A stretch of 64,000 bases of DNA, taken from NCBI RefSeq assembly GCF_000526195.1, contig NZ_JAFP01000001.1:372001-436000 (forward strand), given 5' to 3'. Shown here piece after piece: positions 1 through 64,000 of this stretch (position 1 is the first letter of the stretch; each line of letters starts with the position of its first letter). Position numbers and translations under genes: made by a program. The stretch comes from Hippea sp. KM1 (GTDB taxonomy: Bacteria; Campylobacterota_A; Desulfurellia; Desulfurellales; Hippeaceae). The notes beneath the pieces are model-generated. The model did no database searches and was not told the DNA's origin. It saw nothing but the letters and a program-made list of their open reading frames with translations.

Positions 1-1
1 A

Positions 2-349
2 GCTTCGGAAATTTTTGGAATAGAAAGAGACAGAGGACTTTTTAAAAGCGCACTAAACACAATTTACCAGAGTTTTGGTGGTAAAGAGCTCTATCCTTCT
101 TTTGAAGAAAAGGCGTCAAATCTGCTTTATTTAATAATAAAAAATCATCCATTTGTTGATGGAAACAAAAGAATTGGAGCGCTTCTATTTTTACAATTTT
201 TATATGAGAACCTATCCCAAGAAGAACTTTTCACCAAATTTAACAGCAATACTTTGACAGCTATTTGCTATCTTGTAGCGGCAAGTCCGCCAGAGCAGAA
301 AGAACAGTTAGTAAAATTGATAATGAATTTTATATCTTTTGAAGGATAA
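2..349 (+). CDS. Fic/RhuM-family protein, C-terminal part (5' end outside window)
   Basis: Open reading frame entering from the left edge and ending at TAA 347-349. It carries the Fic/Doc-type core HPFVDGNKRIGA, with the His, the DGN turn and the KR pair expected of the RhuM/Fic (death-on-curing-like) branch. Fic enzymes usually transfer AMP or another phosphate group to a target protein; Doc-type members phosphorylate EF-Tu. The start is off-window, so the N-terminal domain is unknown. The gene lies 42 bp upstream of a truncated hsdS with hsdR further on. RhuM/Fic genes are often found among type I RM genes, and I infer the same layout here, with hsdM expected to the left. The block is AT-rich like hsdR. 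The family call is firm; the substrate is unknown. Confidence 0.8.
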   Translation, partial: ASEIFGIERDRGLFKSALNTIYQSFGGKELYPSFEEKASNLLYLIIKNHPFVDGNKRIGALLFLQFLYENLSQEELFTKFNSNTLTAICYLVAASPPEQKEQLVKLIMNFISFEG

Positions 350-391
350 AAAGAAAGGATGAAGGATTAAATGTGAAACGGAGGACTTTTG

Positions 392-1020
392 ATGAGTGAG
401 AAAATACCTGAAGGGTGGAAAAAGGTAAAGTTAGGGGAAGTTTTGAATTTTGGTAATGGTAAAGTGCGCCCAAAGACAATGGGTAATATCCCAATATATG
501 GAGGAAATGGTATATTAGGATATTGCGATAAGTATAATTATGAAGGAGAAACAATCATTATTGGTCGGGTTGGTGCTTATTGTGGGTCAGTTTATTTTGA
601 AGATAGACCAATTTGGATTTCTGATAATGCTCTTGCTGCAAAATCAAAAGCTGGAAATAATGCTAAGTTCATATATTATTTCTTAAAAAATTTAGATTTA
701 AATCAATTTGCATTAGGATCAAGCCATCCACTAATTACTCAAACACTATTAAACTCAATTGAGGTTGAAATTTGCATGGATATAAAAGAGCAAAAGGCGA
801 TTGCAGGAGTCCTTTCGTCTCTTGATAATAAAATAGACCTGCTCCACCGCCAGAACAAAACATTAGAACAAATGGCAGAAATACTTTTTAGACAGTGGTT
901 TATAGAACCTTGTAAAAATGGATTACCTGAAGGTTGGAAAGAAAAAACTTTTATTGATTTTATAGAAAAAACTTTGGGTGGAGATTGGGGGAAAGAAAAA
1001 ATAGAAAATGATTATACCCC
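392..1020 (+). pseudogene. hsdS: Type I restriction specificity subunit HsdS, truncated by IS insertion
   Basis: DNA-recognition subunit of a type I RM enzyme. ATG 392 follows GGAGG at 380-384 and is a better start than the in-frame TTG at 389. About 210 residues remain: a first target-recognition domain starting at PEGWKKVKLGEV, the conserved helical spacer (around DIKEQKAIAGVLSSLDNKIDLL and RQWFIEP), and the first residues of a second half that restarts with the same pattern, LPEGWKEKTFIDF. HsdS proteins are normally about 400 residues with two such halves. The homology stops near 1017-1020, where the inverted end of an IS1634-family element begins; the last codons read into the IS. The second recognition domain is absent and no remnant of it is recognisable beyond the IS elements. 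The complex is probably inactive or has altered specificity. Confidence 0.85.
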
Positions 1021-2829
1021 TCATTCCGCACCTCTCCCTCCATTTATACCATAAAACCCCATATAAGTTCCACCCAACAGCTCCAGTATTAGCCTATGCT
1101 TATCTTCCAACCCAACAATTTGTTCTTGGTTGTTTAGAATAAGTAGGTGTATGGCAAAGAAGTTCTCAAACACCCACCTTGCTGTTGGGTTCTGAATGGG
1201 TTTCCCAAGCTGATTGGGAAAGGTCTTGTTTTTATTCTTAAGCTCACTTCTTATTCTGTATTCCAAGGCAGCATATACAAGTAAGGATATAGTCATTATC
1301 ATAAGCATTGCTTCAATGCGTTTTGGATTTTTCAAAAACATGGCATCACTTAGAAACTCCGGTGATTTTAGAAACCTAAAGCCCCTTTCTATCCTCTGTT
1401 GTGATTTGTACTCATCAAGCAGTTCTTTTTCTGATAGTTTCATGTCATTGGTTGCAAGGATAAAAAGACCACTCTTTTGGTTCTGCTTCTGTTCTATGTA
1501 CCCTTTGTTTGGTTTGGTATCTATAACCCAGTAGTATTCATAGTAATCCGGTTTGGCATCCGATTTTGGTCTTCCTTTTGTCTTGTATTTGGGCTTTGAT
1601 ATGAGTTTAGCTTCTGTTATGGTTAGGCACTCTAACTTACTTGTTTTTTCTTTAAGTACCTCTTTTGCGTCAGCTTCGCAGAAAAATCTTCTCCTCTGCA
1701 GTTTCTCAATGAGTTTCATTTCCTGTTTTTCTTTTTCTTGATACTCTCTCTTTATCGTTTTATCCATTTTTGATTTAGCATAGCTGCTTTTATACAGAAC
1801 CCATTTCTGTCTCATTCCCTCATAATCTACTATATATGGGATAGCTTGATAGTTCTCATCAAGCTGGATAAATTCCCCTTCATTGTGGTTTCTGAGTATC
1901 TCTTTTGCCTTCTTCAGTTTTGATGGAACCCTTGAGATGAAAAGCATACCGTTCTTTTTAAACTCCTTCATTGTTTTAGAGCTAAAGAGAGCAGCATCGG
2001 CTATTACCTTTGTTTTTGTATTGTTTGCACTTCTTCTTCTTAAAGAGTTGATATGCTCCTTCACTATATTGGCAAATGCCTCTGCGTCTATCTGATTGCC
2101 ATCTGCTGGTTTCATCCATGCAGGAATGCCTGCTTTGTGCTCCACTATGAGGTTAAGCACCACCTGGTTGAGCTCTGGGTGGTGGTCTCTGCTGTATCCC
2201 TGTGTGATAAAAACTGGGGTTGGTTCATAGTCTTTTTCTCCCTTTCTTTTCATCTCCTGGTTAGGATATTTGCCATCAAGATGAAAGCTTGTGCTGTCTA
2301 AGTGTATGGTTGACGGTCTAAGGTTCAGTATCTTAACTGCTTTGGATGCTATCTTCTCATATAGCTCACTTACGCCGTATTCAAAGAGTTTATCTAATGT
2401 TCTGCCCAGTGCATCATCGTTGAACCATGAAGAATCAACATCCCTTCCAAATAGTCTCTTTAGTGGTTTATCCTTGAAAAAGAGTGGTGTTAGGTAGAGC
2501 TGTTTGTTGACATAACCAAGACCGTTAAGGATCATTGCCTTTGTTGCTTCACCGTAGCTTAGGTTCTTTGATTTACTTGATGATGGTATTGCATCATCTA
2601 TGGTTTCTTTAATCTTCAGTTCATCTATCATACCGGCTATCAGTCCTAAGTGATCCATGTTCTTGATAACTGCCTTTTGCTGTGTCATTTGAATACCCCC
2701 TCTTTTTAGGGGTAGGTGAAAGCATTTTCTGTTCCATTTGTTTTACAACCCTTTTCATTATTTTTCGCTCTGTGCGTTTACTGTGCATTTGGGTTTGGTT
2801 AAAATGGAGGTTTGGGTGCGGAAGGGGGG
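1017..2829. mobile_element. IS1634-family insertion sequence
   Basis: Element of about 1.8 kb bounded by imperfect terminal inverted repeats. The left repeat is at 1024-1051 and the right repeat is the complement of 2796-2823; they match at 22 of 28 positions and share TTCCGCACC and CCTCCATTT. C-runs lie outside both repeats. It contains one intact transposase on the minus strand. The flanks do not form an obvious target duplication: the left flank is hsdS and the right flank is the broken 3' end of an IS256-family transposase. A simple single insertion would leave the same gene on both sides, so a deletion or recombination probably joined two sequences here. Confidence 0.8.
1021..2688 (-). 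CDS. IS1634-family transposase (DUF4277 N-terminus, DDE type)
   Basis: Transposase of 555 residues, the normal size for IS1634-family enzymes. The N-terminus (KNMDHLGLIAGMIDELKI) is the DUF4277 domain typical of this family. The central part holds the DDE catalytic region, including IHLDSTSFHLDG near residue 125 and VIADAALFS near residue 228. A C-terminal QQRIERGFRFLKSPEF segment supplies the conserved E of the YREK-like region. The frame is uninterrupted, so the enzyme may still be active. The stop codon lies inside the left inverted repeat. It is the only gene of its element and is transcribed opposite to the interrupted hsdS. It is recognised as a family member from sequence alone; the exact IS name cannot be given. 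Confidence 0.88.
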   Translation of the reverse strand: MTQQKAVIKNMDHLGLIAGMIDELKIKETIDDAIPSSSKSKNLSYGEATKAMILNGLGYVNKQLYLTPLFFKDKPLKRLFGRDVDSSWFNDDALGRTLDKLFEYGVSELYEKIASKAVKILNLRPSTIHLDSTSFHLDGKYPNQEMKRKGEKDYEPTPVFITQGYSRDHHPELNQVVLNLIVEHKAGIPAWMKPADGNQIDAEAFANIVKEHINSLRRRSANNTKTKVIADAALFSSKTMKEFKKNGMLFISRVPSKLKKAKEILRNHNEGEFIQLDENYQAIPYIVDYEGMRQKWVLYKSSYAKSKMDKTIKREYQEKEKQEMKLIEKLQRRRFFCEADAKEVLKEKTSKLECLTITEAKLISKPKYKTKGRPKSDAKPDYYEYYWVIDTKPNKGYIEQKQNQKSGLFILATNDMKLSEKELLDEYKSQQRIERGFRFLKSPEFLSDAMFLKNPKRIEAMLMIMTISLLVYAALEYRIRSELKNKNKTFPNQLGKPIQNPTARWVFENFFAIHLLILNNQEQIVGLEDKHRLILELLGGTYMGFYGINGGRGAE

Positions 2830-3797
2830 TTTTATTGTTCTCTCTATTAAATTTGTCGTATATACAACCCTCTGGATAGGCTCAGGATACTTAAGAAATG
2901 CAAGGAGTTTATAAAGCTCCCTCTCCCAAGATTTGACTACATTGGGGTATTTGGAGCTCCACTTCTTCTTGAATATCTCAAATCCTTTTAAAGCCTCTTT
3001 TTTGTTTGAAACCTGATATATCCTTTTTAGGTCATCTGCTATCTCTTTCCTGTCTTTGGCTCTTACTTTGCTTAAAGTGTTCCTGATTTTGTGAACTATG
3101 CATGATTGAAAATCTGCTTTTGGAAAGTACTCCTTTATCCTCTCCTCAAGGCCAACAACGCCATCTGCCACAAAGAGGAGAACCTCTCTTACTCCCCTCT
3201 CATACAGTCTTCTTATTATCTCAGAATAGCTTTCTACTCCCTCAGAGGGGTTGACCTCAAAGTCAAGTATCTCTCTGTAGCCGTTTTCATCTATCCCTAA
3301 AACGAAAAGGACGACCTCTTTTGCTGTAGTATTCCTCCTGACAGATAGCCACATGCCATCGAGCATTATCAGTGTGTATCTTTTCTTTAGTTTCCTCTTT
3401 TTCCAACTGTTTATCTCCTCTTCGGTAATCTGGGATATCTGGCTTATTGTTGAAGGTGAGTACTTTAGTTCAAATATACTCTCCAAGGCTTGTGATACAG
3501 ATCTTAAGCTCATTCCAGAGGCAAACATCCCTAAGATTAGATCCTCAAGATCCATATCCCTTCTTTTGTATGGTTCTATAAGCTTTGTTCTGAATCTCCC
3601 CTCTCTGTCCCTTGGAATCTTTAAATTCAATTCTCAAGCCTTCCGATGGTCGTATCCAAACTCCTCTCATAGAATCCATTTTTCATTCCACCATGTTCTT
3701 TGACAAATACATCTCTTTCGGCTAACATAATAGCCGATAGGGTTTGTGTTACCACCTCTTTTATGAGGTCTGGTAGGACATTTTTCAGTTCTGTCAT
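2830..3797 (-). pseudogene. IS256-family (MULE) transposase, frameshifted and 3'-truncated
   Basis: ATG 3797 with an AGGAGG site begins MTELKNVLPDLIKEVV and continues to GRLEN, the normal N-terminus of IS256 transposases. It then meets a stop (TGA). The rest continues in another frame as LKIPRDREGRFRTKL through the DDE core (LMLDGMWLSV, LLFVADGVVGLEE, CIVHKIRNTLSKV) to RVVYTTNLIERTIK. At the junction the sequence GAATTGAATTTAAAG contains GAATT twice. Removing one 5-bp copy restores the family-typical GRLENLKIPRDREG. The final roughly 60-100 residues expected after LIERTIK are missing because the IS1634 element abuts. No functional protein is expected. Confidence 0.85.
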
Positions 3798-3880
3798 TTC
3801 AAACCTCCTCCTGGGGATTGGGTGTTGTCCCTTGGAGGATACCCAATCCTTAGGGATTACACAAGATATTGTACACTACC
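2830..3880. mobile_element. IS256-family element remnant, right part only
   Basis: Remnant of an IS256-family element. Its preserved end is near 3880, where the complement reads GGTAGTGTACAATATCTTG, the usual kind of IS256-family terminus. The other end is missing: the transposase reading frame stops matching the family at about 2830, exactly where the IS1634 inverted repeat begins. Beyond 3880 a short open tail (to stop 3913-3915) encodes LKNRERKYFVK. It could be the last residues of hsdS or of another lost gene. Confidence 0.7.
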
Positions 3881-3950
3881 TTAAAAATAGAGAGAGAAAA
3901 TATTTCGTAAAGTGAAATAAACATTAAAAAACGAAAGGATGATTATAACT

Positions 3951-6900
3951 ATGCCTAACCTTACCGAATCTTCTATCGAAAACTTTGCAATAGAGCTTTT
4001 AAAAAATCAAGGATACGATTATCTATTTGGGCCAGATATTGCCCCGGATGGTGAAAATCCGCTTAGAAAATCTTTTGAAGATGTAATTTTGCTTGATAGA
4101 TTAAAAACTGCTTTAAAAAATATAAATCCTGATTTAGCAGAAAATGTTATTGATGACGCCATAAAACAGCTTGCTCAAATAAACACACCTGATTTAATTG
4201 CAAATAATGAGATATTTCACCGAATGCTCACTGAAGGTATAAAAGTTGCTTACAGAAAAAATGGGGAAGAACGGGGCGATATAGTTTGGCTTATTGATTT
4301 TAAAAATCCCGAAAACAACGATTTTTTAGTGGTTAATCAGTTTACAGTTATTGAAAATAATATAAATAAAAGACCGGATGTTGTTATTTTTATCAATGGA
4401 TTACCGCTTGTTGTAGTGGAACTTAAAAATCCTGCAGATGAAAATGCTACAATAAAGTCAGCATACAATCAGATTCAAACATATAAACAAACAATACCTT
4501 CTCTTTTCACCTATAATGAAATTTTGGTTATTTCGGATGGGCTTGAAGCAAGGATGGGAAGCTTGTCCGCTGGTTTTGACAGATTTATGGCATGGAAATC
4601 GATTGATGGTAAAAGGGAAGCTTCTCATTTAATGAGTCAGCTTGAAATTTTAATAAAAGGGTTATTGAATAAAGAAACACTTATTGATTACATAAGGTTT
4701 TTTATTCTTTTTGATAAATCAAAAAAAGAAGATGAACAGGGCCAGACAATCGTTAGAATCACAAAGAAAATAGCAGCATATCATCAATATTATGCAGTAA
4801 ATAAGGCTATTAAGTCCACTATCAGAGCAATTGGAAAAAATAAAATTATACCTTTAAAAGAAGAGCCGGGAGAGTATGGTTTACCTGATGTAGAATCACA
4901 ACCTGAAGGTGATAAAAAGGCAGGTGTCATCTGGCATACTCAGGGCTCAGGCAAGTCATTATCGATGGTGTTTTATTCTGGTAAAATAATACAGACTATT
5001 GATAATCCAACTATTGTTGTAATTACAGATAGAAACGATTTGGATGATCAACTTTTTGATACTTTTGCTGCGGCAACACAGCTTTTAAGACAGGAGCCTG
5101 TGCAGGCTGAAACAAGGGAGCATTTAAAAGAACTTTTAAAAGTAGATGCAGGTGGGGTTATCTTTACAACTATTCATAAATTCTGGCCTGATGATGGCAA
5201 TATCTATGAAACATTATCGGAAAGAGATAATATTATCGTAATTGTCGATGAAGCTCACAGAACACAATATGGGTTTAAAGCTAAAATTGATAAAGAAACC
5301 GGTGAAATAAAATACGGATTTGCAAAATATCTAAGAGATGCTCTCCCAAATGCAACTTATATTGCTTTTACAGGTACACCGATAGAAAAAACAGATAGAA
5401 ACACTCCCGCTGTTTTTGGAAATTATATCGATATCTATGACATTTCCCATGCGGTTGAAGATGGCGTGACTGTGCCAATTTACTATGAAAGCAGGCTTGT
5501 TAAAATTGATATCTCAGATGAAGGGAAAAAGTTAATCGAAGAGTATGAAGAAGAATTAAATGAAAAAGGGTTATCTGAAATAGAAAAGGCAAAGAGCAAA
5601 TGGGCTAAACTTGAGGCAATAATTGGTAGTGAATCAAGGATTAAGCAGATTGCAGATGATATCGTAAATCATTTTGAACAGAGACTGGAAGTGATGGATG
5701 GAAAAGGGATGATAGTGGCAATGACAAGAAACATTGCTGTTCGTCTTTACGATGAAATTGTCAAACTACGTCCTGACTGGCACAGCGACGAACTTAAAAG
5801 AGGGAAAATCAAAGTTGTTATGACGGTATCATCTTCTGATGAACCTGAAATAGCAAAATTTTATCTGACGAAAGAACAAAGAAGAATCCTTGCTGATAGA
5901 TTTAAAGATCCTGATGATGAATTAAAGCTCGTGATTGTGGTTGATATGTGGCTAACAGGTTTTGATGTGCCACCTCTTCACACAATGTATATTGATAAGC
6001 CTATGAAAGGTCATACTTTAATGCAGGCAATTGCAAGAGTAAACAGGGTCTATAAAGATAAAACCGGAGGTTTGATTGTAGATTATTTGGGAATTGCTGC
6101 TGATTTAAAGGAAGCTTTATCATTTTATGCTGAAAGCGGTGGTAAAGGTGATCCGGCAAAATTGCAGGAAGAAGCTGTTAAAATCATGCTTGAGAAGCAT
6201 GAAGTGGTAAAAGATATGATGTTTGGATTTGATTATACTAAATATTTTAACGCTGAAACTTCGGAGAAATTATCAATTATTCTTGCTGCTGAAGATTTCA
6301 TATTGGGGCTTGAAAACGGTAAAAAAAGGTTTATTGACGCTGTTACGGCACTTTCCAAAGCTTTTGCCATTGCTGTTCCATACCCAGAGGCGATGAGAAT
6401 AAAAGAAGAAGTTGCGTTTTTCCAGGCGATAAAGGCAAGGTTAGTTAAATTTGATAGAAAGAGTGAAAGTAAATCCTTGGATGAAATAGAAACTGCCATA
6501 AAACAGGTTATAGATAAGGCTTTAGTTTCTGATGGTGTAATAGATGTTTTTGATGCTGCAGGCATTAAAAAGCCCGATATTTCCATCTTATCAGATGATT
6601 TTTTGGAAGAAATCAAGGTGATGAAGTATAAAAATATAGCAATTGAAGTGTTGAAAAAACTTATAAATGATGAAATCAAAAGTAGGATCAAGAAAAACCT
6701 TGTTAAAAGTAAATCTTTGATGGAATCTCTGGAAGATTTGATTAGAAAATATAATAATAGAATTATTACTGCCACAGAAATGATTGAAGAGCTAATTAAT
6801 TTAGCAAAAGAAATCGAAAAATCGGGTAAAGAACCAGAAGCAATGGGGTTGACTGAATATGAATATGCTTTTTACTGTGCTGTCGCAGATAATGAAAGTG

Positions 6901-7136
6901 CAAGAGAGCTGATGGGCAAGGAAAAACTAAAAGAGCTTGCTGCAGTATTATATGATAGGGTAAAAAAGAATACTACGATTGACTGGACAATTAGGGAAAG
7001 TGCAAGGGCAAAGTTGAAGGTAATAGTGAAAAGAACTCTAAGGCAATATGGATATCCGCCAGATATGCAGCAACTTGCAACAAAAACGGTTTTAGAACAG
7101 GCTGAGTTGATTGCAGGAGAACTGGTAAAGGCTTGA
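3951..7136 (+). CDS. hsdR: Type I restriction enzyme R subunit (HsdR)
   Basis: Motor and nuclease subunit of a type I RM complex: it translocates DNA with ATP and cleaves away from the recognition site. About 1060 residues, the usual size. An N-terminal PD-(D/E)XK nuclease is visible as RPDVVIFINGLPLVVVELK near residues 143-161. The SF2 helicase follows, with Walker A HTQGSGKS near 330, DEAHR near 430 and FTGTP near 474. A C-terminal helical domain completes it. GAAAGGA at 3933-3938 sits directly before ATG 3939, too close for it, so ATG 3951 (MPNLTESSIENFA) is preferred. The gene is intact, but its specificity gene is broken upstream, so it may be an orphan unless a second hsdS exists. Codon use is AT-rich compared with downstream genes, consistent with horizontal acquisition. 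Confidence 0.93.
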   Translation: MPNLTESSIENFAIELLKNQGYDYLFGPDIAPDGENPLRKSFEDVILLDRLKTALKNINPDLAENVIDDAIKQLAQINTPDLIANNEIFHRMLTEGIKVAYRKNGEERGDIVWLIDFKNPENNDFLVVNQFTVIENNINKRPDVVIFINGLPLVVVELKNPADENATIKSAYNQIQTYKQTIPSLFTYNEILVISDGLEARMGSLSAGFDRFMAWKSIDGKREASHLMSQLEILIKGLLNKETLIDYIRFFILFDKSKKEDEQGQTIVRITKKIAAYHQYYAVNKAIKSTIRAIGKNKIIPLKEEPGEYGLPDVESQPEGDKKAGVIWHTQGSGKSLSMVFYSGKIIQTIDNPTIVVITDRNDLDDQLFDTFAAATQLLRQEPVQAETREHLKELLKVDAGGVIFTTIHKFWPDDGNIYETLSERDNIIVIVDEAHRTQYGFKAKIDKETGEIKYGFAKYLRDALPNATYIAFTGTPIEKTDRNTPAVFGNYIDIYDISHAVEDGVTVPIYYESRLVKIDISDEGKKLIEEYEEELNEKGLSEIEKAKSKWAKLEAIIGSESRIKQIADDIVNHFEQRLEVMDGKGMIVAMTRNIAVRLYDEIVKLRPDWHSDELKRGKIKVVMTVSSSDEPEIAKFYLTKEQRRILADRFKDPDDELKLVIVVDMWLTGFDVPPLHTMYIDKPMKGHTLMQAIARVNRVYKDKTGGLIVDYLGIAADLKEALSFYAESGGKGDPAKLQEEAVKIMLEKHEVVKDMMFGFDYTKYFNAETSEKLSIILAAEDFILGLENGKKRFIDAVTALSKAFAIAVPYPEAMRIKEEVAFFQAIKARLVKFDRKSESKSLDEIETAIKQVIDKALVSDGVIDVFDAAGIKKPDISILSDDFLEEIKVMKYKNIAIEVLKKLINDEIKSRIKKNLVKSKSLMESLEDLIRKYNNRIITATEMIEELINLAKEIEKSGKEPEAMGLTEYEYAFYCAVADNESARELMGKEKLKELAAVLYDRVKKNTTIDWTIRESARAKLKVIVKRTLRQYGYPPDMQQLATKTVLEQAELIAGELVKA

Positions 7137-7252
7137 TTTGCGCTGCTGTGAATGTTTTGAGGTTTATTAGAAGTTAAATAGACTGATTGTTTGATTTATT
7201 CTTTACATAAAGCTAAAATATTAGATGTGTTATAGAACAATAGGAGGGTTGG

Positions 7253-8692
7253 ATGCAGCATAAGCTAAAGGGTGGTTTGCTGATACTGTTTGTTTTATTT
7301 TTTGTTTCTTCTTGCATAACGAACCCTGCAACCCATAGGAAGGAGTTGAATTTACTGCCCCCATCTGCGGAGGTTTCACTCGGCTCTTCGGAAAACAAGA
7401 AGATCATAAAAGAGATAGGCGTTTATAGGTATGATGGCCTTAATGATTACATAAGGAGTGTCGGCAAAAGGCTATTGAAGTATGTCCAGGAGAAGCGATT
7501 TTCCTATTCGTTCAACATTCTGGACTCTTACGATGTGAACGCCTTTTCCATTCCCGGGGGTTATGTTTATCTAACCCGCGGTATATTGGCCTATATAGAT
7601 AATGAAGCCCAGCTTGCCTGTGTTTTAGGGCATGAACTTGGCCATATCAATGCACACCACGGCGCCGTTATGATGACAAGGCAGATGTTGTTTAATCTGG
7701 GTTTGGGTGTAGCTGCATCCAGCTCAAAGAAGCTCAGAAAGATAGTCCCGTTTGTGGCCATAGGCGGCAACTTGCTCTTTTTAAGCTTTAGCAGGGATCA
7801 GGAGTATCAGGCAGACTATTTGGGTGTTGAATATGCGACGCTTGCAGGATACGATGCCATGGAGATGGCCAGGTTGTTTGAAAAGCTAAAGAGGATTGAA
7901 CACAGAGGTGGTGTATTGGGCGAGTTTCTATCGACGCATCCATCTTTTCCGCACAGGGAGGAGAAGATAGCAGAATTTGCCAAGCATTGGCGGGCGATAG
8001 CAAAAAGGCCTTATTATATTGTCGGCGACAACAGATACCTAAGGCATATCGACGGGATACTATTTGGGAAAGACAAAAGATACGGCTATGTCGATGGGGG
8101 CTGGTATTTCCACCCCTTAATGAGGTTTAGGTTTCGCATACCCCATGGATTCAAACTCATAGACCGCAGAAACTTTATTGTCATCTTCCCGCCCAATTCA
8201 GGTGGTGTTTATATTAGGGTTTCATTAAGCGGCATGGGGATAACTGCCCTGGTTGATAGATTTTTAAGAAACGGTAAGGTTATCAAAAGCAGATGGCTCA
8301 CAATAGGCGGCTTCAGAGCCTATGAGGCTTACAAGCTTACCAATAGCGGCAGTTTGGTTGTGGAGGGGTTATACGCCATAGATTTTAGGGGCAGGAGGGT
8401 TGTTTTTCTTACAAGATGCCCATACAACAAATTTGCAGCCTTTAGAGGTGCCCTGAGGGTGCCCGCCTTGAGCTTTGGTTATCTGTCCGATCCAAGAAGG
8501 ATACACATAAAAAACAGCTATATAAAAATCGTAAGGGTAAGAAGGGATAGCACATTCTCTGGATTTTTGGATAGGTTTGGGGTTGAAAAGGATTTAAGAA
8601 AGACCATCTATCTTATAAACGGTTCCTCTCCGCAGACAAGACTAAAGAGGGGGCAATTGGTCAAGATTATCGTTAAACATTTTGCTAATTAA
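7253..8692 (+). CDS. M48-family metalloprotease lipoprotein (BepA/YfgC-like)
   Basis: Zinc protease of 479 residues, probably anchored in the outer membrane facing the periplasm, where family members clear or assemble outer-membrane proteins. The N-terminus is a lipoprotein signal: a basic start, a hydrophobic stretch, then LFFVSSC with the lipobox Cys near residue 22. The zinc motif HELGH lies near residue 126, and the third ligand is the Glu of QEYQADYLG near 185. The C-terminal 200 residues contain no recognised catalytic motif; the end (IYLINGSSPQTRLKRGQLVKII) looks like a LysM-type fold as in other long M48 lipoproteins. The start ATG follows AGGAGGG at 7242-7248. The next gene begins 18 bp downstream with its own ribosome site. 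Confidence 0.85.
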   Translation: MQHKLKGGLLILFVLFFVSSCITNPATHRKELNLLPPSAEVSLGSSENKKIIKEIGVYRYDGLNDYIRSVGKRLLKYVQEKRFSYSFNILDSYDVNAFSIPGGYVYLTRGILAYIDNEAQLACVLGHELGHINAHHGAVMMTRQMLFNLGLGVAASSSKKLRKIVPFVAIGGNLLFLSFSRDQEYQADYLGVEYATLAGYDAMEMARLFEKLKRIEHRGGVLGEFLSTHPSFPHREEKIAEFAKHWRAIAKRPYYIVGDNRYLRHIDGILFGKDKRYGYVDGGWYFHPLMRFRFRIPHGFKLIDRRNFIVIFPPNSGGVYIRVSLSGMGITALVDRFLRNGKVIKSRWLTIGGFRAYEAYKLTNSGSLVVEGLYAIDFRGRRVVFLTRCPYNKFAAFRGALRVPALSFGYLSDPRRIHIKNSYIKIVRVRRDSTFSGFLDRFGVEKDLRKTIYLINGSSPQTRLKRGQLVKIIVKHFAN

Positions 8693-8710
8693 TTTTTGGG
8701 AGGTGTAATT

Positions 8711-9208
8711 ATGGGAAGCAAAGGCATCGAGATCGTCGGAATGGATGTAAACGAGGTTATCAATCTGTTAAACAAGGCCTATGCCGATGAGTGGCTTGCC
8801 TATTATCAGTATTGGCTGGGGGCAAAGTTGGTTAAGGGCCCTATGAAGGAGGCGGTAATACAGGAGTTGATAGAGCATGCCAACGATGAACTTAGACACG
8901 CCGAGATGGTTGCAAATAGGATTATACAGCTTGGAGGCACCCCTATTTTAAAACCGGCCCAGTGGTATGATTTTACAAATTGCGGTTATGATGCCCCAGA
9001 GAACCCCGTCGTTGAGGAGATATTGAGACAGAACATAAAAGGTGAGCAGTGCGCTATAGGGGTTTACAAGGATCTTATCGATATTACACACACAAAAGAC
9101 CCCATCACCTATAATTTAGCCCTGCAGATTTTAGAGGACGAGGTTGAGCATGAAGAGGATCTGCAGTCCTTGATGGAGGATGTGGGCATCTTGACAGGCA
9201 AAAGATAA
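8711..9208 (+). CDS. Dps-like ferritin (DPSL/thioferritin type)
   Basis: Ferritin-like four-helix protein of 165 residues, predicted to oxidise and store iron and to consume peroxide. The di-iron ligands are recognisable as EWLAYYQYWLG, ELRHAEM (E..H) and the second pair EQCAIGVYKDL and EDEVEHEEDL. Two Cys residues (in FTNCGYDAPENP and GEQCAIG) flank the iron site, the hallmark of Dps-like (DPSL) thioferritins of anaerobes and archaea. GGGAGG at 8698-8703 sets the start at ATG 8711 rather than the upstream in-frame codon at 8696. It lies between the M48 protease and ccsBA, all in one direction, so co-transcription is likely. Oxidative-stress defence in an anaerobe fits. Confidence 0.88.
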   Translation: MGSKGIEIVGMDVNEVINLLNKAYADEWLAYYQYWLGAKLVKGPMKEAVIQELIEHANDELRHAEMVANRIIQLGGTPILKPAQWYDFTNCGYDAPENPVVEEILRQNIKGEQCAIGVYKDLIDITHTKDPITYNLALQILEDEVEHEEDLQSLMEDVGILTGKR

Positions 9209-9211
9209 GCA

Positions 9212-9229
9212 GGAGGGCTTGTGCCCTCC
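9212..9229 (+). promoter_or_regulatory. Hairpin enclosing the ccsBA ribosome site and GTG codon
   Basis: Perfect 7-bp inverted repeat GGAGGGC / GCCCTCC with a four-base TTGT loop, four bases after the stop of the ferritin gene. The left arm contains the AGGAGG ribosome site, and the GTG codon at 9221 begins in the loop. If translation starts at GTG 9221 this structure would mask it. If it is instead a terminator it lacks a good T-run (GTTTCT follows). Its role is unproven. Confidence 0.5.
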
Positions 9230-11524
9230 GTTTCTGGACTCTCCATGAAATTCTTATCCTCCCTTAAAACCACCGTTTTTCTGTTTGTTGTTATAATCTG
9301 TATCCTTTCATATGCCACTCTGCAGTTGAGTTTTGAGCAGGCTGTAAGGGCTGTTTATTCGAAGTGGTGGTTTGAGGGGTTATTCTTCCTTGTTGGTATA
9401 AATCTATTGCTTGTTGTTAAAAAACATAGGCTTTATAAAAATCCCCCTCTTCTTATGTTGCATGCAGGCATCGTCTTGATGTTGCTTGGGGGTTTTGTTA
9501 GTCGCCATTTTGGTTTTAAGGGCATACTCCATTTGAGGGAGATGGAGGCCTCAAATCTTGTCGATATTGCCGACTCTCAAAAGGGTGTGCATAGGGATTT
9601 GGGTTTTGTTGTTAGACTGGATCGGTTTGTTGTTAAGCGATACCCGGGCAGCGACATGGCCAGCGGGTATGAGAGTTTCGTTACCATTACGGATGGGGAT
9701 AGGTCTTATAGGTTTAAGATATACATGAACCACCCGTTGAAATACAACGGTTATGTTTTCTATCAGATGAGTTATGACCCGGATGAAGGCGGCACGATTT
9801 TGCTTGTTAAAAAGGATCCAGGTGTTTGGATTGTTTATGCTGGTTATTTTGTGTTTAGCCTGGGCTTTTTGCTGTTTTTGGTAGGGGTTTTAAAGAGAAG
9901 ATGGGTGGTTTTCTTTGCTTTTCTGTCGATCTTGTATCCGTTTACCTCCAACTCTATGGATATCCAGGGGTGGGCTGACTCCTCTGGTTGTGTGGCTGTT
10001 GTTTGGGCCAATCTTATGGTTCAGCAGAACGGCAGGATAGAGCCTATGGATACGCTTGATCTTAACATATCGCTAAAGCTTACGGGCAAAAGGCGTCTGT
10101 ATGGAATGGATTACAACCAGCTTGTTCTGGGCATGGTTAGCTATCCTGAATTGTTTGAGAAGCTAAAGATTATACTTGTAAACGACAGGAATATAGAGTC
10201 AAGATTGGGCATAAACACAAAATACGCCTCTTATGAGGACTTCTTCTATCCAGACGGTGAGTTCAAATTGGCAGGCGATTTGGCATTGGCAATGAAAAAA
10301 CCCCCATCAGAACTTACCAAAACAGAAAAAAACCTGTTAAAACTGAACGATAGGCTGTATGTGGCCTATTCTGTGTTTAATGGCAGCATATTCAGGCTTT
10401 TTCCTGTGGTCGATTCGGTTGATAACAATTACAGGTGGGTTGGGGTTGACCTTCTGAAAACAGGAGCACCGCATCTTGCCGAAAGCCTGTTTGGATTATT
10501 TGAAGGACTCATAGATAGCTCCAGGCAGCTAAACTGCACCCGTATGGCGTATTTTTCAAAAAGAATCAGTGGGGTTCAAAAGGAATTCTCAAGCCCCATT
10601 ATACCCAGCCACTTAAAGATAAAGGCCGAGATAGTCTATAACCGTCTGGATCTGTTCTCAAAATTGACATGGTTATACCTTTCTTTAAGCGTTCTGTCCA
10701 TGTTTGCATCCTTTGGATTTAAGAGGCTTTCTGCTGTTTTTTGGTCTTTTGGGTTGGTTGTTTTTATAATCCATGCATTGAATATGGGGCTTAGATGGTA
10801 TATAGCCTCGCATATGCCGTGGTCTGATGCTTATGAGTCTTTGGTTTTTATTGCCTTTTGTATCGCAGCCGTTGGCGTGGTTTTCTTTAGAAGGGATCTG
10901 TTGGGGTTTGCCTGCAGCTTCTTTGCTGCGGGGCTTTTTATGTTTATAGCGCACCTGGATAACATAGATCCCCAGATTACGCCCATTGTGCCTGTTTTAG
11001 ATTCCTATTGGCTTTTGTTTCATGTTGCCGTTATAACCGTTGGATACGGCTTTTTTGCCCTAACCTGGGTATTGTCGGCCGTTGGCGTTGTTTTGCATCT
11101 AAAAAGGGATAGCTTCCAGAGCGAGATTGACCGCATCAGCGGTGTTTTGAAGCCACTTATAATACTCGGCGTTGGTTTTTTGAGTATAGGCACGCTGCTT
11201 GGGGGTGTGTGGGCTAACGAAAGTTGGGGGAGTTATTGGTCGTGGGATCCTAAAGAGACCTGGAGCTTGATCTCTATATTGGCCTATTCTGTGGTTTTGC
11301 ACATGGGTTTTAAAAGAAGGGATGGTGTTTTGTTTTTTGCCTTTGTGTTTTTTAGCTTTTTCTTTATTCTTATGACATATTTCGGTGTGAATTTCTTTAT
11401 TTCTGGAGGGCTTCACAGTTATAGCAGGGGCAGCGGGTCTTTCTTCTGGCTTGTTGTGTTGGAGGTTGGCTTAGCCGCCTGGCTTGTATTGTTTTTGTAT
11501 ATGGTTGCAAAAAGAAGGGTTTAG
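9221..11524 (+). CDS. ccsBA: Cytochrome c biogenesis protein, ResB-CcsA fusion (CcsBA)
   Basis: System II cytochrome c synthase of 767 residues that exports haem and attaches it to apocytochromes at the outer face of the inner membrane. The N-terminal half is ResB/CcsB-like, with membrane segments near residues 12-35, 45-65 and 75-95, a large periplasmic domain, and another segment near 200. The C-terminal half is CcsA, with the tryptophan-rich haem motif WGSYWSWDPKETWSL at about 668-682 and conserved His residues in SHMPWSDAYES and SGGLHSY. The fusion is typical of epsilon- and deltaproteobacteria-like lineages. AGGAGG precedes GTG 9221; ATG 9245 (MKFLSSLKTT) is the alternative and looks more like a natural N-terminus. 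It implies c-type cytochromes in this organism's respiration. Confidence 0.92.
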   Translation: MPSVSGLSMKFLSSLKTTVFLFVVIICILSYATLQLSFEQAVRAVYSKWWFEGLFFLVGINLLLVVKKHRLYKNPPLLMLHAGIVLMLLGGFVSRHFGFKGILHLREMEASNLVDIADSQKGVHRDLGFVVRLDRFVVKRYPGSDMASGYESFVTITDGDRSYRFKIYMNHPLKYNGYVFYQMSYDPDEGGTILLVKKDPGVWIVYAGYFVFSLGFLLFLVGVLKRRWVVFFAFLSILYPFTSNSMDIQGWADSSGCVAVVWANLMVQQNGRIEPMDTLDLNISLKLTGKRRLYGMDYNQLVLGMVSYPELFEKLKIILVNDRNIESRLGINTKYASYEDFFYPDGEFKLAGDLALAMKKPPSELTKTEKNLLKLNDRLYVAYSVFNGSIFRLFPVVDSVDNNYRWVGVDLLKTGAPHLAESLFGLFEGLIDSSRQLNCTRMAYFSKRISGVQKEFSSPIIPSHLKIKAEIVYNRLDLFSKLTWLYLSLSVLSMFASFGFKRLSAVFWSFGLVVFIIHALNMGLRWYIASHMPWSDAYESLVFIAFCIAAVGVVFFRRDLLGFACSFFAAGLFMFIAHLDNIDPQITPIVPVLDSYWLLFHVAVITVGYGFFALTWVLSAVGVVLHLKRDSFQSEIDRISGVLKPLIILGVGFLSIGTLLGGVWANESWGSYWSWDPKETWSLISILAYSVVLHMGFKRRDGVLFFAFVFFSFFFILMTYFGVNFFISGGLHSYSRGSGSFFWLVVLEVGLAAWLVLFLYMVAKRRV

Positions 11525-11529
11525 TGTTG

Positions 11530-11558
11530 TTGACAAAATAGAACAACTTGTATATAAG
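11530..11558 (+). promoter_or_regulatory. Sigma-70 promoter of tRNA-Leu
   Basis: TTGACA at 11530-11535 and TATAAG at 11553-11558 with a 17-bp spacer. This places the transcription start around 11565, just before the tRNA at 11570. It is one of the best promoter matches in the window. Confidence 0.75.
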
Positions 11559-11569
11559 TTTACCAGCAA

Positions 11570-11654
11570 GCGAGCGTGGCGGAACTGGTAGACGCGCTAG
11601 ACTTAGGATCTAGTGCCGCAAGGCGTGGGAGTTCGAGTCTCCCCGCTCGCACCA
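11570..11654 (+). tRNA. tRNA-Leu (anticodon UAG)
   Basis: Class II tRNA of 85 nt. The acceptor stem GCGAGCG pairs with CGCTCGC, followed by a discriminator A and an encoded CCA (11652-11654). The anticodon arm is CTAGA-CTTAGGA-TCTAG, giving anticodon TAG and hence leucine. A long variable arm (TGCCGCAAGGCG region) and a T arm GGGAG-TTCGAGT-CTCCC complete the cloverleaf. It reads CUA and other CUN codons. A strong promoter lies directly upstream. A T-rich stretch (GCTGCCTTTTTTCC) follows, without a clear hairpin. Confidence 0.97.
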
Positions 11655-11809
11655 ATTTAGCTGCCTTTTTTCCTTGCTTTTCCTGTTGCTTTTGAGTATA
11701 GTTGAGCTGTTTGGTTTGTTTCTTGCATTTAGCTTTTCCTGCCAAAAATAGGGCTTTAAAATACCAGATGCAACAAACGACTAAACAAAATTTATTTAGG
11801 TGGTATTTT

Positions 11810-13396
11810 ATGGATTCAGAAAGAGACTTTAGTAGGCTGGGGTTATCCGAAGAGGTTTTAAAAACGCTCAGAAGACAGGGTTTTGAGAAGCCCACTCCCA
11901 TTCAGGGTGAGGTTATCCCCTTTATGCTGCAATCGGATGGGGATTTAGTTGCAGAGGCGCCAACAGGCACAGGAAAGACATTGGCATTTGGTCTTCCGTT
12001 GATTGACTTATTAAAAGAGAAGGCTGGATATGTTCAGGCCATTATTCTGGCTCCGACAAGGGAGCTGGCCATCCAGGTGTGTGATGAGATTAATGTATTC
12101 AAGGGTAAGAAGAGGCTAAAGGTGTTTCCTATATACGGTGGCCAGTCCATTGAGCTGCAAAAAAGGAGGCTGAAAGAGGGCATCGACATAGTGGTAGGCA
12201 CAGCCGGCAGGATTATAGACCATATAAACAGAAAAACCCTCGATCTAAGCAAGGTGGACTATTTCATACTGGATGAAGCCGACGAGATGCTCAACATGGG
12301 TTTTATTGATGATATTAAGGAGATTCTAAACCATACCAATCAAACAAAGAGGATGTTCATGTTCTCTGCAACAATGCCGGATCAGATAAAGAGGCTTGCA
12401 AAGCAATACATGAAAGAGCCTGAGTTTGTCAGGATAGAAAAGAGCAGGATGTTGACCAGTCAGGTGTATTTTGAGGTCAACGAGAGGGATAAATTTGAGG
12501 CGCTTTGCAGGATAAGGGATGCGGTTGAGGATTTTTACGGTCTTATATTCTGCAAGACGAAGGTGGATGCCCAGGATGTGGCAAATAGACTCATCGATAG
12601 GGGCTATTATGCTGAGGCGATACACGGGGATTTAAGTCAGGATAAGCGGGAAAGGATACTTAAGCGGTTCAGGGATAGAAGGATAAATATGCTTGTTGCC
12701 ACCGATGTTGCAGCAAGGGGGATAGACATTGATGGCCTAACACATGTGATAAACTATTCAATGCCCCAGGATGCAGAAAGCTATATCCATAGGATAGGAA
12801 GGACGGGTAGGGCGCAAAAGAAGGGTGTAGCCATAACATTCGTAAGCCCTTCAGAATACAGAAAATTAAGGCTAATACAAAAGCTTGCAAAGGCCGAAAT
12901 CAAGAAGGAGAAGCTCCCCACAATACAGCAGGCGATGGAGTATAAGAGATTGGCTATAAAGAGATTGGTTGAGGATGTGGAGTTGAATCAGACAGATGGC
13001 GGATACTTAACCGTTGCGGGCGAGCTTTTGGAGCAGAACGATGCTGAATTGATTATAGCCAAACTGCTTAAACTGAAGTTTTCAAGCCAGCTTAACAGGG
13101 CTAATTACAAAGAGATTAAAGAACCTGCTGTTTTGGGCAACTCAAGGGTCAGGTTGTTTGTCGCCCTGGGTGCACAAAACGGCTATACGGCCAAAAGGCT
13201 TGTGGATCTTGTCAGTAAAACGGCCGATATAAATCCATCCTCATTGAGGGATGTTAAGATATTAGATAGGTTTTCTTTTCTGAGTGTGGATGCTGAGGAT
13301 GCAGAGGTTGTCCTGTATGCATTCAGGAGCAAGAAGAGGGGGTTTAAGCCCATTGTATCTTTGGCAAAAGAGGCTAAGAGGCCTTCTCAAGCATAA
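11810..13396 (+). CDS. DEAD-box ATP-dependent RNA helicase (DeaD/CsdA type)
   Basis: RNA helicase of 528 residues from ATG 11810, preceded by TTAGGTGG; the longer frame from 11702 overruns the leader and is not favoured. Helicase motifs in order: Q motif FEKPTPIQ, Walker A APTGTGKT, PTRELAIQ, the DEAD box in ILDEADEML, SAT, VATDVAARGID and HRIGRTGRA. The C-terminal ~75 residues (SRVRLFVALGAQNGYTAKRL onward) form a DbpA-type RNA-binding domain, which in DeaD/DbpA directs the enzyme to rRNA. The likely role is ribosome assembly and RNA unwinding at low temperature. The last 23 bp overlap the convergent MFS gene. Confidence 0.93.
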   Translation: MDSERDFSRLGLSEEVLKTLRRQGFEKPTPIQGEVIPFMLQSDGDLVAEAPTGTGKTLAFGLPLIDLLKEKAGYVQAIILAPTRELAIQVCDEINVFKGKKRLKVFPIYGGQSIELQKRRLKEGIDIVVGTAGRIIDHINRKTLDLSKVDYFILDEADEMLNMGFIDDIKEILNHTNQTKRMFMFSATMPDQIKRLAKQYMKEPEFVRIEKSRMLTSQVYFEVNERDKFEALCRIRDAVEDFYGLIFCKTKVDAQDVANRLIDRGYYAEAIHGDLSQDKRERILKRFRDRRINMLVATDVAARGIDIDGLTHVINYSMPQDAESYIHRIGRTGRAQKKGVAITFVSPSEYRKLRLIQKLAKAEIKKEKLPTIQQAMEYKRLAIKRLVEDVELNQTDGGYLTVAGELLEQNDAELIIAKLLKLKFSSQLNRANYKEIKEPAVLGNSRVRLFVALGAQNGYTAKRLVDLVSKTADINPSSLRDVKILDRFSFLSVDAEDAEVVLYAFRSKKRGFKPIVSLAKEAKRPSQA

Positions 13397-14579
13397 GGAG
13401 CTTAAAGAATACGGCCAGATTGAATAAGAAGATAAAACCCGTCATTATGTACATCGTATCAAAACCCAGGGCCAGACCTAACTGAATACCAAAGATAGGC
13501 CCGAGGCTTCCGCCTACATCTCCTAACATTTGATAAACGCCGACGGCCTTACCCCTGTTCTTTGGAGGCGTTATATCGCCCAATATACTCAAAAGAGAGA
13601 CATTGTTTATACCTATGGCGCTACCAATCATAATAAGGGCTATGATTACCTCGGTTGTGTTGTTTGAACTGGCAAGCAGAACAAAGCCTAAAAAGACGAT
13701 GACCACCGAGGGTATCCCTATCGTTGATCTATATTTTAATGAATCCACTATTCTGCCTGCAATTATGCCTCCAATGCCGCCGGAGAACATCATAAATGCC
13801 ATAACTATGCCGCTTACAAACCTTGGGTCATCTGATATTAGGTGTATTTGTCTATGCTTTACAAATAAAACCAGCGTTGCCATCACCACACCCTGAATTG
13901 CAAAGAATGTGATGAGATTACCGCTGCCTATGATGGTGGATGGCGGGTTTTTAAACATGAACCTTAAAGACTCCTTTATATTCAATGCGCTTTTGAATTC
14001 AATGGGCGTATCCTCAAAGAAAAACCACACAACCAGACCGCCTATTATCGATGCGACAATGCTTGAAAAGAATGCCGTCTCGTCGTTATACAGGGTTGAT
14101 AGAATACCGCCTATGACAAGGCCTGCCGGCACACCCAGCGATAAGGCTATCCTCACCTTTGCCGTTAACTGCCCCCTGTTTGACCGTTTTGATAGGTTTA
14201 GGGCTATTGTATTGGCAGAGATAAAAACCAGCGCCGATCCCAACCCCCATACTATTCTTCCAAAAAGCAATATCCATCCACTATAGGGCATTTTTAGGGA
14301 TGCTATATAGAAAACGCTGCCTATGGCCTCAACGATCAATCCGATTATTAGCGGTCTTTTTCCGCCGAAGGCGTCTATTGCAGCGCCTGCTATTTGGTTA
14401 AACAGCACCCTGCTGAGCTTGTTTGCCGCTATGATTAGACCGATGAAGAATGCGCTTAATCCCAGTTTTAGCCCCAAAACGGGCAAGATGGGAAACACTA
14501 TGCCCCCACCAATTCCACCCAAAAACACCGCAAGGGGTATGATAAAGCCGACGCCGCTTCTGGTTTCTCTGTTTTTCAA
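13374..14579 (-). CDS. Major facilitator superfamily transporter
   Basis: Inner-membrane transporter of 401 residues with about 12 membrane segments and the MFS loop signature GAAIDAFGGKRPLI between segments 2 and 3 (near residues 63-76). A second loop motif, GRIVDSLKYRSTIG, lies in the C-terminal half. This is the single-polypeptide 12-helix layout of drug- or metabolite-exporting MFS families; the substrate cannot be read from sequence. It starts 9 bp after metF in the same direction, so the two are probably co-transcribed. The 3' end overlaps the convergent helicase gene by 23 bp. Confidence 0.85.
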   Translation of the reverse strand: MKNRETRSGVGFIIPLAVFLGGIGGGIVFPILPVLGLKLGLSAFFIGLIIAANKLSRVLFNQIAGAAIDAFGGKRPLIIGLIVEAIGSVFYIASLKMPYSGWILLFGRIVWGLGSALVFISANTIALNLSKRSNRGQLTAKVRIALSLGVPAGLVIGGILSTLYNDETAFFSSIVASIIGGLVVWFFFEDTPIEFKSALNIKESLRFMFKNPPSTIIGSGNLITFFAIQGVVMATLVLFVKHRQIHLISDDPRFVSGIVMAFMMFSGGIGGIIAGRIVDSLKYRSTIGIPSVVIVFLGFVLLASSNNTTEVIIALIMIGSAIGINNVSLLSILGDITPPKNRGKAVGVYQMLGDVGGSLGPIFGIQLGLALGFDTMYIMTGFIFLFNLAVFFKLLMLEKAS

Positions 14580-14588
14580 TGGGTGCTC

Positions 14589-15434
14589 TTAGAATAGGCT
14601 CTCTATTATTTCTTTTGTGGCGTTGTATTTGTTTAGGGTATAGAAGTGCAGGCCTCTAACGCCCCCCTCTAACAACTCCTCACACTGCTTTATTGCATAG
14701 TCGGTGCCTATTTTGTATGATTCCTCTTTATCCTTACCTGTCAGGCTATCTATCAGCTTTTTCGGTATGGTTGCACCGCACATCTCGACGAACCTTTTAA
14801 CCTGATTAAGGCTTAAAATGGGCATTATGCCTGCAATTATGGGGACATCTATGCCGGCCTTTTCTGCTCTTTCTATGAAATCAAAGAATTTGGTGTTATC
14901 AAAAAACAGCTGCGTTATTATGAATTCACCGCCTGCATCTATCTTCATCTTTAAGTATTCTATGTCTTTTTCCAGCGATGGCGATTCTGGATGGCCCTCG
15001 GGGTATCCTGCCACACCGATGGAGAAGTCCCAGTTTCTCTTTAGGTATTCAATTAGTTGATATGCGTATTTAAACTCCATTGTTGATGGGTTGAAGTCTT
15101 TTGGTATATCGCCCCTGAGTGCCAATATGTTGTCTATCTTGTTCTCCTTAAGGGTTTTAGCTATGGTATCCACCGTTTCCTTATTGGATGATATGCAGGT
15201 TAGATGCATCATGGGGTTTAGGTGGTATGTCTGTTTTATCTTTAGCGTCCAATCGATTGTCTTGTCCTTTGTGCTTCCACCTGCCCCGTATGTTATCGAT
15301 ACAAAATCCGGGTTGTGCTTTTTTAACACCTCTATGGTCTCAAACAGCGTGTGCTCGTTTTCTGCCTTCTTTGGCGGAAAGAACTCAAATGATATGGTTG
15401 TTTTTTTACTGTTGAGTATCTCAGATATCCTCAT
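14589..15434 (-). CDS. metF: 5,10-methylenetetrahydrofolate reductase
   Basis: FAD-dependent TIM-barrel enzyme of 281 residues that reduces 5,10-methylene-THF to 5-methyl-THF for methionine synthesis or C1 metabolism. The family pattern is clear: ISFEFFPPK near residue 13, VSITYGAGGSTKD near 46, MHLTCIS near 75, NILALRGD near 102, GVAGYPEGHP near 142 and FIITQLFFDN near 172. The length is normal. It lies upstream of the MFS gene and downstream of the minus-strand cobalamin cluster, with 67 bp between it and the preceding gene. 5-methyl-THF feeds B12-dependent methionine synthase, so the neighbourhood makes metabolic sense. Confidence 0.93.
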   Translation of the reverse strand: MRISEILNSKKTTISFEFFPPKKAENEHTLFETIEVLKKHNPDFVSITYGAGGSTKDKTIDWTLKIKQTYHLNPMMHLTCISSNKETVDTIAKTLKENKIDNILALRGDIPKDFNPSTMEFKYAYQLIEYLKRNWDFSIGVAGYPEGHPESPSLEKDIEYLKMKIDAGGEFIITQLFFDNTKFFDFIERAEKAGIDVPIIAGIMPILSLNQVKRFVEMCGATIPKKLIDSLTGKDKEESYKIGTDYAIKQCEELLEGGVRGLHFYTLNKYNATKEIIESLF

Positions 15435-15501
15435 AGACCCTCCTCTTTAGAGTTGCAAAACTACGATAGTTTAATAAAAACACGGGAAAGTTCAAGACCA
15501 A

Positions 15502-17139
15502 TCAGTTGGCTTGTTGGTTTGTCTGTTTTCTGCAGGCCCTATACATATCCAGTTTTGGGTTGTATAGTTTTGTTTTTACATCCAACAAGCCCAAGACCGT
15601 GCTGAATATGTTGTCGTGCGAATACGGCTTCTTTGACAGTTTCTTTGCGCAGTTAATATCTATACCAAAATGTTTGCCAAACCACGCAATCGCTGCCGGA
15701 TGCTTTTGCACATCTGGTGCAATAAAGTATGGCAAGCCGTGGAGGTATATCCCGTTTTCGCCCAAGCTCTCGCCGTGATCTGCAACATATATCATGGCTA
15801 CCCTGTATCTGCTCTGGTTTTTCTTAAGGAAGTCTATCACCTCGCTTAAGAATTTGTCTGTATATAGTATGGTGTTGTCGTATGCGTTGATTATGGATTG
15901 CCTTGAACATTTTTGCAGCTGGTTTGTTTTGCAGACCGGTTTGAATCTTTCGAACGATTTGGGGTATCTTTTGTAATATGCAGGTCCGTGGGAGCCCATC
16001 TGATGGAGCACGATAAAGACGGGCCTGTTGTTGTGTATATTGTTTAGCCAATCCTGAAGCTTATAAAGGAGTATCTCGTCGTGGCATTCAAATCTGTTGC
16101 AGTACGGCTTTATGTTTGCGTTTTTCAGATCCACATAGTTTTTGATTCTGCTTGCCACACCCTTTGAGCTTGAATTGTTTTCCCTCCATAGAACATTGAC
16201 CTTAACCCTTGATAGTATGTCAAGCAGCGAGTCTGTGTGTCTTGCCTTTCTTACCGAGAAGTGTTTGCGGCTATAGAATGAGAACATACAGGGGACGCTT
16301 ACGGCCGTCTCTGTTCCGCATGAGTGCATGTCGGGATAGCTTATGAGGTTCTTTATCTTGCTCAGTTGAGGGTTTGTGTTTCTCTTGTATCCGTTTAGAG
16401 AAAAGTGGTCATATCTGGCAGCCTCACCCACAACGAATATCAATAGCTTGGGTTTGCCTTCTTGCGGTATGAGTTTTGCATCTAAACCCACATGCTTAAA
16501 CTTCATCGGCTTGATGAGGTATGTTTTTCCTATGTATTCCCCTAATGAATACATGTAAAATGTGGGGTTTGAATACATCCTGAGCCTTTTATGCGTTCTG
16601 AAGAATGATACCCACGCCTTGGGAAACGCTATGTATAACAACGGCAAGCTTGCAATGCATAGGGCTATAAGCTTTAGCCTGTCTTTTAGCTCTTCTTTTA
16701 TAGGCTTCTTTTTGATCTTTATCATCCATAACAAGACAGACGGGACAATGCCAACAAGCAGTATGATCAAAAACAGCTTTATATTCAACAGGTCGTATAC
16801 CTCTTTTGTGTCTGTTTCGAAGATGTTTTCTATCATCTTGGAGTTTATTATGGTTCCGTATTCATCCATATAGTAATAGGCTGCAGCCGATGCTATAAAT
16901 AGAAAACTCAAGAAGGGCTTTAGGATGTATCTGTTGAGTATGATTGCAAGCGATAGCGCTATAACGACAAATAGGAATATACCCAGGCAGGCCAAAAAAA
17001 GCGGCCTGGTTTTGTATATCTGGTATGAGTGGCTGAAGAAGACCTTGTTGTCGAAGATCACAAAAAACGCCGATGCGAGTAAGATGATCTGGGTTTGGCT
17101 CAACTGAATGTTTTTTATCCTTTTGATTATCTGGGTCAT
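15502..17139 (-). CDS. Phosphoethanolamine transferase (EptA/sulfatase family)
   Basis: Inner-membrane alkaline-phosphatase-fold enzyme of 545 residues. The N-terminal ~165 residues contain about five membrane helices. The periplasmic catalytic domain begins with LLIFVVGEAARYDHFSLNGY and has the nucleophilic Thr in CGTETAVSVPCMFS. Metal-ligand segments VADHGESLGENGIYLHG and HQMGSHGPAYYKRYP follow. Family enzymes add phosphoethanolamine to lipid A or other surface sugars, altering surface charge and peptide resistance. The start overlaps the cobJ stop by 4 bp (ATGA), so it is translationally coupled to a cobalamin gene, an unexpected partner. Confidence 0.88.
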   Translation of the reverse strand: MTQIIKRIKNIQLSQTQIILLASAFFVIFDNKVFFSHSYQIYKTRPLFLACLGIFLFVVIALSLAIILNRYILKPFLSFLFIASAAAYYYMDEYGTIINSKMIENIFETDTKEVYDLLNIKLFLIILLVGIVPSVLLWMIKIKKKPIKEELKDRLKLIALCIASLPLLYIAFPKAWVSFFRTHKRLRMYSNPTFYMYSLGEYIGKTYLIKPMKFKHVGLDAKLIPQEGKPKLLIFVVGEAARYDHFSLNGYKRNTNPQLSKIKNLISYPDMHSCGTETAVSVPCMFSFYSRKHFSVRKARHTDSLLDILSRVKVNVLWRENNSSSKGVASRIKNYVDLKNANIKPYCNRFECHDEILLYKLQDWLNNIHNNRPVFIVLHQMGSHGPAYYKRYPKSFERFKPVCKTNQLQKCSRQSIINAYDNTILYTDKFLSEVIDFLKKNQSRYRVAMIYVADHGESLGENGIYLHGLPYFIAPDVQKHPAAIAWFGKHFGIDINCAKKLSKKPYSHDNIFSTVLGLLDVKTKLYNPKLDMYRACRKQTNQQAN

Positions 17140-17858
17140 ATCTTATACCCCCTCGGGGTCAGGAGTTTTCCATCTTTTAGTATTGTTTTGGTGTTGCCCA
17201 CAATTACCGTCGTTGCCATATCCACAAAATCGTAATCGAAGTTGGAGATACGGTCTATCTTAACCAACTCTCCCTCTTTGCAGCAGTTCTTTACGGATGC
17301 ACACCACAGATCGCCTCTATGCTTGAAAAAACTCTTCAGCGCATACCCAAGCTGCCAGTTCCTATTTTTGCTTTTTGGATTGTAAATGGCGCATACAAAA
17401 TCGCCTATATTTACGGCTTCTATCCTCTTTTCTATAACCTCCCACGGCGTTAATAGGTCAGACATCGATATGATAGCCAGATCGTCGCTTATTGGTGCAC
17501 CTACCTTTGCCGATACGGCCAATGCGGCCGTTATACCCGGTATGATCTCAATATCAATACCATCCGATGCAAGCTGAACCGCCAGGGAAGCCATACCGTA
17601 AACTGAGGAGTCGCCACCGCTAACAATCGAGGTTGTGATGCCGTTTTCTGCTAACTCTATGGCCTTTTTTACCCTCTCTGTTTCAGAACCCATGCCGTTT
17701 GAGAATATCAGCTTATCCTCTATTAAATCAGAAAGGTATCTTATGTATGTTGTATAGCCGCAGATGGCTGATGATTCCTCTATAGCCCTCTTTGCCTTTA
17801 TTGTTAGAAGGTCTGTTGAGCCTGGGCCTATACCGACAACAAACAGCTTACAGGCCAA
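17136..17858 (-). CDS. cbiH: Precorrin-3B / cobalt-factor III C17-methyltransferase
   Basis: SAM-dependent methyltransferase (CobJ/CbiH) of 240 residues that methylates C17 and drives ring contraction in cobalamin synthesis. It begins with the SAM-site signature FVVGIGPGSTDLLTIKAKRA and has IVSGGDSSVYGMA near residue 81 and EIIPGITAALAVSAKVGAP near 103. The segment FVCAIYNPKSKNRNWQL is typical of CbiH. With CbiD, CbiG and CbiK present, the pathway is the anaerobic, early-cobalt-insertion route, so CbiH is the better name. It overlaps cbiG by 11 bp at its start and the phosphoethanolamine transferase by 4 bp at its end. Confidence 0.94.
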   Translation of the reverse strand: MACKLFVVGIGPGSTDLLTIKAKRAIEESSAICGYTTYIRYLSDLIEDKLIFSNGMGSETERVKKAIELAENGITTSIVSGGDSSVYGMASLAVQLASDGIDIEIIPGITAALAVSAKVGAPISDDLAIISMSDLLTPWEVIEKRIEAVNIGDFVCAIYNPKSKNRNWQLGYALKSFFKHRGDLWCASVKNCCKEGELVKIDRISNFDYDFVDMATTVIVGNTKTILKDGKLLTPRGYKI

Positions 17859-18630
17859 ATGCCCCCTCCCTTGCTATAGCAACCGTTACCCCATCAAATA
17901 CGGTCTTTCTTAATATAAGCTTAGGGTTGAACGATGCAAGGAGTGCGGATGCCTCGGCTATGTTCTTTACGCCTAAATACTTCTCGGCTGTTGATTCTTT
18001 AAAGTTATAAAGCTCATTTTCGTATAGAAACCTTGGCAGGAATCTTACCTGCAATCCCAATTCAGAGGATGCATCGATTAGGCTGCTATTGCCTGCCTTA
18101 TGCCAGCATGTTGATATAAACCGAACATCGCATGTTTCTATGTTTACCATATTTAGAGCCTTTAATATGGCCTCTTTAATCTGGTTTTTTGTGGTATGCT
18201 TTCTAAAGCCTATTCCCACGACATGCCTTTTTAACGATTCGGTGGCCGTTGTTATTATAGGCTGGCACCCTATAATGGAGCTAATGTGTAAGGTTAGGCT
18301 ATTGGCTCCGCCCTCATGGCCGGACAATAGGCTTATGGCAAACCTTCCACCTTCATCCACCACCACAACGGCAGGGTCTTTGTATTTGCTTTCCATAAGA
18401 CCCGAAACCATTCTAACGGCTATGCCTGTGGCCATGATACCTATGATTCTTCTGTATGATTTAAACAGCTTCTCAAACAGCTCCCTTAGCCTGTCAAAAT
18501 GCACAAGGCCATCCCCTTCTATTCCACTTTTTGCAAAGATTACCCCGCCAAGTGAGTTTTTTAGGGTTTTGGCTATCTTCAACCCCTCTTCCCTTATAAC
18601 CACAAATGCCGTGCTATTTTCTGTATCCAT
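17848..18630 (-). CDS. cbiG: Cobalt-precorrin-5A hydrolase
   Basis: CbiG opens the delta-lactone of cobalt-precorrin-5A and releases acetaldehyde, a step unique to the anaerobic B12 route. The central domain is recognisable from IGIMATGIAVRMVSGLMESK, VVVVDEGGRFAISLLSGHEGGAN and the later VGIGFRKHTTKNQI in the C-terminal domain, which carries the conserved GIGxRKG-like turn. Start choice is uncertain: ATG 18630 (MDTENSTAF) overlaps the upstream gene by 17 bp, ATG 18648 by 35 bp; neither has a strong ribosome site. It lies between cbiF and cbiH in a run of overlapping genes, typical of translational coupling. Confidence 0.92.
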   Translation of the reverse strand: MDTENSTAFVVIREEGLKIAKTLKNSLGGVIFAKSGIEGDGLVHFDRLRELFEKLFKSYRRIIGIMATGIAVRMVSGLMESKYKDPAVVVVDEGGRFAISLLSGHEGGANSLTLHISSIIGCQPIITTATESLKRHVVGIGFRKHTTKNQIKEAILKALNMVNIETCDVRFISTCWHKAGNSSLIDASSELGLQVRFLPRFLYENELYNFKESTAEKYLGVKNIAEASALLASFNPKLILRKTVFDGVTVAIAREGAFGL

Positions 18631-19363
18631 GTGAGAAGCTCTCATCATACAGCTTTGAGTATGCCTGCGGTTTTCCCTTTAGTGCATCGCCGATGATTAT
18701 AACGGCCTGTCTGTTTATACCGCTCTGTTTCACCTTTTCTGATATATCCTCAAGCGTCCCTTTTATTATCATCTCATCAGGCCAGGATACCCTATAACAT
18801 ACGGCTACCTCTGTATCGGGTTTTCTGTGTTTTAGAAACTCTTTTGTTATCTCTTCTATCTTATCAACAGATAAATACAGACATATAATGCCTGAGCATT
18901 TTGCTATCTCGTTTAGGCCTTCACCTGAGGGCATAGGGGTTTTTCCTTCAACCCTGCTGATTAGAATGGTTTGGGAGAGCTGAGGCATCGTTAATTCAAC
19001 CCCCAATCTGGCTGCTGCTGCAAAGGCTGCTCCAACGCCGGGTATGACCTCATACGCTATGCCCTTTTTCTTCAATTCGCTGATCTGTTCGGCTATCGCA
19101 CCGTATACGGATGGGTCACCGCTGTGGAGCCTTGCCACATCAAGCCCGTTGTTTATCGCCTCCTCCATTATGGCTATAATCTGTTTTAGGTTTAGCCTGG
19201 ATGAGTCATAGAGCTTATTGGTTTGGGCAAACGACAGGATCTCTTTGTTTATCAGGCTTCCTGCGTATATAACAACGCCGCACCCCTTTAGCAGATTTAA
19301 GCCTTTTAGGGTGATGAGTTCTTTATCGCCTGGGCCTGCGCCTATAAAATAGACCTTAGCCAT
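18614..19363 (-). CDS. cbiF: Cobalt-precorrin-4 C11-methyltransferase
   Basis: SAM-dependent methyltransferase (CobM/CbiF) of about 250 residues. It begins with the canonical YFIGAGPGDKELITLKG and has ARLHSGDPSVYGAIAEQ near residue 79 and YEVIPGVGAAFAAAARLG near 105; QTILISRVEGKTPMP is characteristic of CbiF. GAAAGGA eight bases before ATG 19363 selects this start over the in-frame codon at 19405. It overlaps cbiE by 8 bp upstream and cbiG downstream. It acts between CbiH and CbiG in the anaerobic pathway. Confidence 0.94.
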   Translation of the reverse strand: MAKVYFIGAGPGDKELITLKGLNLLKGCGVVIYAGSLINKEILSFAQTNKLYDSSRLNLKQIIAIMEEAINNGLDVARLHSGDPSVYGAIAEQISELKKKGIAYEVIPGVGAAFAAAARLGVELTMPQLSQTILISRVEGKTPMPSGEGLNEIAKCSGIICLYLSVDKIEEITKEFLKHRKPDTEVAVCYRVSWPDEMIIKGTLEDISEKVKQSGINRQAVIIIGDALKGKPQAYSKLYDESFSHGYRK

Positions 19364-19970
19364 CGTTTTTCCTTTCAAAAAACAGTATGCAGAGCTTGCA
19401 CTCATTAAGTGCCTCTATGTCTTTTTCCGTTTTTAGCTTAAAAACCCTCTCGTCATTAAGCGATAGGTTGCAGCCTGCAAATATATCGAAGTCTTTGGAT
19501 AAATCCCGCCAGGCATCCAAGATTTCTGTTTTGTTTTTTCCGCATAGCAAGACAAAGCTTTCCTTGGGCAGGCTTAAGCTAATTGGGTTTTGGGAATGGG
19601 CAGAAAAGAAACCCACCTCCTCATAACCCCTCTTTAGTTTAGCAAACAAGAGCTGAAAAGACGATATACCCGGTATTACCTCGGCTATGTATGGGTCGTA
19701 TCTTTTGTATATCGTCTTTGCCAACGAGAAGAAGCCTGCATCGCCTGAAACAACAACGCCTATTCTTTTGCCCCAGTATTGCCTTATTAGTTCATCTAAA
19801 TGGTCCGATAGGTTCTTAAGCTCAACAAACGGGGCATCAAATAGGCTTTTGAATCGCTTATGGCCTATCAGCACATCCATCTCTTTTGCCGTTTTTTTTG
19901 CCTTGATGGTCAGATAGTCTTCAGAACCGCAACCTGCAGATATGATGTATATGAACCTATGCCCTTCCAA
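19356..19970 (-). CDS. cbiE: Cobalt-precorrin-7 C5-methyltransferase (CbiE domain only)
   Basis: Protein of 204 residues with the tetrapyrrole methylase fold: IYIISAGCGSEDYLTIKAKK at the N-terminus, GVVVSGDAGFFSLA near 73 and AEVIPGISSFQLLFAKL near 97. This is the CbiE half of the CobL function and methylates C5. The CbiT half (C15 methylation with decarboxylation) is neither fused nor present as a separate gene in this window. The first loop reads SAGCGSED where most relatives have GxGPGD-like sequences. It overlaps cbiD by 14 bp and cbiF by 8 bp. Confidence 0.9.
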   Translation of the reverse strand: MEGHRFIYIISAGCGSEDYLTIKAKKTAKEMDVLIGHKRFKSLFDAPFVELKNLSDHLDELIRQYWGKRIGVVVSGDAGFFSLAKTIYKRYDPYIAEVIPGISSFQLLFAKLKRGYEEVGFFSAHSQNPISLSLPKESFVLLCGKNKTEILDAWRDLSKDFDIFAGCNLSLNDERVFKLKTEKDIEALNECKLCILFFERKNDG

Positions 19971-20934
19971 CGATGCGCCCCTTCATGTCGAATAGTATCA
20001 CATCAACATCGAAGCCGAAATCCGCATGTATCTTTTCCTTAACCAGCAGGGCTGTTCTGTTTAGGCCGTATGACCCTTTTATCTGGCATATCTCTTCGGT
20101 GGTGTTGACATCTTGTTCTATTCCTTCAATGGCCTTTATTAGGTGTGTGGCCTGGGGTGAGAATCTGGAGTGGGTGTTGTAATAGCCCATAGCCAATTTT
20201 GCTATCTTTCCTGGATGGCCTGCTATGCCGAATTTAGTTATACCCTTGCGTTTTAGGTAATTGAAGGCTCCATCAAAATAGTTGCTGACCTGCACGCAGG
20301 GTGTATCCGTTATGCTCTTTAGGTGCCTCTCACCTATCTTTCCAGGGACCAGAAAGAAATAGTCCTCGTTGTTTGCAATCAACACATCTATCTCACACTC
20401 AATAGAGGCTATTAGGGCCTTAACACTCATAGGCTCAACAATGCCTGTTGTGCCCAAGATGGATATGCCCTCTATTATCCCCAATCGCTCGTTAAATGTC
20501 CTCTTTGCAACCCTCTTGCCCTCAGGAACGATGATTTCAACAAAGACATGCTCGTTGTCCTTTATGAGTGGGAGTGCGTTTTCCTCAATCATCTTTCGGG
20601 GTGTTGGGTTTATGGCTTTTTTGCCCACCTCCACTTGCAGCCCCTTTTTTATTACCAGTCCAACGCCTTCTCCTCCGTCAATGGTTATACCTCTTTTGCC
20701 TTTTTCTATTACGATTCTTGAGAAGATCTTTATGTTATTGGTTGCATCTGGATCATCGCCTGCATCCTTTCTTACACCGACCAAGCCGTCTTCTAAGAAT
20801 ACGGGAATTTTGAGTCTTTTGTTATTTGGAAGCTCAATAAACACATAATCGGGGAGCTTGGAGGTTTTTTGGTATATGATTGCAGCCTTGGTTGCTGCGG
20901 CTGCAGCAGAGCCTGTTGTGAATCCCCTTCTCAT
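19957..20934 (-). CDS. cbiD: Cobalt-precorrin-5B C1-methyltransferase
   Basis: CbiD, 325 residues, methylates C1 in the anaerobic pathway. The start MRRGFTTGSAAAAATKAA is the diagnostic CbiD N-terminus. The Gly/Asp-rich segment VRKDAGDDPDATNN lies near residue 54 and GGEGVGLVIKKGLQV near 83. It is the first gene of the minus-strand cobalamin operon. Upstream, TTGATT and TAAACT with a 16-bp spacer put the start of transcription at or within a base or two of the ATG, and no ribosome site precedes the ATG, so the message may be leaderless. The divergent riboswitch does not lie on this transcript. Confidence 0.94.
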   Translation of the reverse strand: MRRGFTTGSAAAAATKAAIIYQKTSKLPDYVFIELPNNKRLKIPVFLEDGLVGVRKDAGDDPDATNNIKIFSRIVIEKGKRGITIDGGEGVGLVIKKGLQVEVGKKAINPTPRKMIEENALPLIKDNEHVFVEIIVPEGKRVAKRTFNERLGIIEGISILGTTGIVEPMSVKALIASIECEIDVLIANNEDYFFLVPGKIGERHLKSITDTPCVQVSNYFDGAFNYLKRKGITKFGIAGHPGKIAKLAMGYYNTHSRFSPQATHLIKAIEGIEQDVNTTEEICQIKGSYGLNRTALLVKEKIHADFGFDVDVILFDMKGRIVGRA

Positions 20935-20941
20935 GGTTTTA

Positions 20942-20969
20942 AGTTTAACAATTACTTGACAAAAATCAA
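20942..20969 (-). promoter_or_regulatory. Probable cbiD promoter
   Basis: On the minus strand, TTGATT (20964-20969) and TAAACT (20942-20947) are separated by 16 bp. The predicted start point falls next to the cbiD ATG at 20934. It overlaps the divergent promoter for the riboswitch operon, so the two could compete or share regulation. Inferred from consensus only. Confidence 0.45.
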
Positions 20970-20984
20970 AGTTTTTGAAATAAG
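20956..20984 (+). promoter_or_regulatory. Probable promoter of the B12-riboswitch operon
   Basis: TTGACA at 20956-20961 is a perfect -35 hexamer. With a 17-bp spacer the -10 would be AATAAG (20979-20984), a four-of-six match. Transcription would begin around 20990, directly before the riboswitch aptamer. Confidence 0.5.
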
Positions 20985-20987
20985 TTA

Positions 20988-21131
20988 ATGGGTTTGCGTA
21001 GGGAAGTCCGGTGAAAGTCCGGCGCTGTACCCGCAGCTGTGATGGGGAACGAAAGCCCAGTATGCCACTGCCTTAATAGGCGGGAAGGCGGGCAAGTAGG
21101 CTATCTGCCCCTAAGCCAGAAGACCTTGCAA
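20988..21131 (+). promoter_or_regulatory. Cobalamin (B12) riboswitch aptamer
   Basis: Class RF00174-type aptamer. Recognisable blocks in order: GGGAAGTCCGGTGAAAGTCC at 21001-21020, GCGCTGTACCCGCAGCTGTG, GCCACTG at 21064-21070, GGCGGGAAGGCGGGCAAGTA, and the B12 box AGCCAGAAGACCTT at 21114-21127. It senses adenosylcobalamin or methylcobalamin and would lower expression of the cbiA-cbiK-btuCDF-cobA-(RM)-cbiL-cbiC-cbiJ run when cofactor is plentiful. A GGGGAA loop at 21044-21049 can pair with TTCCCC in the downstream hairpin, the known L5-L13 kissing geometry. The exact 5' and 3' limits are approximate. Confidence 0.93.
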
Positions 21132-21132
21132 G

Positions 21133-21158
21133 CCTAATATTCCCCGGGTATTGGGAGG
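21133..21158 (+). promoter_or_regulatory. Riboswitch expression hairpin masking a ribosome site
   Basis: CCTAATA (21133-21139) pairs with TATTGGG (21149-21155), leaving the loop TTCCCCGGG. The right arm takes three G residues of the ribosome site GGGAGG (21153-21158). The loop's TTCCCC (21140-21145) is complementary to GGGGAA at 21044-21049 in the aptamer. When cobalamin stabilises the kissing pair, the ribosome site would be hidden. Six T residues follow, so an attenuator role is possible but the stem is weak. Confidence 0.6.
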
Positions 21159-21164
21159 TTTTTT

Positions 21165-21203
21165 ATGTTTATCGATATAGACTCCTCATCTTTGGCGTTG
21201 TGA
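21165..21203 (+). CDS. 12-codon leader ORF coupled to cbiA
   Basis: ATG 21165 to TGA 21201-21203 encodes MFIDIDSSSLAL. GGGAGG six bases upstream is the strongest ribosome site in this leader, whereas the cbiA start GTG 21200 has none of its own. The leader stop TGA overlaps the cbiA GTG (GTGA). The simplest reading is a minicistron whose translation is controlled by the riboswitch hairpin and which delivers ribosomes to cbiA. The peptide itself shows no run of regulatory codons. No protein function is proposed. Confidence 0.5.
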   Translation: MFIDIDSSSLAL

Positions 21204-22516
21204 AAAAATCATTCCTCATAGCTGCCGATAGGTCCAATAGCGGTAAAACCACGATAACGCTGGGTATACTTTCGGCTTTAAGGGAGCGTGGTTTGCAGAC
21301 GGTCGGATTTAAATGCGGCCCGGATTATATAGACACACTCCATCTAACCAAAGCCTCTGGCAATCCCGCATATAATCTGGATACGGTTTTTGAGTCCCCC
21401 GATGAGCTTAAAAGAACATTTGCCTGGGGCATGAGGGGGGCGGATGTTGGAGTGGTTGAGGGCGTTATGGGGTATTTTGACGGTATTGACTATAAGACAT
21501 TCAAGGGGAGCAGCTATGAGGTGGCCTCTATTTTGGGTTTGCCGGTGTTTTTGGTGTTGGATGTATCTGGCGTTTCCTATTCTGTTGCCTCTTTTGTTGA
21601 GGGTATTGTCTCCTTATCACGGGATGCCTCTGTTTGTGGTGTAATTCTGAATGGTGTTGGATCCCCTTACCATGAACAGATGGTCAGATCGTCCATTGAA
21701 TACCATGCGGGTGTGAAGGTATTTGGTGCATTGAGAAAGAGCGAGCTTGCCTCATTACCATCGAGGCATTTGGGTGTATATACGGCATTTGAAACAGAGG
21801 ATGAATTTTATAAGGAGCTTGCAAGAAAGATCGGCTTGTCTGTCGATTTAAACGGCATGCTTGATTTATCTTGGTGCGATGTTGGGGTTGTTGATTCAAA
21901 GGACGAACAACCAAAGGATAAAAAAGCCTTTGTGGCCTTTGATGAGGCCTTTAGCTTTTATTATCAACACAATCTGGATTTTTTGGAGCAGTTGGGTTTT
22001 GAGATACACTTCTTCTCCCCCCTAAAGGATGAGGATGTCTGTGGTGCGGATTTTGTTTATCTGGGTGGGGGTTATCCTGAACTGTATGCCGAAAGGCTTG
22101 TTCATTCAAAGAAGACAATGCAGAGTATACTTCAACATGTAAACTCAAATAGACCGCTGCTTGCCGAATGCGGTGGTATGGTTTATTTAACCAAAGGACT
22201 CATTAAAAACAATAGATTTTTCAATTTTTGCGGTGTTTTTGATGCTGTATGTGAGATGACAGAAAACCGTAAGGCCTTAGGCTATGTTCTTGTTAAGGCT
22301 TTGGATGGGCAGTTTAGCGGGATTGGCCATGAGTTTCACTATTCCCGTCTAAAAATGGTCAATGAGCCTTATGCCTTCAGGATAAAAAAATTGACCACAC
22401 AAGAGGAATACGGCGATGGTTTTATTAGGAATAAAACCGTGGCGAGCTATACGCATTTCTATTTTTCATTGAAGAACCGTGATTTGATAAACTTTCTTTT
22501 TGGAGGTGTTTTATGA
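21200..22516 (+). CDS. cbiA: Cobyrinic acid a,c-diamide synthase
   Basis: ATP- and glutamine-dependent amidase of 438 residues that amidates the a and c side chains of cobyrinic acid. The N-terminal P-loop domain begins FLIAADRSNSGKTTITLG, followed by FKCGPDYIDTLH near residue 38 and VVEGVMGYFDG near 88. The C-terminal class I glutamine amidotransferase domain includes FVYLGGGYPELYAERL near 284, the nucleophile Cys in LLAECGGMVYL near 328 and a late catalytic His in SYTHFYFS. The GTG start overlaps the stop of the 12-codon leader. It is the first enzyme gene behind the B12 riboswitch and overlaps cbiK by 4 bp. Confidence 0.95.
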   Translation: MKKSFLIAADRSNSGKTTITLGILSALRERGLQTVGFKCGPDYIDTLHLTKASGNPAYNLDTVFESPDELKRTFAWGMRGADVGVVEGVMGYFDGIDYKTFKGSSYEVASILGLPVFLVLDVSGVSYSVASFVEGIVSLSRDASVCGVILNGVGSPYHEQMVRSSIEYHAGVKVFGALRKSELASLPSRHLGVYTAFETEDEFYKELARKIGLSVDLNGMLDLSWCDVGVVDSKDEQPKDKKAFVAFDEAFSFYYQHNLDFLEQLGFEIHFFSPLKDEDVCGADFVYLGGGYPELYAERLVHSKKTMQSILQHVNSNRPLLAECGGMVYLTKGLIKNNRFFNFCGVFDAVCEMTENRKALGYVLVKALDGQFSGIGHEFHYSRLKMVNEPYAFRIKKLTTQEEYGDGFIRNKTVASYTHFYFSLKNRDLINFLFGGVL

Positions 22517-23487
22517 GGCGGGTCTTAGAAGTTGTGTTGGTTGTTCTGTTGGTTTTGGTCTTTTCTAATGTGGGGTTTGCAGGCCATGCGGATAAGGGTA
22601 AGGTGGCCATTGTGCTTGCTGATTTTGGCACGACCTATCCCACCGGTTTTGTGGACATTCTGAATATAGAAAAACAGGTTAAGAAGGCCTTTCCTCACCA
22701 GAAGGTTGTGTTTGCCTTTACATCCAATATCATCAGGCATATATGGCATAAAAGAAGGCACGATGAGGGGTTTTTGAAGAAATACCCCCAGGCTAAGGAG
22801 TTTCTGGATATAAAGGGCCCTCTTGCCACAATAGCCGATTTGCAGGATGAGGGGTATAAAACGATTATTGTTCAGCCGACGCATATTTACGACGGTGAGG
22901 AGTTTCACGATCTATGTTCCTATGTGGCCGGTCTGAACGCTATCAAGACCATGAAAGAGAAGTATATGCCGTTTAAGAAGCTTGTGGTTGGAAGGCCTGC
23001 ATTGGGGAGGAATGTCTGGAGGTATGATTACCATGAGGATATCAAGATAGCTGCTAAAGCGTTAGCAGACGATGTTGCATTTGCAAAAAAACAGAAGGCG
23101 GCTTTGGTTTATATGGGGCATGGAAATGAGTTTTTCTCCACAGGCGCCTATGCGGAGCTTCAGAAGCAGCTGAGGAAGATGTATAAAACAAACAAGATCT
23201 TTGTCGGGACGGTGGAGGGTTTTCCATCGCTTGAGGATACACTCGATAGCGTTAAAAGAGAAGGTATAAAGAGGGTTGTCCTTAAGCCCTTGATGGTGGT
23301 TGCAGGGGATCATGCGAACAACGATATGTGTGGTAAGGATGAGGATTCCTGGAGGTCTGCATTCAAAAAGGCCGGCATAGATGTAATTTGCAATATACAC
23401 GGCCTCGGTGAGAATAACAAATGGGTGAATATATACATACAGCACATAAGGGATGTTGCAAAGGATAACAATATAGAGCTGAAATGA
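22513..23487 (+). CDS. cbiK: Sirohydrochlorin cobaltochelatase with signal peptide (CbiK, periplasmic type)
   Basis: Class II chelatase of 324 residues that inserts Co(II) into sirohydrochlorin. Metal-binding His residues are in YMGHGNEFF (near 199) and VVAGDHANNDM (near 261); the N-terminal catalytic strand is VAIVLADFGTTYP. The first 23 residues are a classic signal peptide (MRRVLEVVLVVLLVLVFSNVGFA), so the mature enzyme should be periplasmic, like CbiK-P of Desulfovibrio. It is the only chelatase in the window. It overlaps cbiA and the permease gene by 4 bp each, sitting between a cytoplasmic biosynthetic gene and an ABC importer. An exported chelatase may handle haem or metal uptake rather than the biosynthetic step. 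Confidence 0.92.
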   Translation: MRRVLEVVLVVLLVLVFSNVGFAGHADKGKVAIVLADFGTTYPTGFVDILNIEKQVKKAFPHQKVVFAFTSNIIRHIWHKRRHDEGFLKKYPQAKEFLDIKGPLATIADLQDEGYKTIIVQPTHIYDGEEFHDLCSYVAGLNAIKTMKEKYMPFKKLVVGRPALGRNVWRYDYHEDIKIAAKALADDVAFAKKQKAALVYMGHGNEFFSTGAYAELQKQLRKMYKTNKIFVGTVEGFPSLEDTLDSVKREGIKRVVLKPLMVVAGDHANNDMCGKDEDSWRSAFKKAGIDVICNIHGLGENNKWVNIYIQHIRDVAKDNNIELK

Positions 23488-24443
23488 AAACCAATCTGTT
23501 CCTCTTTGTTTTGGGACTTTTGAGTCTTGTTGCTTTCTGTGTCAGCCTATTGGTTGGTGCTGTGTGGATAGACCCCTTTAGGCTGAATAGCACAGATCTG
23601 AGTATTATTTTAAGCTATAGGCTGCCCCGCTCTATGGAGGCCTATCTGGTTGGCGCCTCTTTGGGTTTGAGCGGGGCGGTTTTGCAAATTATCTTAAGGA
23701 ACCCCTTAGCAGACGGATTTACAGCCGGCGTATCGTCTTCTTCTGCGGTTGGCGCTGTCCTTGCCCTGTGTTTGGGTGTAAATGCCGTATTTATTCCACT
23801 ATTTGCCGTTTTGTTTGGCATTGTTGGTATGGCTTTGGTTTTGGTTCTATCCAGGGATTCTTTGGATTACACCACCCTGATTTTGGCCGGTATAGTGCTA
23901 AATATCGTATCGACGGCCTTGATCGGTTTTTTGAAGTACATCTATCAGGAAAGCATTGGCGGCATAGTGTTCTGGCTCATGGGTGGGTTCTTTAGCGTTA
24001 GCTTTACCAAGGCTTACCTGCTTTTGGCCGTGTTTGTTGTTGTGTTTTTTGTGTTTTTGAGACTCTCTATAGATATGAATGTGCTTTTGTTTGACAGGGT
24101 AAGTGCTATGTCGTTGGGTTTGGATGTAAGGTTTATAAGGATGCTGGCATTTGGTCTCTCTGCTGTTTTGGTGGCTGTTGGTGTTAGTTTTTCCGGCATA
24201 ATAGCCTTTGTTGGCCTGATTACACCACACATTGTCAGGGCTGTGATAGGCTATGATTCTAAGGATGTTATAGCTGGTTCATCTGTTTTTGGGGGATTGT
24301 TCTTGTTGGTTTCTGATGTGCTTTCCCGTTGCATTGCTCCGTCTTCTGAGGAGTTGCCTGTTGGCATCTTAACATCATTTGTCGGCGGTATCTTCTTTTT
24401 CTGGCTTTTGGTTAAGAACAGACGGGGCCTGTGGTATGGCTAA
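23484..24443 (+). CDS. FecCD/BtuC-family ABC transporter permease
   Basis: Integral membrane permease of 319 residues with about nine to ten helices, the FecCD family pattern used for cobalamin, haem and siderophore import. Conserved family segments are YRLPRSMEAYLVGASLGLSG near residue 48, AVLQIILRNPLADGFTAGVS near 67 and FSGIIAFVGLITPHIVRAVIG near 234, which contacts the ATPase. It overlaps cbiK by 4 bp and the ATPase gene by 8 bp. With the downstream ATPase and binding protein it forms a complete importer. Its place under a B12 riboswitch suggests a corrinoid, cobalt-related or tetrapyrrole substrate. Confidence 0.9.
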   Translation: MKTNLFLFVLGLLSLVAFCVSLLVGAVWIDPFRLNSTDLSIILSYRLPRSMEAYLVGASLGLSGAVLQIILRNPLADGFTAGVSSSSAVGAVLALCLGVNAVFIPLFAVLFGIVGMALVLVLSRDSLDYTTLILAGIVLNIVSTALIGFLKYIYQESIGGIVFWLMGGFFSVSFTKAYLLLAVFVVVFFVFLRLSIDMNVLLFDRVSAMSLGLDVRFIRMLAFGLSAVLVAVGVSFSGIIAFVGLITPHIVRAVIGYDSKDVIAGSSVFGGLFLLVSDVLSRCIAPSSEELPVGILTSFVGGIFFFWLLVKNRRGLWYG

Positions 24444-25167
24444 ACTTGAGGCGTTGAATGTGAGCCTAAAAAGGGATAGGTTTGTTTTGCATATAGATAA
24501 ATGGACTGTGGAGGATAAGGAGAAGGTTGCCGTATTGGGCGAAAACGGGAGCGGTAAGACCACACTCCTTGAGGTTCTATCGGGCAATTTGAAGGCCGAT
24601 AAGGGATGCGTTTTGGTCGATGGTAAGGATATAGGCAGGCTTAATAAGAAGGAAAAAGCCAGGATTGTATCCTTCCTTCCGCAGTTTAGTGATGTGCTTT
24701 TTTCTCAAAGTGTTTACGATATTGTTCTTTTGGGCAGGTATCCATACAGCAAGGGTTATTTTACCGATGAGGATAAAACAAAGACGCTTGAGGTGTTGAG
24801 AGAGTTTGACCTTTTGGATGTTAAGGATGTAGGCTATTTTGAGCTATCCGGTGGTCAAAAAAGGAGGGTGATGATAGCAAGGTCTATCAATCAGGATACC
24901 CCGATAAATATCTTTGATGAACCGTTTGCCAATCTGGATATTAAACACTCGTTGTCCATTTTAAAGAAAATCAGACAGACAGAGAAAACAATAGTTGCAT
25001 CGATACACGATGTTAACCTTGCCATAGCGTTCTTTGATAGGGTTGTTATCCTAAAAAGTGGCCGTGTGGTGTTTGATGGGAAACCGAATGATTTAGATAC
25101 GGGGGTGCTGCATGAAGCATACGGTGTGGATTTTAGGTCTTGTTCTGGGCGTTTTGTTTTCATTTAA
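24436..25167 (+). CDS. ABC transporter ATP-binding protein (FecE/BtuD type)
   Basis: ATPase of 243 residues. Walker A GENGSGKTTLL lies near residue 35, the Q loop in VSFLPQFSDVLF, the signature ELSGGQKRRVMIARS near 137, Walker B INIFDEPFANLD near 158, and the H switch in VASIHDVNLA. ATG 24436 overlaps the permease stop by 8 bp and is preferred to the in-frame ATG at 24379, which lies deep in the permease gene. It energises import by the FecCD-like permease. The last 56 bp overlap the binding-protein gene in another frame. Confidence 0.92.
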   Translation: MAKLEALNVSLKRDRFVLHIDKWTVEDKEKVAVLGENGSGKTTLLEVLSGNLKADKGCVLVDGKDIGRLNKKEKARIVSFLPQFSDVLFSQSVYDIVLLGRYPYSKGYFTDEDKTKTLEVLREFDLLDVKDVGYFELSGGQKRRVMIARSINQDTPINIFDEPFANLDIKHSLSILKKIRQTEKTIVASIHDVNLAIAFFDRVVILKSGRVVFDGKPNDLDTGVLHEAYGVDFRSCSGRFVFI

Positions 25168-25906
25168 TGGTTTCTGTTTCGATAGGGTTGTTATACTTGC
25201 ACCGGATGCCGCAGATATATTTGAAAAGCTTAAGCTTACAGATAGGGTTGTGGGTATAACAAGGCATGTTAAGGGTTTTGAGAATGCGAAAAGGGTAGGC
25301 ACCCACTTAAGACCCAATATAGAGATTATAAGGTCTTTGCATCCAGATATGATAGTTCTAAAGAGGAAGAATGAGTTGGATGAGTCTATGTTTAAGGATG
25401 TGAGGTTTTACTATTACAATCCACAGACGCTTAAGGGTATATTGTCCTGCATAGAAGAGATAGGGGCATTGTTTGGAAAAAGAAGGCAGGCAGAGGGGCT
25501 TATAGAGGAATTGAAATCCAGGCTTAAAACGATTGAAAAGTTAAAGAGAAGGCCGAAGGTGGTGTTTGAGGTTATGCAGATGCCCTATATCCTTGCTGGT
25601 AAAAGATCGATAGTTAACGATATTATAGAAACAGCTCAAGGCATAAATGTGATAGATGGGGATAAGTATTTTGTCAGAACATCGCCAGAGGTGGTTTTCT
25701 TAAAAAAGCCCGATATCTATATCTATGAGGTGGGCCCGATGAACAAAAACCCCACACCGCCCAACAAAAGGGCTCTGCTTAATAAGCTCAACATGGAGGT
25801 TGTTAGGGTGGATGAGAGCAGGTTTTTAAGGGCCAATACGGTTTCCTTCGATAGTGCCGTCTATTTGTATAAGGTTTTTAAAGCCTGGAGTGAGCATGGC
25901 CGCTAA
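25112..25906 (+). CDS. Periplasmic substrate-binding protein of the ABC importer (BtuF/FepB type)
   Basis: Protein of 264 residues with an N-terminal signal peptide (MKHTVWILGLVLGVLFSFNG, cleavage likely near residue 22). The class III binding fold follows: RVVILAPDAADIFEKLKLTD, VGITRHVKGFENAKRVGTHL and NIEIIRSLHPDMIVLKRK, the pattern shared by BtuF, FhuD and haem-binding proteins. The gene starts 56 bp inside the ATPase gene, an unusually deep overlap that suggests tight translational coupling. It delivers the substrate to the permease encoded upstream. The ligand cannot be named from sequence; cobalamin precursors, cobalt chelates or haem are all possible. Confidence 0.87.
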   Translation: MKHTVWILGLVLGVLFSFNGFCFDRVVILAPDAADIFEKLKLTDRVVGITRHVKGFENAKRVGTHLRPNIEIIRSLHPDMIVLKRKNELDESMFKDVRFYYYNPQTLKGILSCIEEIGALFGKRRQAEGLIEELKSRLKTIEKLKRRPKVVFEVMQMPYILAGKRSIVNDIIETAQGINVIDGDKYFVRTSPEVVFLKKPDIYIYEVGPMNKNPTPPNKRALLNKLNMEVVRVDESRFLRANTVSFDSAVYLYKVFKAWSEHGR

Positions 25907-26612
25907 GCTTGTCATAGCCTCAACACCGCCAGATAAGGGCAAGATAACAAATCAGTTGAGAGAGGCTTTAGAGAATTGCGATGTGATACTGCATGACAGA
26001 CTGATAGATGTTGGAATTCTGGAGGGCGTTAAGGCAAAGAAGGTGTTTGTCGGGAAGCAGCCCTATAAAAAACACCCCTCACAGGATTCCATTAACGACA
26101 TGATAAGGATGTACCTAAAGAGGGGCTTGAGGGTTGTAAGGCTAAAGGGAGGGGATGCTGCGTTTTTCTCAAGAGCAACAGAGGAGGTGGCTGTTGCTGA
26201 GGAGTTGAATGTGGAGGTTCAATGGATAGCAGGCGTAACTGCCGCCTCTTTGTTATGCGAAAGGCTTAAGACTTCGCTTACCGTTAGGGGTGTTTCAAAC
26301 GGTGTTATTTTTATTACCGGGCATACCAGGGATAACAAAATAGAGGAGGAATACGATTGGGATGCCATAGTAAGGCTGAAAATGACGCTTGTGATTTACA
26401 TGGGCATAAAGAACCTTCCGCTTATATCTAAACTGTTGATGGATAGGGGCATGGATCCTTTTACACCTGTGGCCGTGGGCATGAATTTGGGTTTTGACGA
26501 TGAAAAAGTGGAGTTTTTCTATTTAAAGGATTTGAAAGAAAAAAGGGAAGACCTAAAACCCCCGGCTATTGTTGTCATTGGCGATGTTTTGAGGTATAGT
26601 TTAGATAAGTAG
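25896..26612 (+). CDS. cobA: Uroporphyrinogen-III C-methyltransferase, divergent
   Basis: Enzyme of 238 residues that makes precorrin-2, the branch point to cobalamin. Family segments are clear: DVILHDRLID near residue 31, KVFVGKQPYKKHPSQDSIN near 49, VVRLKGGDAAFFSRATEE near 78 and QWIAGVTAASLL near 106. It is divergent at the SAM-site N-terminus: where relatives read GAGPGDPELLT this one has IASTPPDKGKIT, and DP of RLKGGDP is DA. ATG 25896 overlaps the binding-protein stop by 11 bp; the in-frame ATG at 25854 is too far upstream. Activity is likely but the altered loop deserves a check. Confidence 0.85.
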   Translation: MAAKLVIASTPPDKGKITNQLREALENCDVILHDRLIDVGILEGVKAKKVFVGKQPYKKHPSQDSINDMIRMYLKRGLRVVRLKGGDAAFFSRATEEVAVAEELNVEVQWIAGVTAASLLCERLKTSLTVRGVSNGVIFITGHTRDNKIEEEYDWDAIVRLKMTLVIYMGIKNLPLISKLLMDRGMDPFTPVAVGMNLGFDDEKVEFFYLKDLKEKREDLKPPAIVVIGDVLRYSLDK

Positions 26613-26657
26613 TATTGTTTTTGAGAAAACGCATGGTTAGTGATAGGAGTGGTTTCT

Positions 26658-28097
26658 GTGGGGGCTGAAGCTTTAGGAGTATTGAAAAGAAGGATGTACG
26701 GTGAACACCTTACTCCTATCCAAATATTCAAAAGATTTGTATTGCCTGAGATAAAAAACCAACTCTATGATTATGTTTGGGTGGATTTATTTGCAGGCGA
26801 AGGCAATCTAATACTCCCGATTTTGGAGCTTATTCCCGAAAATAAAAGGGCGGATTTTTTTAAAAAGCATATATACTTATTTGATATTCAACAGGAGTTA
26901 ATAAACAGGGCTATTAAAAATGCAGAAAGCTACGGTATACCTGAAAATATTGCAAGAAATAATATAATTCAAAAAGATACACTAAAAGAGTATCCTAAGT
27001 TTTTGCTTGATCTGGATTTACCGATTTACCATGTAACTAACCCACCTTATTTGTATATAGGCTATATTGTAAAACATAAAGAAACATGGAAATATTTGGA
27101 GTATTTCAAAAACGGCAATGAGGGTTATCAGGATTTATATCAACTCGGTCTGATTAACGATTTGCGCAATGGTATTGAAAGAATGATCTATATCATTCCA
27201 TCAAATTTTCTCTTCGGTTTTTCTGTTTCAAATAAGATAAGGGATGATTTTTTGGAGCATTACACCATTAAAAAGGCTGTTATTTTCGAGAAAGGAATTT
27301 TTGAACATACAGGGACAAATGTGGTTATATGTTTTTTTGAGAAGAAGGGATTACCTGGTCGTGAACAGTTTTCCTTTGAGGGGATAAAGATCAATAGGGA
27401 GATCCAAAAAAAGACATATGAGCTTAAGCCGAGAAATCACTATCGTGCAGGCAACGACTTTGAAGATTTTGTTGATAGTTTTAAGGCAGATAGACCTTTA
27501 AAAATCAAATATTATTTGACTGTGGAGGAAGTGGAGGATAACAGGGGTGATTATGCGGTTAATGTAATTGATGCGAATGGTTTTAACGGTAAGGAATATC
27601 AAATGATAAGAGTATGCATAAACAGGGAACTTTATGATAAAGTTATGTCGAATATCTTGTTTGTAAGAACTGTGGATACCGGTGGTTTTAATGGCAGGGC
27701 TGGACTTTATAAAATAAGAGATGTTTTTGGTGTGGATGGGATTTTGGTGACAAAGGCTAAATATAGAACCCATCCAATCCAGATATTTTTAGAACCACAG
27801 CTTACACAAGAAGAACAAATTTTGCTTATGAATTATTTTAATCTGATGCTTGAGTATTTTAGGAGCAAGACAGACAGTGAGTTCATGACCACTTATAAAT
27901 ATTCTAATAGTGAATACACAAGAAAATATCTCGGATTATCTCAGGTAAAGAAGCTGATCCAAACGTTCCCTTGGCTGAGTATTACCAAAGCAGAGCAAAC
28001 GGAATTGGAAAAATTGGTTAACAGTAAGAATGCTGAAGGTGTTATATTTTTCTTGAAAGAAAGAAATAAAAGAAGGAAGTTGCAATTGTGGCTTTAA
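26658..28097 (+). CDS. Type II adenine-specific DNA methyltransferase
   Basis: N6-adenine methyltransferase of about 479 residues. SAM motif I is in VDLFAGEGNLI near residue 42 and catalytic motif IV is NPPY at about 128-131, the order of the gamma class (M.TaqI-like). RMIYIIPSNFLFGFSVSNK and NVVICFFEKK are later methylase-fold strands. AGGAG at 26645-26649, eight bases before GTG 26658, supports that start over GTG 26640 or 26649. It overlaps the following endonuclease gene by 10 bp. It lies between cobA and cbiL, so the pair splits a cobalamin operon. Base use is visibly more AT-rich than its cobalamin neighbours. Confidence 0.88.
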   Translation: MGAEALGVLKRRMYGEHLTPIQIFKRFVLPEIKNQLYDYVWVDLFAGEGNLILPILELIPENKRADFFKKHIYLFDIQQELINRAIKNAESYGIPENIARNNIIQKDTLKEYPKFLLDLDLPIYHVTNPPYLYIGYIVKHKETWKYLEYFKNGNEGYQDLYQLGLINDLRNGIERMIYIIPSNFLFGFSVSNKIRDDFLEHYTIKKAVIFEKGIFEHTGTNVVICFFEKKGLPGREQFSFEGIKINREIQKKTYELKPRNHYRAGNDFEDFVDSFKADRPLKIKYYLTVEEVEDNRGDYAVNVIDANGFNGKEYQMIRVCINRELYDKVMSNILFVRTVDTGGFNGRAGLYKIRDVFGVDGILVTKAKYRTHPIQIFLEPQLTQEEQILLMNYFNLMLEYFRSKTDSEFMTTYKYSNSEYTRKYLGLSQVKKLIQTFPWLSITKAEQTELEKLVNSKNAEGVIFFLKERNKRRKLQLWL

Positions 28098-29053
28098 AGG
28101 AGAATGTATATTACTGGAAAGAATCCTTAAAACACCCCGAGCCTGTATTTGACAATTACTATGTATTTGATCAAGTTGTAGTTTTTGAGAAGGATCTAAT
28201 TCAAAAAGTTAATAGATTGAGAGAACTGATAATAAGTTATTGTGTGGTTATAGAGAAGGATAAAAATTCAGCCCTTGAGATTTTAAAAGAGATTCACAAA
28301 ATAATCGTATCCGTGGATAAGATTCAATATATGGAGTTTATAGCTTTTTGGAAGACGTTGGATATGTCTTACTCTATCTTTAAAAAATTACCTAATCAGG
28401 AGTTTGTTCTTGGGGATTTAATTTATGAGTATTGTAAAAGAAGGCGCAGGTTGTATGATGGACTTGGGTATAGCAATATGGTTATTCAGGCTTTATACGA
28501 TAACGGGACATCTCGAAAGAAGAGAACATCAGCAATAGAGAAGATAAAGGGAATGGTAGTAGATATATTTGGAGAGGTTTTTAAAGCCGATACAGTTGAT
28601 GATATAGATAGATTGGAGTTGGCTTACATTTTGCCTGACAGTGGAGATAAGGAGTTGTTTTTAAATTTTTTATATAGATTCAACCTTAAGTTTTCTTATG
28701 GTAAAAGGAATCAAAATAAAATACCAGATTTTTTATTAAAATGTAAAGGCCGTATATTGATAATAGAGGCAAAACACATAAAGGAACCCGGAGGTGAGCA
28801 GAATAAATCTATAGGTGAGTTGATTGATTTTATTCATCAAAAAGAAGATAAAAACAACATACATTATGTGGGTTTTGTAGATGGCATATATTTCAATCTC
28901 TTGATTGATCCGTCAACATCAAAGGGGAAGACGAAAAATAAAATCCAGCAGCAGAAAAATGATATAGAGTCTTCTCTGAGTATGTATAAAAATAATTTTT
29001 TTGTTAACACTGCCGGCTTGAATAGTCTTTTCATGGATTTAAAAAAGGGGTGA
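28088..29053 (+). CDS. Type II restriction endonuclease, PD-(D/E)XK type
   Basis: Protein of 321 residues, co-expressed with the preceding methylase. The nuclease motif is visible as IPDFLLKCKGRILIIEAKH: P-D at 213-214 and E-A-K at 227-229. The N-terminal ~190 residues are helical and not assignable to a named family. GAAGGAAG eight bases before GTG 28088 supports the start, inside the methylase gene. The recognition sequence cannot be deduced. The endonuclease call rests on the motif plus the overlapping methylase partner. The gene ends 2 bp before the cbiL start region, so the insertion was neat and left the downstream operon readable. Confidence 0.8.
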   Translation: MALKENVYYWKESLKHPEPVFDNYYVFDQVVVFEKDLIQKVNRLRELIISYCVVIEKDKNSALEILKEIHKIIVSVDKIQYMEFIAFWKTLDMSYSIFKKLPNQEFVLGDLIYEYCKRRRRLYDGLGYSNMVIQALYDNGTSRKKRTSAIEKIKGMVVDIFGEVFKADTVDDIDRLELAYILPDSGDKELFLNFLYRFNLKFSYGKRNQNKIPDFLLKCKGRILIIEAKHIKEPGGEQNKSIGELIDFIHQKEDKNNIHYVGFVDGIYFNLLIDPSTSKGKTKNKIQQQKNDIESSLSMYKNNFFVNTAGLNSLFMDLKKG

Positions 29054-29055
29054 TC

Positions 29056-29751
29056 ATGGGCAAGGTGTTTGTTATTGGTCTTGGGGCTGGGGATGAGGGG
29101 CTTATTACGCTTAAGGCCTTCAGGATTCTTAAGGGGTGCGATGTTGTGATAACGCCCAAATCGTCTCTATCTGCAAGGAGCGTTGCGTTAGAGATTGTAA
29201 GGGGTATAATGGATGAGAGTAAGATTGAGTTTTTCTTGTTTCCCACAACAAACGATGAAGAACAGCTAAAGGAGGCTTACGATAAGGAGGCCGAAAGGAT
29301 AAAACAGCTGACAGATGAAGGCAAAAGCGTTGCATACACCACCATCGGCGATGTTTCTGTCTATTCCACATTCAATTACCTATCCGAAAGATTGAATCGC
29401 CTGGGTGTGGATTTTGAGATCATAGAGGGCATACCATCGTTTATCTCTTTGGCAGATAGAGTAAAAAAACCCCTGGTGCTTAAAGGGGAATCCTTTGCTG
29501 TTGTTGAGCTTAAAGAGGGTGTGGATAAGATTGTAAAGTTGTTTGAGCTTGTGAGCACCGTTGTTGTTATGAAAATAGGCAACAGGATTGAACAGCTCTT
29601 TGAGTTGACGGATAGGCTAAATCTTGAATACGCCTATCTGGGCTCTAAGCTTTACTTAGATGGCGAGCAGATTGTTGACCTCTTAAGCGCAAGAAGGGAA
29701 GAGATATCCGATGCGTATCTGTCTGTGGCCATACTGAAGGGCGCCAAATGA
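29056..29751 (+). CDS. cbiL: Cobalt-factor II / precorrin-2 C20-methyltransferase
   Basis: CbiL/CobI methyltransferase of about 231 residues, adding the C20 methyl group. It begins KVFVIGLGAGDEGLITLKAF, where GLGAGD replaces the common GxGPGD. YTTIGDVSVYSTFNYL lies near residue 97 and FEIIEGIPSFISLADRV near 122; GDVSVYSTF is characteristic of the C20 enzyme. AAAAGGGG precedes ATG 29056; GTG 29050 is possible. It directly follows the inserted restriction gene and overlaps cbiC by 4 bp. Confidence 0.92.
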   Translation: MGKVFVIGLGAGDEGLITLKAFRILKGCDVVITPKSSLSARSVALEIVRGIMDESKIEFFLFPTTNDEEQLKEAYDKEAERIKQLTDEGKSVAYTTIGDVSVYSTFNYLSERLNRLGVDFEIIEGIPSFISLADRVKKPLVLKGESFAVVELKEGVDKIVKLFELVSTVVVMKIGNRIEQLFELTDRLNLEYAYLGSKLYLDGEQIVDLLSARREEISDAYLSVAILKGAK

Positions 29752-30362
29752 AAGGGCAACAGATCGAAAGGAAGAGCTTTGAGATAATAGAATCGAGCGT
29801 TGATTTGGGCAGGTTTGATCGATTTCAGCAGGCCATAGTTAAAAGGATAATCCATGCATCGGGTGATCTTGAGTTTGCAAAGCTGATAGAGTTCTCCCAT
29901 GATGCTGTTGAAAGGGGCATTGCGGCTTTGAGGGAAGGATACAGCGTTGTATGTGATGTAAATATGGTAAAGACGGGTATTACCGAGGCCTTTGCCTCTA
30001 AGATAGGCATAGAACTTCACTGTTTTATAAACGACCCCGATGTTATCAAACGATCCAGGTTGGAAAACAAAACAAGGGCTGAGTGCTGTATATTGAAGGC
30101 CAATGAGATGTTTGACGGTATAGTCTTTGTAATTGGCAACTCGCCGACGGCCTTGCTTGAGGTGCTTAGGCTAAATCGGCTTGGAGTGTTAAAACCGTCG
30201 TTTGTTTTGGGGTTTCCCGTGGGTTTTGTGGATGCGGAAAAATCAAAAAAGCTTCTTGCTGAATCCAACCTGCCTTATATAACAAACAGGGGCACAAAGG
30301 GCGGAAGCCCTGTTGCTGCAAGCGCCTTCAGGGCGTTGGCTGGATTGGCCTTCGATTTATGA
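29748..30362 (+). CDS. cbiC: Cobalt-precorrin-8 methylmutase
   Basis: CbiC/CobH of 204 residues moves the C11 methyl group to C12, producing cobyrinic acid. Family marks: IERKSFEIIESSVD at the N-terminus, VKRIIHASGDLEFAKLIEFS with the catalytic His near residue 37, VVCDVNMVKTGI near 66 and FVIGNSPTALLEVLRL near 127. GFPVGFVDAEKSK is the conserved C-terminal segment. It overlaps cbiL and cbiJ by 4 bp each, so it is part of a coupled set of three. Confidence 0.95.
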   Translation: MKGQQIERKSFEIIESSVDLGRFDRFQQAIVKRIIHASGDLEFAKLIEFSHDAVERGIAALREGYSVVCDVNMVKTGITEAFASKIGIELHCFINDPDVIKRSRLENKTRAECCILKANEMFDGIVFVIGNSPTALLEVLRLNRLGVLKPSFVLGFPVGFVDAEKSKKLLAESNLPYITNRGTKGGSPVAASAFRALAGLAFDL

Positions 30363-31030
30363 TACTGATTCTTGGTGGAACATCCGATACACACAAGGTT
30401 GTCGATAGCCTAAAGGAGCCATACATAATCACCGTCGCCACCGATTACGGCTTTAGTGTTTTCTTTAGGCTCTATGGTGAAAGGGTTAAACGAATCAGGT
30501 TTACGGAGGAATCGTTAAGGGGTTTTATAGAAAAACACGGCATCGATAGGATAATCGACACGACACATCCGTATGCTAAAGAGATTTCAAGGATAGCAAG
30601 AAGCGTCTCATCTTATATGGGCATACCCTATGAAAACAGAAAGAGGAAGCTGTCTGTGGAGTTTGATTATGAAGGTATTTTTTTGGCTAAAGATATAGAA
30701 CAGGCTAAGGAATTTTTAAAGAATAACTGCAATAGGATTCTGTTTACCATAGGCTCAAAGCCTTTGGATGAATTTGTCGATTTTAAGGATAGGGGTTATT
30801 TCAGGATTTTACCCTATTCAAGCTCTATAGACAGATGCCTTAAGCTCGGTATAGAACCAAAAAGGATAATAGCCATGCAGGGGCCGTTCTCTGTCAAATT
30901 AAACGAGGCGTTGATAGATGAGTTTGGCATAGACTGCCTGGTATCAAAAAACAGCGGCAAGGCCGGTGGGTTGGATTCAAAGATAGAGGCAGCAAGAAGA
31001 AAAAATATTCGTGTGGTTATGCTGCTTTAA
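30359..31030 (+). CDS. cbiJ: Cobalt-precorrin-6A reductase
   Basis: CbiJ/CobK of 223 residues reduces cobalt-precorrin-6A with NAD(P)H. The N-terminus ILILGGTSDTHKVVDSL is the typical dinucleotide-binding turn. Further family segments are RIIDTTHPYAKEISRIA near residue 61, RILFTIGSKPLDEF near 121 and IAMQGPFSVKLNEAL near 167, and LVSKNSGKAGGLDSKIEAA near 199. It is the last gene of the riboswitch operon. The stop codon is immediately adjacent (no gap) to the stop codon of the convergent efflux operon. Confidence 0.94.
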   Translation: MILILGGTSDTHKVVDSLKEPYIITVATDYGFSVFFRLYGERVKRIRFTEESLRGFIEKHGIDRIIDTTHPYAKEISRIARSVSSYMGIPYENRKRKLSVEFDYEGIFLAKDIEQAKEFLKNNCNRILFTIGSKPLDEFVDFKDRGYFRILPYSSSIDRCLKLGIEPKRIIAMQGPFSVKLNEALIDEFGIDCLVSKNSGKAGGLDSKIEAARRKNIRVVMLL

Positions 31031-32548
31031 TCAGTGCAGTTTCGCCTGCTGCGGCTTCTTAAGGATGAAAAGTAGCGGTATGAGCACGATAAACATCACT
31101 GCACAGAAATAGAAGGCGTCGTTGAAGGCCAACATCATCGACTGTCTTAACAACTCCTTATACATAACGCCGAACTGCTCCATCACCGAATGGAACTTTA
31201 ATGATAGGGTCTGTTGCGCCTGTATGAATGCCTCGTTTGTGGGTATCAGGTTTTCAACAAGCCTCTCCTGATGGAATTGAGCCCTTCGGGTTAGTATTGT
31301 TGTGACTATGGCCGTTCCGAAGCTTCCCCCTATGTTCCTGATGAAGTTAAACATACCCGAGGCGTTGCCCATCTCCTCGTTGCTTATATCGGCAAATGTT
31401 GCAGCGGCCAGCGGGACAAAGAATGTGGCCATGGATATACCCTGGATGGCCCTGGGCGTGATTACGCTTAAAAAGTCTGCCGATAGATTGAAGTGAGCCA
31501 TCATGTTTATGGCTATGTAATTGACGATAAAGCTTATCAGGAGTATCTTTCTTGGGTCTGCACCCTTCTCTAAAAACTTACCAACGATAGGCATGCCGAT
31601 CATTGTTGTTAGAGCGCCAGGCCCCAACACCAATCCGGCCAAGAATGCATCGTATCCCATGAGGTTTTGAAGATACATCGGCAGAAGCACCACGCTTCCA
31701 AAGAAGCTAAAAAACCCAAAAAACATGAGGGCATTGCCCGCAGAAAACGATCTGTCTTTAAAGATGCGCAGGTTAACAACAGGGTGTTTTTCCCTTAGCT
31801 CATGCCATATGAACACTCCAAACCCGACAGCCGATATAATCGCCAGTGTCGTGATGAATCTGGATTCAAACCAATCCTTCCTCTGGGCATTATCAAGGAG
31901 TATCTGCAATGCTCCGACGGCTATGGCAAGATAAGCAAGCCCCTTGTAATCGATGGGTGTCTTTTTCATGTTCTTTATGTATCCCGGGTCGTGTACGAAT
32001 ATGTTTACCAGCAAGAAGGAGAACAACCCTATTGGCACATTGATGTAGAATATCCATCTCCAGCCCCAGTTATCCGTGATCCATCCGCCAAGCACAGGCC
32101 CCAAAATAGGGGCAACAATGACACCCATGCCGTAAACGGCCATAGCCATGCCGTGCTCCTTTTTGGGGAATGATTCAAGCAGTATGGCCTGTGATACAGG
32201 TTGCAATCCGCCCCCTGCTATACCCTGGAGAAACCTTAACACCACAAGGGATAGGAATGTTGGTGCATATCCGCATGCAAAGGAGAACAGGGTAAACAGA
32301 AATATGGATGCAAGCAGGTATCTCTTTCTGCCGAATCTTACGGCCAGCCAGCCCGTTATGGGGATAATTATGGCGTTGGACACCATGTAAGAGGTTAATA
32401 CCCATGTGGATTCGTCTAAGCTAATGCTCAAATCGCCTTGGATGTGGGGCAGTGAGACATTCACTATGGTTGTGTCTATGATCTCCATTATCGTGGGCAA
32501 CATCACCGCTATGGCGATGAGCCACTTGTTGGTTTTCTTTTCCTCCAT
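31031..32548 (-). CDS. emrB: EmrB/QacA-family (DHA2) drug efflux transporter
   Basis: MFS transporter of 505 residues with the 14-helix DHA2 layout. Segments typical of EmrB are EIIDTTIVNVSLPHIQGDLS near residue 22, ITGWLAVRFGRKRYLL near 60 and GVIVAPILGPVLGGWITDNW near 142 (motif C of exporters). PRAIQGISMATFFVPLA lies in the C-terminal half. It pumps hydrophobic drugs or similar compounds through the EmrA adaptor encoded directly upstream, probably with an outer-membrane TolC channel encoded elsewhere. It is the third gene of the marR-emrA-emrB operon. Confidence 0.92.
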   Translation of the reverse strand: MEEKKTNKWLIAIAVMLPTIMEIIDTTIVNVSLPHIQGDLSISLDESTWVLTSYMVSNAIIIPITGWLAVRFGRKRYLLASIFLFTLFSFACGYAPTFLSLVVLRFLQGIAGGGLQPVSQAILLESFPKKEHGMAMAVYGMGVIVAPILGPVLGGWITDNWGWRWIFYINVPIGLFSFLLVNIFVHDPGYIKNMKKTPIDYKGLAYLAIAVGALQILLDNAQRKDWFESRFITTLAIISAVGFGVFIWHELREKHPVVNLRIFKDRSFSAGNALMFFGFFSFFGSVVLLPMYLQNLMGYDAFLAGLVLGPGALTTMIGMPIVGKFLEKGADPRKILLISFIVNYIAINMMAHFNLSADFLSVITPRAIQGISMATFFVPLAAATFADISNEEMGNASGMFNFIRNIGGSFGTAIVTTILTRRAQFHQERLVENLIPTNEAFIQAQQTLSLKFHSVMEQFGVMYKELLRQSMMLAFNDAFYFCAVMFIVLIPLLFILKKPQQAKLH

Positions 32549-33538
32549 CTATTTTACAAGCACCGTTGTATATGCGCTCATTCCAACCCTTAAGGGCACA
32601 TTAGGCGGGTTTTTGAACAGTATCTTTACGGGTATCCTCTGTGTGACCTTTATCCAGTTTCCTGAGGCGTTTTGGGGTGGAAATAGCGAAAAGACCTCGC
32701 CCGTTCCGTATTGTATGCTGTCTATTGTGCCTTTGAATGTTTTGTGCGGATATGCATCTATCTTTATAACCACATCCATGCCCTTTTTCATCTTCTCTAT
32801 CTGGGATTCCTTGTAATTGGCCACAATCCAGGCCCCCTTATCTGGCACTATCGCACATATGGGTATCTGGGGCGATACGAATTTACCCACCTCAACACTC
32901 TTTTTGGTTATGAAGCCCTCATAAGGCGCCTTTATGTTTGTGTATGATAGGTTAAGTTTTGCCCTCTCAAGGGAGGCTCTGGCAGCTTCAACGGCCTTCT
33001 GTGCGCTTTTGTATGTTGCCTCTGCCTGCCTGTATCTTTCCTCTGCGGCCTCTAAGGAGGCTTTTGTTATGTTGTAATTTGTCAGGTAAACCTCGTATTT
33101 GTCTTTTGATATGACCTTATCCTTAAAGAGCCGCTTTGCCCTTTTGAAGTCCCAGATAGCCTTTTGGAGCTTGGATTTGTAAACATTTATTTGGGCCTGG
33201 GCAAGTGGTATGGCCTCCTTTGCCTCGATTAACTTGGCCTTTGCAAGCTCTAAGTTAGCTTGAGCCGATTTGAGGGCAATCTCAAATGGCTGCTTGTCGA
33301 TAACGGCAATTATTTGCCCCTTCTTCACATGTTGATTGTCATCAACAAGCACATCTATGATTGTTCCTGAAATGCGGGGGTTTACCCAATAGATGTTGTT
33401 GGTTATATAGGCATCGTCGGTTGAGATGTGGGTCTTTTTGTATTGTATAAAGAAGAATGTCCCCACGGCAAAAGCCACAAGCACAAGGATTAGGATGAGT
33501 TTCTTGTTTGGTCTGTTTTTAGCCTTTGTTTCTTTCAT
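32549..33538 (-). CDS. emrA: EmrA-type membrane fusion protein
   Basis: Adaptor of 329 residues linking EmrB to an outer-membrane channel. One N-terminal membrane helix (KLILILVLVAFAVGTFFFIQ) is followed by the lipoyl-like half-motif VNPRISGTIIDVLVDDNQHV, a long coiled-coil hairpin (about residues 80-200) and the second half-motif LSYTNIKAPYEGFITKKSVE. GGAGA before ATG 33538 selects this start over the in-frame ATG at 33577. The start overlaps the end of marR by 20 bp. Co-expression with emrB is clear from the adjacent coordinates. Confidence 0.92.
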   Translation of the reverse strand: MKETKAKNRPNKKLILILVLVAFAVGTFFFIQYKKTHISTDDAYITNNIYWVNPRISGTIIDVLVDDNQHVKKGQIIAVIDKQPFEIALKSAQANLELAKAKLIEAKEAIPLAQAQINVYKSKLQKAIWDFKRAKRLFKDKVISKDKYEVYLTNYNITKASLEAAEERYRQAEATYKSAQKAVEAARASLERAKLNLSYTNIKAPYEGFITKKSVEVGKFVSPQIPICAIVPDKGAWIVANYKESQIEKMKKGMDVVIKIDAYPHKTFKGTIDSIQYGTGEVFSLFPPQNASGNWIKVTQRIPVKILFKNPPNVPLRVGMSAYTTVLVK

Positions 33539-33995
33539 GTGTATTTCTCCTTTGGTTAATAATATAGTCTTCCGCATTCTTGGCCATTGTCTTTAAAATC
33601 TCATAGATCTTTTCTTTATCGTCTTTTGTTAGCCCCCTGCAGAGTATATCGTCCCATTCCAAGGCCAGTTTCCTTATCTGCTTTCTGACCTCTATGGCCT
33701 TTGGGGTTGGGTAAAGATTATAGGAGCGCCTGTCCTTTTCGGATACCGTCCTTGTTATATATCCATTTTTTTCCAACACCTTTATGGCTTTTGCCGTTGT
33801 GCTTTTGTTGATCTTTAGCATATAGCTAAGTTTCTCTTGTGTTATACCTGCATTGTCCACGGTAAAGATAAAAAACATCAACTGACTGGCCGTCATATTA
33901 AACGGCTTTAACTTCTCATTGGCATGAATCATGGAGTATCTGTATAGGATAGAGATCCACTTCCCTAACGGTTCCTTGCTTAAATAATCCTCCAT
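33519..33995 (-). CDS. MarR-family transcriptional regulator
   Basis: Winged-helix regulator of 158 residues. The DNA-binding core is GITQEKLSYMLKINKSTTAKAIKVLEKNGYITR, with the wing RTVSEKDRRSYNLYPTPKA around residues 81-99, a standard MarR layout. It heads the emrAB operon and probably represses it. Its promoter (TTGCAA, 17 bp, TATACA) is overlapped at the -35 by the palindrome at 34019-34037. The same 19 bp recur at the tolC-RND promoter. The ATG lies about nine bases after the -10, so the message is nearly leaderless. Small aromatic or phenolic ligands are usual for this family; the ligand here is unknown. Confidence 0.9.
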   Translation of the reverse strand: MEDYLSKEPLGKWISILYRYSMIHANEKLKPFNMTASQLMFFIFTVDNAGITQEKLSYMLKINKSTTAKAIKVLEKNGYITRTVSEKDRRSYNLYPTPKAIEVRKQIRKLALEWDDILCRGLTKDDKEKIYEILKTMAKNAEDYIINQRRNTHERNKG

Positions 33996-34004
33996 TGGAA
34001 AAAT

Positions 34005-34037
34005 TGTATACCAAAAAATAGTTTCAATTGCAACTAA
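34005..34037 (-). promoter_or_regulatory. marR-emrAB promoter with MarR operator
   Basis: Minus strand: -35 TTGCAA (34028-34033), 17-bp spacer, -10 TATACA (34005-34010). The palindrome TAGTTTCAATTGCAACTAA (34019-34037) covers the -35. An identical 19-bp sequence overlaps the tolC promoter at 59330-59348 with the same 17-bp geometry. Occupancy should block RNA polymerase, giving autorepression. Confidence 0.8.
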
Positions 34038-34060
34038 ATTATCGTTTTTGCTTGTATGTC

Positions 34061-34480
34061 TTATTCGCCGATGATCTTGATTAGAACCCTTTTGGGTCTT
34101 CTGCCGTCGAACTCACCGTAAAATATCTGCTCCCACGGGCCAAAATCGAGCTTGCCGTCTGTAATTGCCACAACGACCTCTCGCCCCATAATCTGCCTTT
34201 TTAGGTGGGCATCACCGTTGTCCTCACCCGTTAGGTTATGCCTGTATCTGCTTATCGGCTCATGCGGTGCCAGCTTCTCAAGCCATTCCTTATAGTCCTG
34301 ATGCAGCCCGGGTTCATCGTCGTTTATGAATACAGAGGCGGTTATGTGCATAGCGTTTACCAAACACAGACCCTCTTTTATGCCGCTCTCTTTTACGGCG
34401 TTTTCCACCTCTTGAGTGATGTTTATTAACTCCACCCTCTCTTTTGTGTTAAACCATAACTCCTTTCTGTATGACTTCAT
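34061..34480 (-). CDS. YjbQ/UPF0047-family protein
   Basis: Protein of 139 residues of the YjbQ family, small trimeric proteins with a metal-like site; some members show weak thiamine-phosphate synthase activity but the physiological role is unsettled. Family marks: [38 protein letters not shown] and the C-terminal [25 protein letters not shown] before ATG 34480 selects this start over the in-frame ATG at 34534. It is transcribed alone, away from the ribD promoter. No function is proposed beyond the family. Confidence 0.85.
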
Positions 34481-34573
34481 CTCAACCTCCCTCTGCTGTT
34501 GTGATTCTGGCAAGATTTTAGGCTTTTTTATCAAAAAGGCAACGGGTTTGGGGTTTGAGAAATTGTTTATTTT

Positions 34574-34602
34574 TTGACAAAAATAGAGGAGTTGTGTATT
34601 TT
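34574..34602 (+). promoter_or_regulatory. ribD operon promoter
   Basis: TTGACA at 34574-34579, exact 17-bp spacer, TATTTT at 34597-34602. The predicted start of transcription coincides with the ribD ATG at 34610. No FMN riboswitch is seen in this leader. Confidence 0.7.
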
Positions 34603-34609
34603 CTTGGTA

Positions 34610-35698
34610 ATGGATAAAGATGAGTTCTTTATGAGAAGGGCCATAGAGTTAGCCAAAAAAGCAAGGAACAAGACTTGCCCGAATCCCCTGGTTGGTGCCG
34701 TTATTGTAAAAGACGGCAAAATCATAGGTGAAGGCTATCACAAAAGAGCCGGCCTGCCACATGCAGAGGTTGAGGCTATAAACTCCGTTGGCGATAAAAG
34801 CCTGCTAAAGGGCGCCACCATCTATGTCAACTTAGAGCCGTGCAACCACTATGGCAGAACCCCGCCTTGCTCGTTGGCCATCATACAATCCGGCATAAGC
34901 CGTGTTGTCATAGCCATGAGGGATGTAAATCAAAAGGCGAGGGGCGGTATTGAGAGGCTCAAAGAAGCAGGCATAGATGTGAGGGTTGGTGTTTTGGAGG
35001 ATGAGGCTAAAAGGCTTAATGAGGTTTTCATAGAGAATATAACAAAAAACAAGCCATTTTTCATAATGAAGGCTGCCATGCTTCTGAACGGTTGTATAAC
35101 GGTTAAAGGGGGTGTGTCTCAGTGGATAACATCCCAGAAGGCCCGCCGCTTCTCCCACAGGCTAAGGGGCACAAATAGCGCTGTCCTTGTGGGGATTAAT
35201 ACCGTTATAATGGATGATCCGCTTCTTACATGCCGCATTAAGGGATACAGGCAGCCAAAGAGGGTTGTCTTGGATATGAATATGAAGATACCGATATCGG
35301 CCAGGATGTTCAGCGAATACGCAGACAACATTTACATAATCACATCAAAGAACTCCGATGAGGCTAAAAAGAGGGTTTTAGAGTCGATGGGTGTCAATAT
35401 AGTGGAATGCAGCGTGAGCAACGGCGAATTCGACCCGATAGATTTATCCGAAAAACTCCTTAAAAACGATATATGTTCTTGTGTGGTTGAGGGTGGCAGC
35501 AGAACCCACGGTTATTTCCTCAAAAACGGCTTGTACAACAAGGCCTATCTCTTTTATGCTCCAAAGATCAGTGGCTCTTACGGTGCGTTTAATGTTGCGG
35601 GTTTTGAGGCCCCAAAGAGCTTAGACGGCGTCTCCTCCCTTAAGGATGCAAAGTGCAGAAAAGTGGGCGATGATTTGCTTATAGAGGGGTATTTTTAG
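34610..35698 (+). CDS. ribD: Bifunctional riboflavin deaminase/reductase
   Basis: RibD, about 362 residues, performs the second and third steps of riboflavin synthesis. The N-terminal deaminase has the zinc ligands in [10 protein letters not shown] and [12 protein letters not shown]. The C-terminal NADPH-dependent reductase shows [35 protein letters not shown] and [16 protein letters not shown] 34610 is chosen because upstream in-frame codons lie inside the promoter and the -10 ends seven bases before the ATG, implying a leaderless message. It is the first gene of rib-nusB-pyrF-pyrE. Confidence 0.94.
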
Positions 35699-35701
35699 GC
35701 C

Positions 35702-36334
35702 ATGTTTAGCGGTATTGTTGAGGAGGTTGGAAGGGTATCATCCATAAGGCAGATGCCCAAGGGCAAGAGGCTTTCGGTAAATGCATCGCTTTCTAAGCTT
35801 GTCGGTTTGGGCGATAGCATTGCCGTAAACGGCGCCTGTATGACGGTGGTTGAAAAAAGCGACAATGAGGTCTTTTTTGATGTCTCGTTTGAGAGCTTAA
35901 ATAAAACCAATCTGGGTTATCTAAGGGTTGGCGATTATGTCAACTTAGAGAGGGCTTTGTTGGTTGGTGGGAGATTGGACGGACACATGGTTTTGGGCCA
36001 TGTCGATACCACGGCTGTTGTTGAGTCTTTGGTCAGGCAGGGGGATTTTTTCCTGTTTAGGATAAAGATAAACGATTACATATACTCACATAGCGTCGAG
36101 AAGGGGTCTATATCCATAAACGGCGTAAGCCTAACCATAGCCGATCTTAAGAGGGATTATCTTGAGATTGCAGTTATCCCCTTCACCTTTGAGAATACCA
36201 ACCTTAAATACATAAAAAGCGGCGATGTGGTTAATATAGAGGTGGATATAATAGGCAAATATGTTAAGAAGTTCTTAGAGAGCAGCCAGCAGGGTTTAAC
36301 GGAGGATTTCTTAAAACTGCACGGCTTTGTTTAA
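35702..36334 (+). CDS. ribE: Riboflavin synthase alpha subunit
   Basis: Enzyme of 210 residues dismutating two lumazines to riboflavin. The N-terminal MFSGIVEEVG is the family signature. The two homologous barrel halves are visible: VGLGDSIAVNGACMTVV near residue 35 and VEKGSISINGVSLTI near 130, and each is followed by a VNLERAL or VNIEVDI strand. It follows ribD after 3 bp. A 65-bp gap to ribBA contains a fresh ribosome site. Confidence 0.95.
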   Translation: MFSGIVEEVGRVSSIRQMPKGKRLSVNASLSKLVGLGDSIAVNGACMTVVEKSDNEVFFDVSFESLNKTNLGYLRVGDYVNLERALLVGGRLDGHMVLGHVDTTAVVESLVRQGDFFLFRIKINDYIYSHSVEKGSISINGVSLTIADLKRDYLEIAVIPFTFENTNLKYIKSGDVVNIEVDIIGKYVKKFLESSQQGLTEDFLKLHGFV

Positions 36335-36399
36335 TTTATTTGAAACAATCAATGAGCTATTATAGAATAAACCGATTTTGATATGAAAGGAGAGTGGTG

Positions 36400-37605
36400 A
36401 TGTTTGCAACCGTTGAAGAGGCTATAAACGATATACGCTCGGGTAAAATGGTCATAATGGTCGATGATGAGGATAGGGAGAACGAGGGCGATTTTGTTAT
36501 GGCGGCCCAGTTTGTTACACCCGAGGCTATAAATTTCATGGCCAAATACGGCAGGGGGCTGATATGCCTGCCCATGGATGAGAAACTCATCGAAAAACTC
36601 GATTTGAAACTCATGACCGTTGATGAAAACGATAAATTCAAGACAGCCTTTACCGTATCCATCGATGCCCATCCGAGATTTGGTGTGACCACGGGTATAT
36701 CCGCCTTTGATAGGGCCACGACGATCCAGACGGCTATAAGGCCCGATGCAAAGCCTGAGGATTTAGTCAAACCCGGCCATATATTCCCGCTTAAGGCAAA
36801 AAGGGGTGGTGTTTTAGTAAGGGCAGGTCATACAGAGGGCAGTGTTGATTTAGCCAGGCTTGCAGGTCTCATACCGGCTGCTGTTATCTGTGAAATCATG
36901 AACGAAGATGGCACGATGGCAAGAAAGGAGCAGCTGCAGGATATAGCCAAGAGGTTTAACTTAAAGATAATCACCATTGCAAGCATAATAGAATACAGGA
37001 TGAAAAAGGAAAAGCTCATAGAGAGAACGGCTGAGGCTGATCTGCCCACAAAATACGGGCACTTCAAGATTATCGTTTATAAAAGCAAGGTGGACGATTT
37101 TGAGCATGTGGCCCTTGTAAAGGGTAAGATAAACAAGAACGAGCCGACGCTGGTTAGGGTTCATTCGTCTTGCCTTACAGGCGATATATTGGGGTCTTTG
37201 AGGTGTGATTGCGGCGATCAACTCCATGCAGCAATGGAGATGGTTGAAAAGGAGGGCAAGGGCGTTGTGCTCTATATGCAGCAGGAGGGCAGGGGTATAG
37301 GTTTGACCAACAAGATTAAGGCCTATGCCCTTCAGGATCAGGGATACGATACGGTTGAGGCCAATATTAAGTTGGGCTTTAAGCCGGATTTGAGAAATTA
37401 CGGCATAGGGGCGCAGATTTTGGTCGATTTGGGTGTTGGCAAGATAAGGTTAATGACCAATAACCCCAAAAAGATAGTAGGGCTTGAGGGCTATGGGCTT
37501 GAGATAGTTGAAAGGGTGCCTATTGAGATAGCCCCAAACGAGGTCAATAAGTGTTATTTAGAAACAAAGAAGACAAAGATGGGTCATCTTTTAACCAAGG
37601 TTTAA
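36400..37605 (+). CDS. ribBA: 3,4-DHBP synthase / GTP cyclohydrolase II fusion
   Basis: Fused enzyme of about 401 residues supplying both precursors for riboflavin. The RibB half begins [20 protein letters not shown] with the acidic active-site loop [10 protein letters not shown] near residue 22. The RibA half has the zinc site [20 protein letters not shown] near residue 250 and the GTP-binding [21 protein letters not shown] at 36386-36392 sets the start at ATG 36400; the ORF could be opened two codons earlier. The fusion is common in bacteria. Confidence 0.95.
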
Positions 37606-37617
37606 GGAGAGGTTTCG

Positions 37618-38076
37618 ATGAGGATTGTTGAGGGTATTTTAGATGCAAAGGATATCAGGGTTGCAGTGATAGTCAGCAGGTTTAATAGCTTTATCACCAC
37701 CAAGCTTTTGGATGGTGCCAAGGATGCATTTGTCAGGCATAACGGCGATGAGAACAATATGGATGTGTTTATGGTGCCTGGGGCGTTTGAGATTCCAATG
37801 CTTCTGTCGAAGCTGGCCGAGAAGGATTATGACGGCATCCTTTGCCTGGGCGCTGTAATCAGGGGTTCGACGCCACATTTCGATTTTGTGGCAAATGAGA
37901 CGGCCAAAGGCATAGCGCAGGTTTCGTTAAAGAGTAAAATGCCTATCTCTTTCGGCATACTTACAACAGATACTATAGAGCAGGCCATAGAAAGGGCAGG
38001 AACGAAGATGGGTAATAAGGGTTTTGATGCTATGGTTGCCCTTCTTGAGATGATAAACCTTTATAAGCAAGTGTGA
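37618..38076 (+). CDS. ribH: 6,7-dimethyl-8-ribityllumazine synthase
   Basis: RibH of 152 residues joins DHBP and the pyrimidine to form lumazine. Recognisable segments are VIVSRFNSFITTKLLDGA near the N-terminus, VPGAFEIPMLLSKLA near residue 54 and LCLGAVIRGSTPHFDFVA near 80, holding the catalytic His. PISFGILTTDTIEQAIERAG is the conserved C-terminal strand. It starts 12 bp after ribBA with GGAGAGG in front and precedes nusB by 3 bp. Confidence 0.95.
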   Translation: MRIVEGILDAKDIRVAVIVSRFNSFITTKLLDGAKDAFVRHNGDENNMDVFMVPGAFEIPMLLSKLAEKDYDGILCLGAVIRGSTPHFDFVANETAKGIAQVSLKSKMPISFGILTTDTIEQAIERAGTKMGNKGFDAMVALLEMINLYKQV

Positions 38077-38079
38077 GCC

Positions 38080-38481
38080 ATGTCCAGAAGGAAAGCCAGA
38101 ACCGTAGCTGTTCAATACATATATTCAAAGGAGTTTGGAAACGAGGACGGCCCTTTTGAGTTTATGGACTTTGTGGGCCAACCCAAAAAAGAGGACGATA
38201 GGTTGTTTGCCAAAGGCCTGATTGAGGGGACACTGAGCAACTTAGACATAATAAACAACCTCATAAAGAAGTATGCGGCGGTGGGGGAGGATATAATGTC
38301 TTTGATTGATAAGAGCATACTGAGGGTTGGCATATATGAGCTTCTGTTTCACAGGCAGGCCCACCCCGTTGTGGTTATAAACGAGTATGTTAATATAGCC
38401 AAGGAGCTTTCCAAGGATAGCTCAAAGGCCCTGGTTAATGCCATTTTAGATAGGATATACAAGGGAGAGTTTAATGAATGA
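38080..38481 (+). CDS. nusB: Transcription antitermination factor NusB
   Basis: All-helical RNA-binding protein of 133 residues needed with NusE for rRNA antitermination. It starts with the usual Arg-rich SRRKARTVAVQYIYS. The C-terminal segments ILRVGIYELLFHRQAHPVVV, NEYVNIAKELSKDSSKALVN and AILDRIYK match the family closely. The rib-nusB arrangement is widespread in bacteria. The end overlaps pyrF by 8 bp. Confidence 0.95.
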   Translation: MSRRKARTVAVQYIYSKEFGNEDGPFEFMDFVGQPKKEDDRLFAKGLIEGTLSNLDIINNLIKKYAAVGEDIMSLIDKSILRVGIYELLFHRQAHPVVVINEYVNIAKELSKDSSKALVNAILDRIYKGEFNE

Positions 38482-39193
38482 GAAAATAATCGTTGCTTTG
38501 GATTTGAGGGGATTTGACAACATCTTAAGGGTTGTTGATAGTCTAAAGCAAGCCGTATGGTTTAAGGTTGGTGCTGTTAACTTTACGGCTTACGGGATTC
38601 GCCTGATAGAGGAGCTAAAAAACAGGGGCAAGAAGGTCTTTTTGGACCTTAAATACCACGACATACCCAATACGGTTAAGGGCGCAGTCTATGAAGCTGC
38701 CCATATGGGTGTTGATATGTTGACGATACACTCTATCGGCGGTTGTGCCATGATGAAGGCGGCTGCCGATGCCGTTAGGGAGTTTGAGGAGAAGGAGGGT
38801 AAAAAAGGCCCCATGATTCTGGCCGTTACGGTTTTGACGAGTATGGATGAGAGTTCCCTAAAAAACGATATGTTTATTAATGATTCGGTGGAAAATACGG
38901 TTTTGAGGCTTGCTCAGAACGCTATGAAATCCTCCATCAATGGACTTGTGGCATCGGCCAAAGAAACGGTTATGTTGAGGGAAAAATTTGGGGATTATTT
39001 TACCATCGTAACGCCGGGCATCAGGCCTTCCTGGGCATCAAAACAGGATCAAAAAAGGGTAACAACGCCTTCAGATGCTATAAGGTTTGGCAGTAATTAC
39101 ATGGTTATAGGCAGGCCAATATACGAGGCTGTTGACCCAGCCGAAGCATTTGAAAAAATAAGAAAGGAGATAGAGGATGTTGACGCAAGATGA
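38474..39193 (+). CDS. pyrF: Orotidine-5'-phosphate decarboxylase
   Basis: TIM-barrel decarboxylase of 239 residues making UMP. The catalytic motif DLKYHDIPNTV lies near residue 57 and VTPGIRPSW near 178; the phosphate-binding end MVIGRPIYEA is near 212. The N-terminal IIVALDLRG is typical. It overlaps nusB by 8 bp and pyrE by 17 bp, so the last two steps of pyrimidine synthesis are coupled in reverse enzymatic order. Confidence 0.95.
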   Translation: MNEKIIVALDLRGFDNILRVVDSLKQAVWFKVGAVNFTAYGIRLIEELKNRGKKVFLDLKYHDIPNTVKGAVYEAAHMGVDMLTIHSIGGCAMMKAAADAVREFEEKEGKKGPMILAVTVLTSMDESSLKNDMFINDSVENTVLRLAQNAMKSSINGLVASAKETVMLREKFGDYFTIVTPGIRPSWASKQDQKRVTTPSDAIRFGSNYMVIGRPIYEAVDPAEAFEKIRKEIEDVDAR

Positions 39194-39764
39194 AGCATTG
39201 GAATTGTATAAGAAGCGCAATGCTTACCTGCAGGGGCATTTTTTGCTCTCAAGCGGCCTTCACAGTGAGTTTTATCTTCAGAGTGCCCTCGTTCTTCAAT
39301 ATCCGCATGATGCATGGAAGCTGTGTTCTTCCATTGCGGAGTATTTTAAGGATAAGCAGATAGATGTCGTTGTTGCCCCTGCTATGGGCGGTGTCTTGGT
39401 TTCTTACGATGTGGCCAGGGCTTTGGGTGAAAATGTAAGGAGCATTTTTGCCGAAAGGGTTGAGGGTAAATTAACCCTCAGAAGGGGCTTTACGATAGGA
39501 AAGGATGAGCGTGTGTTGGTGGTTGAGGATGTTGTAACTACCGGAAAAAGCGTCAGAGAGACCCTTGAGGTGGTAAGGCAATTTACAGACAACATCGTGG
39601 GAATTGGTGCTTTGGTTGACAGGGGCGGGAATTTCGACCCTGAGGGTCTGGATTATTTCCCGTTGATTAAGCTAAAGATAGAAAACTATGAACCGGATAA
39701 CTGTCCGCTTTGCAAAAAGGGTATACCCTTACAAAAGCCGGGCAGCAGGTTTATAAAGAAGTAA
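39177..39764 (+). CDS. pyrE: Orotate phosphoribosyltransferase
   Basis: PyrE of 195 residues forms OMP from orotate and PRPP. The PRPP motif is VLVVEDVVTTGKSVRETL near residue 117; VVAPAMGGVLVSYDVARALG near 63 and FAERVEGKLTLRRGF are family segments. A C-terminal Cys pair, NCPLCKKG, is an extra. AAGGAG seven bases before ATG 39177, inside pyrF, supports the start. Its stop codon lies in the left arm of the long hairpin shared with the convergent degP gene. Confidence 0.94.
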   Translation: MLTQDEALELYKKRNAYLQGHFLLSSGLHSEFYLQSALVLQYPHDAWKLCSSIAEYFKDKQIDVVVAPAMGGVLVSYDVARALGENVRSIFAERVEGKLTLRRGFTIGKDERVLVVEDVVTTGKSVRETLEVVRQFTDNIVGIGALVDRGGNFDPEGLDYFPLIKLKIENYEPDNCPLCKKGIPLQKPGSRFIKK

Positions 39765-39786
39765 GACCCGGGCGGGTCTTACTTCT
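39757..39786. terminator. Bidirectional hairpin between pyrE and degP
   Basis: AGAAGTAAGACCCG (39757-39770) and CGGGTCTTACTTCT (39773-39786) form a long perfect stem with a tiny GC loop. Both convergent stop codons, pyrE TAA and degP TAA (complement), lie inside the arms. No T-run follows on either strand, so it may act as an mRNA 3' end stabiliser or a factor-assisted terminator rather than a standard intrinsic terminator. Confidence 0.7.
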
Positions 39787-41158
39787 GAATGGTTATGAAT
39801 ATGTGCGTATTCCCCCTCAGTATGTCTAAGAATATGACATTCTTGGCTTTCTCTATGATCTTTTTGAACTCTGCAACGCTCTTGATGGGCTTGTAATTCA
39901 GCTTAACCACCACATCGCCTTCCTTTAGGCCAACCATTCGTGCAAATGAATTGGGTTCGACATTGACTATGACGACGCCGTGGGTCGTATCAAGGTCGTA
40001 TTTTTTGGCTATTTGCGGTGTTATGTTGGCAACGGAGAATCCGAAGTCTGTTTTGTAAACGCCGCCCTCCTGAGATGTTTCTGATAGGTTCTCTGGCCTT
40101 TCTCCTAACTTAACATCAACGGTTATTCTCTTATGGTCTCTGATTATGCCTAACTTTATGGTTGTGCCTGGTTTATAGCTGGATATGATGTATGGCAAAT
40201 CGTATGAGGATTTTAGCGGCTTGTTGTCCACGCTTATTATAATATCACCCGGTTTTAAGCCAGCTTTGTATGCTGCCGAATCTTTGAGCACCTGCGATAT
40301 TATGGCGCCGTGTGTGTTCTTTAGGTTCAAACTCTTTGCAGCCTCGGGTGTTAGGGGTTGTATCATCACGCCTAAATAGCCCCTCTTTACCTTCTGACCC
40401 TTCATCAGGTATGTCAACTCACTCTTGACCATGTTTATGGGTATGGCAAATCCTATACCCTGGCCGTTTGCTATTATTGCTGTGTTGATGCCTATAACCT
40501 CACCCTTCATGTTGACTAAAGGACCACCGGAGTTTCCTGGGTTGATGGCAGCATCGGTCTGCAAGAAGTGGTCAAACGGACCTTCGCCTATAACCCTTCC
40601 CTTTGCTGATATGATTCCGACCGTTACTGTGCCGTTTAGGCCAAACGGGTTTCCAACGGCAACAACCCAATCGCCCACCTCTATGTCGTCTGAGTTTCCA
40701 AGCTTCAGTGTGGGCAAATCACCGCTTGGTTTGATCTTTATTAAGGCTATATCGGCCTTTGGGTCTGTGCCTATGACCTTTGCCTTATAAACATCGCCTG
40801 AGTTTAGGAGCGTTACCCTTATGTCCGATGCCCTCTTGATTACATGATAGTTGGTTAGTATGTATCCGTCCTTTGAGATGATAAAACCTGAACCGAGGGC
40901 GTGCACCTTTCTTTTGATTACAGGCGGTCCGAAGTTGTTGAAGAAGTTTTTGAAGAAGAAATCGAACGGGTCGTTCTGGTCGAACTTAAACTCGCTGAAG
41001 GGGTTTTGGTATTTGATTACCTGAGTGGTGCTGATGTTTACAACAGCTGGCAATACCTTTTTGGCGACATCCCTAACATTTGGCAGGTTTGCGGCGTTGA
41101 TGCTTTGGCTTAGTATGATGCTGGCTATTAACACCATCAAGAACCTGAGTCTTCTCAT
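39779..41158 (-). CDS. degP: DegP/HtrA-family periplasmic serine protease
   Basis: Do-like protease-chaperone of 459 residues. An N-terminal signal peptide (MRRLRFLMVLIASIILSQSINA) directs export. The catalytic triad is His in TNYHVIKRA, Asp in DPKADIALIKI and Ser in NPGNSGGPLV. Two PDZ domains follow (about residues 265-350 and 370-455) with LGVMIQPLTPEAAKSL and VVIVNVEPNSFARMVGLK. It degrades or refolds misfolded envelope proteins. AGGAGG lies before the ATG. It is the second gene after a 67-aa exported protein, downstream of a tandem-repeat box like that of the window's OmpR-type regulator. Confidence 0.94.
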   Translation of the reverse strand: MRRLRFLMVLIASIILSQSINAANLPNVRDVAKKVLPAVVNISTTQVIKYQNPFSEFKFDQNDPFDFFFKNFFNNFGPPVIKRKVHALGSGFIISKDGYILTNYHVIKRASDIRVTLLNSGDVYKAKVIGTDPKADIALIKIKPSGDLPTLKLGNSDDIEVGDWVVAVGNPFGLNGTVTVGIISAKGRVIGEGPFDHFLQTDAAINPGNSGGPLVNMKGEVIGINTAIIANGQGIGFAIPINMVKSELTYLMKGQKVKRGYLGVMIQPLTPEAAKSLNLKNTHGAIISQVLKDSAAYKAGLKPGDIIISVDNKPLKSSYDLPYIISSYKPGTTIKLGIIRDHKRITVDVKLGERPENLSETSQEGGVYKTDFGFSVANITPQIAKKYDLDTTHGVVIVNVEPNSFARMVGLKEGDVVVKLNYKPIKSVAEFKKIIEKAKNVIFLDILRGNTHIFITIQK

Positions 41159-41170
41159 AGCTCACCTCCT

Positions 41171-41374
41171 TTAGACTGCTATATTTTTTACTTTAATGGT
41201 TTTTCTGTCGCTTTTTACCTCAAGGTTTAATATCCTGCTGACCTTTGCAAGCTCTGTTGTTTTGTTGACATCGGCTATTCTGGGTCTTGAGAGTGCCGAC
41301 CTGAACGATGCAATAGATGGATTTGTGGCGAATATGGTCATCAAAATGCTTCCAAGCACAATTCCCCTTCTCAT
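41171..41374 (-). CDS. Small exported protein of unknown function upstream of degP
   Basis: 67 residues with an N-terminal signal-like stretch (MRRGIVLGSILMTIFATNPS), cleavage likely after Ala22, leaving a basic mature peptide of about 45 residues (SFRSALSRPRIADVNKTTEL onward) with no Cys. AAGGAGG six bases before the ATG is a strong ribosome site. It starts 12 bp before degP in the same direction and is probably the first gene of that operon. No family is recognised. Position and export suggest an envelope-stress or protease-associated role, which is inference only. Confidence 0.65.
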   Translation of the reverse strand: MRRGIVLGSILMTIFATNPSIASFRSALSRPRIADVNKTTELAKVSRILNLEVKSDRKTIKVKNIAV

Positions 41375-41401
41375 CCTCCACCTCCTTAAATCTTTTGTCG
41401 A

Positions 41402-41433
41402 ATAATACTATTTAAATATTACAAAAAGATTAC
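41402..41433 (-). promoter_or_regulatory. Promoter and regulator box of the 67-aa/degP operon
   Basis: Minus strand: the box (41414-41433) contains GTAATCTTTTTGTAAT, two GTAAT half-sites 11 bp apart, followed after six bases by the -10-like TATTAT (41402-41407). No good -35 hexamer is present; the box overlaps its position, as at activator-dependent OmpR-family promoters. A 17/20 match lies at 49331-49350 in front of the response-regulator gene. Confidence 0.6.
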
Positions 41434-41497
41434 AGGTTGTTATTTATCTGTGGATGTTGATGTTTTTTAATTTATCTGCCCGGCTTTTTGCTATTTG

Positions 41498-41527
41498 TTG
41501 ATTTTTCAAGGCTCCTGTGTTTATAAT
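41498..41527 (+). promoter_or_regulatory. Promoter of the monooxygenase-fold gene
   Basis: TTGATT at 41498-41503, 18-bp spacer, perfect TATAAT at 41522-41527. Transcription would start near 41534, giving a leader of about 20 bases with a strong AGGAGG site before ATG 41553. Confidence 0.65.
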
Positions 41528-41552
41528 GCAACAAAGTTTTTTAGGAGGGGTT

Positions 41553-41864
41553 ATGATAGCTCGAATCTGGCATGGAAGGACGAGGGTTGATGATTTTGAG
41601 AGGTATTCTGATTTTTTAATAGAAAGAGCAATTCCGGATTATAAAAACACTGAGGGTTTTATTAAGCTTGTTTTTTTGAGAAAAAAGACAGAAAAGGAAG
41701 CGCATTTTACATTGATTACCTTCTGGAAGGATATCGATGCCATTAAAAAATTTGCAGGCGAGGATTACGAAAAGGCAAAGTATTATGAAGAGGATAGGAA
41801 GTTTCTGCTGGAATTTGAGGAAAATGTTGAGCACTATGATGTTTTTGCAGAGGAGTATGCATAA
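41553..41864 (+). CDS. Antibiotic-biosynthesis-monooxygenase (ABM) fold protein
   Basis: Small dimeric ferredoxin-like fold protein of 103 residues. Features of the ABM family: MIARIWHGRTRVDDFERYSD at the N-terminus, a central LVFLRKKTEKEAHFTLITFW strand pair, and a C-terminal EENVEHYDVFAEEY. Family members include quinol monooxygenases and haem-degrading proteins; many are uncharacterised. TAGGAGG before ATG 41553 selects this start over the frame opening at 41517. It has its own promoter and stands alone. The function is not assignable. Confidence 0.75.
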   Translation: MIARIWHGRTRVDDFERYSDFLIERAIPDYKNTEGFIKLVFLRKKTEKEAHFTLITFWKDIDAIKKFAGEDYEKAKYYEEDRKFLLEFEENVEHYDVFAEEYA

Positions 41865-42021
41865 GAAGCTTGGCAGTATCACTTAGAAGGCTTAAGTCCT
41901 GCAAGGGTTAAAAGACTTGGCTTTTGATTTTGGTTTTTTTGTTTCTTTCAAGGTTATATTGTCACTTGATGATACCGAAAATATTACCATTAATCATAAT
42001 TTGAGGTTTACACAAATAGGA
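41865..42021. other. Intergenic spacer, nothing clear
   Basis: 157 bp between two convergent genes. Bases 41894-41925 contain AAGTC and GACTT arms that could form a weak five-bp hairpin followed by T-rich DNA, a possible terminator for the ABM gene. A reading frame of about 45 codons without a start (…LSLDDTENITINHNLRFTQI) runs to the TAG at 42036 but resembles nothing recognised. Confidence 0.3.
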
Positions 42022-44334
42022 TCACTTAAAGTCTAGGTATTCCCAATCTTCTGGTTTTTCTCTGAATGAAAAATATTCTTTTTTGCTATTGATTCTAAAG
42101 TGTTGCCCTTCTTTAATTATCAAGCCACCAAAAAGGTTCTTTCCTTTTTTATTTTCTTCTTCTATGTATCTTTGTAATGCTTCTGCTTTAAGTTTATTAT
42201 TTTCTTCTCTATTACCACTTGCTTTTGTATCGAATATTCCCAATCTACCATCTTTAAGCATAACCAAAAAATCTGGCTGGAATGTGGAAAAATTACCGTA
42301 TTTAATTCCAAAATTACTTTTCATGTGTTCATTTCCATTCTGCCACCACCAAAGAATTTTATCTTCTTTTTGCTCTAAAAGCTCTACAAATTCTTTCTCA
42401 ATAGTACTATCAAAATTCAAATAAACCTTTTTATTGGTCGGGGAAACATAAAGAGAAAGTTTATAATCAAATGGCTTATAAATGTAGGGATTGTAATTTC
42501 TTGTTTCTTCTATTTCCCATTCATCATTCCATTCTTCCAATTCCTCCATCTTCTTTTTATTTTCTTTTTCTTTAATTGGTTTGTATTCTCTTATAGCTTT
42601 ATCAAATAATTTAGAAAAGATATCTGCGTTATTTAAAATTATATTTTCAATATAAATAGCACCATTATTTAAACGATAATTAATGTTTAGGTATTTTTTA
42701 AACCATCTCCATAGAGCATATTTAAAAGTAGGGATAGACCTTTTAGGAGCAAAACCACCAAGGTTCACTTTTATTAAATGTTCAAAAATATGGTGAAGAT
42801 CTTCTTGTGATAAATGAGCTTTAATTGTTTGTTCTGAAGTTATTTTGCTTTCAGTTAATTGATCAAAAAATTTAGTGTCTAATTCTTTATTTAAAATAAT
42901 TTCATCTTGGTTTTCTAATCCTTCTATATTTATTTTGTTCTTTAGTTTTTCTTTATTCTTATTATAAAATTCTAAACTGTTTTTCTCTATGTCAAAAAAT
43001 TCACAGAAAACATCTTCTAATACTTCATAAAATGAAGATGTTATATCTCCAAAATCAACTCTATGTCTATAATAAGACCTTAATTTTAATGGTTTATAAA
43101 TCTCTTTTCTCTTAACAAATATTGATTTTATTATATTTGGGTTATAAGTTTCTTTTTTAACTTCTATGCTTTTTACATTTGTATAAACATAACCTTTATT
43201 TAAGATTTCATTCTTATAATGTCTTGCCTCAGGCATTCTTAAAATTCTACCAACTGTTTGAATTTCAAAGACTATACTTCTAATTTCTCTGAATCTAACC
43301 AAGATTTGAGCTCTTGGACAATCCCAACCAGTATCGATAGCCTGTTTAAAGATTAAAAATTCAACTTCACTTTCATTAGGAGTTACTAATTCTTTTTCAT
43401 TATTAACTTTCTCTTCACTTAACCATACTGCTAATTTGTGATTATCATAAGATATATCTTTTGATGCTAAAAAGTTTTCAACAAAAGCCTTTTTATCTTC
43501 TCCTGCTTCGCTTGTGGGTAATTGAATTAGAACTAAAGGATTTACTTTTACTCCTTCTTGTTCATACAATTGTTTTAGTTGTAATCTTTTTTTATAAGCA
43601 GCTTCTAAAATCAATTCTTGAGAAGTTATTTCATCATCATTTATTTGATCAATATTTTCATTAATTATAATTTCTTTTTTTATCATGCCTTCTTCAATAA
43701 CATCGTTAGGCTGAACAACTACTTTTTCGTTATATTCTCCTTCTCTTAACACCGGTGTTGCACTCATTTCTATTGTTAAATCTGGTTGAATGATTTCATC
43801 TCTTAATTCTTTAGCTCTTTCACTTGTAGCATTTGAGTGGCTTTCATCAATAACCATAATTATTGTTTTTCCTTCTTCTCTCGTATTTCTAATAACTTCC
43901 CTAAAACTCCACTTTTCACTATCTTTCATTAAAATATTTTTCCATTCTCCTGTTTGTCTATCTTTTGTTCTTAATTTCTCCCAATTAACAACAACTACTT
44001 CATTTTTATCTATTGAATCTTTAGAACCAAAATATTCTTGCTCTAACAGATGAACTTCTGGAAAACCTTGAAATTCTTTCTTTAAAGAATCATAAGATTG
44101 AATATGCAAATTTCCTTTTCCTATACTAATCCATAAAAAAACTAAATCTTTATCTTCTAATTCATCAATAATCTGTTCAATATATTTTGACAACATAAAA
44201 GTCTTTCCACTACCTGTTGGAGCTTGAAAAACAATTGTTCTTTTGTCTATGTTTTTATCAAAAAGAAGTTTTGCTTTAAGAATAAGCTCTTCTACTGCCT
44301 TTTCTTGATATCTTTTTAATTCTTTGATTGCCAT
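42022..44334 (-). CDS. Type III restriction-like helicase-nuclease (Res)
   Basis: 770-residue SF2 translocase and nuclease, the restriction subunit of a type III-like system. Walker A FQAPTGSGKT lies near residues 36-45, VIDESHSN near 180, MSATPVLREGEYN near 214 and motif VI QTVGRILRMPEARHY near 370. The C-terminal PD-(D/E)XK nuclease is visible as TIEKEFVELL, FQPDFLVML and LGIFDTKASG near residues 655-715. It is somewhat shorter than EcoP1I/EcoP15I Res. It is the last gene of a four-gene minus-strand operon and starts 10 bp after the preceding one. Base use is strongly AT-rich compared with flanking genes, pointing to acquisition. Confidence 0.88.
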   Translation of the reverse strand: MAIKELKRYQEKAVEELILKAKLLFDKNIDKRTIVFQAPTGSGKTFMLSKYIEQIIDELEDKDLVFLWISIGKGNLHIQSYDSLKKEFQGFPEVHLLEQEYFGSKDSIDKNEVVVVNWEKLRTKDRQTGEWKNILMKDSEKWSFREVIRNTREEGKTIIMVIDESHSNATSERAKELRDEIIQPDLTIEMSATPVLREGEYNEKVVVQPNDVIEEGMIKKEIIINENIDQINDDEITSQELILEAAYKKRLQLKQLYEQEGVKVNPLVLIQLPTSEAGEDKKAFVENFLASKDISYDNHKLAVWLSEEKVNNEKELVTPNESEVEFLIFKQAIDTGWDCPRAQILVRFREIRSIVFEIQTVGRILRMPEARHYKNEILNKGYVYTNVKSIEVKKETYNPNIIKSIFVKRKEIYKPLKLRSYYRHRVDFGDITSSFYEVLEDVFCEFFDIEKNSLEFYNKNKEKLKNKINIEGLENQDEIILNKELDTKFFDQLTESKITSEQTIKAHLSQEDLHHIFEHLIKVNLGGFAPKRSIPTFKYALWRWFKKYLNINYRLNNGAIYIENIILNNADIFSKLFDKAIREYKPIKEKENKKKMEELEEWNDEWEIEETRNYNPYIYKPFDYKLSLYVSPTNKKVYLNFDSTIEKEFVELLEQKEDKILWWWQNGNEHMKSNFGIKYGNFSTFQPDFLVMLKDGRLGIFDTKASGNREENNKLKAEALQRYIEEENKKGKNLFGGLIIKEGQHFRINSKKEYFSFREKPEDWEYLDFK

Positions 44335-44344
44335 TTTATCACCT

Positions 44345-45097
44345 TTAAATATTGAATTTATCTATTAGTGATTGAATATGTTTATAAAAATTTTTTACTT
44401 GTTCTAAATTATATTCATCATATTCGCCGCGTGAAGCATGGTTTCCTATTGCCAAATAAGTTTGATTTTCTTGCCATTCTACTTGTGATAAAACATTTTG
44501 AGCTTTTAAAATATCATTTAAGCTTGATATTTTTATTTCCTTTCCTTTTTCATTCAAAATATTTATTTGATTTAATTGGGCAATTTTTTGTAAAAGTTTC
44601 TCTAAAACAACTCTTAGTATTTTTGCTCCTGTGTCTTTATCTTCATTCTCAAAAATCTGTTTCTTGGCTTTTTCTAAATCAATAAAAATTGTTTCTGCTT
44701 TGATTGGTATATTCATTTTAACTAATTGGTTATATACATCTAATATCTTTTGAGGTATGGGTTCTATTGTAAAATTTTCTAATTCTGAGAATAAGGATTT
44801 ATCTACCTTGTTATCAATAGCGAACATATAAATAATTTTTTTACCATTTAACTTCTTGAGTTCTTCTAAAAACTCGCTAAAGCTATCATCAATAAAATTA
44901 TAATAAATACATAAAAATCTGTCCTTTTTATTTGAAGAAAATATTTTATAATCTTCTTCTTCTTTTTCTAAATTATATATATTTTCTTTTACACAAAGCA
45001 TTTCTGTTGCTTTTTGTGTAAGATCTATTTTTACCTGATCTCTGTTTTTAGATTTTTTTATTAAAGAAGCTTTAAAGTATTGGAGGTTAAATTTCAT
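44345..45097 (-). CDS. Mod C-terminal-like protein with helical HEPN-like tail
   Basis: 250 residues. The first ~125 (NLQYFKASLIKKSKNRDQVK, LTQKATEMLCVKENIYNLEK, YKIFSSNKKDRFLCIYYN) resemble the C-terminal region normally fused to type III Mod methylases (pattern GNLKYFKTDF, then TxKATEMLCLKE). The remaining ~120 are helical (AKILRVVLEKLLQKIAQLNQ to YLAIGNHASRGEYDEYNLEQ) and recall DUF4145/HEPN-type domains. So this looks like the detached tail of Mod plus an extra domain. It follows the nuclease-like gene after 12 bp and precedes res by 10 bp. Both family assignments are from pattern memory; the first is fairly convincing, the second tentative. Confidence 0.65.
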   Translation of the reverse strand: MKFNLQYFKASLIKKSKNRDQVKIDLTQKATEMLCVKENIYNLEKEEEDYKIFSSNKKDRFLCIYYNFIDDSFSEFLEELKKLNGKKIIYMFAIDNKVDKSLFSELENFTIEPIPQKILDVYNQLVKMNIPIKAETIFIDLEKAKKQIFENEDKDTGAKILRVVLEKLLQKIAQLNQINILNEKGKEIKISSLNDILKAQNVLSQVEWQENQTYLAIGNHASRGEYDEYNLEQVKNFYKHIQSLIDKFNI

Positions 45098-45109
45098 CTT
45101 TTATTTTTC

Positions 45110-45709
45110 TTAGTCATTATTAATTTTAATAATTTTTTCTATTTTTTTACCCTTTTTTATTGGATATAAATAGTAATACCCTGAATTGCCATTCATTTTT
45201 AAATATTTTTTAACTCCCTTTTTTATAATGGTGCTAGATAACTCGAAACTAAAAAAATAAAAACAATTGAAGTTATCTCTATTTTTATATAAAGTTTGAA
45301 CAATAATATCTTTAATATTTTGGTCCAATAGTAAAGTAAAGTTGAAACTTTCTATAGCCTTTATTAGAGTGTATTCTCTATTCTTAGTTTTCATTGAGGA
45401 GGATTTTATGTCTATAGTTTCGTTGTTTATTTTAAAATCATATTTATCTACTTTATTATCATAATTTACAAAAAGTCTTTTTTTCTTGTTAGATAAATCG
45501 TAAACCAGGAAAGAAAATGCTTCTTCGGCCATTTTTCCTATAATTATATTTTTTTTGTGATTTTCATCATCCATTCCGGATCTTTTGTATGTGTTTTTTG
45601 CTGTTTCTTCCGCGAACTTTTTTATTTTCATTTTTAGATTATTATCATTTTCCTCAAAACATACTTCAAAAATTTCGTAATTATTTATTTTAATTTTTTT
45701 TACTTTCAT
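45110..45709 (-). CDS. Small PD-(D/E)XK-like protein embedded in the type III-like operon
   Basis: 199 residues, Lys/Asn/Ile-rich. A nuclease-like motif is visible: E62/E63 in KMAEEAFSFLVYD, then DKYDFKINNETIDIKSS with D91 and the D100-I-K102 pair, spaced as in PD-(D/E)XK enzymes. No other domain is recognised. Its first 20 bases overlap the end of the methylase gene and it ends 12 bp before the Mod-tail gene, so it sits precisely where an uninterrupted mod gene would continue. It may be a cognate endonuclease, a specificity protein or a passenger. Nuclease activity is inference from the motif. Confidence 0.6.
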   Translation of the reverse strand: MKVKKIKINNYEIFEVCFEENDNNLKMKIKKFAEETAKNTYKRSGMDDENHKKNIIIGKMAEEAFSFLVYDLSNKKKRLFVNYDNKVDKYDFKINNETIDIKSSSMKTKNREYTLIKAIESFNFTLLLDQNIKDIIVQTLYKNRDNFNCFYFFSFELSSTIIKKGVKKYLKMNGNSGYYYLYPIKKGKKIEKIIKINND

Positions 45710-47015
45710 GATCAGGTGCTCTCTTTTTGCTTAAAAGATTTTTTAATCTGCGATAACATATGTTTGAAAATATATTATTTTCATTTGTATTGCATAATAT
45801 AAATCTCCTGTTTCCGCCGTCTTCTTCATTTAATTTTAGAACAGCTTCTCCTGTAGTTCCTGAGCCTGCAAAAAAATCAAGAATTATAGAGTTTCTAGAG
45901 GAGTATAATTTTATTAGTCTCTTTATTAAATCAACAGGTTTAGCTGTGGGAAACCCAGGGTAACCTCCTTGATATTGTCCTAAAAAAGAAGGAACTTTCA
46001 GTGTTAGAAATCTTGAAATGCTTTGAAAGTAGAAATTGCCTAAAACAAACTTTACACCTAAATTATTTCTGTCTTTAACGTTTAGAATTACTCCTAAATA
46101 ACTTTCTGGTAAATTATTTTTCTTTAAAATTTTTTTGTAAAAATTTACGTATTTTTCAGATCCATGACCCTTTTGAAAAATTCTTTTTTGAAAGCGATGT
46201 TCCTTGAATGATCCTTGTTTGTATTTTCCGATAGTATATTCTGAAGGTGGGATTAGAATGATTTCTTTATTTTCTTCTTTTAAGATTTTATATTTTGATA
46301 TGTCTTTTTTTAGAAAAATACCTAATGGATAATTTTTTATTTTATCTTTTGCAATGAAATTATCGGTATTTTCTAAATCGATAAGCTCGTTTTTGGATTC
46401 AACTTCTTTATTCCCAGCAATTATAATATATTCATGACATATAGCCGAAGTTTTTGTAAGCTTATTTTGATTTAAAGGTGATTTTGAAAGCCATACTAAA
46501 GGTTCGCTTACAAAATTAAAAATTTTATTCAAAAGCAAGACTAAATTTGCAAGCTCATCTTCTCCTATAGAGCAAATTATTACACCGTTTTTGCTTAATA
46601 GCTCTTTTGCTAATTTTAGTCTTTTTTCCATAAAATTAAGCCACTTGCTATGCCTATAACTATCATTTTTGTCTACATATTTATCATTGTATTTCCATTC
46701 TTTTGCTTTTCCAGTATTGTAAGGAGGATCAATATAAATAACATCAATCTTTCCTTTATGAGTATAATTAAGAACAGTTAAAGCATGATAATTATCTCCT
46801 TCAATAAGAATATTATCCTCGCTATCATCAGTTTTTATCTCTTTTTCCTTAACTCTTTCTAATACAGGCAAATGATTTTTGCAATCTAAAACAACTTGTT
46901 CAGGTTCTCTTTCTGCATCCCAAACGAGTCCGTATTTTTTATTCTTTAGTTCTTGTTCTTGTCTTTCGATTATCTTTATAAGTTCCTCTTTTGTTAAACA
47001 ATCATACTTACTCAT
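45690..47015 (-). CDS. Type III-like DNA methyltransferase (Mod), N-terminal and catalytic part
   Basis: 441-residue beta-class methylase. An N-terminal helix (LTKEELIKIIERQEQELKNK) is followed by the Mod-typical LVWDAEREPEQVVLDCKNHL and ILIEGDNYHALTVLNYTHKG, catalytic DPPYNTG at 96-102, and SAM motif FAGSGTT at 382-388. Type III Mods normally run 150-250 residues further after NNENNICxxVCYPRLK; this one ends right after that point (NTNENNIFSNICYRRLKNLL). The missing tail is encoded two genes downstream. It is the first gene of the operon with a consensus-like promoter about 80 bp upstream. The DNA target is unknown. Confidence 0.87.
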   Translation of the reverse strand: MSKYDCLTKEELIKIIERQEQELKNKKYGLVWDAEREPEQVVLDCKNHLPVLERVKEKEIKTDDSEDNILIEGDNYHALTVLNYTHKGKIDVIYIDPPYNTGKAKEWKYNDKYVDKNDSYRHSKWLNFMEKRLKLAKELLSKNGVIICSIGEDELANLVLLLNKIFNFVSEPLVWLSKSPLNQNKLTKTSAICHEYIIIAGNKEVESKNELIDLENTDNFIAKDKIKNYPLGIFLKKDISKYKILKEENKEIILIPPSEYTIGKYKQGSFKEHRFQKRIFQKGHGSEKYVNFYKKILKKNNLPESYLGVILNVKDRNNLGVKFVLGNFYFQSISRFLTLKVPSFLGQYQGGYPGFPTAKPVDLIKRLIKLYSSRNSIILDFFAGSGTTGEAVLKLNEEDGGNRRFILCNTNENNIFSNICYRRLKNLLSKKRAPDHESKKN

Positions 47016-47101
47016 CTTTTCTTTTAAATATTTTTAAGTGCGTTGTTTTTTCCGGCCGAACCCAAACATAGACTTTAGTTTTTGTTTGCCTCGACTAAAA
47101 C

Positions 47102-47130
47102 TATTTTCAAGAAGTTTCCTGTTTTGTCAA
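47102..47130 (-). promoter_or_regulatory. Probable promoter of the type III-like operon
   Basis: Minus strand: TTGACA (47125-47130), 17-bp spacer, AAAATA (47102-47107). Transcription would begin near 47095, leaving an 80-base leader before the methylase ATG at 47015. The rest of the 225-bp gap (47016-47240) contains a CTTAAGACCTTAAG repeat near 47200-47216 and no gene. Confidence 0.5.
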
Positions 47131-47240
47131 GTTAAATCTTGAAGATTTCCAATTTTGCAATTTTTGCTTTAAAATTTCCCTGAAAAGCTAACCCCCTCGA
47201 TTTCTTAAGACCTTAAGACTTATTGGATAGGTTAAATATA

Positions 47241-48638
47241 TCAACTTTTTGCCTTTTTGAGTGTTATTGTTACGGTTGTGCCTTCTGAGGGTGTGCTTTC
47301 TAAGTGTATTTTGCCGTTGTGGAGTGAGAGTATCTTTTTTGCTATAGACAGACCCAATCCGAAGCCTTCGGTCTCTTTTGATCGGGATTTATCAACCCTG
47401 TAGAATTCATCAAAGATCCTATCCAATTCATCCCTTTCTATGCCTATGCCCGTATCTTTTATAGTTATTTTGCAGGTATTTTTATCCTCGTTTATCTCTA
47501 TGTAAACATAGCCTGAGGGTCTGTTGTATTTTATGGCGTTGTCTATGATGTTTGAGAAGAGCTCCTCAAGGAGTATTCCATCACCCCTAACAGAGCAGGT
47601 TATATCACCCTTAAGCTCTATCTTTATGTCTTTCTCCTTCGCCTTGAATCTTAAAAGCTCTATGCTTTTTGTTATGATTTCTCTTAGGTCTATCTTTCTG
47701 TATGCCTCTATGTTGAGTGAATCCAGTTTTGATAGCATGAGCATCTTATCAATAAGCGTTCCCATCATAGAGACGGTATCCTTTATAAGCTTTAAGGCCT
47801 TCTTGTAATCCTCTTCCCTTCTTGGCTTTCGTAAGGCCAGATCGCATTGCATCTGTATAACGGATATAGGGGTCTTTAACTCATGCGACACATCCGATAT
47901 AAACCTCTTCTCCCTCTTAAAGGCCCTATCCAATCTCTCAAGCAGCATGTTGAAGGAATCGACAAGGTCCTTTAGCTCCTCCGGTGGGTTGTCCAACGAC
48001 AGCCTTTTATCGAGGCTCTGTTCGGTGATGCTTCTAATTTGATTGTCTATCTCATATAAGGGGCTTAAGGCGTTATTGGAGACAAAAAAGCCTATAACGG
48101 CCGATGTCAGGAGTATGAATAGGAGGCTAAGAAACACCGTGATCTCAAATTTAAGCAGTATGCTGCGCTCGTTTTCCACATTGTATGCAACCTGTATGAT
48201 GATTTTGTTGTCTAAATCTTTTAGGTTTAAAAGCCTTAGGTATCTGCCGTTTACATTAACGGTCTCAAACTCCCCCATGGTGTCCTTATAGGGCAGTATA
48301 AACTTGCCCAGTGATGCCGATTTCTCTATGAGCTTGCCGTCTATAGTTCTTAGCTGAAAATAATACTTCGAATACACGGAGGAGTATATCCACATCTGGG
48401 CTTTGGATAGGTCTATCTCAAACTTCTGCCCATAAGCGTTTGGGAATGTGAATTGCATTGTGGTGGATCTGATTATTCTATCAAGCTGCATGGCCTTCTT
48501 CTTTAGGCTTAAATCCACCGGCTCATAGACGATGCTTTTTAGGTAAAAGATGAAAAACAGGCCCAAGATGCCCAATACGATGCCGACGATGGAGACATAG
48601 AGCAGGATTATCTTGGATTTTATGGAGTTTAGCTTAAT
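47241..48638 (-). CDS. Sensor histidine kinase of the OmpR-type two-component system
   Basis: Membrane kinase of 465 residues. One N-terminal helix (SKIILLYVSIVGIVLGILGL), a periplasmic sensor of about 140 residues, a second helix near 160-185, and a HAMP linker lead to the H-box FISDVSHELKTPISV (His 252), then N, G1 and G2 boxes (IIDNAIKYNR, IKDTGIGI, EGFGLGLSIAKKI). The frame has no ATG, GTG or TTG in the right place: TTG 48575 would cut the first helix in half. AAGGAGG six bases before ATT 48638, overlapping the regulator stop (ATTAA), indicates a rare AUU start. The signal sensed is unknown; the shared regulator box suggests envelope stress. Confidence 0.85.
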   Translation of the reverse strand: MKLNSIKSKIILLYVSIVGIVLGILGLFFIFYLKSIVYEPVDLSLKKKAMQLDRIIRSTTMQFTFPNAYGQKFEIDLSKAQMWIYSSVYSKYYFQLRTIDGKLIEKSASLGKFILPYKDTMGEFETVNVNGRYLRLLNLKDLDNKIIIQVAYNVENERSILLKFEITVFLSLLFILLTSAVIGFFVSNNALSPLYEIDNQIRSITEQSLDKRLSLDNPPEELKDLVDSFNMLLERLDRAFKREKRFISDVSHELKTPISVIQMQCDLALRKPRREEDYKKALKLIKDTVSMMGTLIDKMLMLSKLDSLNIEAYRKIDLREIITKSIELLRFKAKEKDIKIELKGDITCSVRGDGILLEELFSNIIDNAIKYNRPSGYVYIEINEDKNTCKITIKDTGIGIERDELDRIFDEFYRVDKSRSKETEGFGLGLSIAKKILSLHNGKIHLESTPSEGTTVTITLKKAKS

Positions 48639-49311
48639 CGTTATCCTCCTTGAGCATATAGCCCGCTCCTCTTATTGTGTGAATGAGCCTTTTTTTAAAG
48701 CCCTTATCTATCTTTTTTCTGAGTCGGGCTATTAGGACATCTATTACATTGCTATCGAAGTCGTATTGATAGTCGTATATGTGCTCTAAGATCTGATCCC
48801 TCGTTAGGAGCCTGTTTTTGTTTAGGGCTAAAAGCTCAAGCAGGGCATATTCCTTTGAACTTAACTCTATGTTTTTCTCATCCCTTTTTACCTGATGGGT
48901 GTCTAAATCTATCTTTAGATCTGCGATCCTTATTGTATTCTCTGTCTGGCCGTGGTATCTCCTTGTTATTGCCCTCATTCTTGCTATAAGCTCGTCAAAT
49001 GAGAACGGTTTGGTTAGGTAATCGTCTGCCCCGCTGTCTAAGCCTATAACCTTATCCTCTGTAGAATCCCTTGCTGTCAATAGCAGAATAGGTGTTTTTA
49101 TGTTGTCTTGCCTTAGTGTTCTCAATACCTCCAATCCATCGATCTTTGGCAACATTAGATCCAGTATGATTATGTCGTATGGTATGTTTTTGGCAAGGTA
49201 TAGGCCCTCTTCACCGTCCCCTGCCACATCGACTATATAGCCTTCATCGGTTAGGCCCTCTTTGATTAGATAGGCCAGGTTTTTCTCATCCTCCACAACC
49301 AACACCCTCAT
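48634..49311 (-). CDS. OmpR/PhoB-family response regulator
   Basis: DNA-binding regulator of 225 residues. The receiver domain begins MRVLVVEDEKNLAYLIKEGL with the phospho-acceptor D51 in YDIIILDLMLPKIDG and the switch Lys in YLTKPFSFDELI. The C-terminal winged helix includes ELSSKEYALLELLALNKNRL and DVLIARLRKKID, ending IHTIRGAGYMLKEDND. GGAAGG before ATG 49311 selects this start. It overlaps the kinase gene by 5 bp. The tandem GTAAT box at 49331-49350 lies directly upstream and recurs at the degP operon, suggesting autoregulation and control of DegP. Confidence 0.93.
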   Translation of the reverse strand: MRVLVVEDEKNLAYLIKEGLTDEGYIVDVAGDGEEGLYLAKNIPYDIIILDLMLPKIDGLEVLRTLRQDNIKTPILLLTARDSTEDKVIGLDSGADDYLTKPFSFDELIARMRAITRRYHGQTENTIRIADLKIDLDTHQVKRDEKNIELSSKEYALLELLALNKNRLLTRDQILEHIYDYQYDFDSNVIDVLIARLRKKIDKGFKKRLIHTIRGAGYMLKEDND

Positions 49312-49330
49312 GCCTTCCAACCTAACACAA

Positions 49331-49350
49331 AAACATTACAGAACGATTAC
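49331..49350 (-). promoter_or_regulatory. Tandem GTAAT regulator box upstream of the response regulator
   Basis: Minus strand: GTAATCGTTCTGTAAT plus GTTT. Two GTAAT half-sites are 11 bp apart, one helical turn, as in OmpR-family sites such as CpxR's. It matches the box at 41414-41433 at 17 of 20 positions. It overlaps the stop codon of the DUF1634-like gene. Confidence 0.6.
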
Positions 49351-49604
49351 CATTGAACAGCGATGTTTAGCAGTAGTATAACAAGCAGAGCTAAAGAGAG
49401 TATAAATAGCCTCTTGTTCTTTTGTTTTAGATAATATACCGAAAGGTATGCAAAGCTGACGGTTGGTGATATTATCAATACAAGAGCACCTATATTTGCT
49501 ATGTTTGCATACGGTTTTGATGCTATGTGAAGGACAAAGCCTATCCCCATGATAAAAAGACTTAAAAAGAAGAGGTTTTTTAACAGGCTTGAATAGGCGT
49601 TCAT
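49347..49604 (-). CDS. DUF1634-like small membrane protein
   Basis: 85 residues with three predicted membrane helices (LFFLSLFIMGIGFVLHI, NIGALVLIISPTVSFAYLSV, LFILSLALLVILLLNIA). DUF1634 proteins are small integral membrane proteins typically encoded beside TauE/SafE permeases, as here, where the start overlaps the permease stop by 4 bp (ATGA). The role is unknown; an accessory subunit of the permease is plausible. The assignment relies on size, topology and neighbour. Confidence 0.65.
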   Translation of the reverse strand: MNAYSSLLKNLFFLSLFIMGIGFVLHIASKPYANIANIGALVLIISPTVSFAYLSVYYLKQKNKRLFILSLALLVILLLNIAVQW

Positions 49605-50404
49605 CTTAAAGACCTCAAGAACATCTCAATGGCTATAATCAGCAACACAACAAAGAATACCCTTCTTATATCGTCGTTTCTTAAGCGTGAGTGTAGGTAT
49701 ACACCAACCTTTGCCCCCAAGTATGCGCCCAACAGGCTGACAAATGCAAAGAACGGGTTTAGCCTGCCGTGCTTAAAATAGATAAACGCCGATGCCGAGG
49801 CGGTGATACCCACCATGAAACTGCTCGTTGCAGAGGCAACCTTCATGGGCAGTTTGCACACATTGGCCAGTATAGGCACCTTTAATATGCCGCCACCAAT
49901 ACCAAACATGCCTGAGGATACACCCGCTATAAACGATACCAGATAGGCTATGGGGAGGTTTTTTATAGTGTAAAACACCTTTCTGTTTAGCTGGTGGTCG
50001 AAGTATGAATACTCCCCCTCTGTATCTATGTTTTGTGCGGCTTTTTTATCCTTAAGCGTCATTACCGCTATGACCATCAGGAATAGGGCAAAGAGCAGGC
50101 TTAGTGTTTTGTGGTTTATGTTCAGGGCGGCGATGCTCCCTATTATGGCGCCTAAGGTTGTGGAAAGCTCCAAGGTGAAACCCAGAGGGAGGTTTAATGC
50201 CCCGCTTTTTATATGTTTTGAGCTGACCAGCATGCTAAGGCCTATAATGGTGAATAGGCTTATGGCCACGGCTTGTTGGATCTGTATCTTTAGGAGTATA
50301 ACAAACAACGGAACCATCAAGACGCCGCCGCCGATTCCCAACAGTCCGCCTATACTGCTTGCGATAGAGCTGATCATTAGGATGTATAGATAATCTGTAA
50401 TCAT
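49601..50404 (-). CDS. TauE/SafE-family permease
   Basis: Membrane protein of 267 residues with about eight helices and the twin family repeats SSIGGLLGIGGGVLMVPLFV near residue 15 and SSGMFGIGGGILKVPILAN near 165. Family members export sulfite, sulfoacetate or related organosulfur anions. ATG 50404, overlapping the DedA stop by 4 bp and preceded by AAGGAG, is preferred over the in-frame ATG at 50572, which would lie inside dedA. With the DUF1634-like partner it may handle sulfur oxyanions, in keeping with a sulfur-metabolising host. Confidence 0.88.
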   Translation of the reverse strand: MITDYLYILMISSIASSIGGLLGIGGGVLMVPLFVILLKIQIQQAVAISLFTIIGLSMLVSSKHIKSGALNLPLGFTLELSTTLGAIIGSIAALNINHKTLSLLFALFLMVIAVMTLKDKKAAQNIDTEGEYSYFDHQLNRKVFYTIKNLPIAYLVSFIAGVSSGMFGIGGGILKVPILANVCKLPMKVASATSSFMVGITASASAFIYFKHGRLNPFFAFVSLLGAYLGAKVGVYLHSRLRNDDIRRVFFVVLLIIAIEMFLRSLR

Positions 50405-51003
50405 TTCCTTAATCTCCTCAAGGTGTATATTAGAACTAAAATCATCAAAATCAAGCCAATAGTGGTGTTTATACCGTTTAGGGTGTTGAGGATGCGTTTT
50501 ATGTTGTTTCCAACTATGTATCCTGCGCCCACATAGGCTATGCCCCAGATTATGCCGCTTGTTGTTGCCCATATGAGAAACGATGCGGTTTTCATTCTCA
50601 TAAATCCTGCTACAAAGGGTATTATTGGTCTTAAGGGGCCTATGAATCTGCCCAAAAACACGCTGATGCCCCCGTGTTTTCTAAAGAACCTCTCGCCCTT
50701 TGTTAATACCTCCTTAAACCTTTTTGGCATTGGTCTGTTTAGTGTTTTTACATATGCAAGAATCCCCAAATAATAGCTTATTATGTCTGCGGCGATAGCC
50801 CCTATGATTGCCCAGATAATGAGGTATGTTATGCTTATAATGCCCTTTGATGCCAAAAATCCGCCTGCCAATGCGAATGCAGCACCAGGCACAAACTCGC
50901 CTATAACCACAAACGACTCAAGAAATGATATTGCGCCTATGATTGCATATACAAGCAGGGGGTTTTCCTTGATGGTGAGGAGTATCTCTAAGGCTCTATC
51001 CAT
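50401..51003 (-). CDS. DedA-family membrane protein
   Basis: 200 residues with four to five helices. DedA (VTT/SNARE-associated) features: SFVVIGEFVPGAAFALAGGF near residue 30, then FRKHGGISVFLGRFIGPLRP and IIPFVAGFMRM near 107-137. Recent work links several DedA proteins to undecaprenyl-phosphate or phospholipid flipping and to membrane-potential maintenance. It overlaps tlyA by 8 bp and the permease by 4 bp. Confidence 0.9.
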   Translation of the reverse strand: MDRALEILLTIKENPLLVYAIIGAISFLESFVVIGEFVPGAAFALAGGFLASKGIISITYLIIWAIIGAIAADIISYYLGILAYVKTLNRPMPKRFKEVLTKGERFFRKHGGISVFLGRFIGPLRPIIPFVAGFMRMKTASFLIWATTSGIIWGIAYVGAGYIVGNNIKRILNTLNGINTTIGLILMILVLIYTLRRLRK

Positions 51004-51706
51004 GCTTAAGGTGCATTAGGAATTCACGATTACCGTCTTTGCCCTTTATGGGCGATTCGACAATACCACCAATGGTAAATCCGCACGATTGGGCAGAGGA
51101 TTTAACCCTCTCTATTGCCTTTCTTATCAGGCCTTCGTCCCTTACTATGCCCTTTTTGGTGTTTCCCTTGCCCACCTCGAATTGGGGTTTTATCAAGACA
51201 ACGCACTCGCCATTCTTGCTCAGGAGTCTTTGGATGTGCTTTAGTATATGCACAAGCGATATAAAGCTTACATCCACCGTTATTAGGTCGAATGTCTCGT
51301 TTATGTTTAACTTTCTTATGTCCGTTTCCTCCATCGAGACGACCCGGGGGTGATTTTTTAGGCTTGGGTGGAGTTGATCCTTTCCCACATCGACTGCCAA
51401 TACGCTTTCTGCCCCTCCCTTTATTAAACAGTCAGTAAAACCGCCCGTGGAGGCACCAACATCCAGACATTTTTTGCCTTTTGCATCAACCGAAAACGCA
51501 TTCATGGCGAATTCAAGCTTAAGGCCGCCCCTGCTTACATACTTAAGTGTATCTTTAACCTCTATTACATCCTCATCCGATACATCAAATGCCGGCTTTG
51601 TTATTGTTTTTGAGTTTACACAGACCCCGCCGCTTTCTATTATCTGTTTGGCCTTACTCCTTGTCGGCAGGACGCCTTTGTTGACCAGATAGATGTCCAA
51701 CCTCAT
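50996..51706 (-). CDS. tlyA: TlyA-family 2'-O-ribose rRNA methyltransferase
   Basis: 236 residues with an N-terminal S4 RNA-binding domain (MRLDIYLVNKGVLPTRSKAK, VSRGGLKLEFAMNAF) and a C-terminal FtsJ-like Rossmann domain (CLDVGASTGGFTDCLIKGGA near residue 79, DLITVDVSFISLVHIL near 135, CVVLIKPQFEVGKG near 167). TlyA enzymes methylate 16S and 23S rRNA and influence capreomycin sensitivity; some are annotated as haemolysins. It overlaps the upstream HD-GYP gene by 4 bp and dedA by 8 bp. Confidence 0.92.
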   Translation of the reverse strand: MRLDIYLVNKGVLPTRSKAKQIIESGGVCVNSKTITKPAFDVSDEDVIEVKDTLKYVSRGGLKLEFAMNAFSVDAKGKKCLDVGASTGGFTDCLIKGGAESVLAVDVGKDQLHPSLKNHPRVVSMEETDIRKLNINETFDLITVDVSFISLVHILKHIQRLLSKNGECVVLIKPQFEVGKGNTKKGIVRDEGLIRKAIERVKSSAQSCGFTIGGIVESPIKGKDGNREFLMHLKHG

Positions 51707-53724
51707 GGCCTTTCCGATTTCTCTTTTTTCCTTTTTCTTAATATGTATATCAACTCGTTGGAGGTTTCTGCCTCGTGGGATTCTGCGCTGACCACTGTGT
51801 ATTCTATCCTCTTTGGCAGTATGTCTTTATTGCATGTTTTTGAAACCCTCCTGCCCAGCAATCTTAAAAAGCGCTCCAATTTTTCCTTATTTGTGTCGTT
51901 TTTGGGGTTTACTTTAACAAGAACAAACGAATCCCCTCCAAATCTGCTTATCAAAACAACTCCATACTCCTCTGTCTGCCTGAGCAGTTCGGATGTTTTT
52001 ATAAGAACCAGATCACCTATATCGCTTCCGCATCGTATGTTTATCAAATCCATATTCTTCACATCTATCATGTAAATGCAAAACGGCGTATGTGTGTCTA
52101 TCATCGAATCCAGCTTCTTAAGGAGGGCGCCCCTGTTTAGAAGCCCCGTCAGGTGGTCGACATTGGAGAACCTTCTTTTGTAATCGTCAAACGCCTTTGG
52201 TATCAGGGAGCCTGAAACCAGCTTTTCTGCCTCTTTGTATGAGGATAGGAGTATCTGTTTTGATTTTGAGAGTATCCTTTCGTCAAAATGCCCCTTTTCT
52301 GCCATCATTATCTTTATGGCTTCCTCTTTTGAGAATGATTTTCTGTAGGGTCTTGATGTGGTTAGGGCATCGAACACATCCGATATGGCCAGGATCCTTG
52401 CGCCCCTTGTAATCTCCTTACAGGTTATGCCGTCTGGGTATCCGCTGCCGTCGCACCTTTCGTGGTGCTGCCTGACCATCTTGGCTATGTCCTTTAAATC
52501 CTTGATGCTTTTGAATTGCCTGACGATTTCATACGACATAACGGCGTGGTATTTTATCATCTCATACTCGACTTCGGACAGCTTTGCGGGTTTTAATAGC
52601 ACCGAATCCGGTATACTGATTTTGCCTATATCGTGCAATAGGCCTGCAATATAGACCTTTTCCTGAAACTCCTCTTTATACCCCAATGCCTTTGCTATAT
52701 TCCTGGCATAGTATGCAACCCTCTGGGAATGACCCTTGGTGTATACATCCCTCATCTCTATGGTGAGGATGAAGCTGTTTATTATCTCCTTTTCGCTGGA
52801 TGATATGATGTTTAAAAGATGACTGAATTCCTTTGTGGTTTTTATGAATCGTGTTAGGCGTTTTGCCAATAGGTTAACGATATTTACATCGTGTATGCTG
52901 AACTGATAATCGTGCATATATCCATAACCTATAACGCTAAACAGTTTGCCCTTTAGCCATATGGGCACTATCAGTATGTTTTCTATGCCTATCTTTTTGT
53001 TGATTAGTTTTAGGCATTCTATGTTTGGGTTGAGTTTATGTCTGAAAACCACAGGGCCTTTTAGATTTTCTTGAAACATCTTATAGGTCAGGGTGTTTTT
53101 TACCCGTTGGGTCTTCTTGAAGTTTACAAAGTTGAGGGAGTCATCCCTGCTGACAAACGCATAGAGGTTGTATATAGGAAATACGAAGCTTACCGCCTTG
53201 GATTTGGTTATGCTCATTATTCGATTTAAGTTGAACAGAAGCCAGTCCCTTATGTCGTCTTTTGATGATGACACAGGCGGCACTATGTCTAAATTTAATA
53301 ACTCCTCATTCAGTGTTTTCTTTAGTATATGGTTTTCGATTGATTTGGACAGAAACAGAGAGACTATCTCTATTGCCTCCGATTTGTCCTGTAATTGGCA
53401 GTCTGTTTCAAAACCTGCAACCAATACGGCGTTTATGTCTGTATTTAGCCCCTTTATGAGGAGGGTTGATACGCCTAAGGTTTCATTCAGTATCTTTAAG
53501 TTTCTGCTTATAGCTGCCTGCTCAAGAATTGGGTAATTTTTCTCAATTAAGGGCTCTATGTCGATGGGTTTGTTTGATTCAGAAAAGAAAACCTCCATAT
53601 CCTTAAAGGCCACGATTGCGCATAACTCTGCATCCAAAAACTCAGCTATATGTTTGAGTGTTGTTCTGTGTATATCCTTTTGCGTTATGTTCTTTAGCAG
53701 TTCAAATATGCCGCTTTTCTTCAT
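51703..53724 (-). CDS. HD-GYP phosphodiesterase with GAF-like and degenerate GGDEF domains
   Basis: 673 residues. The N-terminal ~300 contain two GAF-like segments (LKHIAEFLDAELCAIVAFKD and ILIVPIWLKGKLFSVIGYGY). An HD-GYP domain follows with AGLLHDIGKISIPDSVLLKP near 360, YHAVMSYEIV and HHERCDGSGYPDGI near 430. The C-terminal GGDEF-like domain (about 521-650) starts HLTGLLNRGALLKKLDSM but has GGDSF at 596-600 in place of GGDEF, so cyclase activity is doubtful. HD before GGDEF is not the commonest order. It probably hydrolyses cyclic di-GMP or a related dinucleotide and may read GTP through the dead cyclase. It is the first gene of a run through DUF1634. Confidence 0.88.
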   Translation of the reverse strand: MKKSGIFELLKNITQKDIHRTTLKHIAEFLDAELCAIVAFKDMEVFFSESNKPIDIEPLIEKNYPILEQAAISRNLKILNETLGVSTLLIKGLNTDINAVLVAGFETDCQLQDKSEAIEIVSLFLSKSIENHILKKTLNEELLNLDIVPPVSSSKDDIRDWLLFNLNRIMSITKSKAVSFVFPIYNLYAFVSRDDSLNFVNFKKTQRVKNTLTYKMFQENLKGPVVFRHKLNPNIECLKLINKKIGIENILIVPIWLKGKLFSVIGYGYMHDYQFSIHDVNIVNLLAKRLTRFIKTTKEFSHLLNIISSSEKEIINSFILTIEMRDVYTKGHSQRVAYYARNIAKALGYKEEFQEKVYIAGLLHDIGKISIPDSVLLKPAKLSEVEYEMIKYHAVMSYEIVRQFKSIKDLKDIAKMVRQHHERCDGSGYPDGITCKEITRGARILAISDVFDALTTSRPYRKSFSKEEAIKIMMAEKGHFDERILSKSKQILLSSYKEAEKLVSGSLIPKAFDDYKRRFSNVDHLTGLLNRGALLKKLDSMIDTHTPFCIYMIDVKNMDLINIRCGSDIGDLVLIKTSELLRQTEEYGVVLISRFGGDSFVLVKVNPKNDTNKEKLERFLRLLGRRVSKTCNKDILPKRIEYTVVSAESHEAETSNELIYILRKRKKEKSERP

Positions 53725-53790
53725 GGGCTTATGCTCCTTTAATAGTTTATGAGAAACGGCTCTGTTTGTAAAGGATGGAGTGGTGTGGTT

Positions 53791-56700
53791 TTAGTTGTCT
53801 TTTGCCCTGTTTAGGAGTTTCATGGTCAGATAGAAGAACATCGGTATGAAGAGTGTGCCTATAAGGGTCTGTATAAGCATGCCGCTGACCACGGTTATGC
53901 CTATGATCTTTCTCGATACGGCGCCTGCACCGCCCCAAAATATCAAAGGCAGGCTCGCTATTATGAATACGGCGGATGTCATGACGATGGGCCTGAACCT
54001 GATCCTTGCAGCCTGGGCTGTTGCCTGCAATAATCCGTATCCCTCCTGGAGTTTCTCCAAAGCAAACTTTACAAGCAGTATGGCGTTTTTAACCGACAAG
54101 CCTATGAGAACCAAGATGCCTATGTTGAAGTATATGTCTTTTTCCAAATGGGCCATGAATAGACCGAATACGGCGCCAAAGACGGCAAACGGCACGATGA
54201 TCATGATTGCCACGGGTATGCTGAAGCTTTCATAGAGCGCTGCCAGTATCAGAAATACGAATATAACGGTGTATAGAAAGACCAGATTACCCGAGCTTTC
54301 CAAAACCTTTTCCTGGTATGATGTGCCGGACCAGGCTATTGTATACCCTGGTGGGAGTGCCTTCTTTGCTATCTCGGTAATGGCCTTCATGGCATCGCCC
54401 GATGTATAGCCCGGGGCTGGTTGGCCTATCACCGTGGCAGCGGTAAACATATCAAACCTCTGAATGACGCTTGGGCCTACAATTCTTTTGATTTTGACAA
54501 GCGAGCTTACGGGTATCAGCTCACCCGTTAATGACCTTACATAGATATAGCTCAAATCGGACGGATTATCCCTGAAGTTTTCATCCGCCTGTATGTTTAC
54601 CTTGAATGTCCTTCCATACATGTTGAAATCGTTTACATAATAGCTCCCCATTGTGGCCTGAAGTGTTGAGAACAGCTCACTCAACGACACACCCAGGGCC
54701 TTTGCCTTGTTTATGTTTACCTCTATCTTGTATTGCGGGACATTCGTATTCAGGGAAGACCTGACCATCATAAGCCTTTTATCCTTGTTTGCAACGGCCA
54801 CAAACCTCTTTACAACGCTGTTTAGCCTCTCTATGCTGCCTCCTGTTCTATCCTGTATGTGGAGGGTGAAACCGCCTGTTGAGCTCATACCCATAATAGG
54901 CGGCATATTAAAGGCCATAACAAAGGCCTCTTTTAGTGTTGAAAACGCCATCATCAGCTGCTTGATAACATCCCAGGAGCTGTCCTTTCTTTTAGACCAA
55001 TCCTTAAGGTGAGCCCAGCCTATGCCTGAGTCTGTTTTGAACGAGAATGTTATAAAATCGAGTCCTGCAACATAGCCTGCACCGACTATGTTGGGATTTT
55101 TCATGACTATATCCTCTATCCTCTTCTGCACCCTGAGCGTTTTTTCAAGCGACGATCCGGGCATTAAATAATACATGACCATTATATCGCCCTTATCCTC
55201 CTCCGGCACAAGGGATGATGGAAGCATCCTGTATAAAACAAACATGCCTATCACAACGGCTACAAATATACCCAACCCCACAGGCCACAGCTTTATTAAA
55301 AGCTTGGTGGAATTTTCAAACCAGGCCGTTGTTTTTTTGAAGATAGCGCCGAAGGCCTTAGAGAAGGCCGTTTCCCTTATTCCGCCTTTTTTTAGGATCA
55401 GGGCGCACAGCGTTGGTGTTAGCGTTAGTGCCACTATGCCTGAAATGCTGACAGATGTTGCTATTGTTAGAGCAAACTGCTGATACATCTTACCCGAGAA
55501 TCCGCCCACAAATGATGCGGGGATAAAGACAGCATCTAAGACCAAAACTATAGCTATGAGCGGGTTTGTTATCTCCTCCATCGATTTTATTGTTGCCTCT
55601 TTGGGGGTGAGGTTTTCGCTTTTTAGTATCCTATCTGCGTTTTCTATGACTATTATGGCATCATCGACCACAAGGCCTATGGCCAAAACCAATCCGAACA
55701 GCGTCAATAGGTTTATGGAGAAATTGGCCGCATAGAATCCGGCAAATGTCCCTATGATGGATACAGGGATGGCCAAAACGGGTATGGTGGTGGATCTTAT
55801 GGTGCCCAAGAATATGTATATTACCACAACCGTTAGGAGTATGGATATGATGAGGGTATAGACCACCTCGTCTATTGATGTCTTTATGAATTTTGTGGTG
55901 TTATAGACATCTCTGTATTTTAGGTCTTTTGGGAATCTCTTGGATAGTTCGTTCATGGTCTGGTCTATTCTTTTTGATACCTCTAATGCATTTGCCCCTG
56001 CGGATAGCCATACCCCCATCAAAACGGCCCTTTTGCCGTTATAGGTGCTGCTAACGGAATAGTTGCTTGCCCCTAATTCGACCCTTGCTATATCCTTTAG
56101 CCTTAGTGTTGAGCCGTCAGAGTTGGTTTTTATGATTATGTTGGCAAATTCCTCAGGTGTTTTTAGTCGTCCATTTGTTGTTATTGTGTAGGTGTATGTG
56201 TGTTTGGCCTTTGTAGGCTCTTGCGCTATCCTTCCTGCTGCGTATTGGTTGTTCTGGTTTCTTATGGCCATTATGATGTCTGATGGTGTTAGGTTGTATG
56301 CGGCAAGCTTATCCGGCTTTAACCATATCCTCATTGAATATTCCTTGCCGCCAAATATCATCGCCTCGCCCACGCCGGGGATTCTCTTTATATCGTCAAG
56401 CACATTCACCAATAGATAGTTGGTTATGAATGTGGTGGAGTGTTTGTTGCCCTTTGAGGTGAAGGCAAACACCCTTAGAAGGTCTGGGGATCTCTCTCTA
56501 ACCACAACGCCTATCCTTCTTACCTCTTCGGGGAGCTTGTTTAAGGCCAGCTGAACCCTGTTGTTTACATCGACCTTGGCTGTTTCTGGGTCCGTTCCTA
56601 TCTTGAATGTGATCTTTATGGAGACCATGCCGTTGGGCGATGCGGTGGAAGACATGTATATCATGTTCTTAACGCCGTTTATGGCCTCCTCAAGCGGTGC

Positions 56701-56889
56701 AGCCACGGTTTTTGCCAATGTTTCTGCATCAGCCCCAGGATAGTAGGCTTCAACACTTATGGTAGGCGGTGTGATGGTTGGGTATTCCTGAACGGGCAGG
56801 CTTTTTAGGGCCGTTATGCCTGCCAGTATAATGACGATGGAGATAACTAAAGGGAATACGGGTTTTTCGATGAAGAACTTTGATATCAT
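53791..56889 (-). CDS. RND efflux pump, HAE1 (AcrB) family
   Basis: Inner-membrane proton-driven multidrug pump of 1032 residues, the standard 12-helix layout. The N-terminus MISKFFIEKPVFPLVISIVI is typical. The proton-relay Asp pair is in LAIGLVVDDAIIVIENADRI near residue 405 and the relay Lys in IGLSVKNAILLVKFALE near 945. It overlaps the adaptor gene by 4 bp and completes a tolC-adaptor-pump operon. The upstream promoter carries the MarR palindrome, so expression is probably derepressed together with emrAB. Confidence 0.95.
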   Translation of the reverse strand: MISKFFIEKPVFPLVISIVIILAGITALKSLPVQEYPTITPPTISVEAYYPGADAETLAKTVAAPLEEAINGVKNMIYMSSTASPNGMVSIKITFKIGTDPETAKVDVNNRVQLALNKLPEEVRRIGVVVRERSPDLLRVFAFTSKGNKHSTTFITNYLLVNVLDDIKRIPGVGEAMIFGGKEYSMRIWLKPDKLAAYNLTPSDIIMAIRNQNNQYAAGRIAQEPTKAKHTYTYTITTNGRLKTPEEFANIIIKTNSDGSTLRLKDIARVELGASNYSVSSTYNGKRAVLMGVWLSAGANALEVSKRIDQTMNELSKRFPKDLKYRDVYNTTKFIKTSIDEVVYTLIISILLTVVVIYIFLGTIRSTTIPVLAIPVSIIGTFAGFYAANFSINLLTLFGLVLAIGLVVDDAIIVIENADRILKSENLTPKEATIKSMEEITNPLIAIVLVLDAVFIPASFVGGFSGKMYQQFALTIATSVSISGIVALTLTPTLCALILKKGGIRETAFSKAFGAIFKKTTAWFENSTKLLIKLWPVGLGIFVAVVIGMFVLYRMLPSSLVPEEDKGDIMVMYYLMPGSSLEKTLRVQKRIEDIVMKNPNIVGAGYVAGLDFITFSFKTDSGIGWAHLKDWSKRKDSSWDVIKQLMMAFSTLKEAFVMAFNMPPIMGMSSTGGFTLHIQDRTGGSIERLNSVVKRFVAVANKDKRLMMVRSSLNTNVPQYKIEVNINKAKALGVSLSELFSTLQATMGSYYVNDFNMYGRTFKVNIQADENFRDNPSDLSYIYVRSLTGELIPVSSLVKIKRIVGPSVIQRFDMFTAATVIGQPAPGYTSGDAMKAITEIAKKALPPGYTIAWSGTSYQEKVLESSGNLVFLYTVIFVFLILAALYESFSIPVAIMIIVPFAVFGAVFGLFMAHLEKDIYFNIGILVLIGLSVKNAILLVKFALEKLQEGYGLLQATAQAARIRFRPIVMTSAVFIIASLPLIFWGGAGAVSRKIIGITVVSGMLIQTLIGTLFIPMFFYLTMKLLNRAKDN

Positions 56890-57989
56890 TTAACCAGTTC
56901 CTCAATAACCTTATCGACCTTGACAGGCATGCCTGGTTTTATCCTGAAGAAGTTGTCTATGATAACCAGATCGCCGGGTTTTAGGCCGTATTGAACGATG
57001 AATGTGTTGCCTTCTGCCTCCCTTGCCTTTATCATCCTGACGCCAACCCTTCCGTTCTGCACAACAAACACCATCTTGCCCATAGAGTTTTGCAATACAG
57101 CCTCAGAGGGTATCACTATTACATTCTTCTGTTTAAAGCCGACCACCTTGATTCTAACAAACTCGTTGGGCATGAGTGTGCCGTTTGGGTTGGGGAATAC
57201 CGCTCTTGCCTTAACTGTGGAGGTTTTTGGGTCTATTACTGAGTCTATAAAGTCTATCTTGCCGTTTATCGTTTTGCCATTTACCTTTATGAATGCCCTT
57301 AATCTGTCTGCCTCCCATTGATTGGTGGTTAGGTAATTCTTTATCCTTAGATAGTCGCTATCTGGAAATGAGAATTCTGCATAGATTGGGTCTGTCTGTG
57401 TGATTGTCAGAAGTTTCTGAGACGGCCTGACATAATCGCCCACATCGACCATTTTTAGCGATGTAAATCCCGATATGGGTGCTTTTGGTTGGGTGTAATT
57501 TAGGTCTATCTCTGCAAGCTTTAACTTAGCCTGCGCAAGCTTCACAGACGATAGGGCGTTCTGGTATGAGGCATAGGCGTAATCGAGCTTCTGTTTGCTA
57601 ATCGCCTTGCTTTTGAAGAGGTTTTTGTATCTATTCCAATCCTTCTTGGCTTTATAGAGTGTTGCCTTTGCCATGCTTAGGTTTGCCAACGCCTCGTTGT
57701 ATCTTGCCCTGTATATATCTTGCTCTATGGTGTATAGTATCTGCCCTTTTTTGACAAATTTGCCTTCGGTGTAATGCTTTTTCAAGATAGTGCCTGAAAC
57801 CCTTGCAACCACATCGACGCTTTTTACTGCTCTTAGTCTTGCTGGATATGTCAGTATTACTTCTTTGTCTTTTGGCTTGCCAACCTTGTAAACATCAACA
57901 GACACCATCGGGTATTGCGGTTTGGGGTTTGCCATTGAAAGTATGGGCAGAAGTATAAACACGACGATGATCGGGACTGCTTTCTTCAT
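56886..57989 (-). CDS. RND efflux membrane fusion protein (AcrA type)
   Basis: Periplasmic adaptor of 367 residues. Signal peptide MKKAVPIIVVFILLPILSMA with no lipobox Cys. Lipoyl halves are VVARVSGTILKKHYTEGKFV and NYTQPKAPISGFTSLKMVDV, with a coiled-coil between (about 95-165) and a beta-barrel (PIYAEFSFPDSDYLRI). It bridges the RND pump to TolC. It follows tolC after 9 bp and overlaps the pump gene by 4 bp. Confidence 0.94.
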   Translation of the reverse strand: MKKAVPIIVVFILLPILSMANPKPQYPMVSVDVYKVGKPKDKEVILTYPARLRAVKSVDVVARVSGTILKKHYTEGKFVKKGQILYTIEQDIYRARYNEALANLSMAKATLYKAKKDWNRYKNLFKSKAISKQKLDYAYASYQNALSSVKLAQAKLKLAEIDLNYTQPKAPISGFTSLKMVDVGDYVRPSQKLLTITQTDPIYAEFSFPDSDYLRIKNYLTTNQWEADRLRAFIKVNGKTINGKIDFIDSVIDPKTSTVKARAVFPNPNGTLMPNEFVRIKVVGFKQKNVIVIPSEAVLQNSMGKMVFVVQNGRVGVRMIKAREAEGNTFIVQYGLKPGDLVIIDNFFRIKPGMPVKVDKVIEELVK

Positions 57990-57998
57990 AAAACCCCC

Positions 57999-59288
57999 TT
58001 ATTTTTCCCCTATGGTTCTTTTGAGTTTTGCAAGGGCTATGTGGTATCCATAGAGTGCATTGTAATAGTTGACCTCCGCCTGTGTTAGGTATGAGCGTGC
58101 GTCCAACACCTCCGTCGATGTTGTGATCTGCTGCTGGTATTGAAGGTTGGTAATGCGGAAGTTTTCCCTTGCCTGCTTTAGTGCCTCTTTTGCCGTTTTT
58201 ATGTTTTCCTCTGCTGTGTTAAGTTCAAGAAGGGCGCTTTTTACCTGTAGCTTAACCTGATCCCTCATTTGGTTGAAGCGCTCCGTTAGCTCAAATACAT
58301 TGTGCTGTTGCTCTTGTGTGGCATAGTAATCCTTTCCAAACGAAAATATGTTCCATTCTATTTGAACACCCACCATGGCGTTGTGCTGGTTTGAGTAATC
58401 ATTATCCGTTGCAAGCATGTCCTGACCCTTTTGTTCGTATTTGGCAAAGGCCTCGATATGGGGGTAATAGCTGCTCTTTTTGAGTTTTATACCCAGGCGT
58501 GCCTGTTTTAGTTTTAGGGATAGCTCTTTTAGAATGGGCCTGTTCTTTAGGGCTTTTTCTATTAAGCTGTTGAGGTTGAACCGCCTGTTTTTAAACTCCA
58601 AAATATCCACGACATCTGTATCGGCGTTGATGTCTTTTCTTAATGCTAAGTTGAATGAGGATATGGCAAGCTTGAGGTTGTTTGAGGCCCTTGTTCTGTT
58701 CTGTATGGCGTTGGCCAGTGCAACCCTCGATTTAAGCAGGTCGTTGTATGCTATGACACCGTTTTTGAAGAGCTTTTCTGCATCCCTTAGGTGGGATTTT
58801 AGTGTTTTTACCTCCTCATCGGCCACCTTCAGGTATTTCTTTGCAAGGAGTATCTTAAAATAGGCGATCTTTGTGTTTTCAGCCACATCCAACACAGCCA
58901 TCTCTTTTTCTATCTTACTTATATCTAACCCGAGGCGTGCTATCTGTTTTTGGGTGATTAGGGCGAATCCCTCAAAGATGGGTTGGGTTATGGTGATGCT
59001 CCATTTGGCGTTATCATCATCGCCGGCCCTTACCTTGGCTCCCCCGCTTATCGAGTATGGATAGTCCTTTAGATGGGTAAAGTTGTATGAAAAATCAACA
59101 GTGGGAAACAGGCTCGATTCGCTGCTTTTGTAATGGCTCTCTGCGGCCTTTTGTCTTTCTATGGCCTCTTTTATTATGTAATTGTTTGATATGGCTTCAT
59201 TCACAGCCCTATTTAGTGTGTAAATCTCTTTTGAATAGGATAGCTGGCAACCCAAAAGAACAATTAAGAGAACAAGCAGTTTGCGCAT
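57999..59288 (-). CDS. TolC-family outer-membrane efflux channel
   Basis: 429 residues with a signal peptide (MRKLLVLLIVLLGCQLSYSK; the LLGCQ could also be a lipobox). The repeated outer-membrane-efflux pattern is visible in both halves: YTLNRAVNEAISNNYIIKEA with FPTVDFSYNFTHL, and NLKLAISSFNLALRKD with YPHIEAFAKYEQKGQD. It is the first gene of the pump operon. GGAGG nine bases before ATG 59288 is the ribosome site. It might also serve the emrAB pump, which lacks its own channel. Confidence 0.93.
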   Translation of the reverse strand: MRKLLVLLIVLLGCQLSYSKEIYTLNRAVNEAISNNYIIKEAIERQKAAESHYKSSESSLFPTVDFSYNFTHLKDYPYSISGGAKVRAGDDDNAKWSITITQPIFEGFALITQKQIARLGLDISKIEKEMAVLDVAENTKIAYFKILLAKKYLKVADEEVKTLKSHLRDAEKLFKNGVIAYNDLLKSRVALANAIQNRTRASNNLKLAISSFNLALRKDINADTDVVDILEFKNRRFNLNSLIEKALKNRPILKELSLKLKQARLGIKLKKSSYYPHIEAFAKYEQKGQDMLATDNDYSNQHNAMVGVQIEWNIFSFGKDYYATQEQQHNVFELTERFNQMRDQVKLQVKSALLELNTAEENIKTAKEALKQARENFRITNLQYQQQITTSTEVLDARSYLTQAEVNYYNALYGYHIALAKLKRTIGEK

Positions 59289-59315
59289 AAATGTTAACCT
59301 CCATGTCTTTTTGGG

Positions 59316-59348
59316 TTTATATCACAGATTAGTTTCAATTGCAACTAA
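59316..59348 (-). promoter_or_regulatory. tolC-RND operon promoter with MarR operator
   Basis: Minus strand: -35 TTGCAA (59339-59344), 17-bp spacer, -10 TATAAA (59316-59321). The palindrome TAGTTTCAATTGCAACTAA (59330-59348) covers the -35 and is identical to the one at the marR-emrAB promoter, in the same position relative to the -10. Confidence 0.8.
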
Positions 59349-59354
59349 TAGTTA

Positions 59355-59384
59355 TTGCAAATCGGCGCCTATATGTGATAAACT
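59355..59384 (+). promoter_or_regulatory. Possible promoter of the tandem-HD gene
   Basis: TTGCAA (59355-59360), 18-bp spacer, TAAACT (59379-59384) preceded by TGA as in extended -10 elements. It is divergent from and adjacent to the MarR operator, so it could feel the same repressor. Weak consensus. Confidence 0.35.
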
Positions 59385-59408
59385 AACCCAAATTGAAGGG
59401 GTGTGTGG

Positions 59409-60587
59409 ATGGTATTTTATAAGAAGTTTAACCTAAGTAGATTGGTGGAGAATCTATCTAAATCGTTAGACCTTATTCTAAACGGCAGCCCCTCAAACCA
59501 CGCCTTGAGGGTTAGCTTTATCTGTATCCTGATATCCTATCAGATGAACTTTAAACTAAACGAGAGGATAAACCTCTATCTGGCAGGCCTTTTGCACGAT
59601 ATAGGTGCAGTTGAGAGGGAAACCCAGCTTTTGCTTGAATACGATAAAAGGGACTGTGTTGATCTGCAGAGGCATGCCATTGTTGGGTATGAGATACTTA
59701 AAAAGATACCGCTGTTTGAGGAGATAGCCCTGATTGTCAAGGATCACCACAATCCGGCAAGCAACAATCTGTTGTCAAGGATAATATACTTTGCCGATGA
59801 GGTTGAGGTTTTGCTAAGAAGGGAGAATCTGTTTGAGCCCAAAACACTAAAGGCAAAGATATACCCTTTGTATAAAAATAGGCCTATGTTTAGCGATATA
59901 TTGGATGCCTTTGTTGAGGTAATAAGGAACGATGCCTTTTTCATAATGCTTTCCAATGTTGAGGAGATAAAGAAATACTTTGTTTCTCATGTTGAGGAGA
60001 AGATAGTTAGCGTGGATGCTGAATTGTTTAATAGATTGGCAAAATCCATAGCAGAGAGCTTCATAGACAAAAAGAGCAAATTTACGCTTACGCATTCCAG
60101 CGATGTGGCCAAAACGGCGCTTGCCATAGCCAGGCAGGTTGGCCTGAGTAATAAGGATTGCAAAACCATCGAAACAGCAGGTTTCTTACACGATATAGGC
60201 AAGCTGTTTGTGCCAAAAAGCATACTGGAATATCCAGGTAAGCTAAGCGGAAACGATTGGCTTAGGATGAAATCGCATGTTTATTACACCTATTCCTTCT
60301 TAAACCAGATGGAGTTAGATGAGGATATTATACACATAGCAAGTTCCCATCATGAATATTTAGACGGTTCGGGCTATCCGTTTGGATTGAATAGAAACGA
60401 CCTCTCCACGGGGGCTCAGATATTGACCGTTGCCGACATCTATTCAGCGCTAAGGCAAAAAAGGCCATACCGAAGCAACTCCTTCTCCCATCAGGAGGCC
60501 CTTGAGGTGCTAATCGGCATGGCCAACAAGGGAAAGATCAACAGGGATTTTATAAAAGCCATCCCTTCTGATGTGCTTGATATTTAG
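59409..60587 (+). CDS. Tandem HD-domain protein with C-terminal HD-GYP
   Basis: About 392 residues. The N-terminal HD-like domain has NHALRVSFICIL, AGLLHDIGAVERET near residue 61 and RHAIVGYEILKKI with VKDHHNP, but lacks the GYP segment. The C-terminal domain is canonical: HSSDVAKTALAIARQ, GFLHDIGKLFVPKSILEYPG, KSHVYYTYSFLNQ and SSHHEYLDGSGYPFGL. It should hydrolyse a cyclic dinucleotide (c-di-GMP or cGAMP-like). The N-terminal domain may be sensory or regulatory. AAGGGG seven bases before ATG 59409 supports this start; GTG 59403 is possible. It is transcribed away from the RND operon and overlaps the convergent 59-aa gene by 4 bp. Confidence 0.85.
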   Translation: MVFYKKFNLSRLVENLSKSLDLILNGSPSNHALRVSFICILISYQMNFKLNERINLYLAGLLHDIGAVERETQLLLEYDKRDCVDLQRHAIVGYEILKKIPLFEEIALIVKDHHNPASNNLLSRIIYFADEVEVLLRRENLFEPKTLKAKIYPLYKNRPMFSDILDAFVEVIRNDAFFIMLSNVEEIKKYFVSHVEEKIVSVDAELFNRLAKSIAESFIDKKSKFTLTHSSDVAKTALAIARQVGLSNKDCKTIETAGFLHDIGKLFVPKSILEYPGKLSGNDWLRMKSHVYYTYSFLNQMELDEDIIHIASSHHEYLDGSGYPFGLNRNDLSTGAQILTVADIYSALRQKRPYRSNSFSHQEALEVLIGMANKGKINRDFIKAIPSDVLDI

Positions 60588-60763
60588 GTCTTTTCCATGT
60601 ATTCCTTGACCCACTCGATCTGACAGTCCTGGGGCAGCTTGGATTTTACTATCTTTTCTGCCTCCTCCTCGTTTACACAATACTCCTCAATACCAAAGGC
60701 CTCGCATTTGAGATGAAACCTGTCGTTTTCCTTCTTTAACTCAACCTTGACCTTTTCTGCCAT
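60584..60763 (-). CDS. 59-aa acidic cysteine-containing protein
   Basis: Short gene ATG 60763 to TAA 60584-60586. The product starts MAEKVKVELKKENDRF and is acidic/basic mixed with Cys at 20, 29 and 47; no signal peptide. GGGGGTGGTGAT in front of the ATG is a plausible ribosome site. It lies 57 bp after the stop of the second RND pump in the same direction and overlaps the end of the tandem-HD gene by 4 bp. No family is recognised. The dense charged composition and clean ribosome site favour a real gene. Confidence 0.6.
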   Translation of the reverse strand: MAEKVKVELKKENDRFHLKCEAFGIEEYCVNEEEAEKIVKSKLPQDCQIEWVKEYMEKT

Positions 60764-60766
60764 ATC

Positions 60767-60832
60767 ACCACCCCCTCTTTGTGTTGTTTTAGTTAAGCTT
60801 AACTCTTAAGCGGTATTTTTTCAAGGGGTGGT
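60767..60832 (-). promoter_or_regulatory. Nested inverted repeats before the 59-aa gene
   Basis: ACCACCCC (60767-60774) is complementary to GGGGTGGT (60825-60832), enclosing a perfect 14-base palindrome AGTTAAGCTTAACT (60791-60804). On the minus-strand transcript the 3' arm contains the ribosome site of the 59-aa gene and the 5' arm the last codons of the RND pump. It could act as a terminator-like or ribosome-masking structure. Confidence 0.4.
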
Positions 60833-63800
60833 TTCTGAACTTTTGTTCTTTTTTGTTGCTGAATCGAGCATGTACGCAAACATAGGCACATAAACAAGCG
60901 TTAGGAATGTTCCAACAAGCAGTCCTCCTACCGCCACATCGGCAAGCGGGGATAGCCTTTCAAGACCCACAGCGCGCTCCAAAGCTATGGGTATCATGCC
61001 GGCGATGGTTCCAAAGGCCGTCATCATAACCGGCCTGAATCTCACCCTCACGCTTTCCAAGGCGCTCTCAAACGGTGATTCCTTTTCTCTGTAATGTTGA
61101 TAGAAGTCTATAAGGAGGACCGAGTTTTTTATAATTATACCAAAAAGCAGCAATATGCCCATCATGCTGGGCATGCAAGAGGGTTTGTGGAATATTAACA
61201 TGGCCCAGAATGCTCCTATCATGGATAGCGGCAAGACCACGATCATTACAAGACCCATCCTGACAGACCTATAAACCGCTATCAGGGTCATTGTTAGGAG
61301 TATAACGCCTATCACTATGGCCTTTAGCATCCTTTTGAAGCTGTCGTTTAGCTGCACGATACTGCCTGCCTGCTCAACCTTGAACCCTTCCGTGTTTAGA
61401 TGCTTTAGGATTTTCTGGCTGTCTGCCGTTATCATCGTTATTGGTTTTTTGTTTCTGAATCCGTTTACATCTAAACTGTAAAGCAGCTGATCCCTTTCTA
61501 TTTTGGCTGGTGTGAAGTGCTCTTTAAACTTTGCCACCGCCTGAAGTGGTATGTAATAGCCGAAGGGTGTTTTTATGGGCAATAGTCTAATGCTGTTTAT
61601 GTTTTCGTTGAATTTTCCCTTTAGATAAATCCTTACAAACTGACTGTTCATAGAGGTAAAATCGCCATTTATCGCTGCTATTCTGCCGTTTATGGGTATT
61701 TGTGCTATGATCTGTGCAGGTGTTAGGCCATAACTTAGGGCCTTATTTGTGTCTATGTTTAGTGTTATTTCCTTGAAATTACTGTCCCAGCTTATATCTA
61801 TGCTGGTTAGACCCTTAATGCGTCGTATGTTTTTGGCTATAATATTTGCTTCATCTGATAAGCCTTCGTATGTGGCACTTTTTATTCTTATGTCGAGGGG
61901 TGCTTTTATACTGGAAAGCGGCGTGGCTCCGAAATCGTAAACATCAACATTCTTTATGCCTTCTAATTGATTGAGTTTGTCTCTAAATATAGATTCTATT
62001 TGCCATATGGTTAGCTTTCTGTGAAATCTATCAACGCAGTTTATTGTTATCGTCGCTTCAGAAGGTAAGTTACCGTTGCCCAAGGATAAAACGCCAGCTT
62101 CTGATCCGAATGCCGTTGAGCTCATTCTTACATAAGGTTGTTTGTGCAGCCAATTTAGAAAACCTTTGAGTTTTTTCATCGATTCGTCTGCTGTGCTATT
62201 TGAGCTGAACTTTATTTTTGCTATTACTATGCCTGTATCCATAGGAGGCATGATGTCTCTTCCTAAAATGGGCATTATGTTTTTCATGCTCAAAATAAAT
62301 ATTACAATGACACCAACTATGAGTATGACCCTTCTTAGGATATATTTGCCTGAATTTGAGAATCTTAACACACCTATATAGACATCTATCAGTTTGCCAA
62401 TGGTTTTTGAATAGAGATTCTCAAATATTAGCTCTATTTTTGTTTTCTTAGTGCCGTTTTTGTATAGATATGCGGATAATTTAGGCACAAATGTTACGGA
62501 CAAAAAGTAAGACACAATTAAGGATATAATGAGGGTTGAGATTAACGGCTGGAATATTCTCTGTGGGTAATCGCCTATGAACATCAGAGGGAATAGAACG
62601 ACTATAGTTGAGAGTGTGCCTGCAAATACCGGCCCCAAAACCTCTTTTGTTCCTTTATAGATAGCTGTGTTTAGATCCTCCTTGAGTTCATTTAGGTGTC
62701 TTTCTATGTTTTCAAGCACAACCACGGCATCGTCTGTTAGCATACCTAAAGAAAGGATGATGCCCGTGTATACGACTATATTTAGCTCCCCGCCCGTAAG
62801 CCATATAACGGCTATGGTTGTAAAAAACACCATTGGTATGGAAAGACCTGCTGCAATTATGGCCCTGAAGTTGCCCAAGAACAACAAAAGCACAATTAGT
62901 GTATAGATGATTGCATCCCTTAAGGCCTCAAGCATGTTTTGATTTGATGTCAGTATTAGATTTCTCTGGGTATCCGATATCTCAAACTTTATGTTTGGGT
63001 ATTGTTTTTTTAGGTATTTTATAGCTTCCCTTGCGGCATTGGATACATCCAAAACACTGCCTTTGGGGGCTCGTTGTATGGCTAAGGCTATAGCAGGATG
63101 GCCGTTACCCATATAGCCGCTAAACCGTTTTTCGTAATCCCATTTTACATCTGCAACACTTTTTAAGGGCAGGTTGGGTGCAATCTGGAGTTGTTTAAGC
63201 TTCTCGATCTGGTCTTTCTCACCGTAATATGTTAGGGTTAGGAAGTTGTCTTTGCTTTTCATAAATCCTATGGGCATATCCCTATCAAGGCTGAAGAGCG
63301 CTTTGATGATTCTATCTGCCGATATGTTGTATTTGGCGAGTTTATAAGGGTCTATGTTTATTGTTATGGCGCTTTTGTATCCGCCGAACACCTCAACATT
63401 GCCTATGTCTTTTATGCTAAGAAGATAGGGTTTTATAAAGCTGTCGGCTATCTTTCTTATGTCGCCTAATGTTATGGAGTTGTTTTTTGGGCTTAGTGAG
63501 ACAACATCGACGGGCAAGGTAAAGCTTCCAACTGTGTATATGGATGGATTGGCATTTGGGGGCAGCTTGGATTTGACAATTGATAGGGCATTTGCAACAT
63601 CCACAGCTGCGTTCTTTAGGCCTTTTTTATATTCGAATTCTACTTTAACTATGGAAAAATTAGCCACATTTATTGAACTTATATCTCTAACATAGCTCAG
63701 TCTTGCAACCTCCTCCTCTATGGGTTTTGAAACGCTGCTTGCTGCAACCTGAGCCGTGGCTCCTGGTATCTTTGTTACGATAATAACCTGAGGTCTGTCT

Positions 63801-63913
63801 GCATCGGGGAATAGGTTTTTGGGCAGCTCCTTCAGGCCTATAATGCCCAATACGAAAAATAACATTATAATACTGAAAAGCGTATAGGGTCTTTTGTAAA
63901 AGTAATCAAACAT
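60821..63913 (-). CDS. Second RND-family efflux transporter
   Basis: 1030 residues, 12 membrane helices, with the N-terminal pattern MFDYFYKRPYTLFSIIMLFF. The Asp pair is in LSLGMLTDDAVVVLENIERH near residue 395 and the relay Lys in LFGIIIKNSVLLIDFYQHY near 930. It is clearly diverged from the pump at 53791-56889 and belongs to a different subgroup (HAE1-like or a less-characterised RND branch). The upstream gene, running off the right edge, may be its adaptor. There is no TolC next to it in the window. The substrate is unknown. Confidence 0.92.
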   Translation of the reverse strand: MFDYFYKRPYTLFSIIMLFFVLGIIGLKELPKNLFPDADRPQVIIVTKIPGATAQVAASSVSKPIEEEVARLSYVRDISSINVANFSIVKVEFEYKKGLKNAAVDVANALSIVKSKLPPNANPSIYTVGSFTLPVDVVSLSPKNNSITLGDIRKIADSFIKPYLLSIKDIGNVEVFGGYKSAITINIDPYKLAKYNISADRIIKALFSLDRDMPIGFMKSKDNFLTLTYYGEKDQIEKLKQLQIAPNLPLKSVADVKWDYEKRFSGYMGNGHPAIALAIQRAPKGSVLDVSNAAREAIKYLKKQYPNIKFEISDTQRNLILTSNQNMLEALRDAIIYTLIVLLLFLGNFRAIIAAGLSIPMVFFTTIAVIWLTGGELNIVVYTGIILSLGMLTDDAVVVLENIERHLNELKEDLNTAIYKGTKEVLGPVFAGTLSTIVVLFPLMFIGDYPQRIFQPLISTLIISLIVSYFLSVTFVPKLSAYLYKNGTKKTKIELIFENLYSKTIGKLIDVYIGVLRFSNSGKYILRRVILIVGVIVIFILSMKNIMPILGRDIMPPMDTGIVIAKIKFSSNSTADESMKKLKGFLNWLHKQPYVRMSSTAFGSEAGVLSLGNGNLPSEATITINCVDRFHRKLTIWQIESIFRDKLNQLEGIKNVDVYDFGATPLSSIKAPLDIRIKSATYEGLSDEANIIAKNIRRIKGLTSIDISWDSNFKEITLNIDTNKALSYGLTPAQIIAQIPINGRIAAINGDFTSMNSQFVRIYLKGKFNENINSIRLLPIKTPFGYYIPLQAVAKFKEHFTPAKIERDQLLYSLDVNGFRNKKPITMITADSQKILKHLNTEGFKVEQAGSIVQLNDSFKRMLKAIVIGVILLTMTLIAVYRSVRMGLVMIVVLPLSMIGAFWAMLIFHKPSCMPSMMGILLLFGIIIKNSVLLIDFYQHYREKESPFESALESVRVRFRPVMMTAFGTIAGMIPIALERAVGLERLSPLADVAVGGLLVGTFLTLVYVPMFAYMLDSATKKNKSSETTP

Positions 63914-63916
63914 CGC

Positions 63917-64000
63917 CTACTCCTTTATAACCTTCACTCCGCCTAAGAGCTTTATGAAGATGTCGGGTTTTGCCAGGATTAACTCCTTGTTGACAAGGGC
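63917..64000 (-). CDS. 3' end of a gene preceding the second RND pump (probable adaptor)
   Basis: The last 27 codons (ALVNKELILAKPDIFIKLLG, GVKVIKE, stop at 63917-63919) of a gene entering from the right edge. The stop lies 3 bp before the RND ATG, so the two are one operon. By analogy with RND operons it is probably a membrane fusion protein, but the visible part carries no diagnostic motif. Confidence 0.5.
   Translation of the reverse strand, partial: ALVNKELILAKPDIFIKLLGGVKVIKE

Follow-up and report, generated by a model that had tools for sequence, protein, structure and literature searches.

The question raised by this locus is whether a type III restriction-modification (R-M) operon, in which the modification gene (mod) occurs as two open reading frames with another gene between them, is an organised system, a broken one, or a system whose methylase gene has become a gene in pieces. 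The operon lies on the minus strand of the window, i.e. the whole 64,000-nucleotide stretch of the Hippea sp. KM1 genome that was analysed. The host is a heat-loving bacterium, with a genome of 1.74 Mb in a single contig. According to the ORF list, the operon order is Mod-N (441 aa), a 199-aa protein, a 250-aa protein and Res (770 aa). The mod and 199-aa ORFs overlap by 20 bp, the remaining intergenic gaps are 12 and 10 bp, and all four ORFs are open, with no frameshift and no internal stop. A previous, sequence-only reading had placed four minus-strand ORFs here, overlapping or 10-12 bp apart, and the ORF list agrees. The features discussed below are the following:

41375..47240, no strand assigned: acquired island flanked by a small ORF linked to HtrA and by a histidine kinase gene, supported by GC content and comparison with congeners
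45690..47015, minus strand: Mod-N, 441 aa, with N-terminal domain, beta-class methyltransferase core and target-recognition region, without the C-terminal domain
45110..45709, minus strand: 199-aa ORF in the mod linker, overlapping Mod-N by 20 bp; putative PD-(D/E)XK-type nuclease
44345..45097, minus strand: the whole 250-aa ORF, Mod-C plus HEPN-like domain
44723..45097, minus strand: Mod-C, residues 1-125 of the 250-aa protein, a type III Mod C-terminal (Res-docking) domain as a protein of its own
44345..44722, minus strand: residues 126-250, a HEPN-like helical domain attached to Mod-C and not present in the intact relatives
44426..44449, minus strand: degenerate HEPN motif IGNHASRG, in which, by alignment, the catalytic R and H of RNxxxH are replaced by G and R
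42022..44334, minus strand: Res, 770 aa, an SF2 helicase with its own C-terminal PD...DTK nuclease motif

The operon has a beta-class Mod, a Res composed of an SF2 helicase and a PD-(D/E)XK nuclease, and the mod-before-res order of type III systems. In Mod-N, motif IV (DPPYNTG) precedes motif I (FAGSGTT), which is the beta-class order, and the recognition region lies between the two. The protein matches Pfam N6_N4_Mtase (6e-36) and PADLOC MTase_III (1.5e-65), and its PDB matches include EcoP15I Mod, the Mod of 6k0w and Mbo45V. The translation of Res contains APTGSGKT, DESH, SATP and QTVGRILR in addition to the C-terminal PD...DTK; it matches Pfam ResIII (2.9e-16) and PADLOC REase_III, and is 48-55% identical to the Res proteins of the two nearest loci, designated L008 and L037. 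These matches and motifs bear out the earlier description of a type III-like operon ending in a Res helicase-nuclease. Type III systems also have a single-polypeptide Mod that includes the C-terminal domain (CTD); here the CTD sits in the separate 250-aa protein, and the operon is therefore classed as a type III variant. Further hallmarks of type III enzymes are a Mod2Res complex, methylation of one strand and cleavage that requires two inversely oriented sites.

The nature of the split was examined by comparison with intact relatives, all from Phycisphaerae metagenome-assembled genomes (MAGs), which belong to a phylum distant from the host. L037 encodes an intact 560-aa Mod followed by Res, and a second intact Mod, of about 600 aa, was found at locus L048. 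In pairwise alignment, residues 4-435 of Mod-N correspond to residues 5-430 of the L037 Mod (40% identity), and residues 1-125 of the 250-aa protein correspond to its residues 434-557, again with 40% identity, through the block EPIPQKILDVY. Mod-C is 42% identical to L008 and can also be aligned with the L048 Mod. Laid end to end, Mod-N and residues 1-125 cover the whole of both intact Mods, the linker is of nearly unchanged length and no conserved Mod block is lost at the break. By these alignments, the two pieces together amount to one whole Mod. Since both proteins align end to end with intact Mods and the linker lengths are nearly equal, the same comparison places the break in the variable linker that joins methyltransferase core and CTD. 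Mod-N ends with RRLKNLL followed by 13 tail residues; the ribosome-binding site at the start of the 250-aa gene is poor. In the overlap of Mod-N and the 199-aa ORF, just ahead of the Mod-N stop, a run of eight A residues is present (window 45694-45701, minus strand); a transcript with one A fewer would put both frames together, so transcriptional slippage could give a fusion of Mod-N with the 199-aa protein.

The 250-aa protein had been described as the continuation of Mod. For residues 1-125 this holds, and matches of the protein to two Phycisphaerae loci (E 3e-28 and 1e-27), together with the L037 alignment, exclude the possibility that it is unrelated to Mod C-termini; residues 126-250, on the other hand, are HEPN-like. 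Because the intact Mods stop right after the EPIPQKILDVY block, this second half is an addition. Sequence relatives of residues 126-250 were found at L007, L038-L043 and L049-L052; these are separate proteins of roughly 225-255 aa from Phycisphaerae and Hymenobacter, in which the HEPN-like domain is C-terminal, and some of them have sub-threshold Pfam matches to RiboL-PSP-HEPN or DUF4145. In the structure model of residues 126-250, several helices are fairly confident (block means up to 96), and many of the top Foldseek matches are HEPN proteins (2q00, 7bxo, 2hsb), at E 0.04 or higher and none at 0.001. From these relatives and the Foldseek comparison of the model, the half is assigned a HEPN-like fold and not a Mod one. 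RNxxxH occurs in eight of ten Phycisphaerae relatives, and GNHASR stands at the same place in the window protein; the HEPN catalytic motif RX4-6H was not present in the 250-aa protein when it was aligned with its relatives. With RNxxxH lost, RNase activity of the domain is unlikely. A HEPN-like domain on a restriction subunit is unusual within the open-access literature searched.

The 199-aa ORF is a real coding sequence as judged by its length, since none of 2000 Markov-shuffled copies retained an open run of at least 150 codons. Its earlier characterisation as PD-(D/E)XK-like stands in so far as GKMAEEAF ... KYDFKINNETIDIKSS fits the PD-(D/E)XK core when judged by eye; in addition there are two weak matches to PHROG families of unknown function (13389, E 7.6e-4; 14853, E 4.5e-4), and an AF2 model of the protein alone, with a pLDDT of 37, is uninformative. 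Pfam yielded nothing above its cut-off, NCBIfam and PADLOC gave no relative and PDB no significant one, and family and PDB searches gave no recognised homing-endonuclease relative. A PD-(D/E)XK nuclease identity is thus a lead, plausible from the motif but weakly supported. No relative of the gene was detected in 392 Planctomycetota genomes, in phages or in plasmids (nothing below E 1e-2).

Several other matches of the 199-aa protein were taken as chance, namely a phytase match below the Pfam cut-off and matches in E. coli plasmids (E 1e-2, 63 residues) that run antisense to an annotated gene. Weak Pfam matches to WD40 and AcrIC5 were likewise dismissed. Other ways of interrupting a gene were also considered. 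A group I or group II intron was ruled out, as no Rfam intron family was found; an intein was ruled out by the different frame of the 199-aa ORF and Mod-N and by stop codons at both ends. Read-through from the 199-aa into the 250-aa ORF, which share a frame, was ruled out by the two stop codons between them.

The composition and surroundings of the operon were compared with those of related genomes. GC content is 22-30% within the operon against about 43% around it, and the operon genes themselves have a GC of 22-28% and a third-position GC of 0.17-0.23; for the HtrA and kinase/regulator genes on either side, these values are 0.41-0.45 and 0.49-0.55. HtrA and the histidine kinase are encoded by adjacent genes in five congeners, with the small ORF alone intervening in four of the five, and neither an R-M operon nor an intact fused mod is found at the corresponding site. 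Among 24 other genomes of the phylum, no relative of the Res, 199-aa or 250-aa proteins was found. The four-gene operon is a horizontally acquired AT-rich island, because its GC is low, the site is empty in congeners and the phylum holds no relatives of these three proteins. Within the acquired stretch there is also a 115-aa ORF (window 41517-41864, plus strand), which by eye is of the antibiotic-biosynthesis-monooxygenase type; it has an intermediate GC (0.356) and no counterpart at this site in congeners.

The sequence-only reading had called for the same four-gene order to be sought in other genomes. No second copy was recovered from whole-genome searches of two phyla or from a broader, insensitive contig scan, so that conservation by selection is unproven. 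The scan used two peptide patterns on genome contigs; it found L008 and missed L037, its sensitivity is thus low, and absence from it means little. At L008, the Mod CTD and the last conserved core block are in one frame with Res directly after, there is no HEPN part and no gene lies between. The contig end upstream of this CTD (L008:1-230) contains a stop and sequence unlike the Mod core, so truncation, rearrangement or misassembly may have affected this MAG copy. A tblastn search with the 250-aa protein gave nothing in phages, and plasmid matches had E 0.9 or worse; one of these, on a Hymenobacter plasmid, is a real HEPN-domain relative. No relative was found in viral contigs with the four proteins, a sub-region, two crafted alignments or a degenerate DNA motif. 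On an Acinetobacter johnsonii plasmid (L044:4761-6663), a type III-like Mod match extends across two annotated ORFs, a methyltransferase and a hypothetical protein, which could reflect a frameshift or another split Mod. This gene arrangement, represented by one genome and with a function that is proposed from sequence, was not found in the open-access literature searched.

The explanation preferred here, held about as firmly as it is doubted, is that a type III R-M system was made into genes in pieces when a small nuclease-like gene entered the mod linker, and that Mod-N methylates alone and the HEPN-tailed CTD docks Res in trans. Consistent with this, mod is continuous in L037 and L048 and interrupted here, with both halves open. 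The EcoP15I Mod has its methyltransferase domain at residues 390-516 and then a CTD at 539-644; it dimerises through the N-terminal and methyltransferase domains, and in the complex the CTD of ModA contacts Res, the other CTD being solvent-exposed (PMC4490356). The proposed course begins with a gene of 0.6 kb, encoding a small nuclease-like protein, which would have entered the linker that separates methyltransferase core and CTD. Mod-N, which has the N-terminal dimerisation, methyltransferase and recognition regions, would dimerise and methylate by itself, because in EcoP15I the N-terminal and methyltransferase domains, rather than the CTD, mediate dimerisation. The CTD, as a protein of its own, would bind Mod-N in trans and dock Res, as the ModA CTD does in EcoP15I, and restriction, not protection, would then depend on it. 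The HEPN domain may be a non-catalytic binding or dimerisation module, and the 199-aa nuclease a passenger or a homing-type element. Counting against this explanation, the HEPN fusion is not accounted for by simple insertion, the gene order is known from a single copy, the link to nucleases is weak and the 250-aa gene has its poor ribosome-binding site.

Two further explanations concern whether the whole operon still works. In one, the operon is an organised four-subunit type III variant, in which the split as well as the 199-aa nuclease is a working part: Mod-N would recognise and methylate, the HEPN-tailed CTD would act as an adaptor and the 199-aa protein would be a second or alternative nuclease working with Res. 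Such an organisation agrees with the tight gene packing including the overlap, with a break that spared every conserved block and with the addition of a HEPN domain, whose fold is frequent in defence systems; it is rather unlikely, as a nuclease motif is present in Res itself, the intact relatives manage with just two genes, and no 199-aa relative occurs in the other genomes of the phylum, in 392 Planctomycetota genomes, in plasmids (below E 1e-2) or in phages. A more specific form is unlikely: the type III enzyme would be a stable assembly of several subunits, its Res-docking domain would be a separate, HEPN-tailed adaptor on which it depends whether a methylase dimer turns into a restriction complex, and the 199-aa nuclease would serve as second effector. 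Were it true, protection and attack could be controlled separately. The earlier idea of three extra functional pieces has to be revised in any case, since two pieces are the halves of one Mod and the extra material is the 199-aa gene and the HEPN-like domain.

The opposite explanation is that mod lost its function through the insertion and that the pieces are decaying, with Mod-N perhaps still a solitary methylase. The single copy, the occurrence of intact Mods elsewhere and the weak start signal of the 250-aa gene fit such a history, which nevertheless appears doubtful: the four ORFs contain no frameshift or stop, the catalytic motifs of Mod and Res are retained, the CTD is still 40-42% identical to its relatives, and the extra domain was gained and is still open. 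Decay of res would also be expected if there were no full Mod. It was considered, too, that Mod-N and the 199-aa protein form a type II-like methylase/endonuclease pair, Mod-C and Res being left-overs. The 20 bp overlap between a methylase gene and a possible nuclease gene suggests this, and it is set against the best matches of Mod-N, which are type III Mods, the remainder of the same Mod next door and the weak nuclease identity of the 199-aa protein; such a pair is very improbable.

A natural system in which the CTD exists as its own protein would let the coupling of methylation and restriction be tested by omitting one gene, and would show that type III Mods tolerate a break in this linker. 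Should the 199-aa gene encode a nuclease of the homing type, the locus would represent a defence gene in pieces in a bacterium, a situation known mainly from phage replication genes.

Compared with type III systems (EcoP15I, and L037 and L008 as the nearest), the operon has the same beta-class Mod, SF2 helicase-nuclease Res and mod-res order, with a sequence identity of 40-55% to L037 and L008; it differs in that Mod is two proteins, the 199-aa gene lies between them and a HEPN-like domain is attached to the C-terminal piece. That domain shares the helical fold and has sequence relatives among HEPN, RiboL-PSP-HEPN and DUF4145-like proteins, from which it differs in having lost the RX4-6H RNase motif and in being fused to a Mod CTD. 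Type III m4C systems with an additional helicase-like ATPase gene 5' of an intact mod have been described (PMC8259958); an extra gene is present in both cases, and here it interrupts mod. In H. pylori HP1369-HP1370, a phase-variable frameshift splits mod and abolishes methylation (PMC3936762). There, too, mod is in two ORFs with the break near the 3' end, whereas in the present operon a whole gene separates the halves, each of which has its own start.

A different kind of likeness is provided by mobE in Aeh1 nrdA and mobA in T4 gene 60, which split their host genes, the nrdA pieces giving an active enzyme; free-standing endonuclease genes often overlap the upstream ORF, by 11-24 bp in several cases and by 20 bp for segC (PMC2988022). 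The present locus differs from these phage examples in being a bacterial defence operon with a putative nuclease, for which homing, in which the uninterrupted allele is cut and the gene is copied into it, is suggested by analogy, in having its break in a linker instead of a critical region, and in having gained a domain as well. It resembles them in having a small nuclease-like gene inside a coding region whose halves are open, in the lack of an intron or intein and in the overlap with the upstream half, which at 20 bp is the same as that of segC.
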